Assembly: GCA_003132145.1 (NCBI GenBank)
Contig: PKWU01000033.1
Span: 1 to 64,000, forward strand
DNA: 64,000 bases
Direction of reading: 5' to 3'
Source: Granulicella sp.
GTDB lineage: Bacteria > Acidobacteriota > Terriglobia > Terriglobales > Acidobacteriaceae
A program made the translations under genes and the position numbers. The notes beneath the pieces were generated by a model that made no database searches, was not told the origin of the DNA, and saw only the letters and a program-made list of their open reading frames with translations. Positions 1-64,000 of the stretch are shown piece after piece. The first letter of the stretch is position 1. Each line of letters begins with the position of its first letter.

Positions 1-185
1 TCTTGACCATCTACAGGTGCCCACCTATGCGTGACAGCAGGGGGTGCCCCCCCTCTTTTCGTGCTTCCTAAAGTCTCTGGAACCAAAGAGATGTGAGTTT
101 GAGCATGCAAAGATTAGATTCCAGGCTATTTATAGCTATCAATAAGAAAATAAATAGTTTCCTCCTGGCTTCGGTTTCGGGCATG
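1..185. other. Non-coding left edge
   Basis: No convincing gene. A GC-rich palindromic stretch lies at 41-56 (GGGGG then CCCCCCC), and TGCAAAGATTAGATTCCA lies at 106-123. A near-identical 18-mer (TGCAAAAATTAGATTCCA, 15279-15296) sits in the same relative position, after a C-rich/G-rich palindrome and before a terminator and a 180-bp repeat, so this edge is part of a composite dispersed unit. The short open frames here overlap the repeat and have no ribosome-binding site. Confidence 0.5.
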
Positions 186-209
186 AAAAACCCCGGCACG
201 CTGCCGGGG
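186..209 (-). terminator. Intrinsic terminator, minus strand
   Basis: A perfect 8-bp stem, CCCCGGCA (191-198) with TGCCGGGG (202-209), has a 3-nt loop. Read on the minus strand it is followed by a run of five T. It would end minus-strand transcription coming from rlpA or from the repeat unit at 222-400. A hairpin of different sequence occupies the same place beside the second repeat copy (15475-15499). Confidence 0.7.
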
Positions 210-221
210 TTCCCTTGTTTT

Positions 222-400
222 CTCTACTACTTCTATTTTACAGGATGGGGCATAACTACTATGCCACTTGCGGGAAAGTTTTTTCTCTTTTGTTTTCTGT
301 TGGTTGTGGTGATTTCGCGGTGTTGAGGGGCTTGACACGCGATTTTGCGGGGAAATTCGGGGGAAATCTTTCGGTGCGGGAGGGGTTGGAGGTAGACCCA
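222..400 (-). repeat. 180-bp dispersed repeat, copy 1 (possible sRNA unit)
   Basis: This stretch matches 15514-15694 along its whole length. The 50-nt core (250-299) is identical to 15542-15591 and begins with the small hairpin GCATA-ACTAC-TATGC. A second conserved block carries TTGACACGCGATTTT (about 333-347). On the minus strand the unit runs into an intrinsic terminator about 35 nt past the core, as copy 2 does, which suggests a short terminated transcript. Direction and function are inferred. Both copies also encode a shared minus-strand peptide, but the identical core gives no codon-level evidence for translation. Confidence 0.6.
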
Positions 401-435
401 CCCTTCGCTAGAAAAAAGCGAAGGATGGGGCACCC
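397..435. repeat. REP-like palindrome (CCCAC...TGGGGCACCC family)
   Basis: CCTTCGCT (402-409) pairs with AGCGAAGG (417-424), and outer CCCA pairs with TGGG. The core is identical to the copy at 19191-19230. It lies just downstream of rlpA, at the end of repeat copy 1. Confidence 0.7.
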
Positions 436-502
436 ACTTTTCGTAGGTGCAAGTAAAAACGGTGAGTGTGCCATCCCCCGATGCAGACGGGCGGCAAGCG
501 AG

Positions 503-1342
503 CTAGTTGAGGCGGACGATGTAGGGCAACGCGCCGGGGATGGGGACGTGGATGCTCTCCGCGATCTTGCTGGCTGTTGTCTTGTCAGCGTTTTCCGGGT
601 TGATGCGCACCCAGTGGCCGGTGGGCCCGGCGAACTCGATCACCTTGGCCGTCGAGTAGCGGCGGATGAGGTTGTTCTTCAGCTTGATGGCGTCCGCCTC
701 GTCCAGGAATGCGCCGATCTGCACGCACCATTTGCCGGCCGGATCGACACCGGGATGTACGGGTGGCGCGTAGGCCTCCACGCGTACCTTCGCGACTCCC
801 ACGCGATAGACGCCGGTCTCCTTGGCCGCGGCCAGCGAGAGATCGATGAGGCGGTCGCCGACGAACGGGCCGCGATCGGTGATGCGCACCACGACCGACT
901 GGTCGTTGGCGAGGTTCGTGACGCGCACGATGGATCCCATGGGCAGCGTGCGGTGCGCGGCGGTCATTGCGTTTTGGTCGTAGACGGTGCCGTCGGCGCC
1001 CGTGCGATTGGCGTAGGGAGGGCCGTACCAGCTGGCCAGGCCAACCTCGGTCGACACCGGCTTGCCATGCGGCAGGGCCGGCTGAGCAGCGGAGGCTGCA
1101 GTTCCCTCGGAGACGCTGGGCGCGGGCCGGCTGGCTGCGTTCGGATGAGTTGGACGCGCGGCGGTCGCGCCGCGAGCGGTCGAGGTCAGTGGCGGCGGAG
1201 ATTGATAGGGGACCGTCTTGTTCTTGTGGCGGCAGCCCGCAAGTGCCAGCGCGAGCGCGGGAAGCAGCGCCCAGCCCAGCGTCCTGCCCAACGCGCGGCC
1301 AGGCGCGGCGGCTGTGCGGCGGAGGTGAGCGATGCGCTTCAA
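503..1342 (-). CDS. rlpA: RlpA-like septal ring lipoprotein with SPOR domain
   Basis: The 279-aa protein has an N-terminal signal ending in the lipobox LALAGC (Cys about 37), so it is probably outer-membrane anchored. A proline/alanine-rich linker leads to a double-psi beta-barrel RlpA domain (about 101-190, with GLASWYG, TAAHRTLPMGS and ITDRGPF) and a C-terminal SPOR-type domain (about 203-278) that in this family binds denuded peptidoglycan at septa. RlpA proteins can be lytic transglycosylases. His130 and Asp156 match the catalytic pair described for Pseudomonas RlpA, but the expected acidic residue 11 positions before the His is Thr119, so activity may be lost or altered. It overlaps the upstream small gene by 4 nt (ATGA), so the two are probably translationally coupled. 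Confidence 0.88.
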   Translation of the reverse strand: MKRIAHLRRTAAAPGRALGRTLGWALLPALALALAGCRHKNKTVPYQSPPPLTSTARGATAARPTHPNAASRPAPSVSEGTAASAAQPALPHGKPVSTEVGLASWYGPPYANRTGADGTVYDQNAMTAAHRTLPMGSIVRVTNLANDQSVVVRITDRGPFVGDRLIDLSLAAAKETGVYRVGVAKVRVEAYAPPVHPGVDPAGKWCVQIGAFLDEADAIKLKNNLIRRYSTAKVIEFAGPTGHWVRINPENADKTTASKIAESIHVPIPGALPYIVRLN

Positions 1343-1605
1343 GGCTGTGGCTTGTCCTTATCCGGTTCAGGGGCAGGAGGAGCTGGCGGGCCCTGACCGT
1401 GTGCTGCTGCGCTGCGGTCGTCCATGCGCTGGGCCAGCTTCTGCAACTCGGCTGCGGCGGCGCGCAGCGCATGCGATCCATTGAGCCGGATCTCCGGGAC
1501 GACCTGATCGTTGATGTAGACGACGACGCGGCGCAGGTCCTCTTCGACGCGCAGCGCGGCATCGCGCACCTGTTGCTCCCAGCGCTTAGGATCCTCGTTG
1601 CCCAT
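1339..1605 (-). CDS. Small hypothetical protein, coupled to rlpA
   Basis: An 88-aa protein of no family I recognise. The frame is open up to 1719, but ATG at 1605 has a good GGAGGT about 7 nt upstream, so I start there (MGNEDPKRWEQQ). The middle is predicted helical and charged (EEDLRRVVVYINDQVVPEIR, then an Ala-rich stretch), and the C-terminus is Pro/Lys/Asp-rich and probably disordered. There is no signal peptide or membrane segment, so it should be cytoplasmic. Its stop overlaps the rlpA start, which makes a two-gene operon. Confidence 0.65.
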   Translation of the reverse strand: MGNEDPKRWEQQVRDAALRVEEDLRRVVVYINDQVVPEIRLNGSHALRAAAAELQKLAQRMDDRSAAAHGQGPPAPPAPEPDKDKPQP

Positions 1606-1866
1606 GGCGACACCTCCCCACACTCCAGTATGGGGAGGCGGAAAAGCGCGGGTCAATGACAGAGTCGCGTTATCGGACGCACAGTGCCTGATTGGTAATC
1701 CACCCTTCGGAGCAGCCAATCAGCGTCGGCGGGGCAACGTTGCGCGCGCGGCAGGCGTCCCTCCTAATACGGGATCTCGTTTCCAGGGCCGCGCGGCGAC
1801 CCTTCAGGACTCCGCACGGATGCAGTCGCAAGGTCCGAAGGCAACACGAGCGATAGGGAGTCCATC

Positions 1867-2700
1867 ATGAGCGAGAGATCAAGCCATACAATCCGCCGTA
1901 CCATCGCTGCAAGCGCTTTGTATACAACTCTTGCGTTCCCTTTTGTGGCAGCCACCGCGCAGAACCCCGAGGCGTCCCTGACTCTGCCCAATGCTCCGGG
2001 AATCGGAAGCGGAATTGGCGGCGAGAGCTCAAGCTCAAGCGCCACGGTGGCTACGGTCGAGGCTCGCGGCTTATCGGCATCCGCGGCGACATCGGGGCCC
2101 AGCGCAGGCGCTACAGGCGCGACCATGCCCGTGGCGTCGCCGACCCAGAAGTACATCAAACCGGGGCAGAGTGTGCCCGCGCTGACGGCGAGCGACAAGG
2201 TCCTGCTGGGTGTAAGGAATGCGTTCACGCCGTTTGCGGCGTCCGGGTGGTTTGCCTCGGCAGGCTATTCCCATGTGACGAATAGCAGCCCGAACTTCGG
2301 CACCGACCGCGGCGCATTCGGGCAACGGCTAGGAGCCGCTGCGATACGGGGCTCCTCCGAAAATATCTTCAGCGACAGTGTGATGTCCAACATCTTCCAT
2401 GAAGACCCGCGCTACTACCAGATGGGCCCGGCACACAACTTCTTCGTTCGCCTGGTCTACTCCGGCACGCGGCCGCTGCTGACCCGCACGGACAGCGGGC
2501 GCGCAACTCCTAACTTTGCGCAACTGACCGGCACGCTGGGCGGGGCCGCGCTGACCAACCTCTACTATCCGCAGGGCAACCGCAGCATGGGGCAGACGAT
2601 GGAGACCTTCGGCGGATCGGTCGGCGGGAATGCCCTGAGCGACGTGGTCAGCGAGTTCTATAGCAGCTTCACGCACATGTTTCACTCAGGGCAGAAGTAA
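1867..2700 (+). CDS. Exported hypothetical protein
   Basis: A 277-aa protein with a signal peptide (MSERSSHTIRRTIAASALYT... cleaved near ATA-QN, about residue 31). A Ser/Ala-rich low-complexity linker follows to about 95, then a more ordered Gly/aromatic domain (about 110-277; FAASGWFASAGYSHVT, FHEDPRYYQMGP). I do not recognise the domain; the composition fits an envelope protein. GGGAG lies about 8 nt before the ATG. It stands alone between the rlpA pair on the other strand and the radical SAM gene. Confidence 0.7.
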   Translation: MSERSSHTIRRTIAASALYTTLAFPFVAATAQNPEASLTLPNAPGIGSGIGGESSSSSATVATVEARGLSASAATSGPSAGATGATMPVASPTQKYIKPGQSVPALTASDKVLLGVRNAFTPFAASGWFASAGYSHVTNSSPNFGTDRGAFGQRLGAAAIRGSSENIFSDSVMSNIFHEDPRYYQMGPAHNFFVRLVYSGTRPLLTRTDSGRATPNFAQLTGTLGGAALTNLYYPQGNRSMGQTMETFGGSVGGNALSDVVSEFYSSFTHMFHSGQK

Positions 2701-3147
2701 GCCCCCACCCATTGTTGATGGAATGATGGAGATGCCCCTCTCGCCGCAGGCACATTGACAACCCCTGGCAGCAGTTGGCGAAGCGCGTCTGCACCACGGG
2801 AATCGGCGCACTGCAATTTTGTCGCATAGCCGCGCCCGGTCAATATGCAGGCTCGCGGGCGATCCATTCGCCGCATATTATCCCCATTCAATGCAGAATC
2901 TTGCCATTCGCTACTTGTTCCTTTAAATGTCGCCCCCGGCTGCGTAGTCTTAATGCTGGAATGCGTCTGGTTTACCGACGGCATTGTCTCTTCGAGACAC
3001 CCGTTCCGATTGAACACTGGATCGCATTCCAGCACGGGTTAGATGGATCGTTCCCAGGATTCGTTTTTATCAAGCAACAGATTCGTTCCTTCAAGCCCCC
3101 GGATGAGAGATCCCCGTCCCTACAATTTTTTTCAGGAGAGAATCAAT
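2701..3147. other. Non-coding spacer before the radical SAM gene
   Basis: 447 nt without a supported gene. It is less GC-rich than its surroundings. An open frame continuous with the radical SAM gene extends back to 3043 but lacks a ribosome-binding site. It probably holds the promoter and leader of that gene; I could not pick a convincing -35/-10 pair. Confidence 0.5.
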
Positions 3148-5250
3148 ATGGCAACGCCCGCAAAGAAGCCCGCAAAGTTGATGGAACGCGCAATCGTACA
3201 GGTTGCCAAAGGTGGATGGGCGATCTACAACGGCCTCAACTCGATGGTTGGCGACACGCCCTCCTTCACGCCCAAGTGGAGCGACAAGCCGCTGCAGAAG
3301 AGCTACGAGAAGGAGAAACCGCCCCTGGGCTGGCCGCGCACCACCGACTCCCTTTGTCCGAAGTGTCTGCCCGAGATCCGCCAGCAGATCGTCGACGGCA
3401 AGCTGCCGCATGAGATTTTGCTCAACGAGAAGGTCGGCGAGCTGAAGGCGCAGATCATCGAGCGCGACGGCAAGATCCTGATGGTGAAGGACTGCCCCAT
3501 CCACGGCCACTTCGAGGACGTCATGTCGATTGACCCGGCCTTCATGAAGCATTTGGAAGAGACCTTCCCGGGCCGCGACATCCGCGCCCACAACGACGAG
3601 AAGCTGCACAACCACGGCACGTCCACCGTGACGCATGGACGCGGCGCGGTGCTGACGATCGACCTGACCAACCGCTGCAACATGATGTGCGACCCCTGCT
3701 TCATGGACGCCAACCAGGTTGGCTTCGTGCATGAGCTCTCGTGGGAAGACATCACCACGATGCTCGACAACGCCGTCACCATCAAGCCCAAGCGGCAGAT
3801 GAGCGTGCAGTTCTCCGGCGGCGAGCCCACCCTCAGCCCGTACTTCCTGGACGCCGTCGCCTACTCGCGCAAGGTCGGCTACACCAGCGTTCAGGCAGCC
3901 AGCAACGGCATCGAGTTCGCCAAGTCGAAGGAGTTCTGCAAGGCCGCGTACGAGGCGGGCCTGCGCTACGTCTATCTCCAGTTCGACGGCATCGGCAACG
4001 CGGCCAACTCGCACCGCAAGGTGGGCAATGCGTTCGACGTGAAGCTTCAGGCCATCCACAACCTGCATGAGGCGGGCGTGGACATCGTGCCGGTCACCAC
4101 CATCGTCAACGGCATCAACAACGAGCAGGTGGGCCGCATCATCCAGTTCGCGCTGGACAACCCGAAGATCATCCACTTCCTCAGCTTCCAGCCGGTCAGC
4201 TTCACCGGTCGCGACGAGGCCATCAGCGACGAGCGCCGCATCGCGCAGCGCTACACCCTCTCGCACATGGCGCACGACGTCAAGAACCAGACCGGCCTGG
4301 GCGAACCCACCCGCGACTGGTTCCCCATCTCGTTCATGTCCACCTTCTCCGACTGGGCCGACCTGGTCCACGGACCGGACCGCGAGTGGGGCCAGCTCAC
4401 CTGCGGATGCCACCCCAACTGCGGCATCTCCATGGCCATCATGGTCGACAAGGAGACCAAGGAAGCCGCGCCGGTCACAGCCTTCATCCAGGCCGAGCAG
4501 CTCGCCAAGGACATCGCCAAAATCAACGACGCAGGCCGCGGCAGGTACCTGACGATGCTCGGAGCCGCACTGGCCCTGCTGCGCAACTACACGCCGCAGA
4601 ACGCGCCGACGCACTTCAAGATCAAGGACCTGCTTGCCAAGTTCGACAAGAGCTTCGGAGCCAGCGGACACAACTACGGCAAGGTCACCGCCGACCGCAC
4701 GCTGGAAGACGTCAAGATGCGCCGCAACGATCGTTGGAACTTCCTCTTCATCGCGGGCATGTGGTTCCAGGACCTCTTCAACTACGACTTCCGCCGGACG
4801 GAACAGTGCATTATTCCTTACGCCACGCAGGAGGGCGAGATCAGCTTCTGCGCCTACAACACCGGCGTCGGCTGGCGCAACATCATCGAGAAGATGCACA
4901 TGACCTCGACGCTGACCAAGTGGTACGAGGAGCATGGGCGGCACGAGATCTTCGCCGGCGGCAAGAAGGTTGCGCTCGAAGCCGAGGCGACCTACGACCT
5001 GGTGCTGAATGAGGCCGACGTCAACGCGGCGGCCAACGATACCTTCGACAAGAACGGCATCGCCCGCAACGCGCGCGAGGAGAAGACGCGCGCTCGTGAC
5101 GCCAAGCTGAAGCTCGACGCCGAAAATGCGCACATGGCCAAGCTCTACCGCAAGGAGATCCTTGGCGAACAGGAGCAGCCCGGCTTCATCTCCCTCAACG
5201 AGATCAAGCCCGCCGCGTCCGTGCAGGTCGAAGAGACCGTCGCGAAATAA
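3148..5250 (+). CDS. Large radical SAM protein, MJ0619/Tes-like (membrane-spanning lipid synthase candidate)
   Basis: A 700-aa protein. ATG 3148 is chosen over 3043 because CAGGAGAG lies 7 nt upstream. The radical SAM motif CNMMCDPC is at Cys177/181/184, followed by SGGEPTLS. Before it lie C70-x2-C73 and C116-x2-H119, the CxxC + CPxHG arrangement of the rubredoxin-like site in the MJ0619/tetraether-synthase family. After it are further cysteines (419, 421, 425, 554, 568) that could hold auxiliary clusters. YLQFDGIG and FLSFQPVSFTGR also resemble that family. Known members make carbon-carbon bonds between lipid tails (archaeal Tes), and bacterial homologues are linked to diabolic acids. The lipid role here is inferred. 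It is monocistronic, with a strong terminator after it. The C-terminus (about 600-700) is charged and helical. Confidence 0.75.
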   Translation: MATPAKKPAKLMERAIVQVAKGGWAIYNGLNSMVGDTPSFTPKWSDKPLQKSYEKEKPPLGWPRTTDSLCPKCLPEIRQQIVDGKLPHEILLNEKVGELKAQIIERDGKILMVKDCPIHGHFEDVMSIDPAFMKHLEETFPGRDIRAHNDEKLHNHGTSTVTHGRGAVLTIDLTNRCNMMCDPCFMDANQVGFVHELSWEDITTMLDNAVTIKPKRQMSVQFSGGEPTLSPYFLDAVAYSRKVGYTSVQAASNGIEFAKSKEFCKAAYEAGLRYVYLQFDGIGNAANSHRKVGNAFDVKLQAIHNLHEAGVDIVPVTTIVNGINNEQVGRIIQFALDNPKIIHFLSFQPVSFTGRDEAISDERRIAQRYTLSHMAHDVKNQTGLGEPTRDWFPISFMSTFSDWADLVHGPDREWGQLTCGCHPNCGISMAIMVDKETKEAAPVTAFIQAEQLAKDIAKINDAGRGRYLTMLGAALALLRNYTPQNAPTHFKIKDLLAKFDKSFGASGHNYGKVTADRTLEDVKMRRNDRWNFLFIAGMWFQDLFNYDFRRTEQCIIPYATQEGEISFCAYNTGVGWRNIIEKMHMTSTLTKWYEEHGRHEIFAGGKKVALEAEATYDLVLNEADVNAAANDTFDKNGIARNAREEKTRARDAKLKLDAENAHMAKLYRKEILGEQEQPGFISLNEIKPAASVQVEETVAK

Positions 5251-5267
5251 GCAGTTACCAATTACGG

Positions 5268-5296
5268 AAAGCCTCCCGGATTACGGGAGGCTTTTC
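5268..5296 (+). terminator. Intrinsic terminator after the radical SAM gene
   Basis: AAAGCCTCCCG pairs with CGGGAGGCTTT around a 4-nt ATTA-type loop, followed by a T-rich tail (CTTTTCCTTT). It lies 17 nt after the stop codon. Confidence 0.9.
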
Positions 5297-5316
5297 CTTT
5301 GCCGGTTATTCTAGGT

Positions 5317-5350
5317 TGCCCCTTCCATGCGCAACACGCATGGGTGGGGT
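5317..5350 (-). repeat. REP-like palindrome, minus orientation
   Basis: On the minus strand this reads CCCACC, the stem CATGCG/CGCATG, then GGAAGGGGCAACC, a diverged member of the CCCAC...TGGGGCACCC family. CCATGCG at 5325-5331 pairs with CGCATGG at 5337-5343. It lies in the convergent spacer between the radical SAM gene and yceH. Confidence 0.5.
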
Positions 5351-5480
5351 TGATGCCACCGTCGCCGCGCCCAAAAAAATTCTGCAAAAGCCCCAGCAAA
5401 TTCGCTTGTCAAGCCCCTCGGTGAACGATCCTGCCATTGCCCTGCGGCATAAAAATCGCAGCAACATGATCGCGCAAACT

Positions 5481-6263
5481 TCACTCCGCGATCATATGCA
5501 CGGCGCGACTCTCCGCCGTGGAGAGCGCGGCCTCCAGCCTCGCCTCCAACTGCGTGAGCGTCGTGCGCAGCGATGCGACCTCAGCCTCCAACGCGGAGAT
5601 GCGAGCGGCGGTTGCAGACGCCGCGGCTGGGTCCGAGGCCTGGCCGATTGCGGATAGACTGCGCGGGTGAAGGCTTGCGGAGTTGGAATCGCGAACGCCG
5701 TACTGGCCCTGCTCAATCGATGCGATCGGGCCGCCCAGCAGATGTGCGTAGCGCGACTCGCGCGAGCCGGGCTGGCGCGGCAGCATTACTGCCAGGGGGC
5801 GCGCTTCCTGTGCTGCGAACGGCGTTGCGGGGGACGCTTCATCCTTCGCAGCGGCAGGGGACGCGGTCATGCGCGCCAGCGTGCTCTCGACAGCGTCGAG
5901 GCCGTCGAAGCTATGGAGGCGGTCGGCACGCGAACGCAACTCGCCCGGCGTCTGCGGGCCGCGCAGGAAGAGCAGGCAGAGCAGCGCCGTCTCGTCGCGC
6001 CGCAGGTTCAGCACGGTGCGGATGCGGTGCTCGTACTTCGCCACGCGGCTCTCTCGCACCACCGAGGTCAGCCCCATGTCTTCGAGCGTGTGCAGGGCCT
6101 GACGCACCTCTTCTTCGCTCAGGTCGAGCACCGGGTCGCGGCTCGACCTCTGGTTGCAGGCGTTGACGAGCGCGTTGAGGGAGAGCGGGTAGTTCTCCGG
6201 CGTGGCAATCTCTTTTTCGATCAATGCGCCGAGGACGCGAATCTGGATTGGGTCAAGTGTCAT
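5481..6263 (-). CDS. yceH: YceH family protein (DUF480/UPF0502)
   Basis: A 260-aa cytoplasmic protein that starts MTLDPIQIRVLGALIEKE and contains TPENYPLSLNALVNACNQ, both hallmarks of the YceH family. The family has two winged-helix domains (here about 1-90 and 95-180) and an unknown, probably DNA- or protein-binding, role. The C-terminal 50 residues (ALEAEVASLRTTLTQLEARL) form a short coiled coil that probably dimerises. A low-complexity Ala/Pro insert lies near 135-155. It is on the minus strand, 45 nt downstream of an unknown exported protein. Confidence 0.88.
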   Translation of the reverse strand: MTLDPIQIRVLGALIEKEIATPENYPLSLNALVNACNQRSSRDPVLDLSEEEVRQALHTLEDMGLTSVVRESRVAKYEHRIRTVLNLRRDETALLCLLFLRGPQTPGELRSRADRLHSFDGLDAVESTLARMTASPAAAKDEASPATPFAAQEARPLAVMLPRQPGSRESRYAHLLGGPIASIEQGQYGVRDSNSASLHPRSLSAIGQASDPAAASATAARISALEAEVASLRTTLTQLEARLEAALSTAESRAVHMIAE

Positions 6264-6308
6264 GCTTACAAGGGTGCCACATTCTGTTGCCGTTGGCGCA
6301 TCAACAAC

Positions 6309-6908
6309 TCAGTCGACGCTCATCGCCGCGTCCACATCGATGGTCAGCGCGTCGTGGTCGACCATCATCGAGTGCAGCTTCAGCGTGTCGAGCGTGAGCG
6401 CGTAGCCGGTGGAGGCGACCGACTGGCTGAGCAGCTTGCGCATCAGATCCGCGGCGTTCAGCTTCATCTGCGAGGGCAGCTTGCGGCTGAGGAATGGCTC
6501 CAGCAGAAAGTTCAGCTCCTTCGATTCGCTGACCTTTTCGATCTTCGCATCGCGGAAGCCCACCGACTCTCCCTCGGCCTCGGGGACGACCGAGACCTCC
6601 GCTTCGGTGTTCAGCGAGACGCCGACGCAGGCGCCGCGCAGCGCCTTGCCCAGCTTCGCCCTGGTGTGTACCCGCACCACGACGCGGTCGTCCTTGAAGG
6701 TGACGTGGGGGTCCTCGGCGTAGACGGAGCAGGGCGAGGTTGCATCGCCGCGCATGTAGTAGCGGCCGTCGGGGCCGTTGAAGAGCTGCGTGCGCAGGGT
6801 CCGCTCCAGCGCCTGCGCCGAGACCTTCACCTCAATGGCGCGGGCCATCCGCGCTCCACCCATCCCCAGCAGCCAGAGCATCACCACACAGCGCAGCACT
6901 TTATTCAT
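6309..6908 (-). CDS. Exported hypothetical protein
   Basis: About 199 aa when started at the ATG at 6908 (MNKVLRCVVMLWLLG), which gives a clean signal peptide ending near ARA. The open frame continues to 6989, but that extension would bury the signal sequence. No clear Shine-Dalgarno is visible. The mature part begins IEVKVSAQALERTLRTQLF and alternates hydrophobic and charged residues like a beta-rich periplasmic lipid-binding or LEA-type fold. I do not recognise the family. It may be co-transcribed with yceH, 45 nt downstream. Confidence 0.6.
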   Translation of the reverse strand: MNKVLRCVVMLWLLGMGGARMARAIEVKVSAQALERTLRTQLFNGPDGRYYMRGDATSPCSVYAEDPHVTFKDDRVVVRVHTRAKLGKALRGACVGVSLNTEAEVSVVPEAEGESVGFRDAKIEKVSESKELNFLLEPFLSRKLPSQMKLNAADLMRKLLSQSVASTGYALTLDTLKLHSMMVDHDALTIDVDAAMSVD

Positions 6909-6984
6909 TGTTCTATAAGGATAACGCCGCCAAATCCGTTTCGCTCGGTCAGGCGTGCGGTGGTGCGCAGCCATCCGGAGAGAG

Positions 6985-7010
6985 CCCACGTCTCCGGTCC
7001 GAGATGTGGG
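6985..7010. repeat. REP-like palindrome
   Basis: CCCACGTCTC (6985-6994) pairs with GAGATGTGGG (7001-7010), with one G-T pair and a 6-nt loop. It lies between the GH2 gene and the exported protein gene, both on the minus strand. Confidence 0.6.
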
Positions 7011-7040
7011 CCCTGCAACAACCGATAGAACGGCTCGGAG

Positions 7041-9740
7041 CTACTCCACGACAGGAGCCATTGGAGCATACTCGGAGATCACCGCGACGGTCGCCGGCTG
7101 CAACCCAGGCGACGTTACGGTCACCGCAATCGTGCCGGCGTGGCCGCGCTTGCTTTGCACGATGGCCATGCATAGCCCATTGAAGGCGCTGCGCTCACTG
7201 GCGCGGTCGGGCTCGTGGCAACTGGGATCGCCATTACCCACGCCGATCACGCTGCCCGGTCCGATCACCGTCCACACCACTTTGTTGTTGGCCTCCGGCA
7301 CGATCCGGCCCTGCGCATCCACGATCGCCACGTTGATGACGGCCAGGTCCTGCCCGTCGGCCGCGATCTTCATCGGCATCCGTCCGTCGGACGTGACCGT
7401 CTCCCGGTCGGTCGAAGCGACGATCTTTGCCGCCGGACCGGCCGTCTCGCGCTTGTCGGTCAGCACCACCATGCCGGCCCTGCTGGCCCGCGCCTCCAGC
7501 ACGCCCGGCGCGTACTTCACCTTCCACACCAGGTGACCGTTCGTCTTCACCGGCTGCGAACCGAGGCTTGCCCCGTTGAGGAACAGTTCGACGCTCTCCT
7601 GGTTGCAGTAGGCCCAGACCTCGATCTCCTGACCCTCCTTGCCCTCCCAGTTCCAGTGGGGAAGAATGTGCAGCATCGGCTCATTACCCCACCACGCCTT
7701 GTAGTACCAGGCCGTGTCCTTGGCAAATCCGCAAGTATCGAGGATGCCGAAGTGAGAGCTGATGCATGGCCAACCGTAGGGCGTGGTCTCTCCGCGGTAG
7801 TCAAAGCCGGTCCAGGCGAATCCGCCAGCCAGCCACTCGCGCTGGTCGTAGAACGACCACCACTCCTCGGCGGTATTGCCCCAACCCGGCTTCTCGGTGT
7901 CATACGCGCTCACGTATCCGCGCGTTTTATCATTGGCGTAGATACCGCGGGTCGCTACCGTGCTCGCGGTCTCGGTGCCAATCATCGGCTGTTTCGGGTG
8001 TTCTCTGTGGTATGCATCGATCAGGCCGTCGCTATAGTTGCAGCCCATCACATCCAGTACGTTGGAGATTCCCACGCCCCCCCAGCCATAGTTCATGGCC
8101 GCCGTCGTCAGGCGCGAAGGGTCGAGCTTTTGCGCCAGCGCCCTCATCGAACGGACAATCCTCGCCCCGCGCGTGCTCCCCTGCTCCGGCTCCTCGTTGC
8201 CCAGCGACCAGAGCACCACGCATGGATGGTTGCGGTCGCGCGTGATCAGCCGCTCCAGCTCGCTCATCCCCTCGGGGTTGGAGGACATCATGCGCGTCTC
8301 GTCCATCACCAGCATGCCCATGCGGTCGCACGCGTCGAGAAACTCCGGCGTCGGCGGGTTGTGCGAGGTCCTGCACCCGTTCGAGCCCATCCACTTCAAC
8401 CGCTCCAGGCGGTAGGCCTGAATGCGGTCCGGAATCGCCTCGCCCACGCCCGCGTGGTCCTGGTGGTTGCATGTCCCTTTGATCTTCACCGGCTTGCCGT
8501 TGAGGAAGAACCCCTTGTCCGCATCGAAGCGCAGTGTGCGAATCCCAAACGTCTCCGAATCCTGATCGACCGTGGCGCCGTCCACCTCGACCGTCGTCAC
8601 CGCACGGTACAGATTGGGCGACTCCAGCGACCAGAGCTGCGGATGCCACACCGTGGTGTGCATCGCAAAGGTCGTCTGGTCGCTGGCCTCAATGGTCACC
8701 GGGTCCGACACCGCCGTCGCTACCGTTTTTCCCGCTGCGTCCACCAATGCGGCATGAACACGGCCTACAACGTCAACATCGCTGTCGTTGATGACCTCGG
8801 TGCTCAGATGGACCGTCACCTGATCGGAGTTTGTAACCACGCCGGTAACGGCCCCGAAGTCCGACCGCACATAGTTCCCCCAGCGCGCGATGTGTACCGG
8901 CGCGGTCTTGGTGAGCCATGCGTGGCGATAGATGCCCGCGCCCTCATAGAACCATCCCTCGTCAAGCGTCGCATCCACCCGGACGACCAGGACATTATTC
9001 CCCGGCGTCTGCATTCCCGCCTTGATGCGCTCCACCATCCTGGCGTCCGGGCCCGCCTGCGCCTTCTCCAGTCTGGCCTGGTCCGACGCGAGCCTGTCGA
9101 TTGCGGCCTTGTCCGCGAAGTTGGCAAAGTCCGTCAGATCGAGGTTCAACGGGGCATAGCCGCTCATGTTCTCGGCGATGAAGTGGCCGTTGAAGAAGAC
9201 CGTCGCGTTGCGGAAGATTCCATCGAACTCGACTGTGATGCGCCGGTCCGTATCGCTGGCCGGCAGCACGAACTCGCGCCGGTACCAGCCGATGCTGGTC
9301 TCGGGAAACTCGCGGCCCAGCGGCTTTGCGCCATGCCCCACCAGGATCGGATTATTGACGAAGGGCAGGTCGATCGCCCAGTCGTGGGGCAGATCGATCT
9401 TGCTCCACGCCGAAGCGTCGAAGCGCGGCGAAGCCGGGCCACCCACATCCCCCGCCTTGGCGAAGGTGCCCGTGCCGTTCAGCTTGCCGAAGCCAAAGTC
9501 CTTGACCGGGTCGTTGGCATTGCCCAGCGCAAAGCGCCAGCCGAAGTCCAGCAGAAGCCGCTCGCGCAGCGTGTTCGGCTGATTTGGGTCAATATGACTC
9601 GCGCCAGGCTGGGCAGCCGGGGGAGCCGAAGCCGCCAGTCGCGAATCGCCCGATTCGGCCAGCAGGTCCTTGCCCGTCATCACTCCGGCCGATGCCGCCA
9701 GGCCAGCCTTCACCAGATCCCGTCGCGTCCACTTGCCCAT
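7041..9740 (-). CDS. Tat-exported glycoside hydrolase family 2 (beta-galactosidase-like)
   Basis: An 899-aa protein. Start ATG 9740 is preferred over 9812 because GGGAGA precedes it and it places a Tat signal (WTRRDLVKAGLAASAG) at the N-terminus, so it is exported folded. The order is: N-terminal jelly-roll sugar-binding domain (about 60-230), Ig-like domain (about 270-380), TIM barrel with the acid/base in WSLGNEEPEQG and the nucleophile in PMIGTETAS, then DUF4982-like and a further Ig-like C-terminal domain (EVWAYCNQESVELFLNG onward). GH2 enzymes remove terminal beta-galactosyl, mannosyl or glucuronyl residues; the substrate cannot be read from sequence. It probably degrades plant or microbial polysaccharide outside the cytoplasm. 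It is not in an obvious polysaccharide-utilisation cluster. Confidence 0.88.
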   Translation of the reverse strand: MGKWTRRDLVKAGLAASAGVMTGKDLLAESGDSRLAASAPPAAQPGASHIDPNQPNTLRERLLLDFGWRFALGNANDPVKDFGFGKLNGTGTFAKAGDVGGPASPRFDASAWSKIDLPHDWAIDLPFVNNPILVGHGAKPLGREFPETSIGWYRREFVLPASDTDRRITVEFDGIFRNATVFFNGHFIAENMSGYAPLNLDLTDFANFADKAAIDRLASDQARLEKAQAGPDARMVERIKAGMQTPGNNVLVVRVDATLDEGWFYEGAGIYRHAWLTKTAPVHIARWGNYVRSDFGAVTGVVTNSDQVTVHLSTEVINDSDVDVVGRVHAALVDAAGKTVATAVSDPVTIEASDQTTFAMHTTVWHPQLWSLESPNLYRAVTTVEVDGATVDQDSETFGIRTLRFDADKGFFLNGKPVKIKGTCNHQDHAGVGEAIPDRIQAYRLERLKWMGSNGCRTSHNPPTPEFLDACDRMGMLVMDETRMMSSNPEGMSELERLITRDRNHPCVVLWSLGNEEPEQGSTRGARIVRSMRALAQKLDPSRLTTAAMNYGWGGVGISNVLDVMGCNYSDGLIDAYHREHPKQPMIGTETASTVATRGIYANDKTRGYVSAYDTEKPGWGNTAEEWWSFYDQREWLAGGFAWTGFDYRGETTPYGWPCISSHFGILDTCGFAKDTAWYYKAWWGNEPMLHILPHWNWEGKEGQEIEVWAYCNQESVELFLNGASLGSQPVKTNGHLVWKVKYAPGVLEARASRAGMVVLTDKRETAGPAAKIVASTDRETVTSDGRMPMKIAADGQDLAVINVAIVDAQGRIVPEANNKVVWTVIGPGSVIGVGNGDPSCHEPDRASERSAFNGLCMAIVQSKRGHAGTIAVTVTSPGLQPATVAVISEYAPMAPVVE

Positions 9741-9871
9741 GCCTGATCTCCCTCGAAACTCTGTCGCGCATTCGGGGATGCATCGTTTCGCCTCCCTGCG
9801 CGTGTCATCCACTTTACATCGTGGAGAGATTTTTGGCAGACGGGGAGTGAAGTTCGCGCATTCGCACTAAG

Positions 9872-9906
9872 ACCCACCATCGCATAGTGCGCGATGAATG
9901 GGGAAT
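9872..9906. repeat. REP-like palindrome
   Basis: CCCACC, then ATCGC (9879-9883) pairing with GCGAT (9891-9895), then GAATGGGG. It is a diverged member of the family with a different stem, lying upstream of the GH2 gene. Confidence 0.55.
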
Positions 9907-9928
9907 CCAATCCTTGCTCAAATGAAAA

Positions 9929-9962
9929 CCCCACATCTCAGAATCGAGATGTGGGGCACCCG
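9929..9962. repeat. REP-like palindrome, 11-bp perfect stem
   Basis: CCCCACATCTC (9929-9939) pairs perfectly with GAGATGTGGGG (9946-9956), followed by CACCC. It sits 21 nt past the rho stop codon and could also act as a 3' end structure for rho. Confidence 0.7.
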
Positions 9963-9982
9963 TACCCGTTTGGTGTGGGCAA

Positions 9983-11233
<1,251 letters not shown>

Positions 11234-11375
11234 ATGTATTTGGGGTTTACCTGATTGTTCTTGGGGGGATTTGTAGCGGAGGAGGGGAGTTGCCGGGCGG
11301 GAAACGCTCGCTGGTGTCTTCGGAAAAAGAAGAGGGGTCGTGCGGTGTGCCGGAGCAGCTTATGGAATGAAATGA

Positions 11376-11381
11376 ATTATA
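11376..11381 (-). promoter_or_regulatory. Candidate rho promoter -10 box
   Basis: A perfect TATAAT on the minus strand, about 143 nt before the rho start codon. No good -35 hexamer is found at 16-18 nt, so this rests on the -10 match, its position and its AT-rich surroundings. Confidence 0.45.
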
Positions 11382-11449
11382 CGCTGACAGGAGGGGGTTG
11401 ATGCAGGGTGGACTTCCATTGCAGGGAAGCGGCGGCAGGGCCGCGCGGG

Positions 11450-11665
11450 TCAGGCCGCGCGGCGTTCCTCAAGGCTGTCGACGGCCGTCTCAGAGGCTGC
11501 GTCCATGGGAATGGTGTCCTTGAAGCGGTCAAACACTTCGTTGGTGGTGTCCTGCACACGGGTGTTTGGTTTGTGCAGCTTGCGGGTTGCCTTGGAGGCA
11601 AGCTGGCAGAGTTCGTAGCGATTGGTGACGTGAGTGAGTGCTCCAAAAATGAGGTCTGAGCGCAT
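11450..11665 (-). CDS. RNA polymerase omega-like small protein
   Basis: A 71-aa protein, MRSDLIFGALTHVTNRYEL..., with NRYELCQLASKATRKLHK and QDTTNEVF. This recalls acidobacterial RpoZ proteins (an Asn-Arg-aromatic-Leu motif, then a basic helix); omega helps assemble and stabilise the beta' subunit. AAAGGAA lies 6 nt before the ATG. It stands alone rather than in the usual gmk-rpoZ context, so it could be the only copy or a paralogue. The C-terminus (DAASETAVDSLEERRAA) is unrelated low complexity. Assignment is from recalled similarity only. Confidence 0.5.
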   Translation of the reverse strand: MRSDLIFGALTHVTNRYELCQLASKATRKLHKPNTRVQDTTNEVFDRFKDTIPMDAASETAVDSLEERRAA

Positions 11666-11750
11666 AAAGGTTCCTTTCGTTTCGTCGCGGCAAAGGACGT
11701 GATGTCGAGCCTGGCATCGACTTTCGTTGGACCGGAAGTGCGATCCACGA

Positions 11751-11779
11751 TGTCTAAACCTTCTAAGCTAATGATTCAA
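11751..11779 (-). promoter_or_regulatory. Candidate promoter of the omega-like gene
   Basis: On the minus strand TTGAAT (11774-11779) and TAGACA (11751-11756) are separated by exactly 17 nt, about 85 nt before the start codon. This fits a sigma-70-type promoter. Confidence 0.45.
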
Positions 11780-12283
11780 AATGGCTTGATGCAACAGCCA
11801 GTTCGTTACTGAGATTTCCAGGCCCAAATCATTCGATGCCAGGATTCGGGCGATGGTTTTGTACTTTCTGAACTTCTATTCCCGTGGTGCGATCTTAAGA
11901 CAGTTCTAGAGCGAGGCGCAGAACCCCGCGCTCATTTGATATATATCGACATCTCATGCAATTCGGAGCATGTTGCGCTCCTGCGAACGAACAAGAGCAG
12001 AGGGATTCGTTGTTGTGAAGCCGCCCAAACTTCTCTTGCGGGACTGGCCAGCGTGGAACAACTTACTATAAGGAAGATAAACGGTATGGCTGGCGGAGTC
12101 AATACTTATTTTGGGAAGTTGAAAAAATAAATCTTCCATAAATGGGAAGTTGCGAGGCGCGGGAAAGATCGCGAGGCCTTACGCCGGAGAACAATGGCTG
12201 TTTGCGCAGAGGGAAGGAGTTAAGACTGGACGAGGAAACTATTAGAATCATCAATTTAAGCGTTCATTGCCGGTCACTGCAGG
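11780..12283. other. AT-richer non-coding stretch
   Basis: About 500 nt between the omega-like gene and the 3' end of comM, clearly less GC-rich than the flanks. Short open frames (for example 11936-12130) have no ribosome-binding site and no family resemblance. I see no RNA gene. It may be decayed or acquired DNA. Confidence 0.45.
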
Positions 12284-13888
12284 CTATGCCCAATAACTAC
12301 GATCCAAGGTGCGGTACTGGATGGCCTCGGCGATGTGTTTGACGGCGATGTCGGGCTCGCCGCCGAGGTCGGCGATGGTGCGGGCGACCTTGAGGATGCG
12401 GTCGTGGGCTCGGGCGGTGAGGCCCTGCTGCTGCATGGCGCGCTCCAGCAGGCGTTCGGCGTCGGGGGATAGCTCGCAGAAGGTGCGGATCTGCTGGGTG
12501 TTCATCTGCGAGTTGGAGAAGATGGGCTTGGCGGCTGACTTGGCCGTGGCTTTGCCACGTTCGGGCTGGCCATTCAGCGGGACGGCGAAGCGGACGTGCT
12601 GGCGCTCGCGGGCGGCCAGGACGCGGGCGCGAATCTCGGCTGAGCCTTCGGCAGAGGCCCCTCCGCGCAGCTCCTTATACTGCACGGCGGGAACCTCGAT
12701 GTGGATGTCGATGCGGTCGAGCAGCGGGCCGGAGACCTTGCTGACGTAGCGCTGGATCATCGGCGGGGTGCACATGCACTCGCGCGACTTGTCGTTGAAG
12801 TAGCCGCAGGGGCATGGGTTCATGGCGGCGGCCAGCATGAAGCGCGCGGGGAAGGTGAGGCTCATGGCGGCGCGCGCGATGGTCACAGTGCCGTCTTCCA
12901 GCGGCTGGCGCAGGACTTCGAGAACATTGCGCGGAAACTCCGGCAGCTCGTCCAGAAAGAGCAGGCCGTTGTGGGCGAGCGAGACTTCGCCGGGGCGCGG
13001 AATCATTCCGCCGCCGATCAGCCCGGCGTCGGAGATGGTGTGGTGCGGCGCACGGAAGGGCCGGTGCGTCACCAGGCCGCGGTCGGCGTCCAGCACGCCG
13101 GCGACGGAGTGGATCTTGGTGGTCTCCAGCGCCTCTTCAAAGCGCAGCGGAGCGAGGATCGACGGCAGGCGCTTGGCCAGCATGGTCTTGCCAGAGCCGG
13201 GCGGCCCGATCATCAGGATGTTGTGTCCACCGGCGGCTGCGACCTCTAGCGCCCTCTTGGCCACCTGTTGTCCGCGCACGTCCTTGAAGTCGTAGGGGAA
13301 GTGCTCGAGCTCTTCGAGCAGGCTGGCGGCCTCGATGCGCAGCGGCTGGGCCTTGATGCCTCCGAGGGAGGCGGAGTTGAGCAGATCGCGCACGTCGCTG
13401 AGGGTCTGCACGGGATAGACGTTGACGCCCTCGACGACGGCGGCCTCGCGCGCGTTAGAGGCCGGAATGACGAGGTTCTTGATCCCCTTCGCTCGCGCGG
13501 CAAGCGCAATCGGCAGCATTCCCTGCACCGCGCGCAGCGTACCGTCGAGGCCAAGCTCGCCGACCAGAAGGAAGTTGGAGATGTCCTTGATGTGCAGCGC
13601 GCCGTATGCGCCGAGAATGCCGATGGCGATGGGAAGGTCGAAGCCGGAGCCTTCTTTCTTGATGTCGGCGGGCGCAAGGTTGATGGTGATGCGCGTGGGA
13701 GGAATGTCGAAGCCGGAGTTGCGGATGGCGGAGCGGACGCGGTCGCGGCTCTCGCGCACGGCGGCGTCGGGCAGGCCGACAGTGGAGAACTCGCTTTTCT
13801 CAAGGACGACGCCGGAGAAGTCGACCTCCACGTCGATGATGTGTGCGTCGATGCCGTAGACGGCGGCGCTGCGGGCTTTGAAGAGCAT
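12284..13888 (-). CDS. comM: ComM/YifB family Mg-chelatase-like AAA+ ATPase
   Basis: A 534-aa protein. The N-terminal lon-protease-like ChlI domain (about 1-170; [19 protein letters not shown], then [20 protein letters not shown]) precedes an AAA+ module with Walker [14 protein letters not shown] (about 227-239) and Walker [11 protein letters not shown], and a C-terminal Mg_chelatase_C domain ([16 protein letters not shown]). In naturally competent bacteria ComM is a helicase that drives branch migration during integration of transforming DNA. Length is close to the family norm; Lys/Ala-rich residues near 450-475 are a small insert. No other competence gene is nearby. Confidence 0.93.
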
Positions 13889-14078
13889 AGAGGCGACCGG
13901 GACTCGTGTATTGGCGGACGGAATGAGTCTAGCATTATGGGTCTGTTGCCGCCGCGCAAAGCTGCGGTTGCAGTCTGCTGGCGAGATTTATCCTGCAATT
14001 CTCCAGCGGCAACTTCAGGATTTCGCATCACAATTGACTGACAGATCGAGTTGGCAAGAGCGGAACGTGGAGGCAGAG

Positions 14079-15104
14079 ATGAACGGAACAGCGAGCCGTG
14101 CGCGAAATAATCTCTTCAACGGCAAGCTGATTGGGCTTCTTCTGCTCGCTCTCGCCTGCGTGGTGAGTGCGGCGGCGCGGGCGCAGAGCGGTGCTGCGAA
14201 GCCTGCCAGTACAGCGGCGCAAGAGCAGACATCTCCTGCCAATCCTGCCAGTGCGGCGACGGGCAATGAAGAGGAGGCGCCGCCGCTCGCCATCTCGCCC
14301 ACGGCGACTGCCGGGCAGCGGACGGACCAGGCGTGGAAGATCCTGACCGATGCGGCGACGGATGTGAAACGTACGCAGACGCGGCTGCAGGCGCTGACGG
14401 CGCTGGGATTGCTGCGCAGCCCGCGCTCGGCAAAGCTGATCGCCGATGCGATGACCGATCCCGGCCTGGACGTGCGGGCAGCGGCGGCGCTGGCCGCGGG
14501 GTTGAGCCGCGACCGGACCCTTGAGCCCAATCTGCGCAGCCTGCTGGACGACAAGGAGCCGCAGGTTGCGTTCACCGCGGCGATGACGTTATCGAAGATG
14601 GGCGACCATTCCGGCGATGACATCCTGGTTGCGGTGGTGGACGGCGAACGCAGCGCGGGGCCGACGATGATGCACGGGGCCGAGCACCGGATCGACAACG
14701 ACCTGCACAACCCGTCGATGCTGGCGCAGTTGGGCGCGATGCAGGGCGCGGCGATGTTGCTGGGGCCGTTCGGAGTCGGGATCACGGCCTTCGAGTTTAT
14801 CCACCAGAGCGGCGGCGACCTGGCGCGCGTCTCGGCCATCGAGCAGATCTCGAAGGAGAGAACGGAGCCGGTGCACAAGAAGCTGCTGGCCGCGCTCGGC
14901 GACAAGGACGCGGCAGTGCGCGCGGCCTCGGCGGAGGCGCTGGCCGACTACCACGACAGCGCCACGTCGGCGGCGATCTACCCGCTGCTTGCGGACAAGA
15001 AGGTCCCGGTGCGGCTGATCGCGGCGGCGGCGTACCTGCGGACGACCGGAGTTCCGGGGCCGTTGCCTGCGGCGATTGCCCGCGGCGCAAGGACCGGACG
15101 CTAG
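14079..15104 (+). CDS. Exported HEAT-repeat protein
   Basis: A 341-aa protein. The frame is open from 13878, but ATG 14079 has GGAGG 7 nt upstream and gives a signal peptide (LIGLLLLALACVVSAAARAQ). After a Ser/Ala/Pro-rich linker come HEAT/PBS-type helical repeats: SPRSAKLIADAMTDPGLDV, then RAAAALAAGLSRD, LLDDKEPQVAFTAAM, and again DKDAAVRAASAEALADYHD near the C-terminus. Such repeats are protein-binding scaffolds; no enzyme is suggested. It is probably periplasmic. It is divergent from comM with a 190-nt spacer. Confidence 0.75.
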   Translation: MNGTASRARNNLFNGKLIGLLLLALACVVSAAARAQSGAAKPASTAAQEQTSPANPASAATGNEEEAPPLAISPTATAGQRTDQAWKILTDAATDVKRTQTRLQALTALGLLRSPRSAKLIADAMTDPGLDVRAAAALAAGLSRDRTLEPNLRSLLDDKEPQVAFTAAMTLSKMGDHSGDDILVAVVDGERSAGPTMMHGAEHRIDNDLHNPSMLAQLGAMQGAAMLLGPFGVGITAFEFIHQSGGDLARVSAIEQISKERTEPVHKKLLAALGDKDAAVRAASAEALADYHDSATSAAIYPLLADKKVPVRLIAAAAYLRTTGVPGPLPAAIARGARTGR

Positions 15105-15114
15105 CCGCCGAAAA

Positions 15115-15171
15115 CCTGTGTCTCAGAAGCGAGACATGGGGCACCCGACTTTGTGGACTATTTCAGACCTG
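15115..15171. repeat. REP-like palindrome with 3' tail, left flank of parDE
   Basis: The stem GTCTC/GAGAC followed by ATGGGGCACCC, then a 25-nt tail ending in ATTTCAGACCTG. The 51 nt at 15121-15171 match 16465-16515 at 43 of 51 positions, in the same orientation, so the intervening 1.3 kb (repeat copy 2 and parDE) is bracketed by direct repeats. Confidence 0.65.
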
Positions 15172-15474
15172 CATCACCCGCATGAACCATTAATTAGTTA
15201 GTACCCCCCCTCCCCCCCTCCATGGGGGTATTTGGACGGAAGTCTTTTTGAATCTGTTGCCTACAGGTATATACTGGCTGCAAAAATTAGATTCCAAATG
15301 AGTTACGGCTAAATATTCCATTCAAAAAGACTTACCGGGTGCAACGACTACGAATTCGGTGAAAAGGACAGCGATTTACGCCTGAAATGGCGACGATTCC
15401 GGCCAAAATGTGGTCGATTCTGGCTCAGGATGACTCGTTTTTAGCGTAGTTCCGGCGTGGAGGAAAAAGAAAAG
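15172..15474. other. Non-coding stretch with composite repeat
   Basis: No gene. It contains a C-tract/G-tract palindrome (about 15205-15229) and TGCAAAAATTAGATTCCA (15279-15296), both of which recur before repeat copy 1 at the left edge of the window. AT-rich for this genome. Confidence 0.5.
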
Positions 15475-15499
15475 CAGCCCGGCGTTGAACGCCGGGCTG
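15475..15499 (-). terminator. Intrinsic terminator, minus strand
   Basis: A stem of at least 10 bp, AGCCCGGCGT with ACGCCGGGCT and a 3-nt loop. On the minus strand it is followed by GCTTTTCTTTTT. It closes the minus-strand unit defined by repeat copy 2. Its sequence is unrelated to the terminator of copy 1 although the position is equivalent. Confidence 0.75.
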
Positions 15500-15513
15500 T
15501 TCGCTTTCTTTAT

Positions 15514-15694
15514 CTCTACACCTTCTATTTTATCATGTGGAGCATAACTACTATGCCACTTGCGGGAAAGTTTTTTCTCTTTTGTTTTCTGCTGATTGAG
15601 GCGATTTTGGTGGGCCGAGGGTCTTGACACGCGATTTTACGGGGAAATTCGGTGAAAAAATCTTTGGGAGCGGGCGGAGTTGGCGGTAGACCCA
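15514..15694 (-). repeat. 180-bp dispersed repeat, copy 2 (possible sRNA unit)
   Basis: Aligns end to end with 222-400, and the 50-nt core 15542-15591 is identical. Here it lies between two plus-strand genes, so a minus-strand transcript ending at 15475-15499 would be an independent unit rather than a 3' UTR. TAAAATAGAAG (minus strand, about 15525-15535) is also shared. It could be a small RNA; no promoter of consensus quality is seen. Confidence 0.6.
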
Positions 15695-15730
15695 CTCATC
15701 GCATGAGACAAGAGCGTGATGAATGGGGCG
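15691..15730. repeat. REP-like palindrome (imperfect)
   Basis: CCCACTCATCGC, then GCGTGATGAATGGGGCGC, a diverged family member with a longer loop. It directly follows repeat copy 2, as the palindrome at 397-435 follows copy 1. Confidence 0.5.
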
Positions 15731-15796
15731 CGGACGTTTCGTGGGTCAAAGACAAAACGTGAGTGGTCCACCTGCCCGACAACTCGCCGGTCCCCG

Positions 15797-15831
15797 TTGT
15801 ATTTCTGTCAAGAAGTAGTATTATTTACTAC
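15797..15831 (+). promoter_or_regulatory. parDE promoter with overlapping operator palindrome
   Basis: TTGTAT (15797-15802) and TATTAT (15819-15824) are spaced 16 nt apart. The perfect inverted repeat GTAGTA-TTATT-TACTAC (15815-15831) covers the -10 box and lies 12 nt before the parD start. This is the expected layout for autorepression by a ParD-type antitoxin. Confidence 0.65.
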
Positions 15832-15843
15832 CAGAGGAATGCC

Positions 15844-16125
15844 ATGCCAGATGTTCAAAAAGTAAGTATTGCCTTGACCGGGGAGCAGGTTACGGCGCTG
15901 AGGGCTGCGGTCGAGACCGGCGAGTATGCCACGACCAGCGAGGCCATCCGCGAGGCGTTGCGCGAGTGGCAGTGGAAGCGCGATCTGCGCGTGGAGGAAG
16001 TGAAGCGGCTGCGCCAGTCGTGGCAGGAAGGCAAGGCGAGCGGCCCGGCGGTTGCACTCGATCTTGCGGAGACGCGCGAGCAGGCGCGACGGCGGCTGAA
16101 GAAGGCATCGGGGCAGGCCGCGTGA
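15844..16125 (+). CDS. parD: ParD-type antitoxin (ribbon-helix-helix)
   Basis: A 93-aa protein. ATG 15844 is chosen because AGAGGA precedes it; the frame is open from 15763. The N-terminal ribbon-helix-helix (about 1-50: VSIALTGEQVTALRAAVETG, then YATTSEAIREALREW) should dimerise and bind the palindrome overlapping its promoter. The basic, flexible C-terminus (about 55-93) should wrap the toxin. It overlaps parE by GTGA, so the two are translationally coupled. The pair is bracketed by direct repeats at 15121-15171 and 16465-16515. Confidence 0.88.
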   Translation: MPDVQKVSIALTGEQVTALRAAVETGEYATTSEAIREALREWQWKRDLRVEEVKRLRQSWQEGKASGPAVALDLAETREQARRRLKKASGQAA

Positions 16126-16451
16126 CTGGACATGTGACAGGCCGCCCAGCACTGCTGTGGACGCCGCAGGCCAGAGAAGACTTGCTGGAGATCTACGTCA
16201 CCATCGGACTGGACAACCCATCGGCCGCGGAACGCGTGTACTCGGCGATAGAAGAGAAGGCGAGCCTGCTGGTCGGCACTCCGCGGCTCGGAGTGCGTCG
16301 CCGGGAGATCGCGCCTGCGGCGAGGATGCTGGTAGAGGGCGTCTACCTGCTGCTCTATGAGACGCACCCGGACAGCGACGATGGGCCTGTGGAGAGAATT
16401 GAGATCGTGCGCGTGGTTCACGGGCATCGAGATTTGACCCGCATCTCCTGA
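16122..16451 (+). CDS. parE: ParE/RelE-family toxin
   Basis: A 109-aa protein from a GTG start inside the parD stop (GTGA); a longer in-frame start at 15966 would overlap nearly half of parD and is rejected. It has typical ParE-fold segments: LLWTPQAREDLLEIYVTIG, SAAERVYSAIEEKASLL, TPRLGVRRREI, then a beta-rich end YLLLYETHP...VERIEIVRVVHGHRDL. ParE toxins poison DNA gyrase, RelE relatives cleave mRNA on ribosomes; the RVVHGHRDL ending fits ParE. It acts in the cytoplasm and is neutralised by the adjacent antitoxin. Confidence 0.87.
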   Translation: MTGHVTGRPALLWTPQAREDLLEIYVTIGLDNPSAAERVYSAIEEKASLLVGTPRLGVRRREIAPAARMLVEGVYLLLYETHPDSDDGPVERIEIVRVVHGHRDLTRIS

Positions 16452-16458
16452 CCGTAAA

Positions 16459-16515
16459 CCCACGTCTCAGAATCGAGACGTGGGGCACCCGCCTTTGTCT
16501 CACATTTCAGACCTG
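16459..16515. repeat. REP-like palindrome with 3' tail, right flank of parDE
   Basis: A perfect 10-bp stem CCCACGTCTC (16459-16468) with GAGACGTGGG (16475-16484), then GCACCC and the same tail (ending ATTTCAGACCTG) as the copy at 15115-15171. Confidence 0.7.
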
Positions 16516-16651
16516 GGCCACCAGCCCAGATTAAACGGCGGAAGTGGGCAGAACAACTTGCCAAACGCACTAAGTTATTGATATTGTTATGTGTAATCGC
16601 AGTGGTTAGTAGATTCGGTGGAAAGTAAAGCTCGGTTAAGGAACCTGTGCA

Positions 16652-17266
16652 ATGGCGAAAAACAATATCCCGCGTCACATAGGTTTCATTCCCGATGGGA
16701 ATCGACGGTGGGCTGCGGATCATGGCCTGCCAAAAGAAGCCGGATATGCACAGGGTATCGACCCGGGGTTGCTGCTGTTCGAGAGATGTAAAGAATGCGT
16801 GATCAAGGAAACTTCGATCTATTGCTTTACTCAGGACAACACCAGGCGGCCTTCCGTTCAGAAACAGGCATTCAGCGAGGCCAGCGTTGCATTTGCTTTA
16901 GAGATTGCACGGCGTGGAGCGGCCCTGCTTGTGGTCGGCGATGAAACCTCGAAGCAATTCCCCAAGGCGTTAAAAGAATTCCGGCATCGCCAGGGTGTCG
17001 GAATGAAGGTGAATCTACTGGTCAACTATGGCTGGGAATGGGATCTGGCCGGTCTTAAAAACGGCGGCCTGCGTTCCAGTGAGGTATCGCGTCTGGATTT
17101 GATCGTACGGTGGGGAGGAAGACGCCGATTAAGCGGTTTTCTCCCGGTGCAATCGATTTATGCAGATTTTTATGTCCGGGATGAATATTGGCCAGATTTC
17201 GATCTACAGCATTTTGAGCACGCACTCGCCTGGTTTAAAAACCAGGACCCGACACTCGGCGGGTAA
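16652..17266 (+). CDS. Short cis-prenyltransferase (UppS-like paralogue)
   Basis: A 204-aa protein resembling undecaprenyl diphosphate synthase, which builds the C55 lipid carrier. HIGFIPDGNRRWA carries the Mg-binding Asp15 and basic residues, and RWGGRRRLSGFLPVQS with YADFYVRDEYWPDF matches the C-terminal substrate-binding region (the usual Glu is Asp). It is about 40-50 residues shorter than typical UppS: the YCFTQDNTRRP block replaces the usual FSxENWxRP, and the segment before RWGG is abbreviated. The gene is visibly less GC-rich than its neighbours. It may make a shorter chain or a different product, and a standard uppS is presumably elsewhere. It sits beside the mre/mrd cell-wall genes but is not tightly linked to them. 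Confidence 0.75.
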   Translation: MAKNNIPRHIGFIPDGNRRWAADHGLPKEAGYAQGIDPGLLLFERCKECVIKETSIYCFTQDNTRRPSVQKQAFSEASVAFALEIARRGAALLVVGDETSKQFPKALKEFRHRQGVGMKVNLLVNYGWEWDLAGLKNGGLRSSEVSRLDLIVRWGGRRRLSGFLPVQSIYADFYVRDEYWPDFDLQHFEHALAWFKNQDPTLGG

Positions 17267-17412
17267 TCGGTGGATGCTCTCTCGCGGCGGGTTCACGTCC
17301 AGTGCGATTCGGTTTCGATGCGGCCCGGCTCGCCGGTAGACCACATCTCGACGATTCAGCATAAACCTGAGTGCTCCTGATCTCGATTCTGGTCTAATGT
17401 TTCTTTAGGGCG

Positions 17413-18564
17413 ATGGATTTTCTTACGCAGTACAAGAACGCGCTGTTTCTGATTGCGGTGTTGCTGGCGCAGGCGATTGCGCTGGCGGTGCAGGTGCGCA
17501 GCCCGGTGGATGCGGCGAAGCCGGACGGCCCCAGCGTTCGGCTGATCCGCATGTGGGCGATGACCTCGGTGACGCCGGTGGAGCGGGTGACGCACGCGCT
17601 GGGCAGCGGCGCAGGACATGCGTGGTCGGAGTACATCGACCTGCGCCATGTGCGCCAGCAGAACAAGGACCTGCAGCAGCAGATCGCGCGGATGCGCATT
17701 GAAGAGGCGGCGATCTCCGAGGACGCGCTCGAGGGACGGCGGTTGCAGGCGATGCTGGGCTTCAAGGAGAGCTATGTTGGCTCGACCGTGGCGGCCGAGG
17801 TGATCGGCGCCAGCGGAAGCGAGCAGTCGCACATGCTGACCATCGACAAGGGATCGCGCGACGGGCTAAGGCCGGACATGGCGGTGATCACGCAGAACGG
17901 TGTGGTGGGCAAGCTGCGGGACGTCTTTCCGGCGACCTCGGAGGTGCTGGAGCTCAACGACCAGAGCTCGGGCGCGGGGGTGGTGCTGGCCACGACGCGC
18001 ATTCGGGCGATCCTGCGCGGAACGCTCACCGGGCGGGTGCAGATCGGCAACCTGACGGCGGACTCGCGCATCCAGCCGGGCGAGCAGGTGCTGACCTCGG
18101 GCGGCGACCAGGTGTATCCGCGGGGGCTGCCGGTGGGCGTGGTGGAGAGCATCGCGCCAGACCCGGACCACCAGCCGTATAGCGCCATCCGGGTGAGGCC
18201 GGCGGTGGACCTGGACCGCGTGGAAGAGGTTCTGGTGATTACGGGAATGCAGGCGGACCTGACGCCGGCGGTGCAGCAGGACCTGGCGGCCGCCGAGGTG
18301 CAGCACGCGGCCGACCTGAGCGCCGAGCGGCTGCCCGGAATTCATGACGACGCGAATCCGGCTGCCGCAAGTGGAGCTGCGCCCGCGGCCAACGCTCCGC
18401 CGGTCACCCCGCACCCGCTGCCAGTCCTGCATTCGGACCGGTTCACGAGCGGAACGACGCCGCCCGCAACGGAGATGACTCCCGGCGCGGCGAGCTCCGC
18501 CGAAAGCAGCCCGGGCGCGCCGAGCAGCACGCAGGCACAGCCGCAGTCTGGGGCGACGAGATGA
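17413..18564 (+). CDS. mreC: Rod shape-determining protein MreC
   Basis: A 383-aa protein with an N-terminal membrane anchor (KNALFLIAVLLAQAIALAV), then a coiled coil (about 75-110, QQNKDLQQQIARMR) and the periplasmic beta-barrel core (about 115-280; AEVIGASGSEQSHMLTIDKG, GVVGKLRDV, QVLTSGGDQVYPRGLPVG). A Pro/Ala/Ser-rich tail of about 90 residues is longer than usual and probably disordered. It links MreB/MreD to PBP2 and RodA in the elongasome. mreD begins within its stop codon region (4-nt overlap). No mreB is seen immediately upstream. Confidence 0.95.
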   Translation: MDFLTQYKNALFLIAVLLAQAIALAVQVRSPVDAAKPDGPSVRLIRMWAMTSVTPVERVTHALGSGAGHAWSEYIDLRHVRQQNKDLQQQIARMRIEEAAISEDALEGRRLQAMLGFKESYVGSTVAAEVIGASGSEQSHMLTIDKGSRDGLRPDMAVITQNGVVGKLRDVFPATSEVLELNDQSSGAGVVLATTRIRAILRGTLTGRVQIGNLTADSRIQPGEQVLTSGGDQVYPRGLPVGVVESIAPDPDHQPYSAIRVRPAVDLDRVEEVLVITGMQADLTPAVQQDLAAAEVQHAADLSAERLPGIHDDANPAAASGAAPAANAPPVTPHPLPVLHSDRFTSGTTPPATEMTPGAASSAESSPGAPSSTQAQPQSGATR

Positions 18565-19088
18565 TGGTCACACGCAGCTACATGTCGCGCCGCGAGGTGG
18601 AGCAACAGAGCTTCTCGATTCCCGTGACGGTGCTGGTGCCTCTGGGCGCGGTGCTGCTGCAGGTGCTTCTGCCGCGAGTGTTTCATGGGCTGGCGATCCT
18701 CGATCTGCCGTTCATCGTGACGCTGTTCTTCGCCATCAGCCGGCGCAGCGCCATCGCGGGGACGGCGACGGGGGCATGCATCGGGCTGCTGCAGGACGTG
18801 CTGACCGGCCAGCCGATCGGCGTCAACGGCATGGCGAAGTCGGTGATCGGATACGCGGGAGCGAGCCTGGGCAGCCGGATCGACGTGGAGAACACAGCCA
18901 CGCGCGCCCTGCTGGCCTTCGGCTTTTCACTGGTGCAGAGCGTTCTTCTGTACCTGATCGAGCGGCGCCTGCTGGGCATTCGCGCCTTCCACCTGCTATG
19001 GCTGCATGAGCTGCTGAGGGCGGCGGCGAACACGGCGGTGGCGCTGCCGGTCTTCCTGCTGCTGGACCGCGCTAAGCACCAGGAGTAG
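18561..19088 (+). CDS. mreD: Rod shape-determining protein MreD
   Basis: A 175-aa inner-membrane protein with about five to six transmembrane helices (FSIPVTVLVPLGAVLLQVLL; DLPFIVTLFFAISR; IGLLQDVLTGQPIGVNGMA; LLAFGFSLVQSVLLYLI; NTAVALPVFLLL). The DVLTG-x(3)-G-x-NG loop is typical of MreD. It is coupled to mreC by a 4-nt overlap. A spacer with four palindromic repeats separates it from mrdA, unlike the tight packing usual for this operon. Confidence 0.93.
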   Translation: MMVTRSYMSRREVEQQSFSIPVTVLVPLGAVLLQVLLPRVFHGLAILDLPFIVTLFFAISRRSAIAGTATGACIGLLQDVLTGQPIGVNGMAKSVIGYAGASLGSRIDVENTATRALLAFGFSLVQSVLLYLIERRLLGIRAFHLLWLHELLRAAANTAVALPVFLLLDRAKHQE

Positions 19089-19108
19089 AGGCAGTGGTCG
19101 CGCGAATT

Positions 19109-19303
19109 CCCACTCATCGCAAAATCCGCGATGAATAGGGCACCGTAAACCCACCTATCGCATAAAACCGCGATGGATGGGGCGCCCTAAACCCACCCTT
19201 CGCTAGAAAAAAGCGAAGGATGGGGCACCCGACACCCGGCACCCGGTTCCGGCTACACCCCCACCTTAGCCGCGATGAGACTGCGGCGAAGATGGGGCAC
19301 CCG
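19109..19303. repeat. Cluster of four REP-like palindromes
   Basis: Four family members in the same orientation, at about 19109-19143, 19149-19186, 19191-19230 and 19256-19303, with different stems: TCATCGC/GCGATGA, TATCGC/GCGATG, CCTTCGCT/AGCGAAGG and an AGCCGC/GCGGC type. Each ends in a (G)GGGCACC-like box. CACCCGG repeats follow the third and fourth. They fill most of the 264-nt mreD-mrdA spacer and could form exonuclease barriers or a processing site between the two halves of the operon. Confidence 0.75.
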
Positions 19304-19352
19304 GCACCCGGCGGAAGAACAACGTAAACTGAGGCAAGCAGGACTCGTCAGC

Positions 19353-21320
19353 ATGGCGTTAATTCCCAAGACCGAACGGCACAGTGACCGCGACGAGAAG
19401 GTAGCGGCGGGCAAGCTGCACGCGACGCAGTACATCGTGGTGCTGGTGCTTGCGGTGCTGGCGGCGGGAATGTGGCGGCTGCAGGTCCTGGGCGTGGACA
19501 ACTACCGGATGCTGGCCGAGGCCAATCGCGTGCGCAAGGACCCCGTACGCGCGCCGCGCGGCAAGATCTTCGACCGCGAGGGCCGCATCCTGGTGGACAA
19601 CTACCCGTCGGTATCCTGCTTTCTGCTGCGCGAACAGGTGAAGGACCTGAACGCAGACATTCCGCTGATGGCGCGCGGGCTGGACCTGCCGGTGGATGCG
19701 ATCGAGGCCACATTGCGCCGCTACGCCAGCTCGCCAAAGTACGTGCCGATCCCGCTGAAGCAGGACATCACGCCGGATGAGCAGGCCTTCATCGAGGCGC
19801 ATCGCAACGAGCTTCCGGAGCTGGAGACCTTCGACGACCAGCGGCGCCTGTACCCGCGCGACGGCTTCGCGGCACACCTGATCGGCTATGTGGGCGAGCT
19901 GTCGGCCGAGGACCTGAACAGCGCGAAGTTCGCGTTCTACGAGCCGGGCGACGTGGTGGGCAAGAGCGGCGTGGAGGAGACCTACGACGAGATTCTGCGC
20001 GGCAAGGACGGCTCGCGCGATGTGATCGTGGACAGCCACGGCAAGGAGGTCGGCCAGCTCGGGCAGCAGATTGCGACTCCGGGGCAGGACCTGCGGCTCA
20101 CCATCGACCTGGACGTGCAGCGAGCGGCGGAGCTGGCGATGGAGGGCCATAACGGCGCGCTGGTGGCAATGGACCCGCATACCGGCGAGATTCTGGCCAT
20201 GGTCTCGCGGCCCACCTACGACCCCAACCAGTTCTCCGTGCGCCTGACCAAGGACTACTGGTCGCAGATCGTCAACAATCCCGACCACCCGATGATGAAC
20301 AAGACCATCCAGGCGCAGCTCGCGCCGGGCTCGACCTTCAAGATCATCATGTCGCTGGCCGGGCTGGAAGAGAATGTTGCGCAGTCGATGCACGTGATGT
20401 GCAACGGCGGGGCCACCTTCTATGGCCGTTTCTTCGCCTGCGACAGGCACCACGGCATGGTGGGCATCGACCATGCCATTCCGTGGTCGTGCGACACGTT
20501 CTACTACACGCTGGCAAACAAGCTCGGCATCGATACGATTGCCAAATATGCGACCGAGGTCGGCCTCTCGCAGAAGACCGGCATCGACCTGCCGGACGAG
20601 GCTGCCGGCACGATGCCTTCGACCGCATGGAAGATGAAGACGCAGCACGATAAGTGGTACGCGGGCGAGACCATTTCCGTCGGCATTGGGCAGGGCGCAG
20701 TGCAGGTGACGCCGATCCAGCTTGCGCGCGCGCTGGGCGGCATCGCATCGGGCGGCGTGCTGAAGCGGCCGCACGTCGTCTTCCCCGACGAGCTGCCGCC
20801 GGAGATGGCCTCGGCCATCGAATCGAGCTTTCCCGGAAGCGGCGACCGCGTAATCCCCATCACGCCGGAGAACTGGGAGACGATCACCAACGCCATGGCC
20901 GCAGCGCTGGGACCGGGCGGGACGGCGGGAGCGGCGCACCTGGACGGCATCGACTTCGCCGGAAAGACCGGCACCGCTGAGGTGATCAGTCACAGCGCCG
21001 GAGCAACCAGCCTGGGAACCGGGGCCACGCGTGCCAACGCCTGGTTCGTGGGCATGGCGCCGCGGCGCAATCCGGACATCGTGGTCGCCGTCCTGTGGGA
21101 ACACGGCGGCTGGGGAGCGGGCTCCGCGCCCGTCGCGGCGCAGGTCATCAACGCCTACATCACCAAACAGCGCAAGAAGGAAGGTAACCTGGTGCGCGTG
21201 GCGGAAGCGCCCAAGCCGGCAGCCACTCCTGCGCCGAATCCTGATGGCGGGCCAACCGCCTCGGTCGCTCCTGCGGTACACCCTGGAGCGGCGAACCTGC
21301 CTGCGGTCAGGCAGCCCTGA
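19353..21320 (+). CDS. mrdA: Penicillin-binding protein 2 (elongation transpeptidase)
   Basis: A 655-aa protein; ATG 19353 (MALIPKTERHSDRDEK) places the single N-terminal membrane helix (YIVVLVLAVLAAGMWRLQVL) correctly, while the 19275 start lies inside the repeat. The PBP dimerisation (pedestal) domain is at about 55-225, and the transpeptidase domain has APGSTFK (Ser about 326), SCDTFYY as the second motif, and FAGKTGTAE (Lys about 536). It cross-links peptidoglycan during elongation with RodA. A Pro/Ala-rich C-terminal tail (about 610-655) is extra. rodA follows 30 nt later. Confidence 0.95.
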   Translation: MALIPKTERHSDRDEKVAAGKLHATQYIVVLVLAVLAAGMWRLQVLGVDNYRMLAEANRVRKDPVRAPRGKIFDREGRILVDNYPSVSCFLLREQVKDLNADIPLMARGLDLPVDAIEATLRRYASSPKYVPIPLKQDITPDEQAFIEAHRNELPELETFDDQRRLYPRDGFAAHLIGYVGELSAEDLNSAKFAFYEPGDVVGKSGVEETYDEILRGKDGSRDVIVDSHGKEVGQLGQQIATPGQDLRLTIDLDVQRAAELAMEGHNGALVAMDPHTGEILAMVSRPTYDPNQFSVRLTKDYWSQIVNNPDHPMMNKTIQAQLAPGSTFKIIMSLAGLEENVAQSMHVMCNGGATFYGRFFACDRHHGMVGIDHAIPWSCDTFYYTLANKLGIDTIAKYATEVGLSQKTGIDLPDEAAGTMPSTAWKMKTQHDKWYAGETISVGIGQGAVQVTPIQLARALGGIASGGVLKRPHVVFPDELPPEMASAIESSFPGSGDRVIPITPENWETITNAMAAALGPGGTAGAAHLDGIDFAGKTGTAEVISHSAGATSLGTGATRANAWFVGMAPRRNPDIVVAVLWEHGGWGAGSAPVAAQVINAYITKQRKKEGNLVRVAEAPKPAATPAPNPDGGPTASVAPAVHPGAANLPAVRQP

Positions 21321-21350
21321 TGACACAGCCCCTAGAATAGAGCCGAGCCC

Positions 21351-22451
21351 ATGCGCCGCTTCTCCTCATTCCGCGACTTCGACTGGATGCTGCTGACCCT
21401 GGTTTTCCTGATGTCGATCATCAGCGTGCTGGAGATCAAGTCGGCGACGCTGCACACGAAGTTCCGCGGCTTCGACCACAAGCAGATCGGCTTTTTACTG
21501 GTCGGTCTCGCGCTGATGTTCCTCGTCTCGCGGATCGACTACCACTGGCTGGTGGACATTGCGCCCTGGGCGTACGGGATCGGGCTGCTGTCGCTGGTGG
21601 CCGTAAAGCTGGTGGGGACAACGGTGTTGGGAGGGAAGCGCTGGATCAACCTCGGCGGCGGCGTGCACTTTCAGCCGTCGGAGTGGGTGAAGCTGGTGCT
21701 GATCGTCATGATGGCGCGGTACTTCTGGGGGCTGGCTGGGCGGGACCTCAGTTGGGTCGATATTGCCAAGGCCTTCGCCATGATTGGCGTGCCGATGGTT
21801 CTGGTCTTTAAGCAGCCCGACCTGGGCACCGCGCTGACCTATCTTCCGGTGCTTGTCGTGGGCCTGTTCCTGGGCGGTATACGGATGAAACAGACGGTGG
21901 TCCTGCTGTTGCTCTTCGCCATGATTGGGGGCGGGGCCTGGCTCAGCGGCAAGCGGCTGAAGGGCTATCAGATGGCGCGCATCAACAGCTTCATCAATCC
22001 CGATACCGATCCCAGGGGCACCGGCTACCAGATCCTGCAGTCGAAGATCGCCGTCGGCGCGGGCGGGTTGTGGGGCAAGGGAACCAACCAGGGAACCCAG
22101 ACCCAGGGCGATTTTCTCCCCATTCCGTACACCGACTTCATCTTCGCCGCCTTCTGCGAGGAACACGGATTCGTGGGCGGCGTGGCAATCCTGCTGCTCT
22201 ACTTCCTGATCCTGATGCGCCTGATTGAGAACGCGCAGCAGGCCTCCGACGTGCCCGGGACTTTCATCGTCATGGGGGTGGCGGCCGTGCTGCTCTTCCA
22301 GATCTTGGTGAATATCGGGATGGTGGTCGGCCTGATGCCGGTCACCGGCATCCCGCTGCCGCTGATGAGCTACGGCGGCTCGTCGATTCTGTTCACCTTT
22401 CTGGCGCTGGGGATTGTGATGAACATCCGCATGAGGCGGTTTGTGAACTGA
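21351..22451 (+). CDS. rodA: Peptidoglycan glycosyltransferase RodA
   Basis: A 366-aa SEDS-family polymerase with about ten transmembrane helices. Marks: GGKRWINLGG, FQPSEWVKL, FKQPDLGTALTYLPV, and the late signature NIGMVVGLMPVTGIPLPLMSYGGSS. The catalytic Asp is in KQPDLGTA (about 159). It polymerises lipid II glycans as partner of PBP2 encoded just upstream. Length is normal. Confidence 0.96.
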   Translation: MRRFSSFRDFDWMLLTLVFLMSIISVLEIKSATLHTKFRGFDHKQIGFLLVGLALMFLVSRIDYHWLVDIAPWAYGIGLLSLVAVKLVGTTVLGGKRWINLGGGVHFQPSEWVKLVLIVMMARYFWGLAGRDLSWVDIAKAFAMIGVPMVLVFKQPDLGTALTYLPVLVVGLFLGGIRMKQTVVLLLLFAMIGGGAWLSGKRLKGYQMARINSFINPDTDPRGTGYQILQSKIAVGAGGLWGKGTNQGTQTQGDFLPIPYTDFIFAAFCEEHGFVGGVAILLLYFLILMRLIENAQQASDVPGTFIVMGVAAVLLFQILVNIGMVVGLMPVTGIPLPLMSYGGSSILFTFLALGIVMNIRMRRFVN

Positions 22452-22496
22452 GGATCGGACGAATGACAGTCTCGCAAAAAGATCGCTTGCAATTGA

Positions 22497-22512
22497 TTCG
22501 TTTATGAACGAA
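22497..22512. promoter_or_regulatory. Palindrome over the toxin start codon
   Basis: TTCGTT-TATG-AACGAA is a perfect 6-bp inverted repeat spanning ATG 22504. No Shine-Dalgarno precedes this start. The site suits autorepression of the toxin-antitoxin operon by its HTH antitoxin, but it is short and may be chance. Confidence 0.35.
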
Positions 22513-22842
22513 AATAGTGCCAAGTACGAGATCCGCCACTACCTCACTTCGGATGAGAAGGATCTCTATCTGGAGTGGCACCGCAAGCTGCGCGACACCA
22601 AGGCCAGGATTGCCATCGACCGGCGCATCAATTGCGTGGAACTGGGAAACTTCGGGGACCACAAGTTCTGCCGCGACGGGGTATGGGAGCTGCGGATTGA
22701 TGTTGGGCCGGGCTACCGGGTCTACTACGCAGTCGCAGGAAGCCAGGTCGTCTTACTACTCTGCGGTGGGGATAAGCGAACGCAGGGTGCAGATATTAAC
22801 CGCGCCAGTGAGTGCTGGCAGGACTGGCAAAAGAGGGTTTAG
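22504..22842 (+). CDS. RelE/HigB-type toxin (addiction module killer)
   Basis: A 112-aa protein matching the addiction-module-killer branch of the RelE/ParE superfamily: a helical N-terminus (DEKDLYLEWHRKLRDTKARI), GNFGDHKFCRDGVWELRID, GPGYRVYYAVAGSQVVLLL and GGDKRTQGADI. The family cleaves ribosome-bound mRNA or binds other targets. Toxin precedes antitoxin, the HigBA order, with 2 nt between the genes. It lies directly after rodA on the same strand but has its own candidate operator. Confidence 0.87.
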   Translation: MNENSAKYEIRHYLTSDEKDLYLEWHRKLRDTKARIAIDRRINCVELGNFGDHKFCRDGVWELRIDVGPGYRVYYAVAGSQVVLLLCGGDKRTQGADINRASECWQDWQKRV

Positions 22843-22844
22843 CG

Positions 22845-23144
22845 ATGAGAGACAGAGCACACGATGAAGCGATGGCCGAGTTGTTTCAGCAGGACCCCGC
22901 CTATGCGCTGGCGCTGCTGAACAGCATTCTGGAGGACGGCGAACAGGGAGAGCTGCTGATCGCTCTGCGCCAGATGACCAAGGCCTTTGGCGGCGTACAG
23001 AGCGTGGCCGAGAAGGCCAACCTGAACTCGACTCAGCTCTATCGCACGCTCTCCGAGGAGGGAAACCCCGCGCTCAGCAGTCTGGCCGCCATTCTCAAAG
23101 CCATGGGCCTGCGGCTTGCTGTCGAACGGGTCAAGGCCGCCTGA
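22845..23144 (+). CDS. HigA-type HTH antitoxin
   Basis: A 99-aa protein starting MRDRAHDEAMAELFQQDPAY; ATG 22845 is 2 nt after the toxin stop with GAGGG upstream. The C-terminal half is a Cro/C1-like helix-turn-helix (GGVQSVAEKANLNSTQLYRT, then LSSLAAILKAMGLRLAVERV), the probable-addiction-module-antidote type. The N-terminal half should bind the toxin. It represses its own operon in known systems. Confidence 0.87.
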   Translation: MRDRAHDEAMAELFQQDPAYALALLNSILEDGEQGELLIALRQMTKAFGGVQSVAEKANLNSTQLYRTLSEEGNPALSSLAAILKAMGLRLAVERVKAA

Positions 23145-23757
23145 GCAAAAAGCTGTGCAATCCAGGATTTCCGACCCGAATCGAGAAGATCGCCAGTGAT
23201 GAGAGCGAGGGGGGGAATACGCTGGCGGCGATTTTGGTGCATACTGGATATATAACCGGCTGGTTCACCCAGGCCGGCGCAATTCCCCGCTCCCGTTGGC
23301 GCATGGCGCCGGGCATGCGGCGCACGAATTTTGAAGATTATCGATTTTTTATTTTAGAAGAAGCCGGCCAGGCAGGGATCAAGTCCGTTGGCCGGACAGG
23401 TTTGAAGGGAAATGATTGCATCCGGATGGCGAACGGCCCCGCCTCAAGTTGGATCTGAGGTTGTTCTGGTCACAAACTCCGCATGTCTGTCATCGTTTGA
23501 AGCATCCCAAGTGTCTCCGATAGATATTTGCAATAACCAGCGCGCGCCCATCGTCGGCGCTCTCTGGACGCAGTCTGGGGTGGGTCATGACCCCCGGCAG
23601 CACCCATCGGTTCACACCGCTTCCAGTTCCCACACTCCTGTCCGCACCCTCGATGAGCGGCGACTAGCTGCAAGCTAGCGCTCCTCCGATCCTCTCCTGC
23701 GCCTGCCGCTCGCTGAACCGGCCCATCAAAGCCGGAGCGGGCAGAAAGTGCAGGAAC
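23145..23757. other. 613-nt spacer upstream of rne, probable long leader
   Basis: No supported gene. It contains an AT-rich patch (about 23325-23360) and the hairpin CTAGCTGCAAGCTAG (about 23664-23678). RNase E genes in other bacteria have long autoregulatory 5' UTRs, so a structured leader is plausible. The 74-codon frame at 23234 has no ribosome-binding site. Confidence 0.45.
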
Positions 23758-26700
23758 ATGTCGAAAGAAATCTATATCTCCAGCACGCCTCACGAGACGC
23801 GTCTGGCCATCGTCGAAGACGAAGCCCTCACCGAGATCTATTACGAGCGCGAGAACGAGTACACGCTCGCCGGATCGATCTACAACGGACGCGTGACGCG
23901 CGTTCTGCCGGGAATGCAGTCGAGCTTTGTGGAGATCGGCCTGGAGCGCGACGCATTTCTCTACATCACAGATTTCATGGAAGAAGCGCCGGACTCGGAA
24001 GAGTTCGACACCACCCCGGCCGGAGACCGCGCAGCGCGCTCGCCTCGCCTGACCAACGGCGAGCAGGCGACCGATGCGGGTGGACGCGGCGAATCCGGTG
24101 GACGCGGCGGCGAGCGTGGCGGCAGAGGACGGCGCGGCGGACGCGACCGTGATCGCAATCAAGATCGAGGCACTGAACGTCCGGCGGGCTCTGACGCAGC
24201 GCCGATTCAGCAGGACGGCGGGCGCGGCGAGGCCGGAATCAACGACGCAGACAGTACGGCGCCCAGAGAGTTCAACGAAGGCTCCGAGATTGGCGAAGGC
24301 GCTCCCGGCGCCGATGGAAGCCGCCGCTGGCGCGGCCGACGCGGACGGCGTCGCGGACGCGGCGCCTCCGGCCAGCCAGGCGATCAGCCAGGTCAGGCGG
24401 GAGACTCGACGCAGGAGAACTCCACACCGCCCTACCCCGTGGCCCAGGGCTACTCCGAAGTGCCGGGCACCGGCGACGACGACTCGTCGTACGAGCGCGA
24501 GTCGATCCATGAGATCGACGGCGAGGGCAGCCAGCCATCCACGCATCCCGCTGAGCGCGGCGAAGAGATCCCGCGTGGCAGCGACAGCCCGCGAGAGAAT
24601 AGTCCGCGCGGCGACCGCGGACGACGCGACAACGGACGGAACCGCGACGGTCAGCAACGCAACGGCCAGCGGGGAGACCAGCGGCCGCAGCGCGTTCCCC
24701 GCGGATTCGAGCCATCGCGCAACCTCTACGGCGTGGACAGTGACGAGGCCAGCGGCACCGGCCCCATCGCCAACGCTTATCCCGACGAGGACTTCGAGGC
24801 AGGCGCCGAGCCGATCATTCTGCCCGGCGAATCGCTCTCCAAGTACCGCAAGGGCGGCGAAGAGCAGGCCGCGCCCAAGCCTGCGGAATCGAGCTCGGTA
24901 ACGCTGGCTCCGCCGGCCAACCTCTACACTCTTGCAGCGGGCTGGGACGGCGGCGCAACCCTGCCCGGCGAGACGCTCTCGCGGCGCAGCCCGGCCAACT
25001 CGCGCCCAGACTCGCGTTCCGATTCGCGTTCTGATTCGCGCCACGATTCACGTTCCGACTCGCGCCACGACTCACGCGGCGGATCACGCAGCGGATCTTC
25101 GCGCGACTTTGAGCGGGAACCGAGGCGCGATGCCAGGCCCGGCCGCAACGACCGCGGTGAGAGCCGACGCGACAGCCGCGCCGACCTTCGCAACGACGCT
25201 CCGGTTACAGCCGCAGCCGCTTCTGTTGTCTCCCAGCAAGGCTTCACGCCAGCCACAGAGGTAGCTCAGCAATTCGACCGGCCCAACGTCGCAGAAGCCC
25301 ACTCCCCGGAAGTCCAAGAAACTCCCGCAGTTGTTTCGCAGGGCCCACCGGAGCCGGTTGCCGTCTCCGCGCCGGAGCCAGTAGTGGCTGCCGCGCCGAC
25401 GCCAGTCCAGCAGGTTGAAGTGGAGTACGAGCCGGAGGACGCATCGGCCTCCCACCGCGTCGATCCCATGCCGCCCAGCGAGTTCCGCCAGAGCGCGCCA
25501 GCCCTCGAACCAGTGCTGGAATCGCCAGCCGAAGTCGCCGCCGAGCCGCTGGCGGACGCGCCCGTGGCCGTTGCCCACGACATCACCTCGATCACTCCCA
25601 CGGGCGAGATGTTCTCCGAGCCAGTCGAAGCCCAGGCCGCCGCTGAACCCCTCCCGCAAAGTGTTGAGTCCCTCCCGCAAGGCGAGGCCGGCTTCGCTCC
25701 CGGCCCTGGCCAGCTCGCCGAAGAGGTCCTCGACGTGGAGGATTCCGCAGCCCCGATCATCCATGCCAGCTCCATCGAGGAGATTGACGACCTGGACGAA
25801 GAGGCGGTGGAGGGAGCAACCGATCTCGGCAACATGCTGCGCGAGATGTCCATCGACCAGCTCACTCGCACCTCGCCCCAGGTGGATGAAGAAGACGAGA
25901 TCGACGACGACGAAGACTTTGAGGAAGACGACCTCGACGAAGAAGACCTCGACCAAGAAGACGAGGAGGACGAGGAAGATCAGGACGAAGATCAGGACCA
26001 GGAAGAGCGTGACGGCGCAGAGCAGACGGACAAGCTCGACGAGCAGGCGGCCCGCACCGGCAACGCAGCCGATGCCGAGTTCCACGAGGCGCAGTTCGGC
26101 CAGCCGGAAGAGGCGAACCGCACCGAGGAGCAGACGGGCGCTGCCGACAGTTCCCGTCAGGAGCGCGGACGCGATGCAGACCGCCGCCCAGGACGTCGCG
26201 ACGGACGTCGCGATGGCCGGCGTGGACGCGGCGATCGTGGAGATCGCCCCGACCGCCCGCGCAACACCGGCGGCTCCGGCGAACGCATTGGACGCTTCGA
26301 ACACGGCGGAGGCCGTGGACGTCCCTCCATGCAGACCACCAACCTGCCCGCCATCAGCGACCTGCTGAAGCCCGGCCAGGAGATTCTGGTGCAGATCGCC
26401 AAGGAGCCTATCGCCAAGAAGGGCGCGCGCATTACATCGCACATCGCGCTTCCCGGACGCTTTTTGGTCTTCATGCCGACGGTGAACCACACCGGCGTCT
26501 CGCGCAAGATCGAGTCGGACGGCGAACGCCGCCGACTGAAGGAGATCCTGCTCAGCGAGAAGGGCGATGCCACCGGCGGATTCATCGTTCGCACCGCCGC
26601 CGAGGGAGCCACGGAAGAGGAACTGCGCAGCGACCTGCGCTTCCTGCTCAACCTGTGGGCGGACATCAAGGCGCGGTCTGAATCGTCCAAGTCTCCGGCG

Positions 26701-27546
26701 CTGATCTACCACGACCTGAACCTCATCGAGCGCATCCTGCGCGACCAGGTGACGGACAACTTCTCCGCCATCTGGGTGGACACCGAGACCGAGTACGAAC
26801 GCGTGCTGCGTTTCCTGCAGCGCTTCCAGCCGTCGCTGATCCGGCGCGTCAAGCTCTACCTGAAGGACACGCCGCTCTTCGAGCAGTTCGGCATCACCGA
26901 GGAGATCAACAAGGCGCTGCGCTCCAAGGTGTGGCTGAAGTCCGGTGGGTCGATCGTCATCAACCAGACCGAGGCGCTGGTGGCCATCGACATCAACACC
27001 GGCAAGTACGTTGGCAAGACGGCGCGGCTTGAGGACACCATCGTCAAGACCAACCTCGACGCCATCCCCGAGATCGTCCGCCAGATCCGTCTGCGCGACC
27101 TGGGCGGCATCATCATCATCGACTTCATCGACATGGACGAGCGCAAGAACCGCAACCGCGTCATGGCCGCGCTGGAAGACGAGTTGAAGAGTGACCGCGC
27201 ACCGTCCAAGGTGCTCCAGTTCAATGACTTCGGTCTGGTCGCCATCACCCGCAAACGCGTGAAGCAGTCGCTGGAGCGTACGCTCTCCACCACCTGCTCG
27301 GTCTGCGAGGGCACCGGAATGGTCAAGTCGCCCATCACTGTCTGCAACGACATCTACATCGAGATGCGCAAGATGCACAAGCTGCTGGACCGCGGCGACA
27401 TCATGCTGCGCGTACATCCCGAGGTGGTCAAACAGCTCAAGTCGTCGGGCGCGAAGTGGCTGCTGGAGATGGAGGAGATGGTCGGCAAGACGATCCTGGT
27501 CAAGAGCGACCCGGCCCTGCACCCGGAGCAGTTCGACATCCACTAA
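23758..27546 (+). CDS. rne: Ribonuclease E/G with giant insert in the S1 domain
   Basis: A 1262-aa endoribonuclease for mRNA decay and rRNA processing. The N-terminus (SKEIYISSTPHETRLAIVED) leads into the S1 fold (SIYNGRVTRVLPGMQSSFVEIGL). The S1 domain breaks off near residue 80 and resumes near 865 (ISDLLKPGQEILVQI). About 780 residues of disordered Arg/Gly-rich, Ser-Arg-Asp repeat and Asp/Glu-rich sequence lie between. The catalytic domain is intact: VAIDINTGK (Asp about 1076) and IIDFIDMDERK (Asp about 1120) keep the 43-44 residue spacing of E. coli D303/D346, and CSVCEGTG (about 1180) is the zinc link. It ends soon after, so the scaffold role that E. coli places at the C-terminus may sit in the insert. 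Monocistronic. Confidence 0.93.
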   Translation: MSKEIYISSTPHETRLAIVEDEALTEIYYERENEYTLAGSIYNGRVTRVLPGMQSSFVEIGLERDAFLYITDFMEEAPDSEEFDTTPAGDRAARSPRLTNGEQATDAGGRGESGGRGGERGGRGRRGGRDRDRNQDRGTERPAGSDAAPIQQDGGRGEAGINDADSTAPREFNEGSEIGEGAPGADGSRRWRGRRGRRRGRGASGQPGDQPGQAGDSTQENSTPPYPVAQGYSEVPGTGDDDSSYERESIHEIDGEGSQPSTHPAERGEEIPRGSDSPRENSPRGDRGRRDNGRNRDGQQRNGQRGDQRPQRVPRGFEPSRNLYGVDSDEASGTGPIANAYPDEDFEAGAEPIILPGESLSKYRKGGEEQAAPKPAESSSVTLAPPANLYTLAAGWDGGATLPGETLSRRSPANSRPDSRSDSRSDSRHDSRSDSRHDSRGGSRSGSSRDFEREPRRDARPGRNDRGESRRDSRADLRNDAPVTAAAASVVSQQGFTPATEVAQQFDRPNVAEAHSPEVQETPAVVSQGPPEPVAVSAPEPVVAAAPTPVQQVEVEYEPEDASASHRVDPMPPSEFRQSAPALEPVLESPAEVAAEPLADAPVAVAHDITSITPTGEMFSEPVEAQAAAEPLPQSVESLPQGEAGFAPGPGQLAEEVLDVEDSAAPIIHASSIEEIDDLDEEAVEGATDLGNMLREMSIDQLTRTSPQVDEEDEIDDDEDFEEDDLDEEDLDQEDEEDEEDQDEDQDQEERDGAEQTDKLDEQAARTGNAADAEFHEAQFGQPEEANRTEEQTGAADSSRQERGRDADRRPGRRDGRRDGRRGRGDRGDRPDRPRNTGGSGERIGRFEHGGGRGRPSMQTTNLPAISDLLKPGQEILVQIAKEPIAKKGARITSHIALPGRFLVFMPTVNHTGVSRKIESDGERRRLKEILLSEKGDATGGFIVRTAAEGATEEELRSDLRFLLNLWADIKARSESSKSPALIYHDLNLIERILRDQVTDNFSAIWVDTETEYERVLRFLQRFQPSLIRRVKLYLKDTPLFEQFGITEEINKALRSKVWLKSGGSIVINQTEALVAIDINTGKYVGKTARLEDTIVKTNLDAIPEIVRQIRLRDLGGIIIIDFIDMDERKNRNRVMAALEDELKSDRAPSKVLQFNDFGLVAITRKRVKQSLERTLSTTCSVCEGTGMVKSPITVCNDIYIEMRKMHKLLDRGDIMLRVHPEVVKQLKSSGAKWLLEMEEMVGKTILVKSDPALHPEQFDIH

Positions 27547-27616
27547 CCAATTGCCACTTTATTTGTGATCCAAACTGCGCAATGGCGCGTCTTATCAAGC
27601 AGTGAGAAGATGGAGT

Positions 27617-27638
27617 TGGGCCGGAGAGCAACCGGCCC
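27617..27638 (+). terminator. Hairpin after rne
   Basis: GGGCCGG (27618-27624) pairs with CCGGCCC (27632-27638) across a 7-nt loop, about 70 nt past the rne stop. There is no T-run, so it is either a Rho-dependent 3' end structure or part of the next gene's leader. Confidence 0.35.
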
Positions 27639-27669
27639 GACTGCATTACTGCACTGAGATCAGCACAAC

Positions 27670-27708
27670 AAAGTCGTGCGATTCGGGTTAGATAACCCGA
27701 AGGACTTT
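27670..27708 (+). promoter_or_regulatory. Palindromic leader element of the barrel gene
   Basis: TTCGGGTTAGATAACCCGAA (27682-27701) is a perfect 9-bp inverted repeat around GA, nested in outer AAAGTC (27670-27675) and GACTTT (27703-27708). It ends 26 nt before the ATG. It may be an operator for a dimeric regulator or a hairpin in the mRNA leader controlling outer-membrane protein synthesis. Confidence 0.55.
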
Positions 27709-27734
27709 GCACTCAAAAGGGAGTCATTAAAAAA

Positions 27735-28730
27735 ATGAACATCCAGCGCAGTTTTTTCGGTATTGCGTGCCGCGCCGCGGCATTCAGCTTCCTGATGGCG
27801 GGAACGGCCTTGCTCGCACAGGCCCTACAGTCCCCGTCCGCCGCATCGACCGTGAAGGCGCCAGTTCTGCTGGCATCCGAATCCGCTCCGGCAGACCTCG
27901 CCGCCACCTCGTCCAGCAGCAGCTCGTCGTCCTCGGACGCCGATGCAGCAGTCGCCTCGGATGCGTTGGGCAGCACGCAGCCGCCGCCGCGCCGCGGCTA
28001 TGGCCGGCCCAACTACGCCAGCGGCAACAGCAACCCCGACGGCTCTCCCAAGTACACCTTCCTGGGCGGCATCGGCCTCGCCATGCCCATCGGCAACACC
28101 CACAAGTACGAGACGCCCAGCTATGGATTCCAGTTTGGCGGCGGACGCAACTTCAACAAGACCCTCGGCCTGCTGCTGCAGTTCGACTACGACCACTTCG
28201 GGCTACAGGGTAAGACGCTAGCCAACCAGACCTATGTCTACGATTACGGCTGCACGACGACGCAGATCAACAATGGCACTTGCGGTGTCTCTGGGCTCGA
28301 CGGAAACAATCACGTCTGGTCGTTTACCCTGAACCCAACCTTCACTCTTCCGACCGCAGGTTCGCTGGGCGCCTATGCGGTGTTCGGCGGAGGTTTCTAC
28401 CACAAGGTCACCAACTTCACCGAGCCCGGTACCGGAGAATACTGCGATCCGTACTACGGCTGCTACGAGTACACCGCGAACCAGACAATCGACCATTACA
28501 CCAGCAACGCAATTGGGGTGAATGGTGGCTTCGGTCTCACCTACAAGTTCTCCAAGTTCTCCAACGAGCGGTTCTACCTGGAAGCGCGCTACGTCTTCAT
28601 CCCCAACTCGCAGCGCTACGGGTACACCGCCGCTAACGTCGCTACCACCAATTACAACGGCTGGAACGCCTACCCGGCGAACAGCAACCGCACCACCTAC
28701 ATTCCGGTGAAGTTCGGCATCCGCTTCTAG
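27735..28730 (+). CDS. Outer-membrane beta-barrel protein
   Basis: A 331-aa protein with signal peptide (RAAAFSFLMAGTALLAQA), a Ser-rich segment (SSSSSSSSDADAAVA), then alternating aromatic/polar strands typical of an 8- to 10-stranded barrel (YTFLGGIGLAMPIGNTHKYE; FQFGGGRNFNKTLGLLLQFD; YAVFGGGFYHKV) ending in Phe (KFGIRF), the usual outer-membrane sorting signal. Cys pairs (CTTTQINNGTC; CDPYYGC) lie in likely external loops. AAAGGGAG lies just before the ATG. Ligand unknown. Confidence 0.78.
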   Translation: MNIQRSFFGIACRAAAFSFLMAGTALLAQALQSPSAASTVKAPVLLASESAPADLAATSSSSSSSSSDADAAVASDALGSTQPPPRRGYGRPNYASGNSNPDGSPKYTFLGGIGLAMPIGNTHKYETPSYGFQFGGGRNFNKTLGLLLQFDYDHFGLQGKTLANQTYVYDYGCTTTQINNGTCGVSGLDGNNHVWSFTLNPTFTLPTAGSLGAYAVFGGGFYHKVTNFTEPGTGEYCDPYYGCYEYTANQTIDHYTSNAIGVNGGFGLTYKFSKFSNERFYLEARYVFIPNSQRYGYTAANVATTNYNGWNAYPANSNRTTYIPVKFGIRF

Positions 28731-28761
28731 GGCGTCTGCAACTTACCGCAATTCCCACGCG

Positions 28762-28783
28762 AGCCCGGCCAACCAGCCGGGCT
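28762..28783. terminator. Hairpin between convergent genes
   Basis: AGCCCGGC and GCCGGGCT pair around a short loop between the barrel gene and the GT2 gene, which converge here. No T-run follows on either strand, so its terminator role is uncertain. Confidence 0.45.
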
Positions 28784-28801
28784 TCGCTGCGTCTACAGGT
28801 G

Positions 28802-30463
28802 CTATATCCCCATGGGATATGGCTTCTCGTGCATCTCCTGTGAGCCGCTGCTGACACGCTCGAAGAGCCCCTGAAACAGGCTCAGCAGCCCGGTGTACCA
28901 GTAGCCCAGCACGAAGAGAAACAGAAACGGGATGGTGAAGTAGTTCTCCGTCGTTATCGCGTACCAGATGGTCCACGCGAAGTAGGTCCCGATCAGTAGC
29001 TCGATCCACGGGACGATGCCCAGCCGCTTGCGGTAGACCTTGGCCTGGCTCGCCTCGCCCTTCTGCTTCACGCGGTACTTGGGCGTGCGCGCAAACGGCG
29101 TCTTGTAGCCGAACAGAGCCTCCATCACCGCCTTGGTGTTGGTGATGGTCAGCCCGACGCCGAGCGCCAGCAAAAACGGAATATACAGAAACGTCTTGTA
29201 CCAGGTCTTTGGAAACAGTTCCTTCTGGCTGACCAGATAGAAGGTGGAGACCGACATCGTGCTGGCGATAAACAGCGGCAGGTCGATCAGCAGCATCTGG
29301 ATGTAGCCCTGCCAACTGCGGATAATCATCGCCGGCATCAGCAGCACAGAGAGCACAATCATCAGCGGATAGCTGATGTTCGCCGTCAGGTGGCACCACG
29401 CCTGGACCTTGGTCTCAAATGGCACGCCGCTCTTCATCACCCGCGGCAGGATCTTCTTGCCGGTCTGGATGAGGCCCTTGGCCCAGCGCGCCTGCTGCGT
29501 CTTGAAGGCGGTCATCTCGATGGGCAGCTCGGCCGGGCACTCCACGTCCTGCAGGTACTTGAACTTCCATCCCGCCATCTGCACGCGATAGCTGAGGTCG
29601 GTGTCCTCGGTCAGGGTGTCGTGCTGCCATCCTCCGCCGTCGCTGATGGCCACGCGCCGCCAGACGCCCGCGGTGCCGTTGAAGTTGAAGAAGACGCCGG
29701 AGCGCGAGCGACCGCCGTGCTCCAGCACGAAGTGCCCATCCAGCAGGATTGCCTCCACCTGCGTCATGAAGCTGTAGTTGCGGTTGAGGTGCGTCCAGCG
29801 GGTCTGCACCATGCCGATGCCCGGCTCGGCGAAGTGGTCCACCACCTTCATCAGCCAGTCGGGCGCGGGGACGAAGTCGGCGTCGAAGATGGCGACCAGC
29901 TCGCCGCGCGCCACCTTCAGCCCCTCGTCCAGCGCGCCCGCCTTGTATCCGTGGCGATTGGTGCGATGCAGATGCACGATGGGCTGCGGCGGCAGGCCCG
30001 CGGTGCCATGCGCGTAGCGCTGCACAATCTCCTCCGCCACCTGCACCGTCTCGTCAGTGGAGTCGTCGAGCAGTTGGATCTCGAAGCGGTCTCGCGGATA
30101 CTCGATGCGGCAGACCGCGTCAATCAGCCGGTCAATGACGAACTGCTCGTTGTAGATGGGCAACTGCACGGTGACAAACGGCAGCTCGCCAGGAGCATAG
30201 CGCGCACCCGGCTGGTCCCACAGCGCCTTCTTCTTCTTGTTGTGATAGTAGAGCCACACCAGTTGGTAGCGATGGATTCCGTAGAACGCCAGAATCACCA
30301 TGACGACGAAGTAGGGAATCAGGATTGCCAGATCGAAGCCATTCCAGCGGTAGAGCCCGCGAAAGGTGTGGTCGCCGTAGTGCGTATGCAGATAGTGTCC
30401 GAGGCCCTTCGAGGCCAGAAACATGGCCGGAAGAGCGTGCAGATTGTTGAGAAATGAGAGCAA
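28802..30463 (-). CDS. Membrane glycosyltransferase family 2 (processive, CesA/CslA-like)
   Basis: A 553-aa protein. One N-terminal membrane helix (FDLAILIPYFVVMVILAFYG), a cytosolic GT-A domain (about 95-330) and four C-terminal membrane helices (ISYPLMIVLSVLLMPAMII; DLPLFIASTMSVSTFYLV; FLYIPFLLALGVGLTI; FTIPFLFLFVLGYWYTGLL). The D,DxD,D,QxxRW set is complete: LLDDSTDE, IFDADFVP, LTEDTDLS, QQARW. Such enzymes make and export beta-linked polysaccharides or glycolipids; mannan- or glucan-type synthases look most similar. No BcsB/BcsZ partners are adjacent, so the polymer is unknown. Confidence 0.85.
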   Translation of the reverse strand: MLSFLNNLHALPAMFLASKGLGHYLHTHYGDHTFRGLYRWNGFDLAILIPYFVVMVILAFYGIHRYQLVWLYYHNKKKKALWDQPGARYAPGELPFVTVQLPIYNEQFVIDRLIDAVCRIEYPRDRFEIQLLDDSTDETVQVAEEIVQRYAHGTAGLPPQPIVHLHRTNRHGYKAGALDEGLKVARGELVAIFDADFVPAPDWLMKVVDHFAEPGIGMVQTRWTHLNRNYSFMTQVEAILLDGHFVLEHGGRSRSGVFFNFNGTAGVWRRVAISDGGGWQHDTLTEDTDLSYRVQMAGWKFKYLQDVECPAELPIEMTAFKTQQARWAKGLIQTGKKILPRVMKSGVPFETKVQAWCHLTANISYPLMIVLSVLLMPAMIIRSWQGYIQMLLIDLPLFIASTMSVSTFYLVSQKELFPKTWYKTFLYIPFLLALGVGLTITNTKAVMEALFGYKTPFARTPKYRVKQKGEASQAKVYRKRLGIVPWIELLIGTYFAWTIWYAITTENYFTIPFLFLFVLGYWYTGLLSLFQGLFERVSSGSQEMHEKPYPMGI

Positions 30464-30514
30464 AAAGAGACTCCGCGGACAGTTTTTCGTCCGAGACGAT
30501 TCTACGCGAAGCCG

Positions 30515-30940
30515 CTAATCCGGGAACCGATCTTCGTACTGGTCCAGGAAATCCGCCGGACTAATGATATACACCCCCGAGACGCGAGTGCCGTAGAGGC
30601 GCCCAAAGTGGCTCTTGTCGCCAGTGATGAGATAGTCCACGCTGGCCGCAATCGCCGCCGCAAGAATCGGCTGATCCTTGGCTATCAGCGCGACATTGGG
30701 TGGAATCAAGCGTACGTCCGCGTCGCTGACGATCTGAGTGCGTAGCAGCAGGCTCGCCAGTCGCGTGTCGTGGCCGGCAAATCTGACGTTCCGCGTAACT
30801 TCGCCGACGACGTACTGCGAGACCACCGGCACAACTCCAGGAATCCGCCAGAAATTCTGGAAGCGGGAGCCTTCATCCAACGAGGCAGAGAACAGGACAT
30901 TTGAATCGAGGAAGACGCGCAGGCCAACAAAATTAGGCAA
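30515..30940 (-). CDS. PIN-domain toxin (VapC-like)
   Basis: A 141-aa putative RNase toxin with the PIN acidic set: FLDSN (Asp12), VGEVTRN (Glu47), AKDQPILAAAIAA (Asp89) and YLITGDKSHF (Asp108). It belongs to the "toxin component, PIN family" branch. It overlaps the upstream AbrB-type gene by 8 nt, consistent with a toxin-antitoxin operon. Confidence 0.85.
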   Translation of the reverse strand: MPNFVGLRVFLDSNVLFSASLDEGSRFQNFWRIPGVVPVVSQYVVGEVTRNVRFAGHDTRLASLLLRTQIVSDADVRLIPPNVALIAKDQPILAAAIAASVDYLITGDKSHFGRLYGTRVSGVYIISPADFLDQYEDRFPD

Positions 30941-31310
30941 TGCGCTTCTCCTTCAGTAATTCCTCGCGTCTCCGCCTGCGGCGCGCCTCCCATTCAGCGT
31001 TGGTCGGCAACCCCTCCCGGTGATCCGGCTCCAAACCCTTGACCTGCGTCGGATCGACACCCAGTTCCAACACGTGCGGAAGATTTTCATCCCACTCTTC
31101 CTTCGTCATCGAGTTGATCAGGATGAAGTACGCCGTCTCTTCCGGCGACCAGACCTCCGGCTCGTAGACGAACGCAGGCCGGATGCGAATCTCGCCGTCC
31201 CTGGCCTCGGTTACCAGCAGCGATCCATCCCCCAGCCCAAACTGCTTGCGCAGCTTCACCGGCAACACAATTGTGCCGCGCTTGCCCATCTTGATCGTAG
31301 TCGTCGCCAT
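30933..31310 (-). CDS. AbrB/MazE-type antitoxin
   Basis: A 125-aa protein with an N-terminal SpoVT-AbrB swapped-hairpin DNA-binding domain (about 1-45: TTIKMGKRGTIVLPVKLRKQ, then FGLGDGSLLVTEARDGEIRI). The C-terminal part is acidic then strongly basic (EWEARRRRRREELLKEK) and should contact the PIN toxin. GGAAG precedes the ATG. A repeat-rich site at 31321-31343 immediately upstream is a likely operator. Confidence 0.83.
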   Translation of the reverse strand: MATTTIKMGKRGTIVLPVKLRKQFGLGDGSLLVTEARDGEIRIRPAFVYEPEVWSPEETAYFILINSMTKEEWDENLPHVLELGVDPTQVKGLEPDHREGLPTNAEWEARRRRRREELLKEKRIA

Positions 31311-31320
31311 TCTTCCGATC

Positions 31321-31343
31321 CTCTGAATATCAGAATATCAGAG
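31321..31343. promoter_or_regulatory. Operator-like repeats of the PIN/AbrB operon
   Basis: Two contiguous copies of GAATATCA (31325-31332, 31333-31340) lie inside an inverted repeat CTCTGA (31321-31326) / TCAGAG (31338-31343), starting 11 nt upstream of the antitoxin ATG. Its position and symmetry fit autorepression. Confidence 0.55.
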
Positions 31344-31436
31344 ATTCGGACGAATTAGTACGATCAAGCCTCTCAGACGAACTCATCTCCGCCGCCATCG
31401 CCGATGCTGGCCTGAAAACGGCATAGATCGACACGG

Positions 31437-32441
31437 TTAATTGAGAAACATCATGCGGTAGGACGTGTCTCGTTGCATGGGCTGGAAGCCGGCGTCGCGG
31501 ATGATGCGGCGGAGGTCTTCTTCGCTAGGGTGGTTTGCGGCGGCTGCATTCTGCCCAAAACCAGCCTTTGCGTCGATTCCCTGCGGCGTCACCGAGCCTG
31601 CGTCGTTGGCGCCGAAACGCAGGCCCATCTGGAGCACTTTCAGCCCTTGCGCAGCGCCGCTCCACTGGATGTTCTGGATGTTGTCGAGGAAGACACGCGC
31701 GGTCGCCAGCGTTTTCAGTTGCTCGACCGCGGTCACGGCATCCAGTTCGCGACCGCTTGCGACCTCGGTAGCCACGGGGACGAAGGCTGTGAATCCGCCC
31801 GTCTCCTCCTGCAGTTGGCGGATTGCGGCAAGCGTGTCGACGCGCTGCTGCAGCGTCTCACCCGCGCCGAATCGCAGCGTCGCAACGGTGCGCATTCCCA
31901 GCCTGTGCGCCGCGCGATGCACCGCAATCCACTCGGCTGTGCTGCAACATCTGGGGCTGCCCTGTGCCTGTGTGTCTTCGCTTGCGATCGAGTCCAAGCC
32001 CGCGTCGCGGAGGCGTGCGATCGTCTCGCGCAGGCCCAGCCCGCAGCCGTTTGCGAGCGACAGAATCTCCGCCGCCGAGAGAGTCTCGATCCACAGCGAA
32101 GGGAAGCGCTGGCGGACGCCGCGCAAGAGTCCCTCGAACCACTCCATATCGCTGCTCTTCAACGCGCAGCCAACTCCGCTGACCAGACGCACGCCGGTCG
32201 AGCCCAGCTCGATGGTCTCGCGGATCGCGTCAAACAGGCGGTGCGCGCACCCGACGGCCGGATGATTCCCCTCGCGTGTGCCGCCGCCCATCACGGTTGC
32301 GCAGTCGATCGCAGCTTCGATGGCGTAGCTGACCACGCCCTCGGGATGCAGGCGGAGGCGCACGGCGTCGGCCTCCATGCCAATGCCGATCAGGTCGTTG
32401 CTGCGAAGGCAGTCGAGGGCCTCTTTGCGGCTGATTCCCAT
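31437..32441 (-). CDS. MqnC-like protein lacking the radical SAM cysteines
   Basis: A 334-aa protein that follows dehypoxanthine futalosine cyclase (MqnC) almost end to end: ISRKEALDCLRSNDL, RLHPEGVVSYAIEAA, LSAAEILSLANGCGLGLRET, RLRDAGLDSIASED, TAEWIAVHRAAHRLGMRTVA, LQEETGGFTAFVP, LATARVFLDNIQNIQW, GLRFGANDAGSV, IRDAGFQPMQRDTSYRM. MqnC closes the spiro ring in the futalosine route to menaquinone. Where MqnC has the cluster motif C-x3-C-x2-C after the NINYTN segment, this protein has IDCATVMGGGTREG (about 45-58): all three positions are Met, Thr and Gly. It should not bind the SAM cluster. It starts an operon-like arrangement with a VKOR gene (4 nt apart, VKOR upstream). It may be a regulator, a decoy subunit or a new enzyme; reading frame and length are intact. 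Confidence 0.8.
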   Translation of the reverse strand: MGISRKEALDCLRSNDLIGIGMEADAVRLRLHPEGVVSYAIEAAIDCATVMGGGTREGNHPAVGCAHRLFDAIRETIELGSTGVRLVSGVGCALKSSDMEWFEGLLRGVRQRFPSLWIETLSAAEILSLANGCGLGLRETIARLRDAGLDSIASEDTQAQGSPRCCSTAEWIAVHRAAHRLGMRTVATLRFGAGETLQQRVDTLAAIRQLQEETGGFTAFVPVATEVASGRELDAVTAVEQLKTLATARVFLDNIQNIQWSGAAQGLKVLQMGLRFGANDAGSVTPQGIDAKAGFGQNAAAANHPSEEDLRRIIRDAGFQPMQRDTSYRMMFLN

Positions 32442-32445
32442 GGCT

Positions 32446-32940
32446 CTATTCTACTGGCGCAGATGCCGCCGCGGCGTTCGACCCCGCGCGACGCTTCCGC
32501 CACTCCAGCAGCAGGGCCAGCGCGGAGAGCAGAAACAGCGCCGCGATGATTCCCTGCGACCAGACGCAGTAGATGCACCACTTCTCCAGAATGAAGGCCT
32601 CGATGTAGCTGAGGAAGGCGGCGAAGAAGAAGCCCACCTGCGCCAGTTCGAAGACGAGACCCATCCGTCCCATCAGCGCCAGGATCGCGATCACCGCATA
32701 CGCCGCAATGCCCAGGGCCGCCACTGGAACGTGCAGCCTGCTCGGCGGCACCGTGCCGTCGATCTCGTCCATCGTCTTGGGCAGAATCCACGAGAAGCGG
32801 CTGTGCCCCACGGCCCCGCAGTCCCAGTGTTCGCTGACGGCGCACGGCGGCGCCGCGTTGGGGTCCATCAGGTGGACGTGCAGCGCCATGGAACTGACCA
32901 CGATGCCCGCCACTGCCAGTAATGCAATCAGATATTTCAT
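32446..32940 (-). CDS. Vitamin K epoxide reductase family protein
   Basis: A 164-aa inner-membrane protein with four helices, begun at ATG 32940 (GGAG 5 nt upstream; 32949 is also possible). It keeps the four VKOR cysteines: loop pair C33 and C41 (PPCAVSEHWDCG) and the CxxC pair C122/C125 (EKWCIYCVWSQ), with the same spacings as human VKOR. Bacterial VKORs pass electrons from disulfide formation to quinones in place of DsbB. No fused thioredoxin domain, so it needs a separate DsbA-like partner. Its downstream neighbour is the MqnC-like gene, which ties the pair to quinone biology. Confidence 0.9.
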   Translation of the reverse strand: MKYLIALLAVAGIVVSSMALHVHLMDPNAAPPCAVSEHWDCGAVGHSRFSWILPKTMDEIDGTVPPSRLHVPVAALGIAAYAVIAILALMGRMGLVFELAQVGFFFAAFLSYIEAFILEKWCIYCVWSQGIIAALFLLSALALLLEWRKRRAGSNAAAASAPVE

Positions 32941-33200
32941 GCACTCCATCTTAGAGCATCTCTTCTGTTCCTACTCCCCCGAAAGAGTTTCAGGAGGGCC
33001 GCTTTTCTTGGGAAAAAACGGCGCGAGCAGTTCGCCTTCTTCATATACAACAGGAGAAATACGCAACTTTGAGTGCGGAAGGGTTCCCTATATTGCCGGT
33101 GAGACTGCTTCGATTCCCTCCAATAGGCTCATCTTTCCGCGCCTGGCTCCGATAAACCAATCTGGAACGCTGAAGCAAATTCTGAGTTGCAGGTCTTGCA

Positions 33201-33608
33201 ATGAACACCAACCATCTTGCGGACGCCTCCATTGTAACCGCCAAAGACGCCATCGCGCGCCATATGCAGTGGAAGATCACGCTACAGTTGGCCGTCGCCC
33301 TGAATGAGTCGCTGAGCCCCAACGCCATCCGCGCCATCCAGCATTCGGAGGAGTGTCCCATCGGCAGATGGCTTGTTTCACAACACACCTTGAGCATTCG
33401 CAATACAGAGGAGTACCGCGACCTGGTCTTCCGGCACGAGGAGTTCCATCGCGAGGTGGCCCAGATCGCCACCATGATCAACAATCGGAAGTACAGTGCC
33501 GCGAGGTGTGCGCTTGATCCGAACAGCAGCTTCCGGCAGGCGTCGCAGGCCATGGCCAGCGCGATCATGGCGCTCGACCTCATCCAGACGATCGCAATCG
33601 CATGCTGA
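33201..33608 (+). CDS. Stand-alone CZB (chemoreceptor zinc-binding) domain protein
   Basis: A 135-aa all-helical protein with the CZB metal set: His21 (AIARHMQWK), Cys52 (ECPIGRWL), and His79/His83 (FRHEEFHREVA). CZB domains usually sit at the C-terminus of chemoreceptors or on diguanylate cyclases and sense zinc or hypochlorous acid through the Cys-Zn centre. Here nothing else is attached, so it would act as a separate cytoplasmic sensor or adaptor. No chemotaxis gene is close. It is monocistronic. Confidence 0.83.
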   Translation: MNTNHLADASIVTAKDAIARHMQWKITLQLAVALNESLSPNAIRAIQHSEECPIGRWLVSQHTLSIRNTEEYRDLVFRHEEFHREVAQIATMINNRKYSAARCALDPNSSFRQASQAMASAIMALDLIQTIAIAC

Positions 33609-33695
33609 TCGCCTGACCGCAAGCATCCACGGCGCGCAGGAACGTACGCATGCGGTATCAGCCTCTTCCGCTTCCGCTACACTGGGAGGTGGAAG

Positions 33696-34874
33696 ATGTT
33701 TATCGATGAAGCCAAAATACGTGTAAAGGCCGGTGACGGCGGCAACGGCTGCATGGCCTTCCGGCGCGAGAAGTTCGTTCCCCGGGGCGGGCCCTCGGGC
33801 GGCGACGGAGGCCACGGCGGCGACGTCCTCATCTCCTCTTCGCTCTCGCACAACACGCTGGTCCACTTCCGCTTCAACCCGGAGCACAAGGCTGAGCGCG
33901 GAGGCCACGGCCTGGGCTCCAACATGTCCGGCGCGGCGGGCGAGCACCTCACGCTCAAGGTCCCGGTCGGGACCCTGCTCTACGACGACGCCACCGGAGA
34001 GCTGGTCCACGACTTCAACCGCCCCAACCAGACCATCGTCGTGGCGCGGGGGGGGCGCGGTGGCCGCGGCAACCAGCACTTCGCAACCAGCACTCACCAG
34101 GCCCCGCGCGAGCACGAGCTGGGCCGCGCCGGAGAGGAGCGCAGCTACCGCCTGGAATTGCGCCTGCTGGCCGACGCCGGCCTGGTCGGCTACCCCAACG
34201 TCGGCAAGTCCACGCTGATCTCGCGCCTCTCGTCCGCGCGGCCAAAGATTGCCAACTACCCCTTCACCACGCTCCAGCCCAACCTCGGCGTGGTGCAGGT
34301 CGGCGAGTTTCCCCACACCCAATCCTTCACCGTCGCCGACCTGCCCGGCCTGATCGAAGGCGCGCACCTGGGCGCGGGGCTGGGAATCCAGTTCCTCAAG
34401 CACATCGAGCGCACTTCGGTGCTCGTCCATCTGGTCGATGTCTCCGACTTCAGCTCAGCAATCGACGGCAGCGCCGCAACCGGAGCAAGCGCGGCGGCGA
34501 TTGGGACAGACCGTCCCGACCCGGTCGCAGACTTCAAGGTCATCACCAGTGAGCTTGCCACCTTCGACCCCGCGTTGGCGGCCAAGCCGACGATTCTGGT
34601 GGCTGCCAAGATCGACGTGGCCAATCCCGCCAAGCTCAAGAAGCTGGCCGCCTATGCCAAGCGGCGCAAGCTGCTGTTTTATGCCATCTCCGCGGTCACG
34701 GGCGAGGGCATCGAGCCGCTCAAGTACGCCATCAGCGAGCTGGTCGCCGCCCATCGGCCCATGCCGATCGACCTCGACGAACCAAACTCGGCAACCCTGG
34801 TTCCCGGCAAGCCCGCCAAGCGCAAGGCCGCCTACCCGCCGCCCGCGCCGCACGCCCGTGGCCGTGCGCGATAA
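33696..34874 (+). CDS. obgE: GTPase ObgE/CgtA
   Basis: A 392-aa ribosome-assembly GTPase. The Gly-rich Obg fold (about 1-158: [32 protein letters not shown]) precedes the G domain: G1 GYPNVGKST (about 166-174), G3 [10 protein letters not shown]4-like AKID (more often NKxD) and G5 [10 protein letters not shown] 25-residue Ser/Ala insert lies near 255-280 ([14 protein letters not shown]). It is involved in 50S maturation and stress responses. AGGTGG precedes the ATG. The usual rplU-rpmA neighbours are absent. Confidence 0.95.
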
Positions 34875-35000
34875 CTCGTCCTTCCCGTCTACAGCCGCTC
34901 ATCCAGTCGAATCTTTCTATAGACTTGGTACTGGGCTGCTTTATGCAGGCCAAGCCGGCTTGCGGAGCGGCGTCAGCGTCACTTTTTTTGAGGATTCCCC

Positions 35001-35585
35001 ATGAAGCTTCGTTCCATCGCCGCAGTCGCCGTTCTCGCTCTCGCGACCGTCGCGGCCCACGCCCAGGCCGGTCTCTACTTCAACCCCGTCGCCATCCGCG
35101 TCAGCAACTCCACTGCTGACACCGGCCCCGCCGCCTTCCTCGGCCAGAACTCCACCTCCCAGGTCTTCTACGGCTACGACTTCGGCGGCTACTACGACTT
35201 CTTCCACGCAGGCCCGATCGCCGCCGGAATCGATGTGCGCGAGTCCGACCTGCACGCCAACAACGCCATGCTGCGCAGCTTCCTGGTGGGCGCGCGCGTC
35301 TCCGCCAAGCCATTCACCCGCCCCATCAAGCCCTACGCCCAGATCTCGGTCGGCGTCAGCACCACCAAGGCCCCAACCATCACCGCCCACGTCAGCAAGT
35401 TCGATTACGCCCTCTACGGAGGCGTCGATTACACCCTCCAGAAGCACATCGACTGGCGCGTCGTCGAGATCGGCTACGGCTCGCTGACCACCATCAGCAG
35501 TACAACCTACGGCGGCGGTGGTCCCCTGAACGTCCCCGCATCCAACCAGATCAGCTTCAGTTCCGGACTGGTCTTCCGGTTCTAG
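35001..35585 (+). CDS. Small outer-membrane beta-barrel protein
   Basis: A 194-aa protein with a signal peptide (RSIAAVAVLALATVAAHAQA) and an alternating strand pattern of an 8-stranded barrel (QVFYGYDFGGYYDFFHAG; FLVGARVSAKPF; PYAQISVGVSTT; FDYALYGGVDYTL) ending VFRF. It is similar in type to OmpW/OmpX-size barrels. Its TAG stop is also the first three bases of an inverted-repeat element that fills the spacer up to nadD. Confidence 0.78.
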   Translation: MKLRSIAAVAVLALATVAAHAQAGLYFNPVAIRVSNSTADTGPAAFLGQNSTSQVFYGYDFGGYYDFFHAGPIAAGIDVRESDLHANNAMLRSFLVGARVSAKPFTRPIKPYAQISVGVSTTKAPTITAHVSKFDYALYGGVDYTLQKHIDWRVVEIGYGSLTTISSTTYGGGGPLNVPASNQISFSSGLVFRF

Positions 35586-35708
35586 GGCATTTTCGGTAAT
35601 GGTGTAGACCGTTGCGCAGAGAGCAAAAGCAGATTCCTTCCCCTTCGACTACGCTCAGGGTGCGGAATGACAAATAAGTTGGTCTATAGCAATTCAGAAA
35701 CTGCTCTA
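35583..35708. repeat. Inverted-repeat element 3 (CTAG-TIR family, barrel-nadD spacer)
   Basis: 28-bp terminal inverted repeats: 35583-35610 (TAGGGCATTTTCGG...TAGACC) and 35681-35708 (GGTCTATAGC...TGCTCTA) match at 21 of 28 positions. The ends share the (TAG)rGC-x2-TTTC start with the elements at 36381 and 48068. The middle holds a separate REP-like palindrome. The element begins at the stop codon of one gene and ends 10 nt before the start of nadD. No open frame, so it is non-autonomous. Confidence 0.6.
35627..35675 (+). repeat. Second REP family (AAGCAGAT...ATGACAAA), plus copy
   Basis: AAGCAGATTCC, a loop containing TTCGACTACGCTCAGG, then GGAATGACAAA; ATTCC pairs with GGAAT. A shorter member with ATCCC/GGGAT lies in glmM at 39221-39256 on the other strand. 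Confidence 0.6.
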
Positions 35709-35718
35709 ACATGACAGA

Positions 35719-36366
35719 ATGCGCGTAGCCTTCTTCGGCGGCACATTCGACCCCATCCATCGCGGCCACCTGCGCCTTGCCTCGGCCGCAGCGGACGCCT
35801 TCGCGCTCGACCGCGTCCTCTTCGCTCCCGTCGGCAACCAGCCCCTCAAGGCCGAGTCCGCCGTCGCCAGCTTCGCTGACCGCCTCGAGATGGCCCGCCT
35901 CGCCTGCAATCCAGCCCCCCTCCAACCAACAACCAGCAACCAGCAACCAGCAACCGACCCCCGCTTCGCCGTCTCCACTCTCGACGCTCCACGCGCCGAC
36001 GGAACCCCGAACTACACCGTCGACAGCCTGGCCGCGCTCGCCCGCGAGCTGCCTAGCGCATCCCTCTACGTCCTCACCGGGGCCGACAGCTTCCTCGACC
36101 TCGGTCGCTGGCGCTCGCCCGACCGCCTGCTCGAACTGGCCGAGTGGATCGTCGTCAGCCGTCCCGACTTTCCTCTCAGCGAATCCCAGCTCGCGCCACT
36201 CGCCCTCACTCCCGCCCAGCGCGCTCGCGTCCACCTGCTCACCACCGTCAATGAGGAGGTCTCCGCCACGGACCTGCGCCGCCGCCTGCAAGTCGGCGAC
36301 CCCTGCCACGGCCTGCTCCCGCCCGGCGTCGCCTCCTACATCCAGTCCCACCACCTCTACCGCTGA
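35719..36366 (+). CDS. nadD: Nicotinate-nucleotide adenylyltransferase
   Basis: A 215-aa nucleotidyltransferase making nicotinic acid adenine dinucleotide from NaMN and ATP. It has GGTFDPIHRGH (HxGH motif, about 7-17), PVGNQPLK, TGADSFLDL and the C-terminal VSATDLRRRL (ISxTxxR). An insert near 70-80 (PAPLQPTTSNQQPATD) is encoded by a CAACCAG-type tandem repeat and is not part of the family. No good Shine-Dalgarno. Both flanking spacers are inverted-repeat elements. Confidence 0.94.
   Translation: MRVAFFGGTFDPIHRGHLRLASAAADAFALDRVLFAPVGNQPLKAESAVASFADRLEMARLACNPAPLQPTTSNQQPATDPRFAVSTLDAPRADGTPNYTVDSLAALARELPSASLYVLTGADSFLDLGRWRSPDRLLELAEWIVVSRPDFPLSESQLAPLALTPAQRARVHLLTTVNEEVSATDLRRRLQVGDPCHGLLPPGVASYIQSHHLYR
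35921..35955 (+). repeat. CAACCAG-type tandem repeat inside nadD
   Basis: Repeats of AACCAGC/AACCAAC within the coding sequence, in frame, giving Gln/Asn/Pro/Thr residues. The same unit on the other strand forms 52655-52683 between the two permease genes. Confidence 0.6.
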
Positions 36367-36380
36367 ACCCGCCGATGATC

Positions 36381-36491
36381 GAGCATTTTCGCAATAGGTT
36401 TGTCGGGGGCGAAAGCAACTCGCGTGGTTTTCGATTAACGAAAACCACTTCGCATAATCTTAGCCAGGCCACATTGATTGCGAAAATGCTC
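36381..36491. repeat. Inverted-repeat element 1 (CTAG-TIR family, nadD-xseA spacer)
   Basis: A perfect 15-bp terminal repeat: GAGCATTTTCGCAAT (36381-36395) and ATTGCGAAAATGCTC (36477-36491). Centrally lies a perfect 10-bp hairpin GTGGTTTTCG/CGAAAACCAC (36424-36448), followed by CATAAT, a possible -10. It spans from 14 nt after the nadD stop to 14 nt before the xseA start. It has the same architecture as 48068-48184. Confidence 0.75.
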
Positions 36492-36505
36492 TAGACTCAT
36501 GCGGT

Positions 36506-38098
36506 ATGGCGATCCGCTCCGAGGGCGATGGCAAGCAGGGAACCCTGGCCGGTCTCTGGCTGGAACCCACGCGCAAGCGCGCGCCCCAGCGGCCCGCCAA
36601 ACCGGAAGCTCTCGCCGCGAACCTCGAACCTCGAACCACGGACCTTGAACGCCGCACAGGCAGTGCCAGCGCGCCCTGGAGCGTCCGCGCCCTGGTCACC
36701 GACCTCCGCCAGCACGTCGAGGCCGACTACGCCGACCTCTGGGTCGTGGGCGAGATATCGAACTGCCGCGCCGCACCCTCCGGCCACGTCTATTTCACAT
36801 TAAAAGACGGCGAGGCGCAGCTTCCCGTCGTGCTCTTCCGCCGCCAGGCGCAACTGCTGCGTTTCCAGCCGCAGGACGGACTCGCCGTCCTCGTCCGCGG
36901 CCGCGTCTCCGTATACGAGTCGCGCGGCCAGCTTCAGCTCATCGCGGAGACGCTGGAACCGCGCGGTACAGGGGCTTTGCAACTTGCGTACGAACAGCTC
37001 AAGGCGCGCCTGCTGGCCGAGGGACTCTTCGACGCCGCCCGCAAGCGCCCGTTGCCCGCCTTTCCGCGCACCCTCGGCGTCATCACCTCCACCAGCGGCG
37101 CGGTCCTCCACGACATCATCAAAATTATTCGCCGCCGCCACGCGCGCCTCAACCTGCTGGTCTATCCGGCGACGGTGCAAGGCCCCGAATGCGCCACATC
37201 GGTCGCCGCGGGAATCCGCTGGTTCAACCAAATCCAGCCCAATCAAATCCAGCCCAACCAGAGCCAGCGCAAGAAGAGCCAACGCAGGAAGAGCCAGCCT
37301 GTCCAGCTCTCCGCCCAGGTCGATCTCATCCTCATCGCGCGCGGCGGAGGCTCGCTGGAGGACCTCGCCGGATTCAACGATGAAGCTCTCGCACGCGCCA
37401 TAGCGGCCTCCGCGCTGCCCGTCGTCTCCGCCATCGGCCACGAGACCGACTTCACCATTGCGGACTTCGTCGCCGACCTGCGCGCCGCCACGCCGTCAGC
37501 CGCCGCCGAACTCATCACCAGTGCCCAGCACCGCATCGAAGAGCGTGTCGAGCTGCTCGCCGCCCGCGTCCTCCGAGCCATCCGCTACCAGCTCATGCTG
37601 GCGCGGCAGCGCTTCACCGCGCTCTCGGTCGCACAGATGCAGAACCGGCTGCAAGCCCTCATCGGCCGCCGCGCTCAGCGCCTCGACGACCTCCGTCACC
37701 GCCTGCAGGCCGCAGCCAACCGCCGCCTGCGCGCGCGCGCCAACCAGCTCGCGGCCCTCGCCACGAGGATTGAGCGCCAGAACCCAGCCGTCCGCCTCGC
37801 CCTCGCCCGCCGCCGGCTCGAAGCCGCCACTCAGTCCCTCCGCCGCCTCGCCGTCACCACCATCGCCGCCCGCGCCACGCGCCTCGACCGCGCGAGCGCC
37901 CGCCTGGACGCGCTCTCGCCGCTCGCTGTCCTCAACCGCGGCTACGCGCTGGTCTACATCGCCAACGGGATCGACAACGGCACCTCAGCAGGAACCCTCC
38001 TGCGCAATGCCTCAGATGCCCACGCCGGCCAGACCATCCGCGCCCGCCTGGCCCACGGCTCCGTGACCGCCGAGGTCAAGTCCACCGAATCCGCATGA
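36506..38098 (+). CDS. xseA: Exodeoxyribonuclease VII large subunit
   Basis: A 530-aa protein. The N-terminal OB fold (about 60-155: WSVRALVTDLRQHVEADYAD, ISNCRAAPSGHVYFTLKD) is followed by the catalytic domain (FPRTLGVITSTSGAVLHDII, ILIARGGGSLEDLAGFNDE, SAIGHETDFTIADFVAD, RAATPSAAAEL), then long coiled-coil helices. It degrades single-stranded DNA with XseB, which is not adjacent. Two non-family inserts come from short tandem repeats: EPRTTDLERR near 35 and the NQIQP/KKSQ stretch near 241-265. The first 50 residues are low complexity and the start is uncertain, since there is no clear Shine-Dalgarno. Confidence 0.93.
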   Translation: MAIRSEGDGKQGTLAGLWLEPTRKRAPQRPAKPEALAANLEPRTTDLERRTGSASAPWSVRALVTDLRQHVEADYADLWVVGEISNCRAAPSGHVYFTLKDGEAQLPVVLFRRQAQLLRFQPQDGLAVLVRGRVSVYESRGQLQLIAETLEPRGTGALQLAYEQLKARLLAEGLFDAARKRPLPAFPRTLGVITSTSGAVLHDIIKIIRRRHARLNLLVYPATVQGPECATSVAAGIRWFNQIQPNQIQPNQSQRKKSQRRKSQPVQLSAQVDLILIARGGGSLEDLAGFNDEALARAIAASALPVVSAIGHETDFTIADFVADLRAATPSAAAELITSAQHRIEERVELLAARVLRAIRYQLMLARQRFTALSVAQMQNRLQALIGRRAQRLDDLRHRLQAAANRRLRARANQLAALATRIERQNPAVRLALARRRLEAATQSLRRLAVTTIAARATRLDRASARLDALSPLAVLNRGYALVYIANGIDNGTSAGTLLRNASDAHAGQTIRARLAHGSVTAEVKSTESA

Positions 38099-38140
38099 CC
38101 GCCCGGCCGGCGACAGCGGGAAGCTTCGCAAACCGGCATA

Positions 38141-38674
38141 ATGGACACAGAGACGTTCAACCACCCCCGGCCCTGCACTCACCTTCCTGCGAAAGATCTC
38201 ATGTTGCCTCAGTTGCCTCTTCGCGAATTGTCGCTGCTCGCTTCCCTTGTGGGTGCGTCGGCGGTTCTCGTCTGGCGCGTGCAGGAGGGCCGCACCGCCG
38301 TCACGACAAAAAAAATTCTCATCCCGCCCCTCGGCATGGCGACAGGTTTCTGCATGTTTCTGGTGCGGGACTTCCGCTTTCCGTTGCTGTGGGCGGTCTG
38401 TGCCTTCCTGCTCGGTGCCTTCGTGCTCGCCTATCCATTGCTGCGCACATCGCGCCTGGTGCGCGTCGGCGAAGTCATCATGATGCAGCGTTCCAACGTC
38501 TTCTTCGCTGTGGTGATCGTCCTCGCAGCCATTCGGATTCTGGCCCACAGCTACATCGACCGGTTCGTGGATGTGAAGCAGACCGCCGCTCTCTTCTTTG
38601 TCCTCGCCTTCGGCATGATCCTGCATTGGCGTCTGCGCATGTACTTGCAGTATCGTCGGCTCACCGGCGTTTAG
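38141..38674 (+). CDS. CcdC-family membrane protein (DUF1453)
   Basis: A 177-aa protein (157 if started at ATG 38201) with about five transmembrane helices. RTAVTTKKILIPPLGMATGF, RVGEVIMMQRSNVFFAVVI and FFVLAFGMILHWRLRMYLQY are the marks of the CcdC family, first named for cytochrome c biogenesis in Bacillus; the function remains unclear. The upstream 20 residues are not hydrophobic and may not be translated. It lies between xseA and glmM without tight linkage. Confidence 0.75.
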   Translation: MDTETFNHPRPCTHLPAKDLMLPQLPLRELSLLASLVGASAVLVWRVQEGRTAVTTKKILIPPLGMATGFCMFLVRDFRFPLLWAVCAFLLGAFVLAYPLLRTSRLVRVGEVIMMQRSNVFFAVVIVLAAIRILAHSYIDRFVDVKQTAALFFVLAFGMILHWRLRMYLQYRRLTGV

Positions 38675-38811
38675 ACGCGCAGACAGCACTTCGCAGATCG
38701 GCAACTGCGATCAAAATTCGAGACTCATCGGAGACGGGTCCCAGCCTGACTCAAAAGGCGCACTGCTACGCGCCTGCAACACGCCCGATAATAGATGTGG
38801 AGAAAGATTCG

Positions 38812-40185
38812 ATGAAGAAGCTATTTGGCACCGACGGCATTCGCGGTGTCGCCGGCCAGTTCCCGCTCGACCCTACTACCATCCACGCCGTCGGCCTCGC
38901 GCTGGCGCATCACTTAGGCGATTCGCCGCGCGTGCTCATCGGCGAGGACACGCGCGAGTCCTCCGACTGGATCGCCGCCGCGCTGACCGCAGGCCTCGCT
39001 GCCGGTGGCGCCACGGTGGAGAGCGCGGGCGTTATTCCCACGCCTGCCGTCGCGTACCTTGCCCGCGCGCACAATTTTGCCGCCGGCGTGGTCATCTCCG
39101 CCTCGCACAATCCCTGGGTCGACAACGGCATCAAGCTCTTCGGCCCCGATGGCTACAAGCTGCCCGACACGACCGAGTTGGCCATCGAAGCCGAAATCTT
39201 CCGCCGCCTGGAGTCTTCAACTTTGTCATCCCGCAGCGGAGCGGAGGGATCTGCTTGTGTTCTTGTGCCACCTCAAGTCAACGAATCCGACCGCGCCGAG
39301 TACATCCGCTCGTTGCTGAGTGCCGTCCCCAGCCTCTCGCTCGACGGTCAGCGCATCGTCATCGACTGCGCCAACGGGGCTGCCAGCGCCATCGCGCCCC
39401 AGCTCTTCGCCGAACTCAACTCGAACGGCGGCGGCGAGGTGCTCCTCACTCACGCCAGCCCCAACGGCCGCAACATCAACGAGAACTGCGGCGCGCTCTA
39501 TCCCGGGACCGTTGCCGCCGAGGTCGTCCAGCAGCACGCCGCGATGGGAATTACCTTCGACGGCGACGCCGACCGCGCGATGTTTGCTGATGAATTCGGC
39601 AAAGTTGTGAACGGCGACGCCGTCCTTCTGCTCGCGGCCCGCGACCTGGCCGCACGCGGCCTGCTCACTAACTCCACCGTCGTGGCGACGACCATGTCCA
39701 ACATGGGCCTGGAAGCAGCGCTCAAGCGTTCGGGAATCAGGATGCTTCGCGCCCCCGTCGGCGACAAGTACGTCCTCGAGGAGATGTTGGCCACCGGCGC
39801 GGCGCTGGGCGGAGAACAGTCCGGCCACATCCTCTTCACCGGCCGCAGCACCACCGGCGACGGCCTGCTCACCGCGCTGCTGCTGCTGGACCTTATTCAT
39901 CGCAGCGGCAAGACGCTCACTCAGCTCACCGCAGACCTGAAGACCTTCCCGCAGATCATCGTCAACGTGAAGGTCCGCGAGAAGCGCCCGCTCGAATCGA
40001 TCCCCACGGTCGCCGCAGCCATCGCTGAAGCCGAGGCCGCGCTGGCTGACTCGGGCCGCGTCGTCATCCGCTACTCCGGCACCGAAGCGCTGGCTCGGGT
40101 CATGATCGAGGCCGAATCCGAGGCGCTCATGCACCTCCACGCCAACGCCATCGCCGACGCCATTCGCGCCGAACTCGGCGTCTAA
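38812..40185 (+). CDS. glmM: Phosphoglucosamine mutase
   Basis: A 457-aa enzyme that converts glucosamine-6-P to glucosamine-1-P for UDP-GlcNAc and peptidoglycan. ATG 38812 (GGAGA upstream; MKKLFGTDGIRG) is the true start; the frame is open from 38095. It has the phospho-Ser loop ISASHNPW (Ser about 98), the metal site FDGDADRAMF, the sugar loop GGEQSGH and the phosphate loop RYSGTEALARVM. Near residues 136-150 a palindromic repeat has been built into the gene (STLSSRSGAEGSAC), in a surface linker where the family varies in length. Confidence 0.95.
   Translation: MKKLFGTDGIRGVAGQFPLDPTTIHAVGLALAHHLGDSPRVLIGEDTRESSDWIAAALTAGLAAGGATVESAGVIPTPAVAYLARAHNFAAGVVISASHNPWVDNGIKLFGPDGYKLPDTTELAIEAEIFRRLESSTLSSRSGAEGSACVLVPPQVNESDRAEYIRSLLSAVPSLSLDGQRIVIDCANGAASAIAPQLFAELNSNGGGEVLLTHASPNGRNINENCGALYPGTVAAEVVQQHAAMGITFDGDADRAMFADEFGKVVNGDAVLLLAARDLAARGLLTNSTVVATTMSNMGLEAALKRSGIRMLRAPVGDKYVLEEMLATGAALGGEQSGHILFTGRSTTGDGLLTALLLLDLIHRSGKTLTQLTADLKTFPQIIVNVKVREKRPLESIPTVAAAIAEAEAALADSGRVVIRYSGTEALARVMIEAESEALMHLHANAIADAIRAELGV
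39221..39256 (-). repeat. Second REP family copy inside glmM
   Basis: On the minus strand: AAGCAGATCCC, a GCTCC-type loop, then GCGGGATGACAAAG, matching the ends of 35627-35675 with a changed but still paired stem (ATCCC/GGGAT). At 36 bp it could enter a gene without shifting the frame. Confidence 0.6.
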
Positions 40186-40281
40186 CGGGCCGCAGCAAGT
40201 ATAAAGCCTTCAGCACGGCGTCGCTCGGAGATTCTCCAGTCCGTCACCGCTTCGGGCCGCAGGTCTGCTGGCCGAGGCTTA

Positions 40282-41364
40282 CTACCTGGGCGCAAAGTTG
40301 ATGTTGATTTGAGTGTGTACCTCCGTTGGCTGACCGCCCATCATCATGGGTTCGTAGCGCCACTGGCGCACCGCATCCAGCGCGGCTGCGGAGAACGAAG
40401 CCAGGGGACTGGAGACGACGTTTGCATCCTTGACCCTGCCATCCTTGCCAATGGTCGCATCAATTACGACGATCCCTGTGATGTGAGCCGTACGGGCAAT
40501 AATAGGATATTCGGGCTGTACGCTCCTAATCAGAACTGGCAGCTTTGAATTTGAAACAACCGCAACGCCGATTTTCAGGACATATTCCTTGGCGTCAGGG
40601 GACGGCGTGAAGGCCACATCGTCCGCATGAACCTCACTCAAATCCTCCAGCGTGGCTTGCACACGCTTCTTGCCGACATACAAGATTTCAATTTGACCGG
40701 GAAAGTTGTGATTCTGGAACTTCCGAACCTGGCCATAGAGAGTTGTAATGGTGCCATTCTCATGGCTGGCGAGGAGAACTGGCTCATGTTCTTCGAAACA
40801 ATAGGCGGCCCAGACGCTACCGAGTGAATCGATCTTCACATCCGCGTTTGCTGCCCTCACCGATCCAATGCAGTCCAGATGTTGCGACGAACCCTTGATC
40901 GTAAAGTACTTGAGCTGCCGGTCACCGGACAGGGAATCTTTCATCTTCAAGAAGGGGGGAGTAAGCGCGGCAGAGAGCCGGCCCTCCATGCCTGCGACGT
41001 CATTCCCGGTAACGGATCGCAGTTCCTTGCCGTCGGCGGTATGCCATTCAATGTGCGATTGGTTGCCATGCGTCTGATCGCTGTGGGTCTGGTCACCGTG
41101 CGTCCAGGAGGCCCTGCTCACCTTGGTCGTGGACCACCAATAATCGAACTCACCCTCCGCGCTGGGCAGGCCGTTCTCATCGAAATACTGATAATGATAG
41201 CGGATGTGCCACGGCTTCATATCCGGAGACGCGTAGTCGTAATATGGAGCGGCCAACTGGAGAAGCGCGTTGGGGTCGGTGGGCGACGCGGCTGGGGCGT
41301 CGCTCTGCGCGAAAAGAATTGGGACGACGATGAACACAAGGGCTACTAATAGGTACTTTTTCAC
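40282..41364 (-). CDS. TonB C-terminal domain protein
   Basis: A 360-aa protein with a signal peptide (KKYLLVALVFIVVPILFAQ), a long periplasmic region of unknown fold (about 25-265; one odd His/Gln-rich repeat, GDQTHSDQTHGNQSH, near 92-106), and a C-terminal TonB-like domain (about 280-360; QPEYPIIARTAHITGIVVID, VVSSPLASFSAAALDAVRQW, RYEPMMMGGQPTEVHTQINI). It lacks the transmembrane proline-rich architecture of classical TonB. Acidobacteria have many such proteins; the role in energy transduction is unproven. Confidence 0.82.
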   Translation of the reverse strand: MKKYLLVALVFIVVPILFAQSDAPAASPTDPNALLQLAAPYYDYASPDMKPWHIRYHYQYFDENGLPSAEGEFDYWWSTTKVSRASWTHGDQTHSDQTHGNQSHIEWHTADGKELRSVTGNDVAGMEGRLSAALTPPFLKMKDSLSGDRQLKYFTIKGSSQHLDCIGSVRAANADVKIDSLGSVWAAYCFEEHEPVLLASHENGTITTLYGQVRKFQNHNFPGQIEILYVGKKRVQATLEDLSEVHADDVAFTPSPDAKEYVLKIGVAVVSNSKLPVLIRSVQPEYPIIARTAHITGIVVIDATIGKDGRVKDANVVSSPLASFSAAALDAVRQWRYEPMMMGGQPTEVHTQININFAPR

Positions 41365-41386
41365 ACAACCATCGTATACCGAAACG

Positions 41387-41818
41387 CTACGCTATACACC
41401 TTAATTTTGGCGAATGCGTTGCGACCGCATACTCGTCGTCGCTGACGTGGGTGAGCCAGGCCACGTCCACGCCGGATGCGTCGGCCACCTGCATGGCAAG
41501 ATGAACCATGGTGTGCCCGGGCGCAGCGCCGTGCCAGTGCACCTCGCCCGGCTCGATCCATACCGTATCTCCTGGATGGATGGGCTGCGCGGGCTGTCCC
41601 TGCAACTGCACCAGCCCTACTCCGCTGAGCACATGCAGCGCCTGGCCCAGCGGATGAGTGTGCCATGCCGTGCGCGCTCCCGGTTCGAAGGAGACCCGGA
41701 ACGCCTTCATCCGCGCCGGTGCCGGAGCGATCACAATCTCATCCGCCCATACTGCCCCGGTAAACCATTCCTTCGGCCCCTGGAAGCCTCCACGCATCTC
41801 ATTGGTCAGAATCTTCAT
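41387..41818 (-). CDS. Cupin-domain protein
   Basis: A 143-aa single-domain cupin: motif 1 is GARTAWHTHPLGQALHVLSG and motif 2 is PGDTVWIEPGEVHWHGA, giving His residues for a metal. FTGAVWADEIVIAPAPARMK at the start is common in cupins annotated beside carboxymuconolactone decarboxylases. It is a soluble small-molecule or oxidoreductase-type enzyme; substrate unknown. It stands 23 nt upstream of the TonB-like gene on the same strand and may share its transcript. Confidence 0.85.
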   Translation of the reverse strand: MKILTNEMRGGFQGPKEWFTGAVWADEIVIAPAPARMKAFRVSFEPGARTAWHTHPLGQALHVLSGVGLVQLQGQPAQPIHPGDTVWIEPGEVHWHGAAPGHTMVHLAMQVADASGVDVAWLTHVSDDEYAVATHSPKLRCIA

Positions 41819-41918
41819 GGCACTATCCTAACTCGAAGTCCGAACCTGCTGCCGCGAAGCTGCGTCACGCTATCATCGAAGGTAGGCTCCATGCTCCCAG
41901 CACCGCAATGCCCGCGCG

Positions 41919-42755
41919 ATGAGTAGCAGTAAATCCAAAGCCGAAGTTGCCCAATCGACGCATGGCCTTGCGCTTGTGCCTGCGCCGCGGCGCGCACGCG
42001 ATCTGCTGAAGCGGACGAGCTTTCCCATTCATCCCTTTGACCAGATGCACGGCGTGGACACCAGCGGCCTGGTCCCGGCCAAGCACCTTGTCACGGGCCA
42101 CGCCAACGACGAGCACATCACCGCGTACTACGGCGTTGCGCCCAGCATCCTGCGCGCGCTGATCGGCCACTGGCGCGAGAGTGGGCCACCGCACCCAATC
42201 GAGGATTACACCTTTATCGACGTGGGCGCGGGCAAGGGCCGCGGGTTGCTGGTTGCGAGCGAGTACAGCTTCCGCAAGGTCGCCGGCATCGAGCTGAACC
42301 ACGAGATGGCCGCCATCGCGCGACAGAATGTGGAGCACTGGACGCGCGCCCACCGCGAAGACTCGACCGCCGCGCGCATCGCTCCCATCGAGGTCGTCGA
42401 GCAGGACGCGCTGGACTTCGAGCTGCCGCAGACGCCCACGCTCCTCTTTCTGTTTCACCCCTTCGAGGCTCCGGTACTGAAGCAGTTGCTGCGGCGGATT
42501 GAGGCGCAGTTCGCCCGGCGGCCAGGCGCGCTGGACCTGCTCTACGTCAACGCGGAGTGCGCCGATGCGATCGACCGCAACCCAGGCTTCACGCAGCTCT
42601 TCTTGGAGAACGTGCCGATGTCGCCGGAGGACCACGCCGCCGACCTGGAAGCCATCGCGCGGCAGAAGGAGTACGGCTCCACGGGCGATGAGGAGTGCGC
42701 CATCTATCGCTATACGGGCCGCGCGAGAGGGCCGATCTTCGATCCAGCCGCGTAA
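41919..42755 (+). CDS. SAM-dependent methyltransferase (class I)
   Basis: A 278-aa cytoplasmic protein with a Rossmann methyltransferase core: motif I TFIDVGAGKGRGLLVASEYS (about 97-116), the acidic motif II VAGIELNHEM, and post-II EQDALDFELPQTPTLLFLFH. The N-terminal 60 residues (FPIHPFDQMHGVDTSGLVPA) are a substrate cap common to a group of uncharacterised methyltransferases. Substrate unknown. It converges with tsaE, 6 nt away. Confidence 0.83.
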   Translation: MSSSKSKAEVAQSTHGLALVPAPRRARDLLKRTSFPIHPFDQMHGVDTSGLVPAKHLVTGHANDEHITAYYGVAPSILRALIGHWRESGPPHPIEDYTFIDVGAGKGRGLLVASEYSFRKVAGIELNHEMAAIARQNVEHWTRAHREDSTAARIAPIEVVEQDALDFELPQTPTLLFLFHPFEAPVLKQLLRRIEAQFARRPGALDLLYVNAECADAIDRNPGFTQLFLENVPMSPEDHAADLEAIARQKEYGSTGDEECAIYRYTGRARGPIFDPAA

Positions 42756-42761
42756 CCGGCC

Positions 42762-43199
42762 CTACTGCTTCAGGCGTACGATCAGGCCGCGCTCATCGCC
42801 CTCGCCGTGCTCCATATAGATCTCTCCGGCGGAGCGCTTCACGATGCTCTCGAAGCGCTCTCCCCACTCTACGAGCAGGAGAGAATCCGGGTAGCTCGCC
42901 ATCTCGTCGATGCCGAGGACGGCGATCTGCTCCTCGGTCTCCAGGCGGTAGAGGTCGAGGTGAAAGAGCCGGACGGAGGTGCCGCTGTATTCGTGGACGA
43001 TGGTGAAGGTGGGGCTGGTCACCTCATCCTCGGTGGCCGCGCCGAGGGCCGCGGCGATTCCCTTTACCAGCGTGGTCTTGCCCGCGCCAACCTCGCCGCG
43101 CAGAATTACGATGAGCGGCGGATGCAGCATCGCGGCGATGCGCTCGCCCAGCGCCAGCATCTCTTCCACCGAGCGCGTCTTGAATCTCTTCTCCTTCAT
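42762..43199 (-). CDS. tsaE: tRNA t6A biosynthesis ATPase TsaE
   Basis: A 145-aa P-loop protein of the TsaBDE complex that completes t6A37 modification of ANN-decoding tRNAs. Walker A is LRGEVGAGKTTLVKGIA (about 34-50). TSPTFTIVHEY and LFHLDLYRLET are family marks, and LLLVEWGERF is the Walker-B-like end. It overlaps the nnr gene by 4 nt, a pairing often seen in bacteria. Confidence 0.95.
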   Translation of the reverse strand: MKEKRFKTRSVEEMLALGERIAAMLHPPLIVILRGEVGAGKTTLVKGIAAALGAATEDEVTSPTFTIVHEYSGTSVRLFHLDLYRLETEEQIAVLGIDEMASYPDSLLLVEWGERFESIVKRSAGEIYMEHGEGDERGLIVRLKQ

Positions 43200-44872
43200 C
43201 CGTTTCGCTCCACGCCGTTCAGTCCGCAGATCCAGGTCAGGCCATCGGCGTCCTTCGCGCGATAGCGGAAGGCATCCGACAGATGGGCCAGCGTGTCTGT
43301 GGCGAGGACCGTGTGTTCGTCCATGGCGCGGGCGGCAAAGTCCGCGGCGAGCCCATGAAGCGCGACCGCGGCCTCCACCGCGCGGGCCACGTCTTCCGGG
43401 AACTGGGCCAGCATTGCGGCGATGATTCCGGTGAGGATGTCTCCGCTGCCGCCTTTGGCCATCGCCGGGTTGCCGCTGGTATTCACCGCGATTCGCCCGT
43501 CGGGATGGGCAATGAGCGTGCGCCAGCCTTTGAGCACCAGGGTTAGCTTGTGCTCGGTGGCAAAGCTGCGCGCGAGATTGATCCGGTCCGCCTCGACTGC
43601 GGCGATCGTCATGCCGGTCAGACGCGCCATCTCGCCGGGATGCGGCGTCAGCACCAGCGTGCGCGGCTTTCCGTTCGCATCGTTCGCTGTCGCCGCGCGC
43701 TTCAGCAACTCGGTTCTGCCGGCAAAGGCGTTGAGCGCATCGGCGTCGATCACCATCGGCAGCGTTGTCTTCGCCACAAACTCCCGCGCAAACTCCGAGG
43801 CGCCTTCTCTGGTGGAGAGCCCCGTGCCGAATGCGATCACATCGATGCCCTTCAACAACTGCTTTAGTCGCTCCGGTTCAAGGTTCGACTCCGAAGGCAC
43901 TCCATATCTCTCCTGCCTGCGAGTCGCGGCCGACTGCCATAGGGGCCGCACCATTAACTCCGGCGCAATGGACGCCACCGCATCCGCCACGACCTCCGGC
44001 ACCGCGGCGGTGACCAGCCCCGCACCCGCGCGCAACGCTGCCAGCGAGGCCATCGACGGCGCGCCGGCAGTCCCGTAGCTCCCGCCGACCACCAGCACAT
44101 GGCCGTACTTCCCTTTGTTGGCATTCACCTCGCGCGGCTGCTCAGTGATTGATTTCGCCGCACCTGCCCAGCTCAACCCGCTCTCTGAGACGATTGCCTT
44201 GGTGGGCGAGCCAATCTCCGCGACGACGACCGGGCCAATCGCAGGTCCCGTCTGCGGGGAACCAGCCAGATGCCCAAAGACGTGCGCCAGCTTGGGCGCG
44301 GTAAATGTGACGACGGCGTCGGCGCGGAATGCACCCTGCGCGGTCTGCCCGGTCGAGTCCGAATCCCATCCCGACGGAAGATCCACCGCAACCACGGGCG
44401 CGGCGGAGTTCGCCACCAACTCGCGCAGTACCGCAGCCAGCCCACGCAATGGCGGCTTGAAGCCGGTGCCCACCACCGCGTCGATCAGCAACTCCGCCGA
44501 AGCCATCGTGTCACTCACGACCGCGAGGCCAGCTTCATTGGCCAGCGGCCAGATCGCAACTGCCTGGGCCTCCTCGCGGAGCCGCGCAAGCGCTCGCGCC
44601 GCCTCGCCCTTCACCTCGTCCTCGCGCCCCAGCAGCAACACCGCAACGCCCACGCCTGCCGCCGCGAGCACGCGCCCCGCGACGAACCCATCGCCGCCGT
44701 TGTTGCCCTTGCCGCAGAGCGCGACTACGCGCCGCGCCGCTGGATATTGCCGCAGGCAGAAGCGCGCGACCGCCGTGCCTGCGTTCTCCATCAACTCCGC
44801 CAGCGGCACTCCGAACTGCTCCGCCGTGCGCCGGTCCACCGCACCCATCTCCACCGAGGTCAAAATCTCCAT
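43196..44872 (-). CDS. nnr: Bifunctional NAD(P)HX epimerase/dehydratase
   Basis: A 558-aa fusion that repairs hydrated NAD(P)H. The N-terminal epimerase (YjeF_N, about 1-215: RVVALCGKGNNGGDGFVAGR, AVVGTGFKPPLRG) joins an ADP-dependent dehydratase of ribokinase fold (about 235-545: GKYGHVLVVGGSYGTAGAPS, VLTPHPGEMARLTG, VLKGWRTLIAHPDGRIAVN, MAKGGSGDILTGIIAAML). All main motifs are intact. It is translationally coupled to tsaE downstream and divergent from the Ig-like lipoprotein. Confidence 0.94.
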   Translation of the reverse strand: MEILTSVEMGAVDRRTAEQFGVPLAELMENAGTAVARFCLRQYPAARRVVALCGKGNNGGDGFVAGRVLAAAGVGVAVLLLGREDEVKGEAARALARLREEAQAVAIWPLANEAGLAVVSDTMASAELLIDAVVGTGFKPPLRGLAAVLRELVANSAAPVVAVDLPSGWDSDSTGQTAQGAFRADAVVTFTAPKLAHVFGHLAGSPQTGPAIGPVVVAEIGSPTKAIVSESGLSWAGAAKSITEQPREVNANKGKYGHVLVVGGSYGTAGAPSMASLAALRAGAGLVTAAVPEVVADAVASIAPELMVRPLWQSAATRRQERYGVPSESNLEPERLKQLLKGIDVIAFGTGLSTREGASEFAREFVAKTTLPMVIDADALNAFAGRTELLKRAATANDANGKPRTLVLTPHPGEMARLTGMTIAAVEADRINLARSFATEHKLTLVLKGWRTLIAHPDGRIAVNTSGNPAMAKGGSGDILTGIIAAMLAQFPEDVARAVEAAVALHGLAADFAARAMDEHTVLATDTLAHLSDAFRYRAKDADGLTWICGLNGVERNG

Positions 44873-45064
44873 CTGTCCCTTCTACGCGCATTGGGGCGGC
44901 ATCGCCAAGCCCAACCGCGCAGAGGCCCAAGACTTCAACCCCCCGCGTCAGACCTCGGTTTACGGATGCGGGCCACGCTTGGCACAAAAGTTGCACAAGC
45001 ATAGCGAAAGTGGCATGGTGTTCTGCGGGCGGGACTTAGTAGCTTTGGGGAAGGAGATTTTCCC

Positions 45065-46726
45065 ATGACCCTGCGCCCTCGTACGTCCCTTCTGTTGGTT
45101 CTGCTTGGCTTGCCGCTTGCCCTGTCGCTTACGGCCTGCAACAAGGTGGAAGCCGTCTCGATCATTCCCGGCGCGGGGATTGAGATTTTGACCGCCGCTG
45201 GCCAGACGGCGCAGTACACGGCGTATGCGACCGAGCAGATGGGATCGGGGCCCACGACGACCGCCAACGTTACCACCTCGGTGACCTGGTCGTCCAGCAA
45301 CCCGAATATTGCGACCATCAACTCCTCCGGGCTGGCGACGGCGGTAGGAGCTGGATATGTCGAGATTACGGCCGTGGCGTCCGATGGAGCGTTAGCGGCC
45401 TCTGACCTCACGGTGAATATCCCCGGAACCACCACTGGCTCAACTGGGAATACTATCGCTTCGATTTCTATTATTCCAGGCTCTCAATCGGTTTCTTCGC
45501 CAAGTCAAACCAGCCAATTCCTCGCCATCGGAACCACTTCATCGGGGGCTACGGTAAACCTGACCAGCCAGGTGGCCTGGAGCTCAAGCAGCGCACAGAT
45601 TGCCACAGTCAACTCCTCCGGGCTTGCTACGGCGATCGGTCAGGGGACCACTACGATTACTACCCTCTACGCAAACGTCGTAGGCGGAACCGTGGTGACC
45701 GGGACAGCGACGTTCACCGTGGCGGGCGGAACAACCGAGCAGTACACCGCGGTGACCATCCTGCCAGGTTCCCAGGCGCTGTCGGCGTCGGGTCAAACCG
45801 GGCAATTTATTGCGCTTGCCACAACAGGAAGCACCGGCCTCAAGACGGATGTCACCAGCTCATCCCAGATCACGTGGAGTTCCAGCATTCCAACGATTGC
45901 TACCGTCAGTGCGTCCGGGCTGGCTGAGGGGGTAAGCGCGGGGTCCACCACCATAACGGCGGAGTTGACGAACCCCGATGGCAGTGTGGTGTCAGGTACC
46001 GCGACCGTCGCGATTTCCCTTACCGCCGCGCCGGAGCCTCTGCTTTCGCTTACCATCATTCCGAACTCGGTTACCGCAGGAGCAATTGGAGACACCGCGC
46101 AGTTTTTAGCCATTGGAACCTATGCGACCGCTCCGTACGTCCGCGATCTAACTAACTCGTCCGACCTCGCTTGGATATCTACTGAGCCAAACTATTTCCC
46201 CGTCAACAGTAATACCGGGGGGAATTCAGGAGCCAGTGCTGGTATCGTCACTGCCATGACAAATGGAAGTACTGTGATCATTGCAGAGGCAACCAACCCA
46301 GTGGACAAAACGATCCAAACTGCCACGGCGACGTTCAGCTGTCCTCTGATACTCCCTAATCTCACCGGCAATCCGCCAACCCCAGGCTCCTGTAACCAAG
46401 CTCAAAACCAACTCTTTTCAACTCTCACTGTTTATAACGAAGGCCTTAACACCTCCAATTGGGTGATAACGGCCTCTTCGGCTACGGGTACTGCTGACGT
46501 CATCCATTGCGGTCCAGGCTGGCCACTGGCCAACGGCGGCTCAGTCTGCTCAGCTACTTATCCCCTTGGAACCATCGTCACCTTGACAGCGCCTGCCCAA
46601 TCAGGAGTCTCCTTCGGCGGATGGTCCACTAACTGCCTTGCGCAAGGAACCGTCTCTTCAACCGGACCCAATACATGCACGGTAACGCTGACCACCAATG
46701 ACACAGTGGGAGCGATCTTCAACTAG
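45065..46726 (+). CDS. Ig-like (Big2) repeat lipoprotein
   Basis: A 553-aa surface protein. The lipobox LSLTAC (Cys about 25) ends the signal. Four tandem Big2-type domains follow, each with a SIIPG...QTAQF-like start and a TWSSS...IATINSSGLATA core (about 28-118, 130-222, 228-320, 325-420). The C-terminus (about 455-553) resembles divergent InlB-type B repeats (GTIVTLTAPAQSGVSFGGWS, CTVTLTTNDTVGAIFN) with paired cysteines. It is probably adhesive or structural. Composition is Ser/Thr-rich and less GC-rich than its neighbours. AAGGAG lies before the ATG. A strong terminator follows. Confidence 0.83.
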   Translation: MTLRPRTSLLLVLLGLPLALSLTACNKVEAVSIIPGAGIEILTAAGQTAQYTAYATEQMGSGPTTTANVTTSVTWSSSNPNIATINSSGLATAVGAGYVEITAVASDGALAASDLTVNIPGTTTGSTGNTIASISIIPGSQSVSSPSQTSQFLAIGTTSSGATVNLTSQVAWSSSSAQIATVNSSGLATAIGQGTTTITTLYANVVGGTVVTGTATFTVAGGTTEQYTAVTILPGSQALSASGQTGQFIALATTGSTGLKTDVTSSSQITWSSSIPTIATVSASGLAEGVSAGSTTITAELTNPDGSVVSGTATVAISLTAAPEPLLSLTIIPNSVTAGAIGDTAQFLAIGTYATAPYVRDLTNSSDLAWISTEPNYFPVNSNTGGNSGASAGIVTAMTNGSTVIIAEATNPVDKTIQTATATFSCPLILPNLTGNPPTPGSCNQAQNQLFSTLTVYNEGLNTSNWVITASSATGTADVIHCGPGWPLANGGSVCSATYPLGTIVTLTAPAQSGVSFGGWSTNCLAQGTVSSTGPNTCTVTLTTNDTVGAIFN

Positions 46727-46759
46727 CCGCTTCCAGCACGAACATAGCTTCAAACACGC

Positions 46760-46806
46760 AGGCGGGCCATGCGAACAATCACGCATTGGCCCGCCTTGAT
46801 TTTTTG
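46760..46806 (+). terminator. Intrinsic terminator after the Ig-like lipoprotein
   Basis: GGCGGGCCA-TGCG and CGCA-TTGGCCCGCC form a long stem around an 8-nt loop (one bulge), followed by TTGATTTTTT. It lies 34 nt after the stop codon and runs up to the end of the convergent DMT-family gene. Confidence 0.92.
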
Positions 46807-46812
46807 GAAGAG

Positions 46813-47154
46813 TCAGAACTTGTGGAACATGAAGAAGGCCCCGGCCACCAGGCATCCGGCTGCGACGGCGTGGTTCCAGTGCAGCCTGTCGCCGAAGTAA
46901 AGCACCGTGAAGACGCCGAAGACGCTGAGCGTAATCACCTCCTGGATCACCTTGAGCTGCTCCGGCGAGTAGACCTCGGATCCGAGCCGGTTGGCCGGAA
47001 CCTGCAGGCAGTACTCGAAGAGAGCAATCGACCAGCTCACCAGAACCACCTTCCACAACGCCACTCCCTTGAACTTCAGGTGGCCATACCACGCGAAGGT
47101 CATGAAGATGTTCGACCCAATCAGCAACACAATCGGCCATACGCGAGCGCCCAT
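46813..47154 (-). CDS. DMT-family membrane protein (DUF486)
   Basis: A 113-aa inner-membrane protein with four helices; ATG 47154 has AAAGGAAA upstream (the frame is open to 47325, but the extension is not family-like). WPIVLLIGSNIFMTFAWYGH, KFKGVALWKVVLVSWSIALF, QVPANRLG and LSVFGVFTVLYFGDRLHWNH fit DUF486, a half-size relative of drug/metabolite exporters. Substrate unknown. Confidence 0.88.
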   Translation of the reverse strand: MGARVWPIVLLIGSNIFMTFAWYGHLKFKGVALWKVVLVSWSIALFEYCLQVPANRLGSEVYSPEQLKVIQEVITLSVFGVFTVLYFGDRLHWNHAVAAGCLVAGAFFMFHKF

Positions 47155-47214
47155 CGATTTCCTTTCTGAATCGCACGAAGAATTACACCTGAAAAGCCAT
47201 AAGATGCTTCTAGT

Positions 47215-48012
47215 ATGACTCTCGCCGCCAACCTCGCCCGCATTCGCCAACAGATCGCCGAGGCGTGCCGCCGCGGCCACCGCCCGGAGGCCGAGGTTGC
47301 GCTGATGGCGGTCACGAAGACGCACTCCGCCGAGGCTGTGATGGAGGCGTACGCCGCCGGGGTGCGCCTCTTCGGCGAAAACCGCGTGCAGGAGTGGCAG
47401 GAAAAACTACCTGCGCTCGAACACTTCTTCAACGCAGCGCGAAGCGAATCTTCGGCATACCGACGGTGCGGCCCTTCGGAGATCGCGCGAAGCGGGTCGC
47501 CGTCCGCGCAGGACCCCGCCGCGCAGATGCACCTGATCGGGCCGCTACAGTCCAACAAGACCGCCCGCGCCGTGGAACTCTTCCATGCCATCGACGCGGT
47601 GGACTCGCTGAAGATCGCCACCCGGCTCGATACTGCCGCGCGCGCGCTGGGTAAGTGCCTGCCCATTCTGATCGAGGTCAAGCTCAGCCACGAGGAGTCC
47701 AAGCACGGCGTCGCGCCCGCGGAGCTTCCGGCGCTCGTGGCGGGCCTTGCGCCGCTGGAAAATCTTATCCCTGCCGGGCTGATGACGGTGCCTCCGTGGG
47801 ACGACGATCCCGAGCAATCGCGCGCTTATTTCCGCGAGCTTCGCCGCCTGCGCGATGCGTCGCTGGCCGCGTGCCCTACGCTCACCCAGCTCTCGATGGG
47901 TATGTCCCACGACTTCGGAGTTGCGATTGAGGAGGGCAGCACATGCATCCGCATCGGCACCGCGCTCTTCGGCACGCGGCAGGTCCCGGCAGGCGCGCTT
48001 AGCTCAGGATGA
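47215..48012 (+). CDS. YggS-family PLP-binding protein with an internal insert
   Basis: A 265-aa PLP homeostasis protein (PLPBP/YggS), an alanine-racemase-fold monomer. LMAVTKTHSAE carries the PLP lysine (Lys35), followed by RLFGENRVQEWQEKL, HLIGPLQSNK, ILIEVKLSHEESKHG, GLMTVPPWDDD, LSMGMSHDFGVAIEEGSTCI and RIGTALFG. Residues about 70-103, between the EKLP helix and HLIGPLQSNK, are an insert of some 30 residues absent from the family (rich in Ser/Arg/Ala, with GCGAAGC-type DNA palindromes). The PLP site should remain intact. Confidence 0.9.
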   Translation: MTLAANLARIRQQIAEACRRGHRPEAEVALMAVTKTHSAEAVMEAYAAGVRLFGENRVQEWQEKLPALEHFFNAARSESSAYRRCGPSEIARSGSPSAQDPAAQMHLIGPLQSNKTARAVELFHAIDAVDSLKIATRLDTAARALGKCLPILIEVKLSHEESKHGVAPAELPALVAGLAPLENLIPAGLMTVPPWDDDPEQSRAYFRELRRLRDASLAACPTLTQLSMGMSHDFGVAIEEGSTCIRIGTALFGTRQVPAGALSSG

Positions 48013-48067
48013 TGGTATGTGGGGGGGGTAAGAGAGTGCGGACAAGCGGCGGCAGCGTGCTGTCGAG

Positions 48068-48184
48068 CTAGAGCGGTTTCAACGCAGGTCTTTACAGGAG
48101 CGAAGAACGTTTGCGTGGTTTTTCCTCAAGAAAAACCACTTTAATAATTCTCGCGCGATAACAGTTGCGGTGAAACCGCTCTAG
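48068..48184. repeat. Inverted-repeat element 2 (CTAG-TIR family)
   Basis: A perfect 13-bp terminal repeat: CTAGAGCGGTTTC (48068-48080) and GAAACCGCTCTAG (48172-48184). The central perfect 10-bp hairpin GTGGTTTTTC/GAAAAACCAC (48115-48139) is followed by TAATAAT. It has the same plan as the element at 36381-36491, with different TIR bases that still pair. CTAG at both ends could be a target duplication. No open frame. Confidence 0.78.
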
Positions 48185-48264
48185 TTGATGCCGGTAAACA
48201 TTGCGACCACGCAGGGTGCAAGCAACATGCCAACAAAGAGAGCGGCAATCAGAAGGCTGTGCAT
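48181..48264 (-). CDS. 27-residue hydrophobic microprotein
   Basis: ATG at 48264 is preceded at 7 nt by GAGGAAG, an excellent ribosome-binding site. The product (MHSLLIAALFVGMLLAPCVV..., ending MFTGIN) is a single predicted membrane helix with one Cys. Its TAG stop is formed by the terminal CTAG of inverted-repeat element 2. It is too short to identify by family. Chance cannot be excluded. Confidence 0.45.
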   Translation of the reverse strand: MHSLLIAALFVGMLLAPCVVAMFTGIN

Positions 48265-48457
48265 CGGGAACTTCCTCTGTTCTGCTGGAGCGCGGTGGCG
48301 CTGCCGACGCTTCCAGAATCAGCCCATGGGGCCATTTTCCCCATTCCACTTCAGTAGTCCCGCTATTGCACTTTTGTGTTAGCTGGGAGGGTGTGTTCTG
48401 GAGCAGTCTTTTTCGGCGGCAGACTGGGGCGGAGCGGCGATGTCATAAAATGGAGGA
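48265..48457. other. Spacer upstream of glyA
   Basis: It probably holds the promoter of the microprotein (minus) and of glyA (plus). CATAAAAT immediately precedes the glyA ribosome-binding site. I see no glycine riboswitch core. Confidence 0.4.
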
Positions 48458-49720
<1,263 letters not shown>

Positions 49721-49873
49721 CCCCCGCTGCGGTTTGGTCCACGAAGTTGTACCCAAGGGCCACCTTTGCGTGAGACACTCACCATCACCGGCGATTTGGC
49801 TGGCAGATGGCGCATCTAACATCGAGCGCGGGTTTGAGCGCAGTCATCCACGCGATGCTCCACAGGTGGTTCC

Positions 49874-50362
49874 ATGCTGATCGCAATCTTGTCCTGGCTG
49901 CTGGCGATCCCTCTACTCGGCGTGACGACAGGGCTGCGCGCGATGACGCCGATGGCTGTTCTGTGCTGGTTCGCCTACCTGGGCTACCTTCCCCTGGAGG
50001 GTACCTGGGCGGCGTGGATGGCCAGTGCTACGGCGGTTGTGGTGTTCACTGTGCTGGCGCTGGCGGAGATTGTCGCCGACAAACTACCGCGGGCGCCCGA
50101 CCGGATCTCGCTCGGTCCGCTGACGGCGCGGCTGGTCTTCGGCGGGCTGATTGGCTCGATCGCCGCGACGGCGATGATCGGTCCGGGGCTGGAGGGTGTG
50201 CTGCTGGGCGTGGTGGGCGCGGCGCTGGGGGCCTTCGCCGGGTTCATGATCCGGCGCGACATGGTGGAGCGGATCGGCTGCGCGGAGTGGAAGGTCGCGC
50301 TGGTTGAGGACCTGATCGCGGTGGCCTGCGCGGGGTTCGCCATGCATGTGGTGACCAACTGA
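49874..50362 (+). CDS. DUF4126 family membrane protein
   Basis: A 162-aa inner-membrane protein with about four helices: LSWLLAIPLLGVTTGLRAMT (the GLRAMTPMA loop is a family mark), ATAVVVFTVLALAEIVADKL with the polar Glu/Asp in the helix, GPLTARLVFGGLIGS, and GAALGAFAGFMIRR. Function unknown. It has no operon partner. Confidence 0.8.
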   Translation: MLIAILSWLLAIPLLGVTTGLRAMTPMAVLCWFAYLGYLPLEGTWAAWMASATAVVVFTVLALAEIVADKLPRAPDRISLGPLTARLVFGGLIGSIAATAMIGPGLEGVLLGVVGAALGAFAGFMIRRDMVERIGCAEWKVALVEDLIAVACAGFAMHVVTN

Positions 50363-50565
50363 CGGCCGATTTTTCTTGTTCGGCGTGCGCTGTGCGTTCT
50401 CTGGGATCATCTGCCCATTGTGAGCGCGATCCCAGTTCGCCAGAGCCTCGCGGAAACCATAAACTTACGAACTCTTAGCAAAATCCCTACCCATTCTTAA
50501 CGAAGAAAAGCATCTCCTCAAATCAAGCGCCGGCTGGAAGCAGCGCAAGGTCCTGGGTGAGTGCG

Positions 50566-50748
50566 ATGAACCAACCTCGAAGAGATACGGACAATTTTAC
50601 AAGGAAGCTATGGCTGTTCTTCTGGCCACTTGTGTTTGTGGTTGGGATGACCGTGCTGAGCGAATGCGGCCCGCAACTGTTCTCTTCCGGTTCTTCGGCT
50701 GCGGCGACACCCGTCGCCAGCCAGCCAGCCGCGCAATCCATCAAATGA
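50566..50748 (+). CDS. Small single-helix membrane protein
   Basis: 60 aa from ATG 50566 (GTG 50557 in frame is an alternative). One transmembrane helix (KLWLFFWPLVFVVGMTVLSE) is flanked by a charged N-terminus and a Ser/Ala/Pro-rich C-terminus. Family unknown. It ends 2 nt before a GC-rich hairpin and converges with rnpB. Confidence 0.5.
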   Translation: MNQPRRDTDNFTRKLWLFFWPLVFVVGMTVLSECGPQLFSSGSSAAATPVASQPAAQSIK

Positions 50749-50749
50749 T

Positions 50750-50779
50750 GGCCCCGCAGTCCTTGCGGAGTGCGGGGCC
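50750..50779. terminator. Hairpin between the small protein and rnpB
   Basis: GGCCCCGCA (50750-50758) pairs with TGCGGGGCC (50771-50779), with an inner 3-bp extension. It sits between converging units and could end both. A T-run is weak on either side. Confidence 0.5.
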
Positions 50780-50788
50780 ACGTCCCTT

Positions 50789-51278
50789 GCAGGCGGCCCG
50801 TAAGCCGGATTCTGTTTTAGACGATCATTCCTCTAGGCGACGCATTGCTGCGCCGCTCCAGCAACCTACCCGCAAGTTCCGGCAGCCTCGCCCGCGAACG
50901 GACGAAACCAAGCTCTCCGCCTGAGCGCATCGGGCCGATACGCTCGTGCCCGCTGGAGAGTGCGGGCGCGATCCCTGCCTATTTGGTCTTGCTCCGTGTG
51001 GGGTTTACCATGCGGCAGCCATTGCTGACTGTCCGGTGCGCTCTTGCCGCACCATTTCACCCTTACCCCCGGCGGTTTGCCCGGCTTGGCTTGCGCCATG
51101 CCGTCCGTTCGTGGGCGGTATATTTTCTGTTGCACTGGCCGTCCAGCCGCCTTGAAGCGGCCGTCCCGGACGTTATCCGGCACACTGCCCTGCGGAGTCC
51201 GGACTTTCCTCCCCCTCCCGACGAGCGGCCTGGCGAGAGGCCTGGACGCGGGAGGCAGCGATCATCCAGCCGCCTGCC
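50789..51278 (-). ncRNA. rnpB: RNase P RNA
   Basis: On the minus strand this shows the bacterial A-type RNase P RNA landmarks. P1 is GCAGGCGGC at the 5' end pairing with GCCGCCTGC at the 3' end. The conserved GAGGAAAGTCCGGACTCC and AGGGCAGTGTGCCGGATAAC lie near the 5' end, followed by CGCAAGCCAAGCCGGGC, GGTAAGGGTGAAATGGTGC and GGTAAACCCCACACGGAGCA. The 3' end is ACAGAATCCGGCTTACGGGC. It is the catalytic RNA that matures tRNA 5' ends. At about 490 nt it is larger than the E. coli RNA but normal for this phylum. End coordinates are set by P1 and may be off by a few nt. Confidence 0.96.
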
Positions 51279-51422
51279 TTTTGAGTGTATCGCGGGAGCG
51301 AGGTGCGCGTGGGATTGGTTTCAAGTCTTGACAAGTCCGAGACTGCGATTTCAATTTTGGCTCTAATTTGAAATCGAGGCGGAACGGATGAGGAATGGGC
51401 TGCGTACAATCAGTCAAGAGCG

Positions 51423-52649
51423 ATGGAATTCAAAGAGGCGATCAAGCTGGCGTTGCAGTCCCTGTGGCAGAACAAGCTGCGCACGGTGCTGACCCTGCTG
51501 GGCATGATGATCAGCGTGGCCAGCATCATCGCCGTGGTGACCCTGGTGAACGGCGCGATGACGTACGTCACCACCAAGTTCACGCGCTATGGCGCGGATG
51601 TCTTCACGGTGTCGCGCATGCCGTCGATCATCTTCAACACGGAGGATTACGAGCGCTATCAGAGGCGGAAGAACGTACTCTTCGACGACTACGCCTATGT
51701 GCGCGACAACTGCACGCGCTGCACCGGGATCGGCGCGGCGCAGTCGACCGTGGCCAAGGTGGTGCGCGGGACGAACTCGGTGACTGACTCCTCGGTCCGC
51801 GGCTACACCTGGCAGATGCCGTTGCTACAGAACCTGGACATCGCCGAGGGTCGCGGATTTACGGCGGTCGATGAGGAACATGCGTCGCAGGTGGCGATCA
51901 TCGGGACGGACATTCGCGACAACCTGTTTCCTGGGGTCGATCCGCTGGGCCTGGAGCTGCGCGTGGATGGGATGCCATACACCGTGGTGGGCGTTGCGGA
52001 AAAGCAGGGCAGCACCTTCGGGCAGAGCCAGGACAACTGGGTCGCGGTGCCGCTGACCGCCTACCAGAAGACCTACGGGACGATGAAGACGCTGACCATC
52101 TATGTGAAGGCTGGCTCGGCCGGGCCGGTGCTGGAGGCGGCGGGCGACGAGGTGCGCGTGCTGATGCGCTCCAGACGGCACGACGCGCCGGGCGCGGAGG
52201 ACTCCTTCGAGCTGGATGTGAACAACACGCTGGTGAGCTTCTTCTCCAAGGTGACGGGGATGTTCGGCGCGGTGATGGGAGGGGTTGCGCTGATCTCTCT
52301 GGTGGTGGGAGGGATCGTGATTATGAACATGATGCTGGCCAGCGTGACGGAACGGACGCGCGAGATTGGGATTCGCAAGTCGCTGGGCGCGCGCGGACAC
52401 GACATCATGCTGCAGTTTCTGGTGGAGTCGTGCGCGCTGGCGCTGGTGGGCGGGTTCCTCGGCGTGATAGGCGGGATTGCGGTAGCGCAGGGAGTGACGC
52501 TGGCTCTGGGGTTTCCGTCGACGGTGGCTCTTTGGAGTGTGTTGCTGGGACTGGCGCTGGCGGCATCGACGGGGATCTTCTTCGGTGTGTATCCGGCGCG
52601 CAAGGCAGCCAACCTGGATCCGATTGTGGCGCTGCGGGCGGAGTTGTAA
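51423..52649 (+). CDS. MacB-like ABC transporter permease (1)
   Basis: A 408-aa protein with the MacB/FtsX layout: one N-terminal helix (LRTVLTLLGMMISVASIIAV), a periplasmic core domain (about 45-275) and three C-terminal helices ending in the FtsX permease motif (ERTREIGIRKSLGARGHDIM; FFGVYPARKAANLDPIVALR). It is a mechanotransmission-type permease exporting lipids, peptides or lipoproteins. Two Cys (DNCTRCTG) in the periplasmic part are unusual. No ATPase gene is adjacent. A paralogue follows 80 nt later. Confidence 0.85.
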   Translation: MEFKEAIKLALQSLWQNKLRTVLTLLGMMISVASIIAVVTLVNGAMTYVTTKFTRYGADVFTVSRMPSIIFNTEDYERYQRRKNVLFDDYAYVRDNCTRCTGIGAAQSTVAKVVRGTNSVTDSSVRGYTWQMPLLQNLDIAEGRGFTAVDEEHASQVAIIGTDIRDNLFPGVDPLGLELRVDGMPYTVVGVAEKQGSTFGQSQDNWVAVPLTAYQKTYGTMKTLTIYVKAGSAGPVLEAAGDEVRVLMRSRRHDAPGAEDSFELDVNNTLVSFFSKVTGMFGAVMGGVALISLVVGGIVIMNMMLASVTERTREIGIRKSLGARGHDIMLQFLVESCALALVGGFLGVIGGIAVAQGVTLALGFPSTVALWSVLLGLALAASTGIFFGVYPARKAANLDPIVALRAEL

Positions 52650-52654
52650 AGGCA

Positions 52655-52683
52655 GGTTGCTGGTTGTTGGTTGCTGGTTGTTA
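52655..52683 (+). repeat. GGTTGCT-type tandem repeat between permease genes
   Basis: About four 7-nt units (GGTTGCT/GGTTGTT). The complementary unit forms the in-frame insert of nadD at 35921-35955. A GGTTCGAGGTTCGAGG repeat follows at about 52705-52720 and resembles the repeat at the 5' end of xseA. Confidence 0.55.
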
Positions 52684-52729
52684 GTAAGAGCGAATTGCGG
52701 GTAAGGTTCGAGGTTCGAGGGAAACAACG

Positions 52730-53983
<1,254 letters not shown>

Positions 53984-54020
53984 GGGCGCTTTGCACGCGC
54001 CGGTTGGGTAGACTGGTTGC

Positions 54021-55217
54021 ATGGCGACGGCGGTAGAGATCGCGACAACGCTCGTGACGGTGGGCGGGCTGGTCTACATGCTGCTCGTGCTGGCGGGAGC
54101 GCGGCAGTTTGGTCGCGATTGCCGCCGAATCGCCGCGATAGGCGCGAACGCTGCGGGCTTTGCTCCGGACGTTTCCATCCTGAAGCCGGTGAAGGGCGTG
54201 GACGCGCGGATGTATGCGGGGCTGGTGAGCCACTGCATGCAGCAGTATGCAGGGCGGTTCGAGATTCTCTTCGGCGTCGGCAGCGCGGACGATCCCGCAG
54301 TGGAAGAGATAACCCGGCTACGTGCGGAGTTTCCCGAGTGCGCGATCCGGCTGATCGTGTGCCCCCAGCGGTTGGGAACATCGGGCAAGGTGAGCAGCCT
54401 GGTGCAGATGCTTGGCGAGGCGAAGTACGATGCCATCCTCATCAACGACAGCGACATCTGTGTCTCGCGGAATTATCTGACGCGAGTGATGGAGCGCTTC
54501 GGCGCCGCGGCCGGTATCGAAGATGCGAAGGTGGGCATGGTGACGGCGCTCTATCGCGGGCGGACTGCGGCGGACGGCAACGCGCTGACGCTGTGGGCGC
54601 GGCTGGAGGCGCTGGGAATATCAACCGACTTTATGGCGGGAGTGCTGGCGGCGCGCAAGCTCGAAGGCGGGATTCGCTTCGGGCTGGGCTCGACGCTGGC
54701 CATGTCGCGCGCGGCGCTGGCGGCGGCGGGAGGGCTCGAGCCGCTGGTCGATTCGCTGGCCGACGACTACGAGCTGGGCGCGCGGATTGCGCAGGCGGGC
54801 TACCGCATCGAGCTGTGCGGTGAGGTGGTGGAGACCGCCGTGCCCGCGTACGGCTTTCACGGCTTCTGGGAGCACCAGATCCGCTGGGCGCGCACCACGC
54901 GTGACTCTCGCCGATGGGGCTACCTGGGATCGGGAATCACATACTGCATTCCATGGGCCGTGCTGAACTGCGTGGCCAGCGGGTTCGCTCTGTGGAGCTT
55001 CACGCTGCTGAGCCTCGTCGTGCTGGCGCGTGTCGCCGTGGCGCTGTCGGTCGGCGTCGGCGTACTGGGCGATGCACAGGTTCTGCGCGACATCTGGCTG
55101 CTGCCGCTGCGCGACTGCTTCGGGCTGGGCTTCTGGGCGTGGAGCTATGCGTCGGACACCATCGTCTGGCGCGGCGAACGGTTCCGGCTACGGAATGGGC
55201 GCATCTCTCGCGCTTGA
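54021..55217 (+). CDS. Glycosyltransferase family 2, HpnI/ceramide-glucosyltransferase-like
   Basis: A 398-aa membrane protein: an N-terminal helix, a GT-A domain (about 48-290) and C-terminal helices (YCIPWAVLNCVASGFALWSF; VVLARVAVALSVGVGVLG). Motifs of the ceramide-glucosyltransferase group are present: DVSILKPVKGVD, LINDSDICVS (DxD), DSLADDYELGARI and HQIRWARTTR. HpnI adds N-acetylglucosamine to bacteriohopanetetrol; acidobacteria make hopanoids, so HpnI is the leading guess. No other hopanoid gene is in the window. Its stop abuts the stop of the convergent ArnT-like gene. Confidence 0.78.
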   Translation: MATAVEIATTLVTVGGLVYMLLVLAGARQFGRDCRRIAAIGANAAGFAPDVSILKPVKGVDARMYAGLVSHCMQQYAGRFEILFGVGSADDPAVEEITRLRAEFPECAIRLIVCPQRLGTSGKVSSLVQMLGEAKYDAILINDSDICVSRNYLTRVMERFGAAAGIEDAKVGMVTALYRGRTAADGNALTLWARLEALGISTDFMAGVLAARKLEGGIRFGLGSTLAMSRAALAAAGGLEPLVDSLADDYELGARIAQAGYRIELCGEVVETAVPAYGFHGFWEHQIRWARTTRDSRRWGYLGSGITYCIPWAVLNCVASGFALWSFTLLSLVVLARVAVALSVGVGVLGDAQVLRDIWLLPLRDCFGLGFWAWSYASDTIVWRGERFRLRNGRISRA

Positions 55218-57266
55218 TTAAGGCCGGTTGGGCTGGTTGCTGAGGATTTGTTTGCCGCCTGAGCGGGCGATAACGTAGATGGGGCCAAGGAGCGCGGGCA
55301 GCGGGCTGGGCTGATTGGCCAGGTCCTGCCAGAGGAAGATGCGCTGCGGGCCGGGCCACTTCTCGGCGAGGGATTGCGGGGTCTCGAAGATTGGCGGGGC
55401 GTCGGGGAAGAAGCTGCCGTACCAGAGGTTGGAGCTGCGACCGTAATCGGCGGTTCCACGATACTGCATCTCCGTGAGGATGTGGATGGGATTGACAACT
55501 CGAGGCCAGCGGATCGTGTGAGCTATGCCACCGGGATGGGCGGGAGGCGCGTAAAAGCTGTAGTCCGGGCGCTGGAGATAGAAGCCGAGCGTGCTGGCGA
55601 ACTCGTACTCCTGATGGATGACGATGAGGTCGTCAGGGTGGAGCTGCGGAGCAATTGCGGCGGCGAGTTGTTGCGAGCTGAGCACCGGCGCGAAGGTCTG
55701 CAAGCCGAGGTGCGCGGCGAGCAGGAAGCCGAAGGCTCCGGCTGCAAGGGCGAGGGTTGCGGCGTGGGGCTGATTATTCTTGCGCAGGATGAATGCGGCG
55801 AACGGGCCGAGGAAGAGTGCCGCGGCGGCCAGCGCGAGCGGGAGGCGGAAGAGGCCGAGGGCAGCCGCGTTGAGGTCAAGGAAGTGGCCCATGCTGAACG
55901 CGTAGTCGGCGGGGTTTTGCGCGAGGAGCTGCGCGAGGTTGGCGTCGGGCGCGGGGGCGCGGGTGCGGATCAGGAAGACGAGAGCGGCGACGGCGAAGAT
56001 TGCGCCGAGGGCGAGCAGGACAGATGTTGCGCGGAGATTGGCGCGGCGGATTTTTTTTGCGCGATCCGTGATCGGTTGCCAATCGACCTCCTGCACAAGC
56101 CAGCCGGCGATGAGGATCGCAAAGGCGGGCAGCGCGGGCAGGACGTAGTACTCCTGCCGCGTGGAGAGGCTGAAGAAGAGCAGGGGAAACGCAGCCCAGA
56201 GAGCGAGCAGGAGGAGAGTGCGTTCCTGTGTGGTGAATGCGTGGGCAAACAGACGTTCTCGCCACGCCCCGGTGCAGAGAGGAATAGCGCGGGCGAAGGA
56301 TTTAAAGACGAAGGCCGACCATGGCATGAGCCAGAGGAGGCAGAGGCCCCAGAAGAGCCACAGCGGGACGGTGTCGTAGTCGCGAGGGACGCGGAGGTTG
56401 AGGTAGCGGAGAAGCTGCTCGTTGACGAAGTAGAACCAGAGCCAGCCGTGGACGTTGCCCTGCGTCGGCAGTGGCACAAAGAGATGGCCGCGTACGAAGG
56501 CGAGGCCGCCGGGATGGCCCTGCGCGGGATTGGCCAGTGCGATGAAGATATGCCAGGGCGCGGCGATGGCGAGGAAGACGGCGAGCGACGAGAGCGGATG
56601 GAGCAGGCGGATGCGAGGGATGGCGGCGCGTCCACCGCGCGTGAGCAGGAGATAGATCAGGGCGATGGAGACGGGGAAGACGACGCCGATCAGCCCTTTG
56701 GTAAGGACGCCGAAGGCGCAGCAGGCGGCGAAGGCATAGCAGAGGAGCCTCAACTCCCGTGAATCTCCGTCAACGCATTCTTCGGTCAGCCAGAAGGTGA
56801 AGAGGGCGAGGGTTAGCCAGAGGCAGAGCATCGCGTCCGGAATAGTGATGCGGGTGAAGAGGAAGATGCCGGGGCTGGAGAGCAGGATGAGCGCGGCGTA
56901 GAGGCCTGCCTTTGCGTTGCGAAACGCCCGGCGGGCGAAGCTCTCCACCGCGAAGGCGAGCGCGAGAATTGTGAGAGCGAGGGGAATGCGGGCGGCGGCG
57001 GCGCTGACGCCGAAGAGCTTGAAGCTGGCGGCCATCGACCAGTAGAGCAGCGGCGCTTTTTCCAGATAGCGGATGCCGTTGGCGTAGAGCGTGACGAGGT
57101 TGTGGCGCAGGAGCATCTCTCGCGCAACCTCGGCGTGGACTGAGTCGGCATCGTCGAGCAGGGCTGGGGTGAAGAGGGTGAAGCTGGCGTAGAAGACGAA
57201 CCAGAGAGCGAGCAGGAGGAGTGTGTCGGCCGGCGGTCGCTTCGGGATGGAGGTTGCGGGCGGCAT
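55218..57266 (-). CDS. ArnT-like membrane glycosyltransferase (GT39/GT83 type)
   Basis: A 682-aa protein with about 12 transmembrane helices in the first two thirds and a periplasmic C-terminal domain. The first loop PALLDDADSVHAEVAREML carries the catalytic acidic residue of the GT-C fold, followed by NGIRYLEKAPLLYWS, typical of ArnT-like enzymes that move lipid-phosphate-linked sugars onto lipid A or proteins. The exact sugar and acceptor cannot be read. It is monocistronic and convergent with the HpnI-like gene without any gap. Confidence 0.85.
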   Translation of the reverse strand: MPPATSIPKRPPADTLLLLALWFVFYASFTLFTPALLDDADSVHAEVAREMLLRHNLVTLYANGIRYLEKAPLLYWSMAASFKLFGVSAAAARIPLALTILALAFAVESFARRAFRNAKAGLYAALILLSSPGIFLFTRITIPDAMLCLWLTLALFTFWLTEECVDGDSRELRLLCYAFAACCAFGVLTKGLIGVVFPVSIALIYLLLTRGGRAAIPRIRLLHPLSSLAVFLAIAAPWHIFIALANPAQGHPGGLAFVRGHLFVPLPTQGNVHGWLWFYFVNEQLLRYLNLRVPRDYDTVPLWLFWGLCLLWLMPWSAFVFKSFARAIPLCTGAWRERLFAHAFTTQERTLLLLALWAAFPLLFFSLSTRQEYYVLPALPAFAILIAGWLVQEVDWQPITDRAKKIRRANLRATSVLLALGAIFAVAALVFLIRTRAPAPDANLAQLLAQNPADYAFSMGHFLDLNAAALGLFRLPLALAAAALFLGPFAAFILRKNNQPHAATLALAAGAFGFLLAAHLGLQTFAPVLSSQQLAAAIAPQLHPDDLIVIHQEYEFASTLGFYLQRPDYSFYAPPAHPGGIAHTIRWPRVVNPIHILTEMQYRGTADYGRSSNLWYGSFFPDAPPIFETPQSLAEKWPGPQRIFLWQDLANQPSPLPALLGPIYVIARSGGKQILSNQPNRP

Positions 57267-57302
57267 GGTCGGTGTGCTCCGCGGGGTGGGTGTTGGCCGA
57301 CG

Positions 57303-57346
57303 CCCACCTTAGCGACGATGAGACCGTCGCGAAGATGGGGCACCCG
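57303..57346. repeat. REP-like palindrome
   Basis: CCCACCTTAGCGACG, a loop ATGAGAC, then CGTCGCGAAGATGGGGCACC. The stem GCGACG/CGTCGC replaces the GCCGC/GCGGC stem of the otherwise similar copy at 19256-19303, a compensatory change. It lies between the GH57 gene and the ArnT-like gene, both minus. Confidence 0.7.
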
Positions 57347-57351
57347 GCGGA

Positions 57352-59889
57352 TTAGAGGACGGGGATGTCTTCGTCGATGGCGAGCTGATCGACGCAGATG
57401 TAGAGGGCTTCGCCGAGTTTCTTGAAGGCGAGCTTGCACTCCGCGGAGCAGATGCTTCTGTCGGCGCGGCGGAAGAGTTCATTCCAGATGTTCTGCGCCT
57501 GCCAGAGGTTGACGTCGAAGGGCATGGTGCGCAAAGCCAGCGCGATGGCGAGTGCGGTGCGCAGGGCCGCATCGGGGGGCTGGCCTGCGTTGACGGCGGT
57601 CTCGATCTGGACCATGGCGAGTTTGATGCGCTCGGCGGCGGCGAAGCTGAGCGCCGATGGTTCGACGGCGACGTGGTCGGTGGCGGCGCGCAGGAAGAGC
57701 GCCGCGATCCCGACGGCGTCGAATGTGTCCGCCTCGATGGCGCGACGAAGGTTGGCATTGATGGCGAAGTTGGCGGCGATAGCGAGGGCGGGCGGTGCGG
57801 CCATGCCCGACTCGGTCAGAAAGTGGAGCAGCGAGGCGTGGTCCTCGTATATCTCGCGCAGTGAGTCTTCCATCTCGGCCAGGGTCTGGTTGAGAATCGT
57901 GCGCAGAATGCGCTGCTGCTCATCGGCGAAGAGCGAGGTGAGCGAGTAGGCGATCGTGCCGAAGAAGCGGTCGATGAGGCGGATCACCTCGGGAAGATTG
58001 GCGCGCTGGATGGCGGCGCGGACCTCGTTGGAAAAGGCGGCGAAGGCCGCGCCGTTCTCCGGGCCGTCGGTGGAATAGCGGCGCACGGCGGCGGAGAGGT
58101 TCTGGTCGCCGAGGTGCAGTACCGCGAAGCAGATCTCCTCGTTCTCCTCGGTGATGCGAGAGCGCAGATGAGCGCGTCCGATGGCGACCTTGCCGCGGCC
58201 GGAGGTGTAGCTCTCGTAAGAGTCGCGGTGCAGGTCGAAGCAGAAGAGGTGGCCATCCTCCGGGTAGCCGCGGAAGATGGAGCTGATGGCATAGTGCGCG
58301 CCCACTTGCTCGAGTCCGATGCGCAGTCCGGTGACGAAGCGGCGATAGAGTTTGGCGCCGTCGCCCATCTCGGGGAGGTTGGATTTGGCGCGGGCGAGAA
58401 TCTCCAGGAAGCGCTCTTCGAGCGCGGCGCCGGCGGGGCCGAAGAGCTTGGCCGCAAGCTGCAGCACGCGCCCGGCGTAGGCGATGATCTGGATGGTCTC
58501 GATGCCGGAGACATCATCGAAGAACCAGCCGCAACTGGTATACATGAGCTGAGCGTGGCGTTCCATTTCGAGCAGTTCAAGCAGGACGGTGCGCTCTTCG
58601 GGAGTGATGTGCCGCTTGGCGTGCAGTGCGAAGAAGCTGTCGACCGACGCCGGCGAGCGGTCGAGGACGATGTGGATGTAGTCGTCGCGCGCACTCCAGA
58701 GGTCGACGAGCAGCGGCGCGGCGAGCGCTTCGGCCAGCGGCGCGGTGGCGTCGCGCAGGAAGTCGAGGGCCTCGCGCAGGGGCGCGCGCCACTGCTGATT
58801 CAAGCCAGGCTTGCCGCCGTTGCAGCCGCAGTTGGAGCGCCAGCGCTCTACGCCATGCACACAGCTCCATGAGGTATTCTCGACCACCTCGGCCTCCCAC
58901 TCCGGCGGAAACTTTTCCAGGAACTCGCCGTAGTTGGTCAGCGTTGCGTGGCCGTTGTCCTCAATCCAGTGCATGGCATAGGAGAGCGCCATCTCGCCGT
59001 ACTTGTGATGGTGGCCGTAGCTCTCGCCGTCGGTGGCGACGTGGGAGAGCTGGACCGTGTCGGCGGAGCCGGGCTTGGGCGCGCGGAAGCCGTCCAGCAG
59101 GCGGCTGCCAAAGGCCTCGCCGCTGTTGAGCAGTCCCTCGAAGGCGATGGCGCGCGAGGCGGGGCCGTCGTAGAAGAAGACCGCGATGCTGCGTCCCTCG
59201 TCGAGGTTGACAAGGTAAGGATGAGTCGGATCGACGCTGGCGTCCAGCGTGGGAAGCCAGTTGTCAGTAGCGAACTGCCGGATGCGCGCGCACTGATGTG
59301 GAGCGAGAATGGTGAACTTGATTCCCTCGGCGGCCATCATGTCCAGTACGCCGCGGTTGACGGCGGTCTCGGCCAGCCACATGCCCTCGGGGCGGCGGCT
59401 GAAGCGGTGCTCGAAGTCGGCGACGCCCCAGCGAATCTGCGTGACGGCGTCGCGCCGGCTGGCCAGCGGCAGGATGATGTGGTTGTAGACCTGCGCGATG
59501 GCCGAACCGTGGCCGCCGTAGCGCTGCGCGCTGGCCCGGTCGGCGTCGAGAATCGTGCGATAGGTGCGCGGAGTCTTGTCCGCCATCCATTTCAGCAGGG
59601 TGGGGCCGAAATTGAAGCTCATGCGCGCATAGTTGTTCATGATGCGCACGATCTCGCCCTTGCGGTTGGTGATGCGCGAGGCGCTGTTGGGCGCGTAGCA
59701 CTCCGCGCTGATGCGCTCGTTCCAGTCATGATAGGGCGCGGCGGAGTCCTCCACCTCGACCGTCTCCAGCCAGGGGTTCTCGCGCGGCGGCTGGTAGAAG
59801 TGACCATGCACGCAGACGTATCGCTGGGGATGGTCGGTTGAGGATGCTGTGAGATTCACAACTTGCTGGGAGCTTCGAGACTTCACCAT
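57352..59889 (-). CDS. GH57-type glycoside hydrolase with DUF3536
   Basis: An 845-aa protein. The N-terminal GH57 catalytic barrel begins CVHGHFYQPPRENPWLE (about 28-44), with SFNFGPTLLKWM, YNHIILPLASRRD, GMWLAETAVNRGVL (Glu as probable nucleophile) and ATDGESYGHHHKYGE. The long DUF3536 helical domain (about 290-845) follows. GH57 enzymes act on alpha-glucans, so glycogen metabolism is likely, but members with DUF3536 are uncharacterised. No signal peptide: cytoplasmic. A TATAAT lies only 3 nt upstream of the chosen ATG, so the start or promoter assignment needs care. Confidence 0.88.
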   Translation of the reverse strand: MVKSRSSQQVVNLTASSTDHPQRYVCVHGHFYQPPRENPWLETVEVEDSAAPYHDWNERISAECYAPNSASRITNRKGEIVRIMNNYARMSFNFGPTLLKWMADKTPRTYRTILDADRASAQRYGGHGSAIAQVYNHIILPLASRRDAVTQIRWGVADFEHRFSRRPEGMWLAETAVNRGVLDMMAAEGIKFTILAPHQCARIRQFATDNWLPTLDASVDPTHPYLVNLDEGRSIAVFFYDGPASRAIAFEGLLNSGEAFGSRLLDGFRAPKPGSADTVQLSHVATDGESYGHHHKYGEMALSYAMHWIEDNGHATLTNYGEFLEKFPPEWEAEVVENTSWSCVHGVERWRSNCGCNGGKPGLNQQWRAPLREALDFLRDATAPLAEALAAPLLVDLWSARDDYIHIVLDRSPASVDSFFALHAKRHITPEERTVLLELLEMERHAQLMYTSCGWFFDDVSGIETIQIIAYAGRVLQLAAKLFGPAGAALEERFLEILARAKSNLPEMGDGAKLYRRFVTGLRIGLEQVGAHYAISSIFRGYPEDGHLFCFDLHRDSYESYTSGRGKVAIGRAHLRSRITEENEEICFAVLHLGDQNLSAAVRRYSTDGPENGAAFAAFSNEVRAAIQRANLPEVIRLIDRFFGTIAYSLTSLFADEQQRILRTILNQTLAEMEDSLREIYEDHASLLHFLTESGMAAPPALAIAANFAINANLRRAIEADTFDAVGIAALFLRAATDHVAVEPSALSFAAAERIKLAMVQIETAVNAGQPPDAALRTALAIALALRTMPFDVNLWQAQNIWNELFRRADRSICSAECKLAFKKLGEALYICVDQLAIDEDIPVL

Positions 59890-59964
59890 GGAATTATAGG
59901 AGGCTCCCGCTCCGAATGCTCTCTCGCTGCACGATGGTCAGCCAAAAGGTGTTTTGATGGAGAC

Positions 59965-60693
59965 TCAAGGCTGATGCTTCAGTCTATTTTGAGCGAGGTC
60001 GCAGGCGCGCCACAGGTACCAACTGGCGACCGAGCGCCAGGGACGCCAGCGTTCGGCGCGGGCCTCCATCGCGGCGGGCTTGGGCAGGTCGGCTGGTGTA
60101 ACTTTGTCGGTTGGCTTGAGCTTGCCGAAGGTCAGCGCGAACCCCTTGCGCACGCCGTAGTCGCTCACCGGCAGGACGTCCGGGCGGCCGATGCGGAAGA
60201 TCAACAGCATCTCGACCGTCCAGCGTCCAATGCCACGTACCTGAGTGAGGTGCTCGATGATCGCCTCGTCCGGCATTCTCCGGATGCGGGCGAGCGTGGG
60301 AACGGTACCGTCGAGAGTCTTCGCGGCCAGGTCGCGCAGCGCGAGGGATTTGTTGTGCGAGAGTCCGGCGGCGCGCAGTTGTTCGTTCGGGCAGTCGATC
60401 ATGTGCTCGGCGGAGAAGTGGATCGGATCGCCCTTCGCGCCCACTCCGCAGATCGGATTGAAGCCTTCCAGCAGACGGCGGTGAATCGTCGCCGCGGCTT
60501 TGCCGTGCAGTTGCTGGTAGATGATGCTCTCCACCAACGCCTCGAAGGGCGACTGCGCGCTGGCCAGGCGCAGCGTGAACGGGCCGGCGCGTGCGATCAG
60601 GCGGGCGAGCTTGGGGTCGGCTGCGGCCAACTCGCGGCAGGCGACGGCGGAGTCGTAGCGGGGAGGGCGCGGGCTTTGGCGCGGACGGGGCAT
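59965..60693 (-). CDS. DNA-3-methyladenine glycosylase II (AlkA-like)
   Basis: A 242-aa HhH-GPD base-excision enzyme: FEALVESIIYQQLHGKAAAT, LTQVRGIGRWTVEMLLIFRI (helix-hairpin-helix), and PVSDYGVRKGF with the catalytic Asp. It lacks the N-terminal AlkA domain of E. coli, as in many short bacterial AlkA proteins. It removes alkylated purines. The C-terminus (RWRPWRSVASWYLWRACDL) matches the family. No Fe-S cluster cysteines. Confidence 0.92.
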   Translation of the reverse strand: MPRPRQSPRPPRYDSAVACRELAAADPKLARLIARAGPFTLRLASAQSPFEALVESIIYQQLHGKAAATIHRRLLEGFNPICGVGAKGDPIHFSAEHMIDCPNEQLRAAGLSHNKSLALRDLAAKTLDGTVPTLARIRRMPDEAIIEHLTQVRGIGRWTVEMLLIFRIGRPDVLPVSDYGVRKGFALTFGKLKPTDKVTPADLPKPAAMEARAERWRPWRSVASWYLWRACDLAQNRLKHQP

Positions 60694-61012
60694 CTCTCGA
60701 CGGTATCGCAGCGAGGCGTGGGATGTCTTCCGCAGCGGCGGAAAACTTCGCCGTACCCAGACCCAGGTTCACCGGCAGCGAAGCCTTTGCGGCAGCGCAA
60801 GTGCGCCGTTGGAGTCAGTTAGGGGCGCGGAGCGCAGAGTTTCGGGCGAGATTGCGCGGGCGTTTCGGGTTTTTGAACTCTCCCGGCAGGATCATTCGCC
60901 GACGCCACAACCGCCCAAGTACAGCCCGCTGAAAAAATCGCTGAAACGAAACAACCCTCTAAAGCATCCATAACTTACCACTCAGAAACGCTGAGGAGAC
61001 GGGAAAGCACCG
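60694..61012. other. Spacer upstream of the act operon
   Basis: 319 nt with no supported gene; presumably holds promoters for alkA (minus) and the act operon (plus). A 5-bp hairpin CTCAG-AAACG-CTGAG (60981-60995) overlaps the ribosome-binding region GAGGAGACGGG of actA and could affect its translation. Confidence 0.45.
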
Positions 61013-61912
61013 ATGGCGCAGGTTTTCGATCGCAGTTCGAACGCACTGGCACGGGCCAGTCTGGTGCTTACGGGCCTGCTCGTCATCGTGCTGGGCGTCA
61101 CGCTGGACCAGTTGCAGCGTTCTCCCTGGGTCACCCGGCAGGGCCAGCGGGCGGAGCAGCCGGTCCCGTTCAGCCACAAACACCATGTGGAGGGCCTGGG
61201 TCTGCAATGCCAGTACTGCCACACCACGGTGGAAGATTCCAGCTATGCGGGCATCCCTCCCACCAAGACCTGTATCAACTGCCACTCGCAGATATGGACC
61301 AATGCGGCGCTGTTGCAACCGGTAAGAGACAGTTGGGCGACGGACGCATCGATCCAGTGGATCAAGGTGCATGACCTTCCTGACTACGTCTACTTCAACC
61401 ACGAGATCCATGTGAATAAGGGGATCGGTTGCGCCAGTTGCCATGGCCGCGTGGACCAGATGCCCCTGATGTACATGCAGAACACGCTGCAGATGGAGTG
61501 GTGCCTCAACTGCCACCGCAACCCGGCGGTGAACCTGCGGCCCACCAGCGAGATCTACAACATGGCCTGGGCGGAACCCTCCACCGATAAACCCGTCTGG
61601 TGCGCGCCGACAGGCAAGGGCGCCTCCGGGACCGGCCCCACCGCAGAGAGCGTGGCCTGCCTAACAAAAGACCCATCGAGCAACGGCAATCCAGAGATCG
61701 CGATGTTGCAGGCGCAAGCGGGGATGGAATCGCAGCCGCACGCGACCAGTGCAGGCCAGACCGAGAGTGACGGCCCGCCGATGGCTGTCCTGGTTCCAGC
61801 TAGTAAATATCGCAAGTTCACCAGCCAGATCGACCTTGGCCGCTACCTGACCTCTCAGTACCACATCCGACCACCCAACGAACTCACCAGCTGCGAGACA
61901 TGCCACCGATGA
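61013..61912 (+). CDS. actA: Alternative complex III pentahaem cytochrome c subunit ActA
   Basis: A 299-aa protein with one N-terminal membrane helix (LVLTGLLVIVLGVTLDQL) and five CxxCH haem motifs at Cys 66/69, 87/90, 140/143, 164/167 and 294/297, the ActA pattern. FSHKHHVEGLGLQCQYCH and IPPTKTCINCHSQIW are typical. ActA takes electrons in the quinol:electron-acceptor oxidoreductase that replaces the bc1 complex. The segment about 200-260 is a low-complexity insert before the last haem. It overlaps actB by 4 nt (ATGA). Confidence 0.95.
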   Translation: MAQVFDRSSNALARASLVLTGLLVIVLGVTLDQLQRSPWVTRQGQRAEQPVPFSHKHHVEGLGLQCQYCHTTVEDSSYAGIPPTKTCINCHSQIWTNAALLQPVRDSWATDASIQWIKVHDLPDYVYFNHEIHVNKGIGCASCHGRVDQMPLMYMQNTLQMEWCLNCHRNPAVNLRPTSEIYNMAWAEPSTDKPVWCAPTGKGASGTGPTAESVACLTKDPSSNGNPEIAMLQAQAGMESQPHATSAGQTESDGPPMAVLVPASKYRKFTSQIDLGRYLTSQYHIRPPNELTSCETCHR

Positions 61913-64000
61913 AGACGACACATGAGACCGTGATGGAGACCACGCCAGCGAGCGCGCAGCTTGTGACCACGATTGCGCCCGCGCACGCAGACGACGGGAC
62001 GATCTCTGTCGGGTATGAAAACATGGCAAAGCTGACGCTGGCCGAGGTTCGCGCCAAGCTCGACGGCAAGAGCGGCAAGCGCTTCTGGAAGAACCTGGAC
62101 GAACTGGCCGAGACGCCCGCCTTCCACGAGATGCTGAAGGCGGAGTTTCCCCGGCTGGCCGGAGGCTCGGCCAGCGAGTGGACGGATGCGGTCAGCCGCC
62201 GCGGATTTCTCAAGGTGATGGGCGCATCTCTTGCGCTGGCCGGGCTTGCCGGATGCACCAAGCAGCCCGACGAGCCGATCTTCCCCTACGTCAAGCAGCC
62301 CGAGGACCTCATCCTCGGCAAGCCGATGTACTTTGCCACGGCATTTCCATTTCCCACCGGCGCGATCCCGGTGTTGGTGAAGTCGGACGCGTTCCGCCCC
62401 ATCAAGGTGGATGGAAATCCCGACCACCCAATGTCGAAGGGCAAGTCCGACGCATTCACCCAGGCCACGCTTCTCGATCTCTACGATCCAGACCGCTCGA
62501 AGGAGGTGCGCCTGCGCGGGCAGACCAGCGAGTGGGCGGATTTTCAGGCGGCGTTTTCGTCGGCGGTGAAGAAGAGCGGCAACGGCCAAGGAATTTATTT
62601 TCTCAGCGAGACGATCACTTCGCCAACGCTGGCCGCGCAGTGGCATCAGGTGCAGGCAAAGTTTCCGGCGGCGAGGCTGGTGCAGTGGGAGCCGGTAAAT
62701 AGTGACTCCTCGCGCGCCGCGTCGAAGGCTGCTTTCGGCAGCTACATGGACGCGCAGTACAGGCTGGAGAATGCGGATGTGATTCTGTCGCTGGACGCGG
62801 ATTTTCTGGGAGGAATCGCGCAGCCCGGATTTCTGCCCATGGCTGCGGCGTACGCTCAACGGCATCGCTACCAAGCGGGCAGGACGATGAACCGCATGTA
62901 CGTCGTCGAGACCATGGCGACGGTGACCGGGTTCAAGGCGGAGCATCGGCTGGCGCTGAAGCCGAGCGATCTGGTGAAGTTTGCGACTGCGCTGGCGAAC
63001 GGCGGCACGGGCGCGGGGAATCCTGAAGCGCAGAGCTTCGCTGCGGCCGTGCTGAAGGATCTGCACGCATCCGCCGGCAGGTGCGTTGTGGTTCCGGGCG
63101 AGCAAGCCTCGCCCGCAGTTCATGCGGCAGCATACGCGTTGAATCAAAAGCTGGGCGCGGTGGGCAAAACGGTCATCTACACCGAGACGGTTCATCCGAT
63201 TCCGTCGCAGCAGGTCGCCGACCTCAAATCGCTCGTCGCCGATATGAGCGCGGGCAAGGTGCAGTGGCTCGTCATGCTCGGCGTCAATCCGCTCTACTCC
63301 GCGCCCGCCGATCTGGAGTTCGAGGCTGCATTCAACAAGGTCCCCAACACCGTTCATCTCGGCTCGCATGTGGACGAGACGGGCGCGGTTTCGGTGTGGC
63401 ACATCCACAAGGCGCACTACCTGGAGAGCTGGTCCGATGCGCGCGCCTACGACGGAACCGTCTCCATCATCCAGCCAATGATTGCTCCGATGTATGGCGG
63501 CCACAGCGCGCATGAGGTGTTGCAGACACTGCTGGACAATCCGCAGGCATCGGCGTTCGACGCAGTGCAGGCCAACGCAAAGACGTACATCAAGGGAGAC
63601 TTTGCCACAGGATTCCGCAGGGCGCTGCATGATGGCTGGGTCGAAGGCACCGCGTTTACGCCGAAGGCTGGAGTGGTTGCGAAGGGCGGAACTCTCCCCG
63701 TCTCTACCCCGAACGGAAGTGGTCTGGAGATTTCCTTCCGGCCCGATCCCTCGCTCTACGACGGCCGCTTTGCCAACGTCGGCTGGTTGCAGGAGCTGCC
63801 CAAGCAGATCACAAACCTGAGCTGGGACAACGCCGCGCTGATGAGCCTGCGCACCATGGAGGCCCTGAAGCTGGAGCAGAGCGATGCGGTGGAGATTGAG
63901 GCCAATGGCCGCAAGGTGATTGCGCCGGTGCTTATGGTTCCCGGCCACGCGGACGGCGCGGTGACGCTGCATCTCGGCTTTGGCCGCCGCGTGGAAGCTG
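61909..64000 (+). CDS. actB: Alternative complex III molybdopterin-oxidoreductase-like subunit ActB (partial)
   Basis: Open from ATG 61909 to the window end (697 codons seen; the gene continues). An N-terminal cytoplasmic segment of about 95 residues (MAKLTLAEVRAKLDGKSGKR, FWKNLDELAETP) precedes a Tat-type motif SRRGFLKVMGASLALAGLAG, the "Tat-variant" form with a long leader. The following domain has the molybdopterin-oxidoreductase fold (PIKVDGNPDHPMSKGKSDAF, LYDPDRSKEVRLRG, VQWLVMLGVNPLYSAP, HLGSHVDETGAVS) but in ActB binds no cofactor. The Fe-S domain expected at the C-terminus lies beyond the window. It is coupled to actA. Confidence 0.93.
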   Translation, partial: MKTTHETVMETTPASAQLVTTIAPAHADDGTISVGYENMAKLTLAEVRAKLDGKSGKRFWKNLDELAETPAFHEMLKAEFPRLAGGSASEWTDAVSRRGFLKVMGASLALAGLAGCTKQPDEPIFPYVKQPEDLILGKPMYFATAFPFPTGAIPVLVKSDAFRPIKVDGNPDHPMSKGKSDAFTQATLLDLYDPDRSKEVRLRGQTSEWADFQAAFSSAVKKSGNGQGIYFLSETITSPTLAAQWHQVQAKFPAARLVQWEPVNSDSSRAASKAAFGSYMDAQYRLENADVILSLDADFLGGIAQPGFLPMAAAYAQRHRYQAGRTMNRMYVVETMATVTGFKAEHRLALKPSDLVKFATALANGGTGAGNPEAQSFAAAVLKDLHASAGRCVVVPGEQASPAVHAAAYALNQKLGAVGKTVIYTETVHPIPSQQVADLKSLVADMSAGKVQWLVMLGVNPLYSAPADLEFEAAFNKVPNTVHLGSHVDETGAVSVWHIHKAHYLESWSDARAYDGTVSIIQPMIAPMYGGHSAHEVLQTLLDNPQASAFDAVQANAKTYIKGDFATGFRRALHDGWVEGTAFTPKAGVVAKGGTLPVSTPNGSGLEISFRPDPSLYDGRFANVGWLQELPKQITNLSWDNAALMSLRTMEALKLEQSDAVEIEANGRKVIAPVLMVPGHADGAVTLHLGFGRRVEA

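Follow-up and report, generated by a model that had tools for sequence, protein, structure and literature searches.

A native mqnC orthologue lacking its radical SAM cluster cysteines is retained under purifying selection in Terriglobales genomes that carry a second MqnC-like protein

The window analysed here is the whole 64,000-nucleotide stretch of contig PKWU01000033.1 from Granulicella sp. (GCA_003132145.1). On its minus strand, positions 31437-32441 hold an open reading frame of 334 codons that begins with ATG and is free of internal stops; its product can be aligned with MqnC from end to end. The MqnC profile TIGR03699 matches residues 3-330 with 215.2 bits, which is under the curated cut-off of 428.1, and the Radical_SAM profile PF04055, which matched 23 places in the same genome, found none at 31437-32441. 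The CxxxCxxC motif that binds the cluster is absent from the protein. Residues 45-58 (IDCATVMGGGTREG; 32268-32309, minus strand) align with the start of the cluster loop of intact orthologues, all three cluster cysteines are missing relative to these orthologues, and Cys47 of the window protein falls in a column occupied by tyrosine. The original prediction from this DNA had described an MqnC-like protein of 334 residues that lost all three cluster cysteines, and the profile search and the alignment confirm this description. Other parts of the protein, all encoded on the minus strand, are better kept. Residues 1-39 (32325-32441), comprising the N-terminal helices and the start of strand 1, form the best-kept region among the 29 clusterless proteins described below. 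The FGAGE sequence at the top of strand 5 (residues 191-195; 31857-31871), the Glu of which is kept in 26 of the 29, presumably resembles the SAM adenine motif known from radical SAM enzymes. The alignment also defines a kept block in helix 7 and strand 8 (residues 265-284, QGLKVLQMGLRFGANDAGSV; 31590-31649) and, together with the profile match, a kept C-terminal block at the end of the CofH_C match (residues 307-334; 31440-31523).

The gene occupies the same position as the intact mqnC loci of the window's genus (g1), with a VKOR gene upstream and genes of the families fam1, fam2 and fam6 downstream. Judged from sequence and this matching gene order, it is the orthologue of the intact native mqnC, which we take to be the dehypoxanthinyl-futalosine cyclase gene of these Terriglobales. 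Just downstream, at 30515-31310, lies a pair of PIN-domain-like and AbrB-like genes, recognised by eye, that looks like a toxin-antitoxin pair; the corresponding families, fam24 and fam25, also occur downstream of mqnC in the genomes G006, G107 and G138. The rpoB match in the window's own assembly (G000:C48:44331-48698) is split across several frames, suggesting assembly indel errors, and single bases of the window gene therefore need some caution. The clusterless relatives are independent of the base quality of this assembly.

Four nucleotides upstream of the clusterless gene, at 32446-32949 on the same strand, we found a gene for a VKOR-family membrane protein (PF07884, 74.8 bits against a cut-off of 27.5), with four cysteines, a loop pair and those of WCIYC, read by eye. 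The open reading frame coordinates, the PF07884 match and this reading thus bear out a VKOR with four redox cysteines at the predicted distance of 4 nt. The proposal that the two genes make a functional pair did not hold when 57 loci were compared. VKOR was present upstream on the same strand at 23 of the 29 clusterless and at 14 of the 28 intact loci; within g1 it was found at every locus (23/23 clusterless, 12/12 intact), and outside g1 at 0/6 clusterless and 2/16 intact loci. The stretches available at VKOR-less loci reached 5.4-6.0 kb upstream, except for two intact loci with 632 and 2857 nt. Because VKOR is present in g1 whatever the cluster state and at none of the six clusterless loci outside it, we regard the linkage as a genus-level gene order and rejected VKOR as a functional partner. 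VKOR directly adjoins mqnC in the window, in L041, in L042 and in G040. At most g1 loci, those of G016 and G006 among them, the two genes are separated by one for fam4, a conserved protein of about 127 residues, and none was called between VKOR and mqnC in the window. The adjoining VKOR and the purifying selection acting on a gene whose ancestral cofactor is gone would suit reuse of the old fold for a new catalytic activity that has nothing to do with menaquinone (vitamin K2), or a quinone-sensing unit formed with VKOR. We consider such a gain of function very unlikely, as VKOR was not found around any of the six clusterless loci outside g1, and recurrence of the clusterless form in several lineages, if accepted, better fits a role that existed before. 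A quinone-sensing pocket is likewise unlikely given the decay of the catalytic face, including most of its SAM and cluster sites.

The clusterless form recurs well beyond the window. Among 150 genomes of the order, 135 gave a match at E <= 1e-20, from which we left out G060 and G100 with matches only of MqnE strength, leaving 133 with an orthologue of the native MqnC (MqnC1); gene order around the loci was taken from gene calls by a simple custom script. The cluster region could be read from the sequence in all 133 genomes, 29 without and 104 with the motif. All 29 clusterless frames are open and encode 266-334 residues, the gene of G082 having shrunk internally to 266 residues. Among the carriers with a name are two Granulicella sp. 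MAGs, bog_405 and bog_404, whose proteins share 72 and 68% identity with the window protein, and Edaphobacter lichenicola M8UP22 and M8UP30. Nei-Gojobori estimates of omega were 0.067-0.304 in 15 hand-picked close clusterless pairs (0.27-0.30 in the window's own subclade) and 0.010-0.078 in 12 hand-picked intact pairs. The constraint on the clusterless gene is below that on the enzyme, yet far from neutral. With neither a broken frame nor a neutral substitution pattern, these genes are not pseudogenes; the loss of catalytic residues under purifying selection is that of a pseudoenzyme. The predicted retention of an intact frame instead of decay is thus upheld, and sequencing error or local decay is ruled out by the recurrence of the form in 28 other sampled genomes with open frames and purifying selection. 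The original prediction had also held that intact homologues at the same locus would imply such error or decay; these homologues exist, and they point to recurrent cluster loss, not to sequencing error. A constraint at the DNA level as the cause of the conserved N terminus was rejected as well, since fewer synonymous differences in the first 40 codons occur in several intact pairs as well as in clusterless ones and are therefore not specific.

As the original prediction had advised, we looked for a cluster-bearing MqnC elsewhere in the window's genome, and one was found. This protein, here named MqnC2, scores 305.9 bits on TIGR03699 (cut-off 428) and is encoded less than 1 kb from a PF02621 gene with an MqnD-like sequence, the MqnD label being assigned by reading; the genome also has a separate intact MqnE (504.5 bits on TIGR03700). 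The window's family (f1) has strong MqnC2 matches, defined by E below 1e-150, in 31 of its 136 genomes, and a second family (f2) has them in 12 of its 14. MqnC2 accompanies all 29 clusterless genes and only two of the 104 intact ones, so that 102 intact genomes and no clusterless genome are without it (Fisher p 2.8e-27, a value that ignores relatedness). Relatedness was taken from an rpoB tree built for 60 selected genomes (29 clusterless, 28 intact and three of f2), in which seven independent pairs differ in MqnC2; cluster state follows the MqnC2 difference in five of them, runs opposite to it in none and is the same on both sides in two (sign test, p 0.0625). No further MqnC above the TIGR03699 cut-off was found in any of the 29 clusterless genomes. 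We infer that MqnC2 is their working cyclase, since these genomes are otherwise without one and yet keep MqnE (28/29, the exception being G043) and PF02621 genes (two in each of the 16 genomes tested). Its reaction is not certain, given a score of 306 bits against a cut-off of 428 and the presence of MqnC2 without an MqnE hit in f2. In a phylum sample of 297 genomes, where f2 is at best thinly represented, as none of the MqnC2 hits fall in that family, MqnC2 was found at E <= 1e-90 in 14, 13 of them in f1. This narrow spread suggests a gain by transfer; alternatively, the ancestor shared by f1 and f2 may already have had MqnC2, with losses afterwards. A tree of 38 MqnC2 proteins with two MqnC1 as outgroup joined the f1 sequences weakly (80/46) in an order unlike that of rpoB, which fits either repeated gain or ancestral presence with losses.

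The association with MqnC2 bears on two other explanations. The native gene could be slowly dying, under relaxed selection beside MqnC2 and without any role, merely not yet deleted. Longer branches and higher omega than in intact orthologues, as well as the shrinkage to 266 residues in G082, are in keeping with this, but the omega of 0.067-0.304 and the 29/29 open frames are not, nor is the conservation described below, which is sharply regional with its peak in the N-terminal part. Moreover, all 31 MqnC2-bearing f1 genomes have retained the native gene, clusterless in 29 and intact in two. We therefore regard a dying gene as quite unlikely. The co-occurrence in 29 of 29 genomes could also mean that the dead protein became a dedicated inactive subunit that MqnC2 needs in these genomes. 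This is distinctly unlikely, because 12 of the 14 f2 genomes have MqnC2 without any MqnC1 hit, and near relatives that lack MqnC2 have the kept face of the protein equally fixed in their intact MqnC.

Several observations suggest that the cluster was lost more than once. The rpoB tree implies nine changes of cluster state, at least five of them forced by starred branches. In g1, genes of fam5, VKOR and fam4 lie upstream of clusterless and intact mqnC alike. In g6, fam20 and fam21 are upstream in all three clusterless and in three of seven intact loci, where additional genes intervene, and fam23 is upstream of the clusterless genes in g7 and g21 and also of the intact genes in G059 and G108. 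A single clade of three clusterless and five intact g6 genes was not rejected by the AU test (p-AU 0.293). Taken together, the rpoB tree, the gene order and the AU test make losses in more than one lineage likely. The MqnC gene tree, in which all clusterless proteins fall into one clade (93/92, not starred) on branches longer than those of intact proteins, favours one loss and speaks against several, unless long branches attract each other. One loss followed by transfer or regain may be the alternative.

Which parts of the protein survived the loss was assessed at 259 sites that are conserved in at least 95% of 30 intact proteins. Seventy-nine of these sites persist in 90% or more of the 29 clusterless proteins, and 71 survive in no more than 35% of them. 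Placed on the predicted barrel, kept sites make up 20/25 in the N-terminal part, 15/25 in the bottom loops, 27/77 in the helices, 4/12 in the C-terminal part, 8/42 in the strands and 5/78 in the top loops. Leaving out the cluster loop itself, 5/58 top-loop sites are kept, which differs from the bottom loops with p 1.9e-6. The lost sites thus lie mainly on the catalytic face of the modelled barrel, while the N-terminal helices and the barrel bottom are best kept, although conservation of the bottom may reflect folding instead of an interface. In a search for substitute cluster ligands, no cysteine was found among the 79 kept sites. The predicted model of the clusterless protein adopts the radical SAM barrel fold (pLDDT 81.2, pTM 0.83), as is expected because intact MqnC rows stood in its alignment.

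The motifs of strands 2, 4 and 5, to which we assign radical SAM roles by assumption, have fared differently. The strand-5 FGxGE motif is kept, with its two Gly in 29/29 and 27/29 and its Glu in 26/29 proteins, as is the Gln-Gly after strand 7 (28/29 and 29/29), and one Gly each of the strand-2 QGG and strand-4 PGGGAE motifs survives in 19/29 and 24/29. These remnants would suit a pseudoenzyme that still binds a ligand, as a carrier or sensor of a nucleoside-type compound such as a futalosine intermediate, 5'-deoxyadenosine or a fragment of SAM. However, Gly100 (intact numbering) is kept in about 3/29 and Gly163, Gly164 and Glu166 in about 2/29, and with only five of 78 top-loop sites kept we find a ligand-binding role unlikely.

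Two genomes, G114 and G066, carry an intact MqnC beside MqnC2 and can be compared at 82 lost-type and 79 kept-type sites, which were defined without these two. The intact MqnC of G114 has changed at 14 of the 82 lost-type sites and that of G066 at 10, and neither at any of the 79 kept-type sites. Other intact rows have at most one lost-type change in 27 of 28 cases, the exception being the distant G140 with 20 lost-type and one kept-type changes. The split is therefore already visible in the two genomes with both genes. Across 65 named intact loci, the G114 gene included, there were 334 lost-type and 172 kept-type changes; they were divided about evenly at moderately distant loci, and lost-type changes prevail at roughly the ten most distant ones as well, so that the split partly reflects the general speed of the sites.

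The distribution of pathway genes offers a hint at what the dead protein might contact. MqnC1 and MqnE are both present in 129 of 136 f1 genomes, and hits to both are absent from all 14 f2 genomes (seven of which are less than 90% complete), from G046 and, apart from a separate operon, from G060. The agreement is imperfect: G100 has MqnE without MqnC1, and G004, G043, G064 and G134 have MqnC1 without a strong MqnE match, G043 having a clusterless gene and no MqnE hit. This co-occurrence is suggestive of contact between the dead protein and pathway enzymes. The f2 genomes (G001, G003, G005, G007, G009, G013 and others) carry MqnC2 in 12 of 14 and a pair of PF02621 genes in six of six tested, and they appear to operate the futalosine pathway with no MqnE that can be recognised. 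The separate run in G060 (L351:6549-10398) comprises four genes, two CofH-family and two MqnA-/MqnD-like by eye, in a genome that gave no match to a native MqnC1.

The reading that we prefer, at a probability of roughly 45% for the whole of it, is that the native mqnC has turned into a pseudoenzyme while MqnC2 carries out the cyclisation and the dead protein lives on as a scaffold or subunit. MqnC2, acquired by transfer or else inherited and lost in other lineages, would perform the cyclisation, and its presence would have released the catalytic face of the native MqnC from selection. The native MqnC might have had a second, non-catalytic role before the loss, possibly seated in the N-terminal helices and the barrel bottom. 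Such a role could most plausibly be a contact with other enzymes of the futalosine pathway, MqnE being the leading candidate, and might be why the dead protein was retained as scaffold or subunit.

An extension of the pseudoenzyme reading, which we put forward only tentatively, is that the futalosine enzymes form an obligate complex, in which the structural role of MqnC is separable and its catalytic half has repeatedly been discarded beside a second MqnC, with MqnE perhaps following. That MqnE may take the same route is suggested by G064, in which no intact MqnE was found and a clusterless MqnE-like gene is kept. This gene (L350:4136-5068, 310 residues) was observed beside an intact MqnC and no strong MqnE match; it keeps the N-terminal MqnE block, and a third, weaker match also occurs in G064.

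The clusterless gene resembles a separation-of-function experiment done by nature, probably more than once, in which a menaquinone enzyme has lost catalysis and is yet retained, and a hidden non-catalytic role of MqnC thereby becomes directly testable. It also means that annotating menaquinone synthesis from homology to MqnC gives dead orthologues a wrong label and misses MqnC2, the probable working enzyme. Among the matches listed in a literature search of titles and abstract openings, no clusterless MqnC or MqnE appeared, and one may still be in print.

The closest known system is MqnC itself, the cyclic dehypoxanthinyl futalosine synthase of TIGR03699, to which the window protein is tied by an orthologous gene, gene order and the N- and C-terminal blocks, and from which it differs in lacking the cluster cysteines and most residues of the strand-2 and strand-4 motifs (215 vs 428 bits). 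The model also matches the fold of the aminofutalosine synthase MqnE (PDB 6xi9, 6xig), with Z 34.9 and r.m.s.d. 3.3 over 313 residues for 6xi9 from an alignment that held intact MqnC rows. The two proteins are 24% identical; MqnE has the cluster motif, and the window's genome keeps its own intact MqnE. Pseudoenzymes such as iRhoms and FLIP(L), as far as titles and abstract openings describe them, resemble the clusterless MqnC as retained homologues without catalytic residues. In contrast to these, the clusterless MqnC is an orthologue at the native locus instead of a duplicate, has apparently arisen repeatedly, and goes together with a second, diverged member of its own enzyme family. Against this background, the clusterless MqnC is a real pseudoenzyme derived from a native-locus orthologue, which has probably arisen several times and whose occurrence is coupled to a second enzyme from its family.
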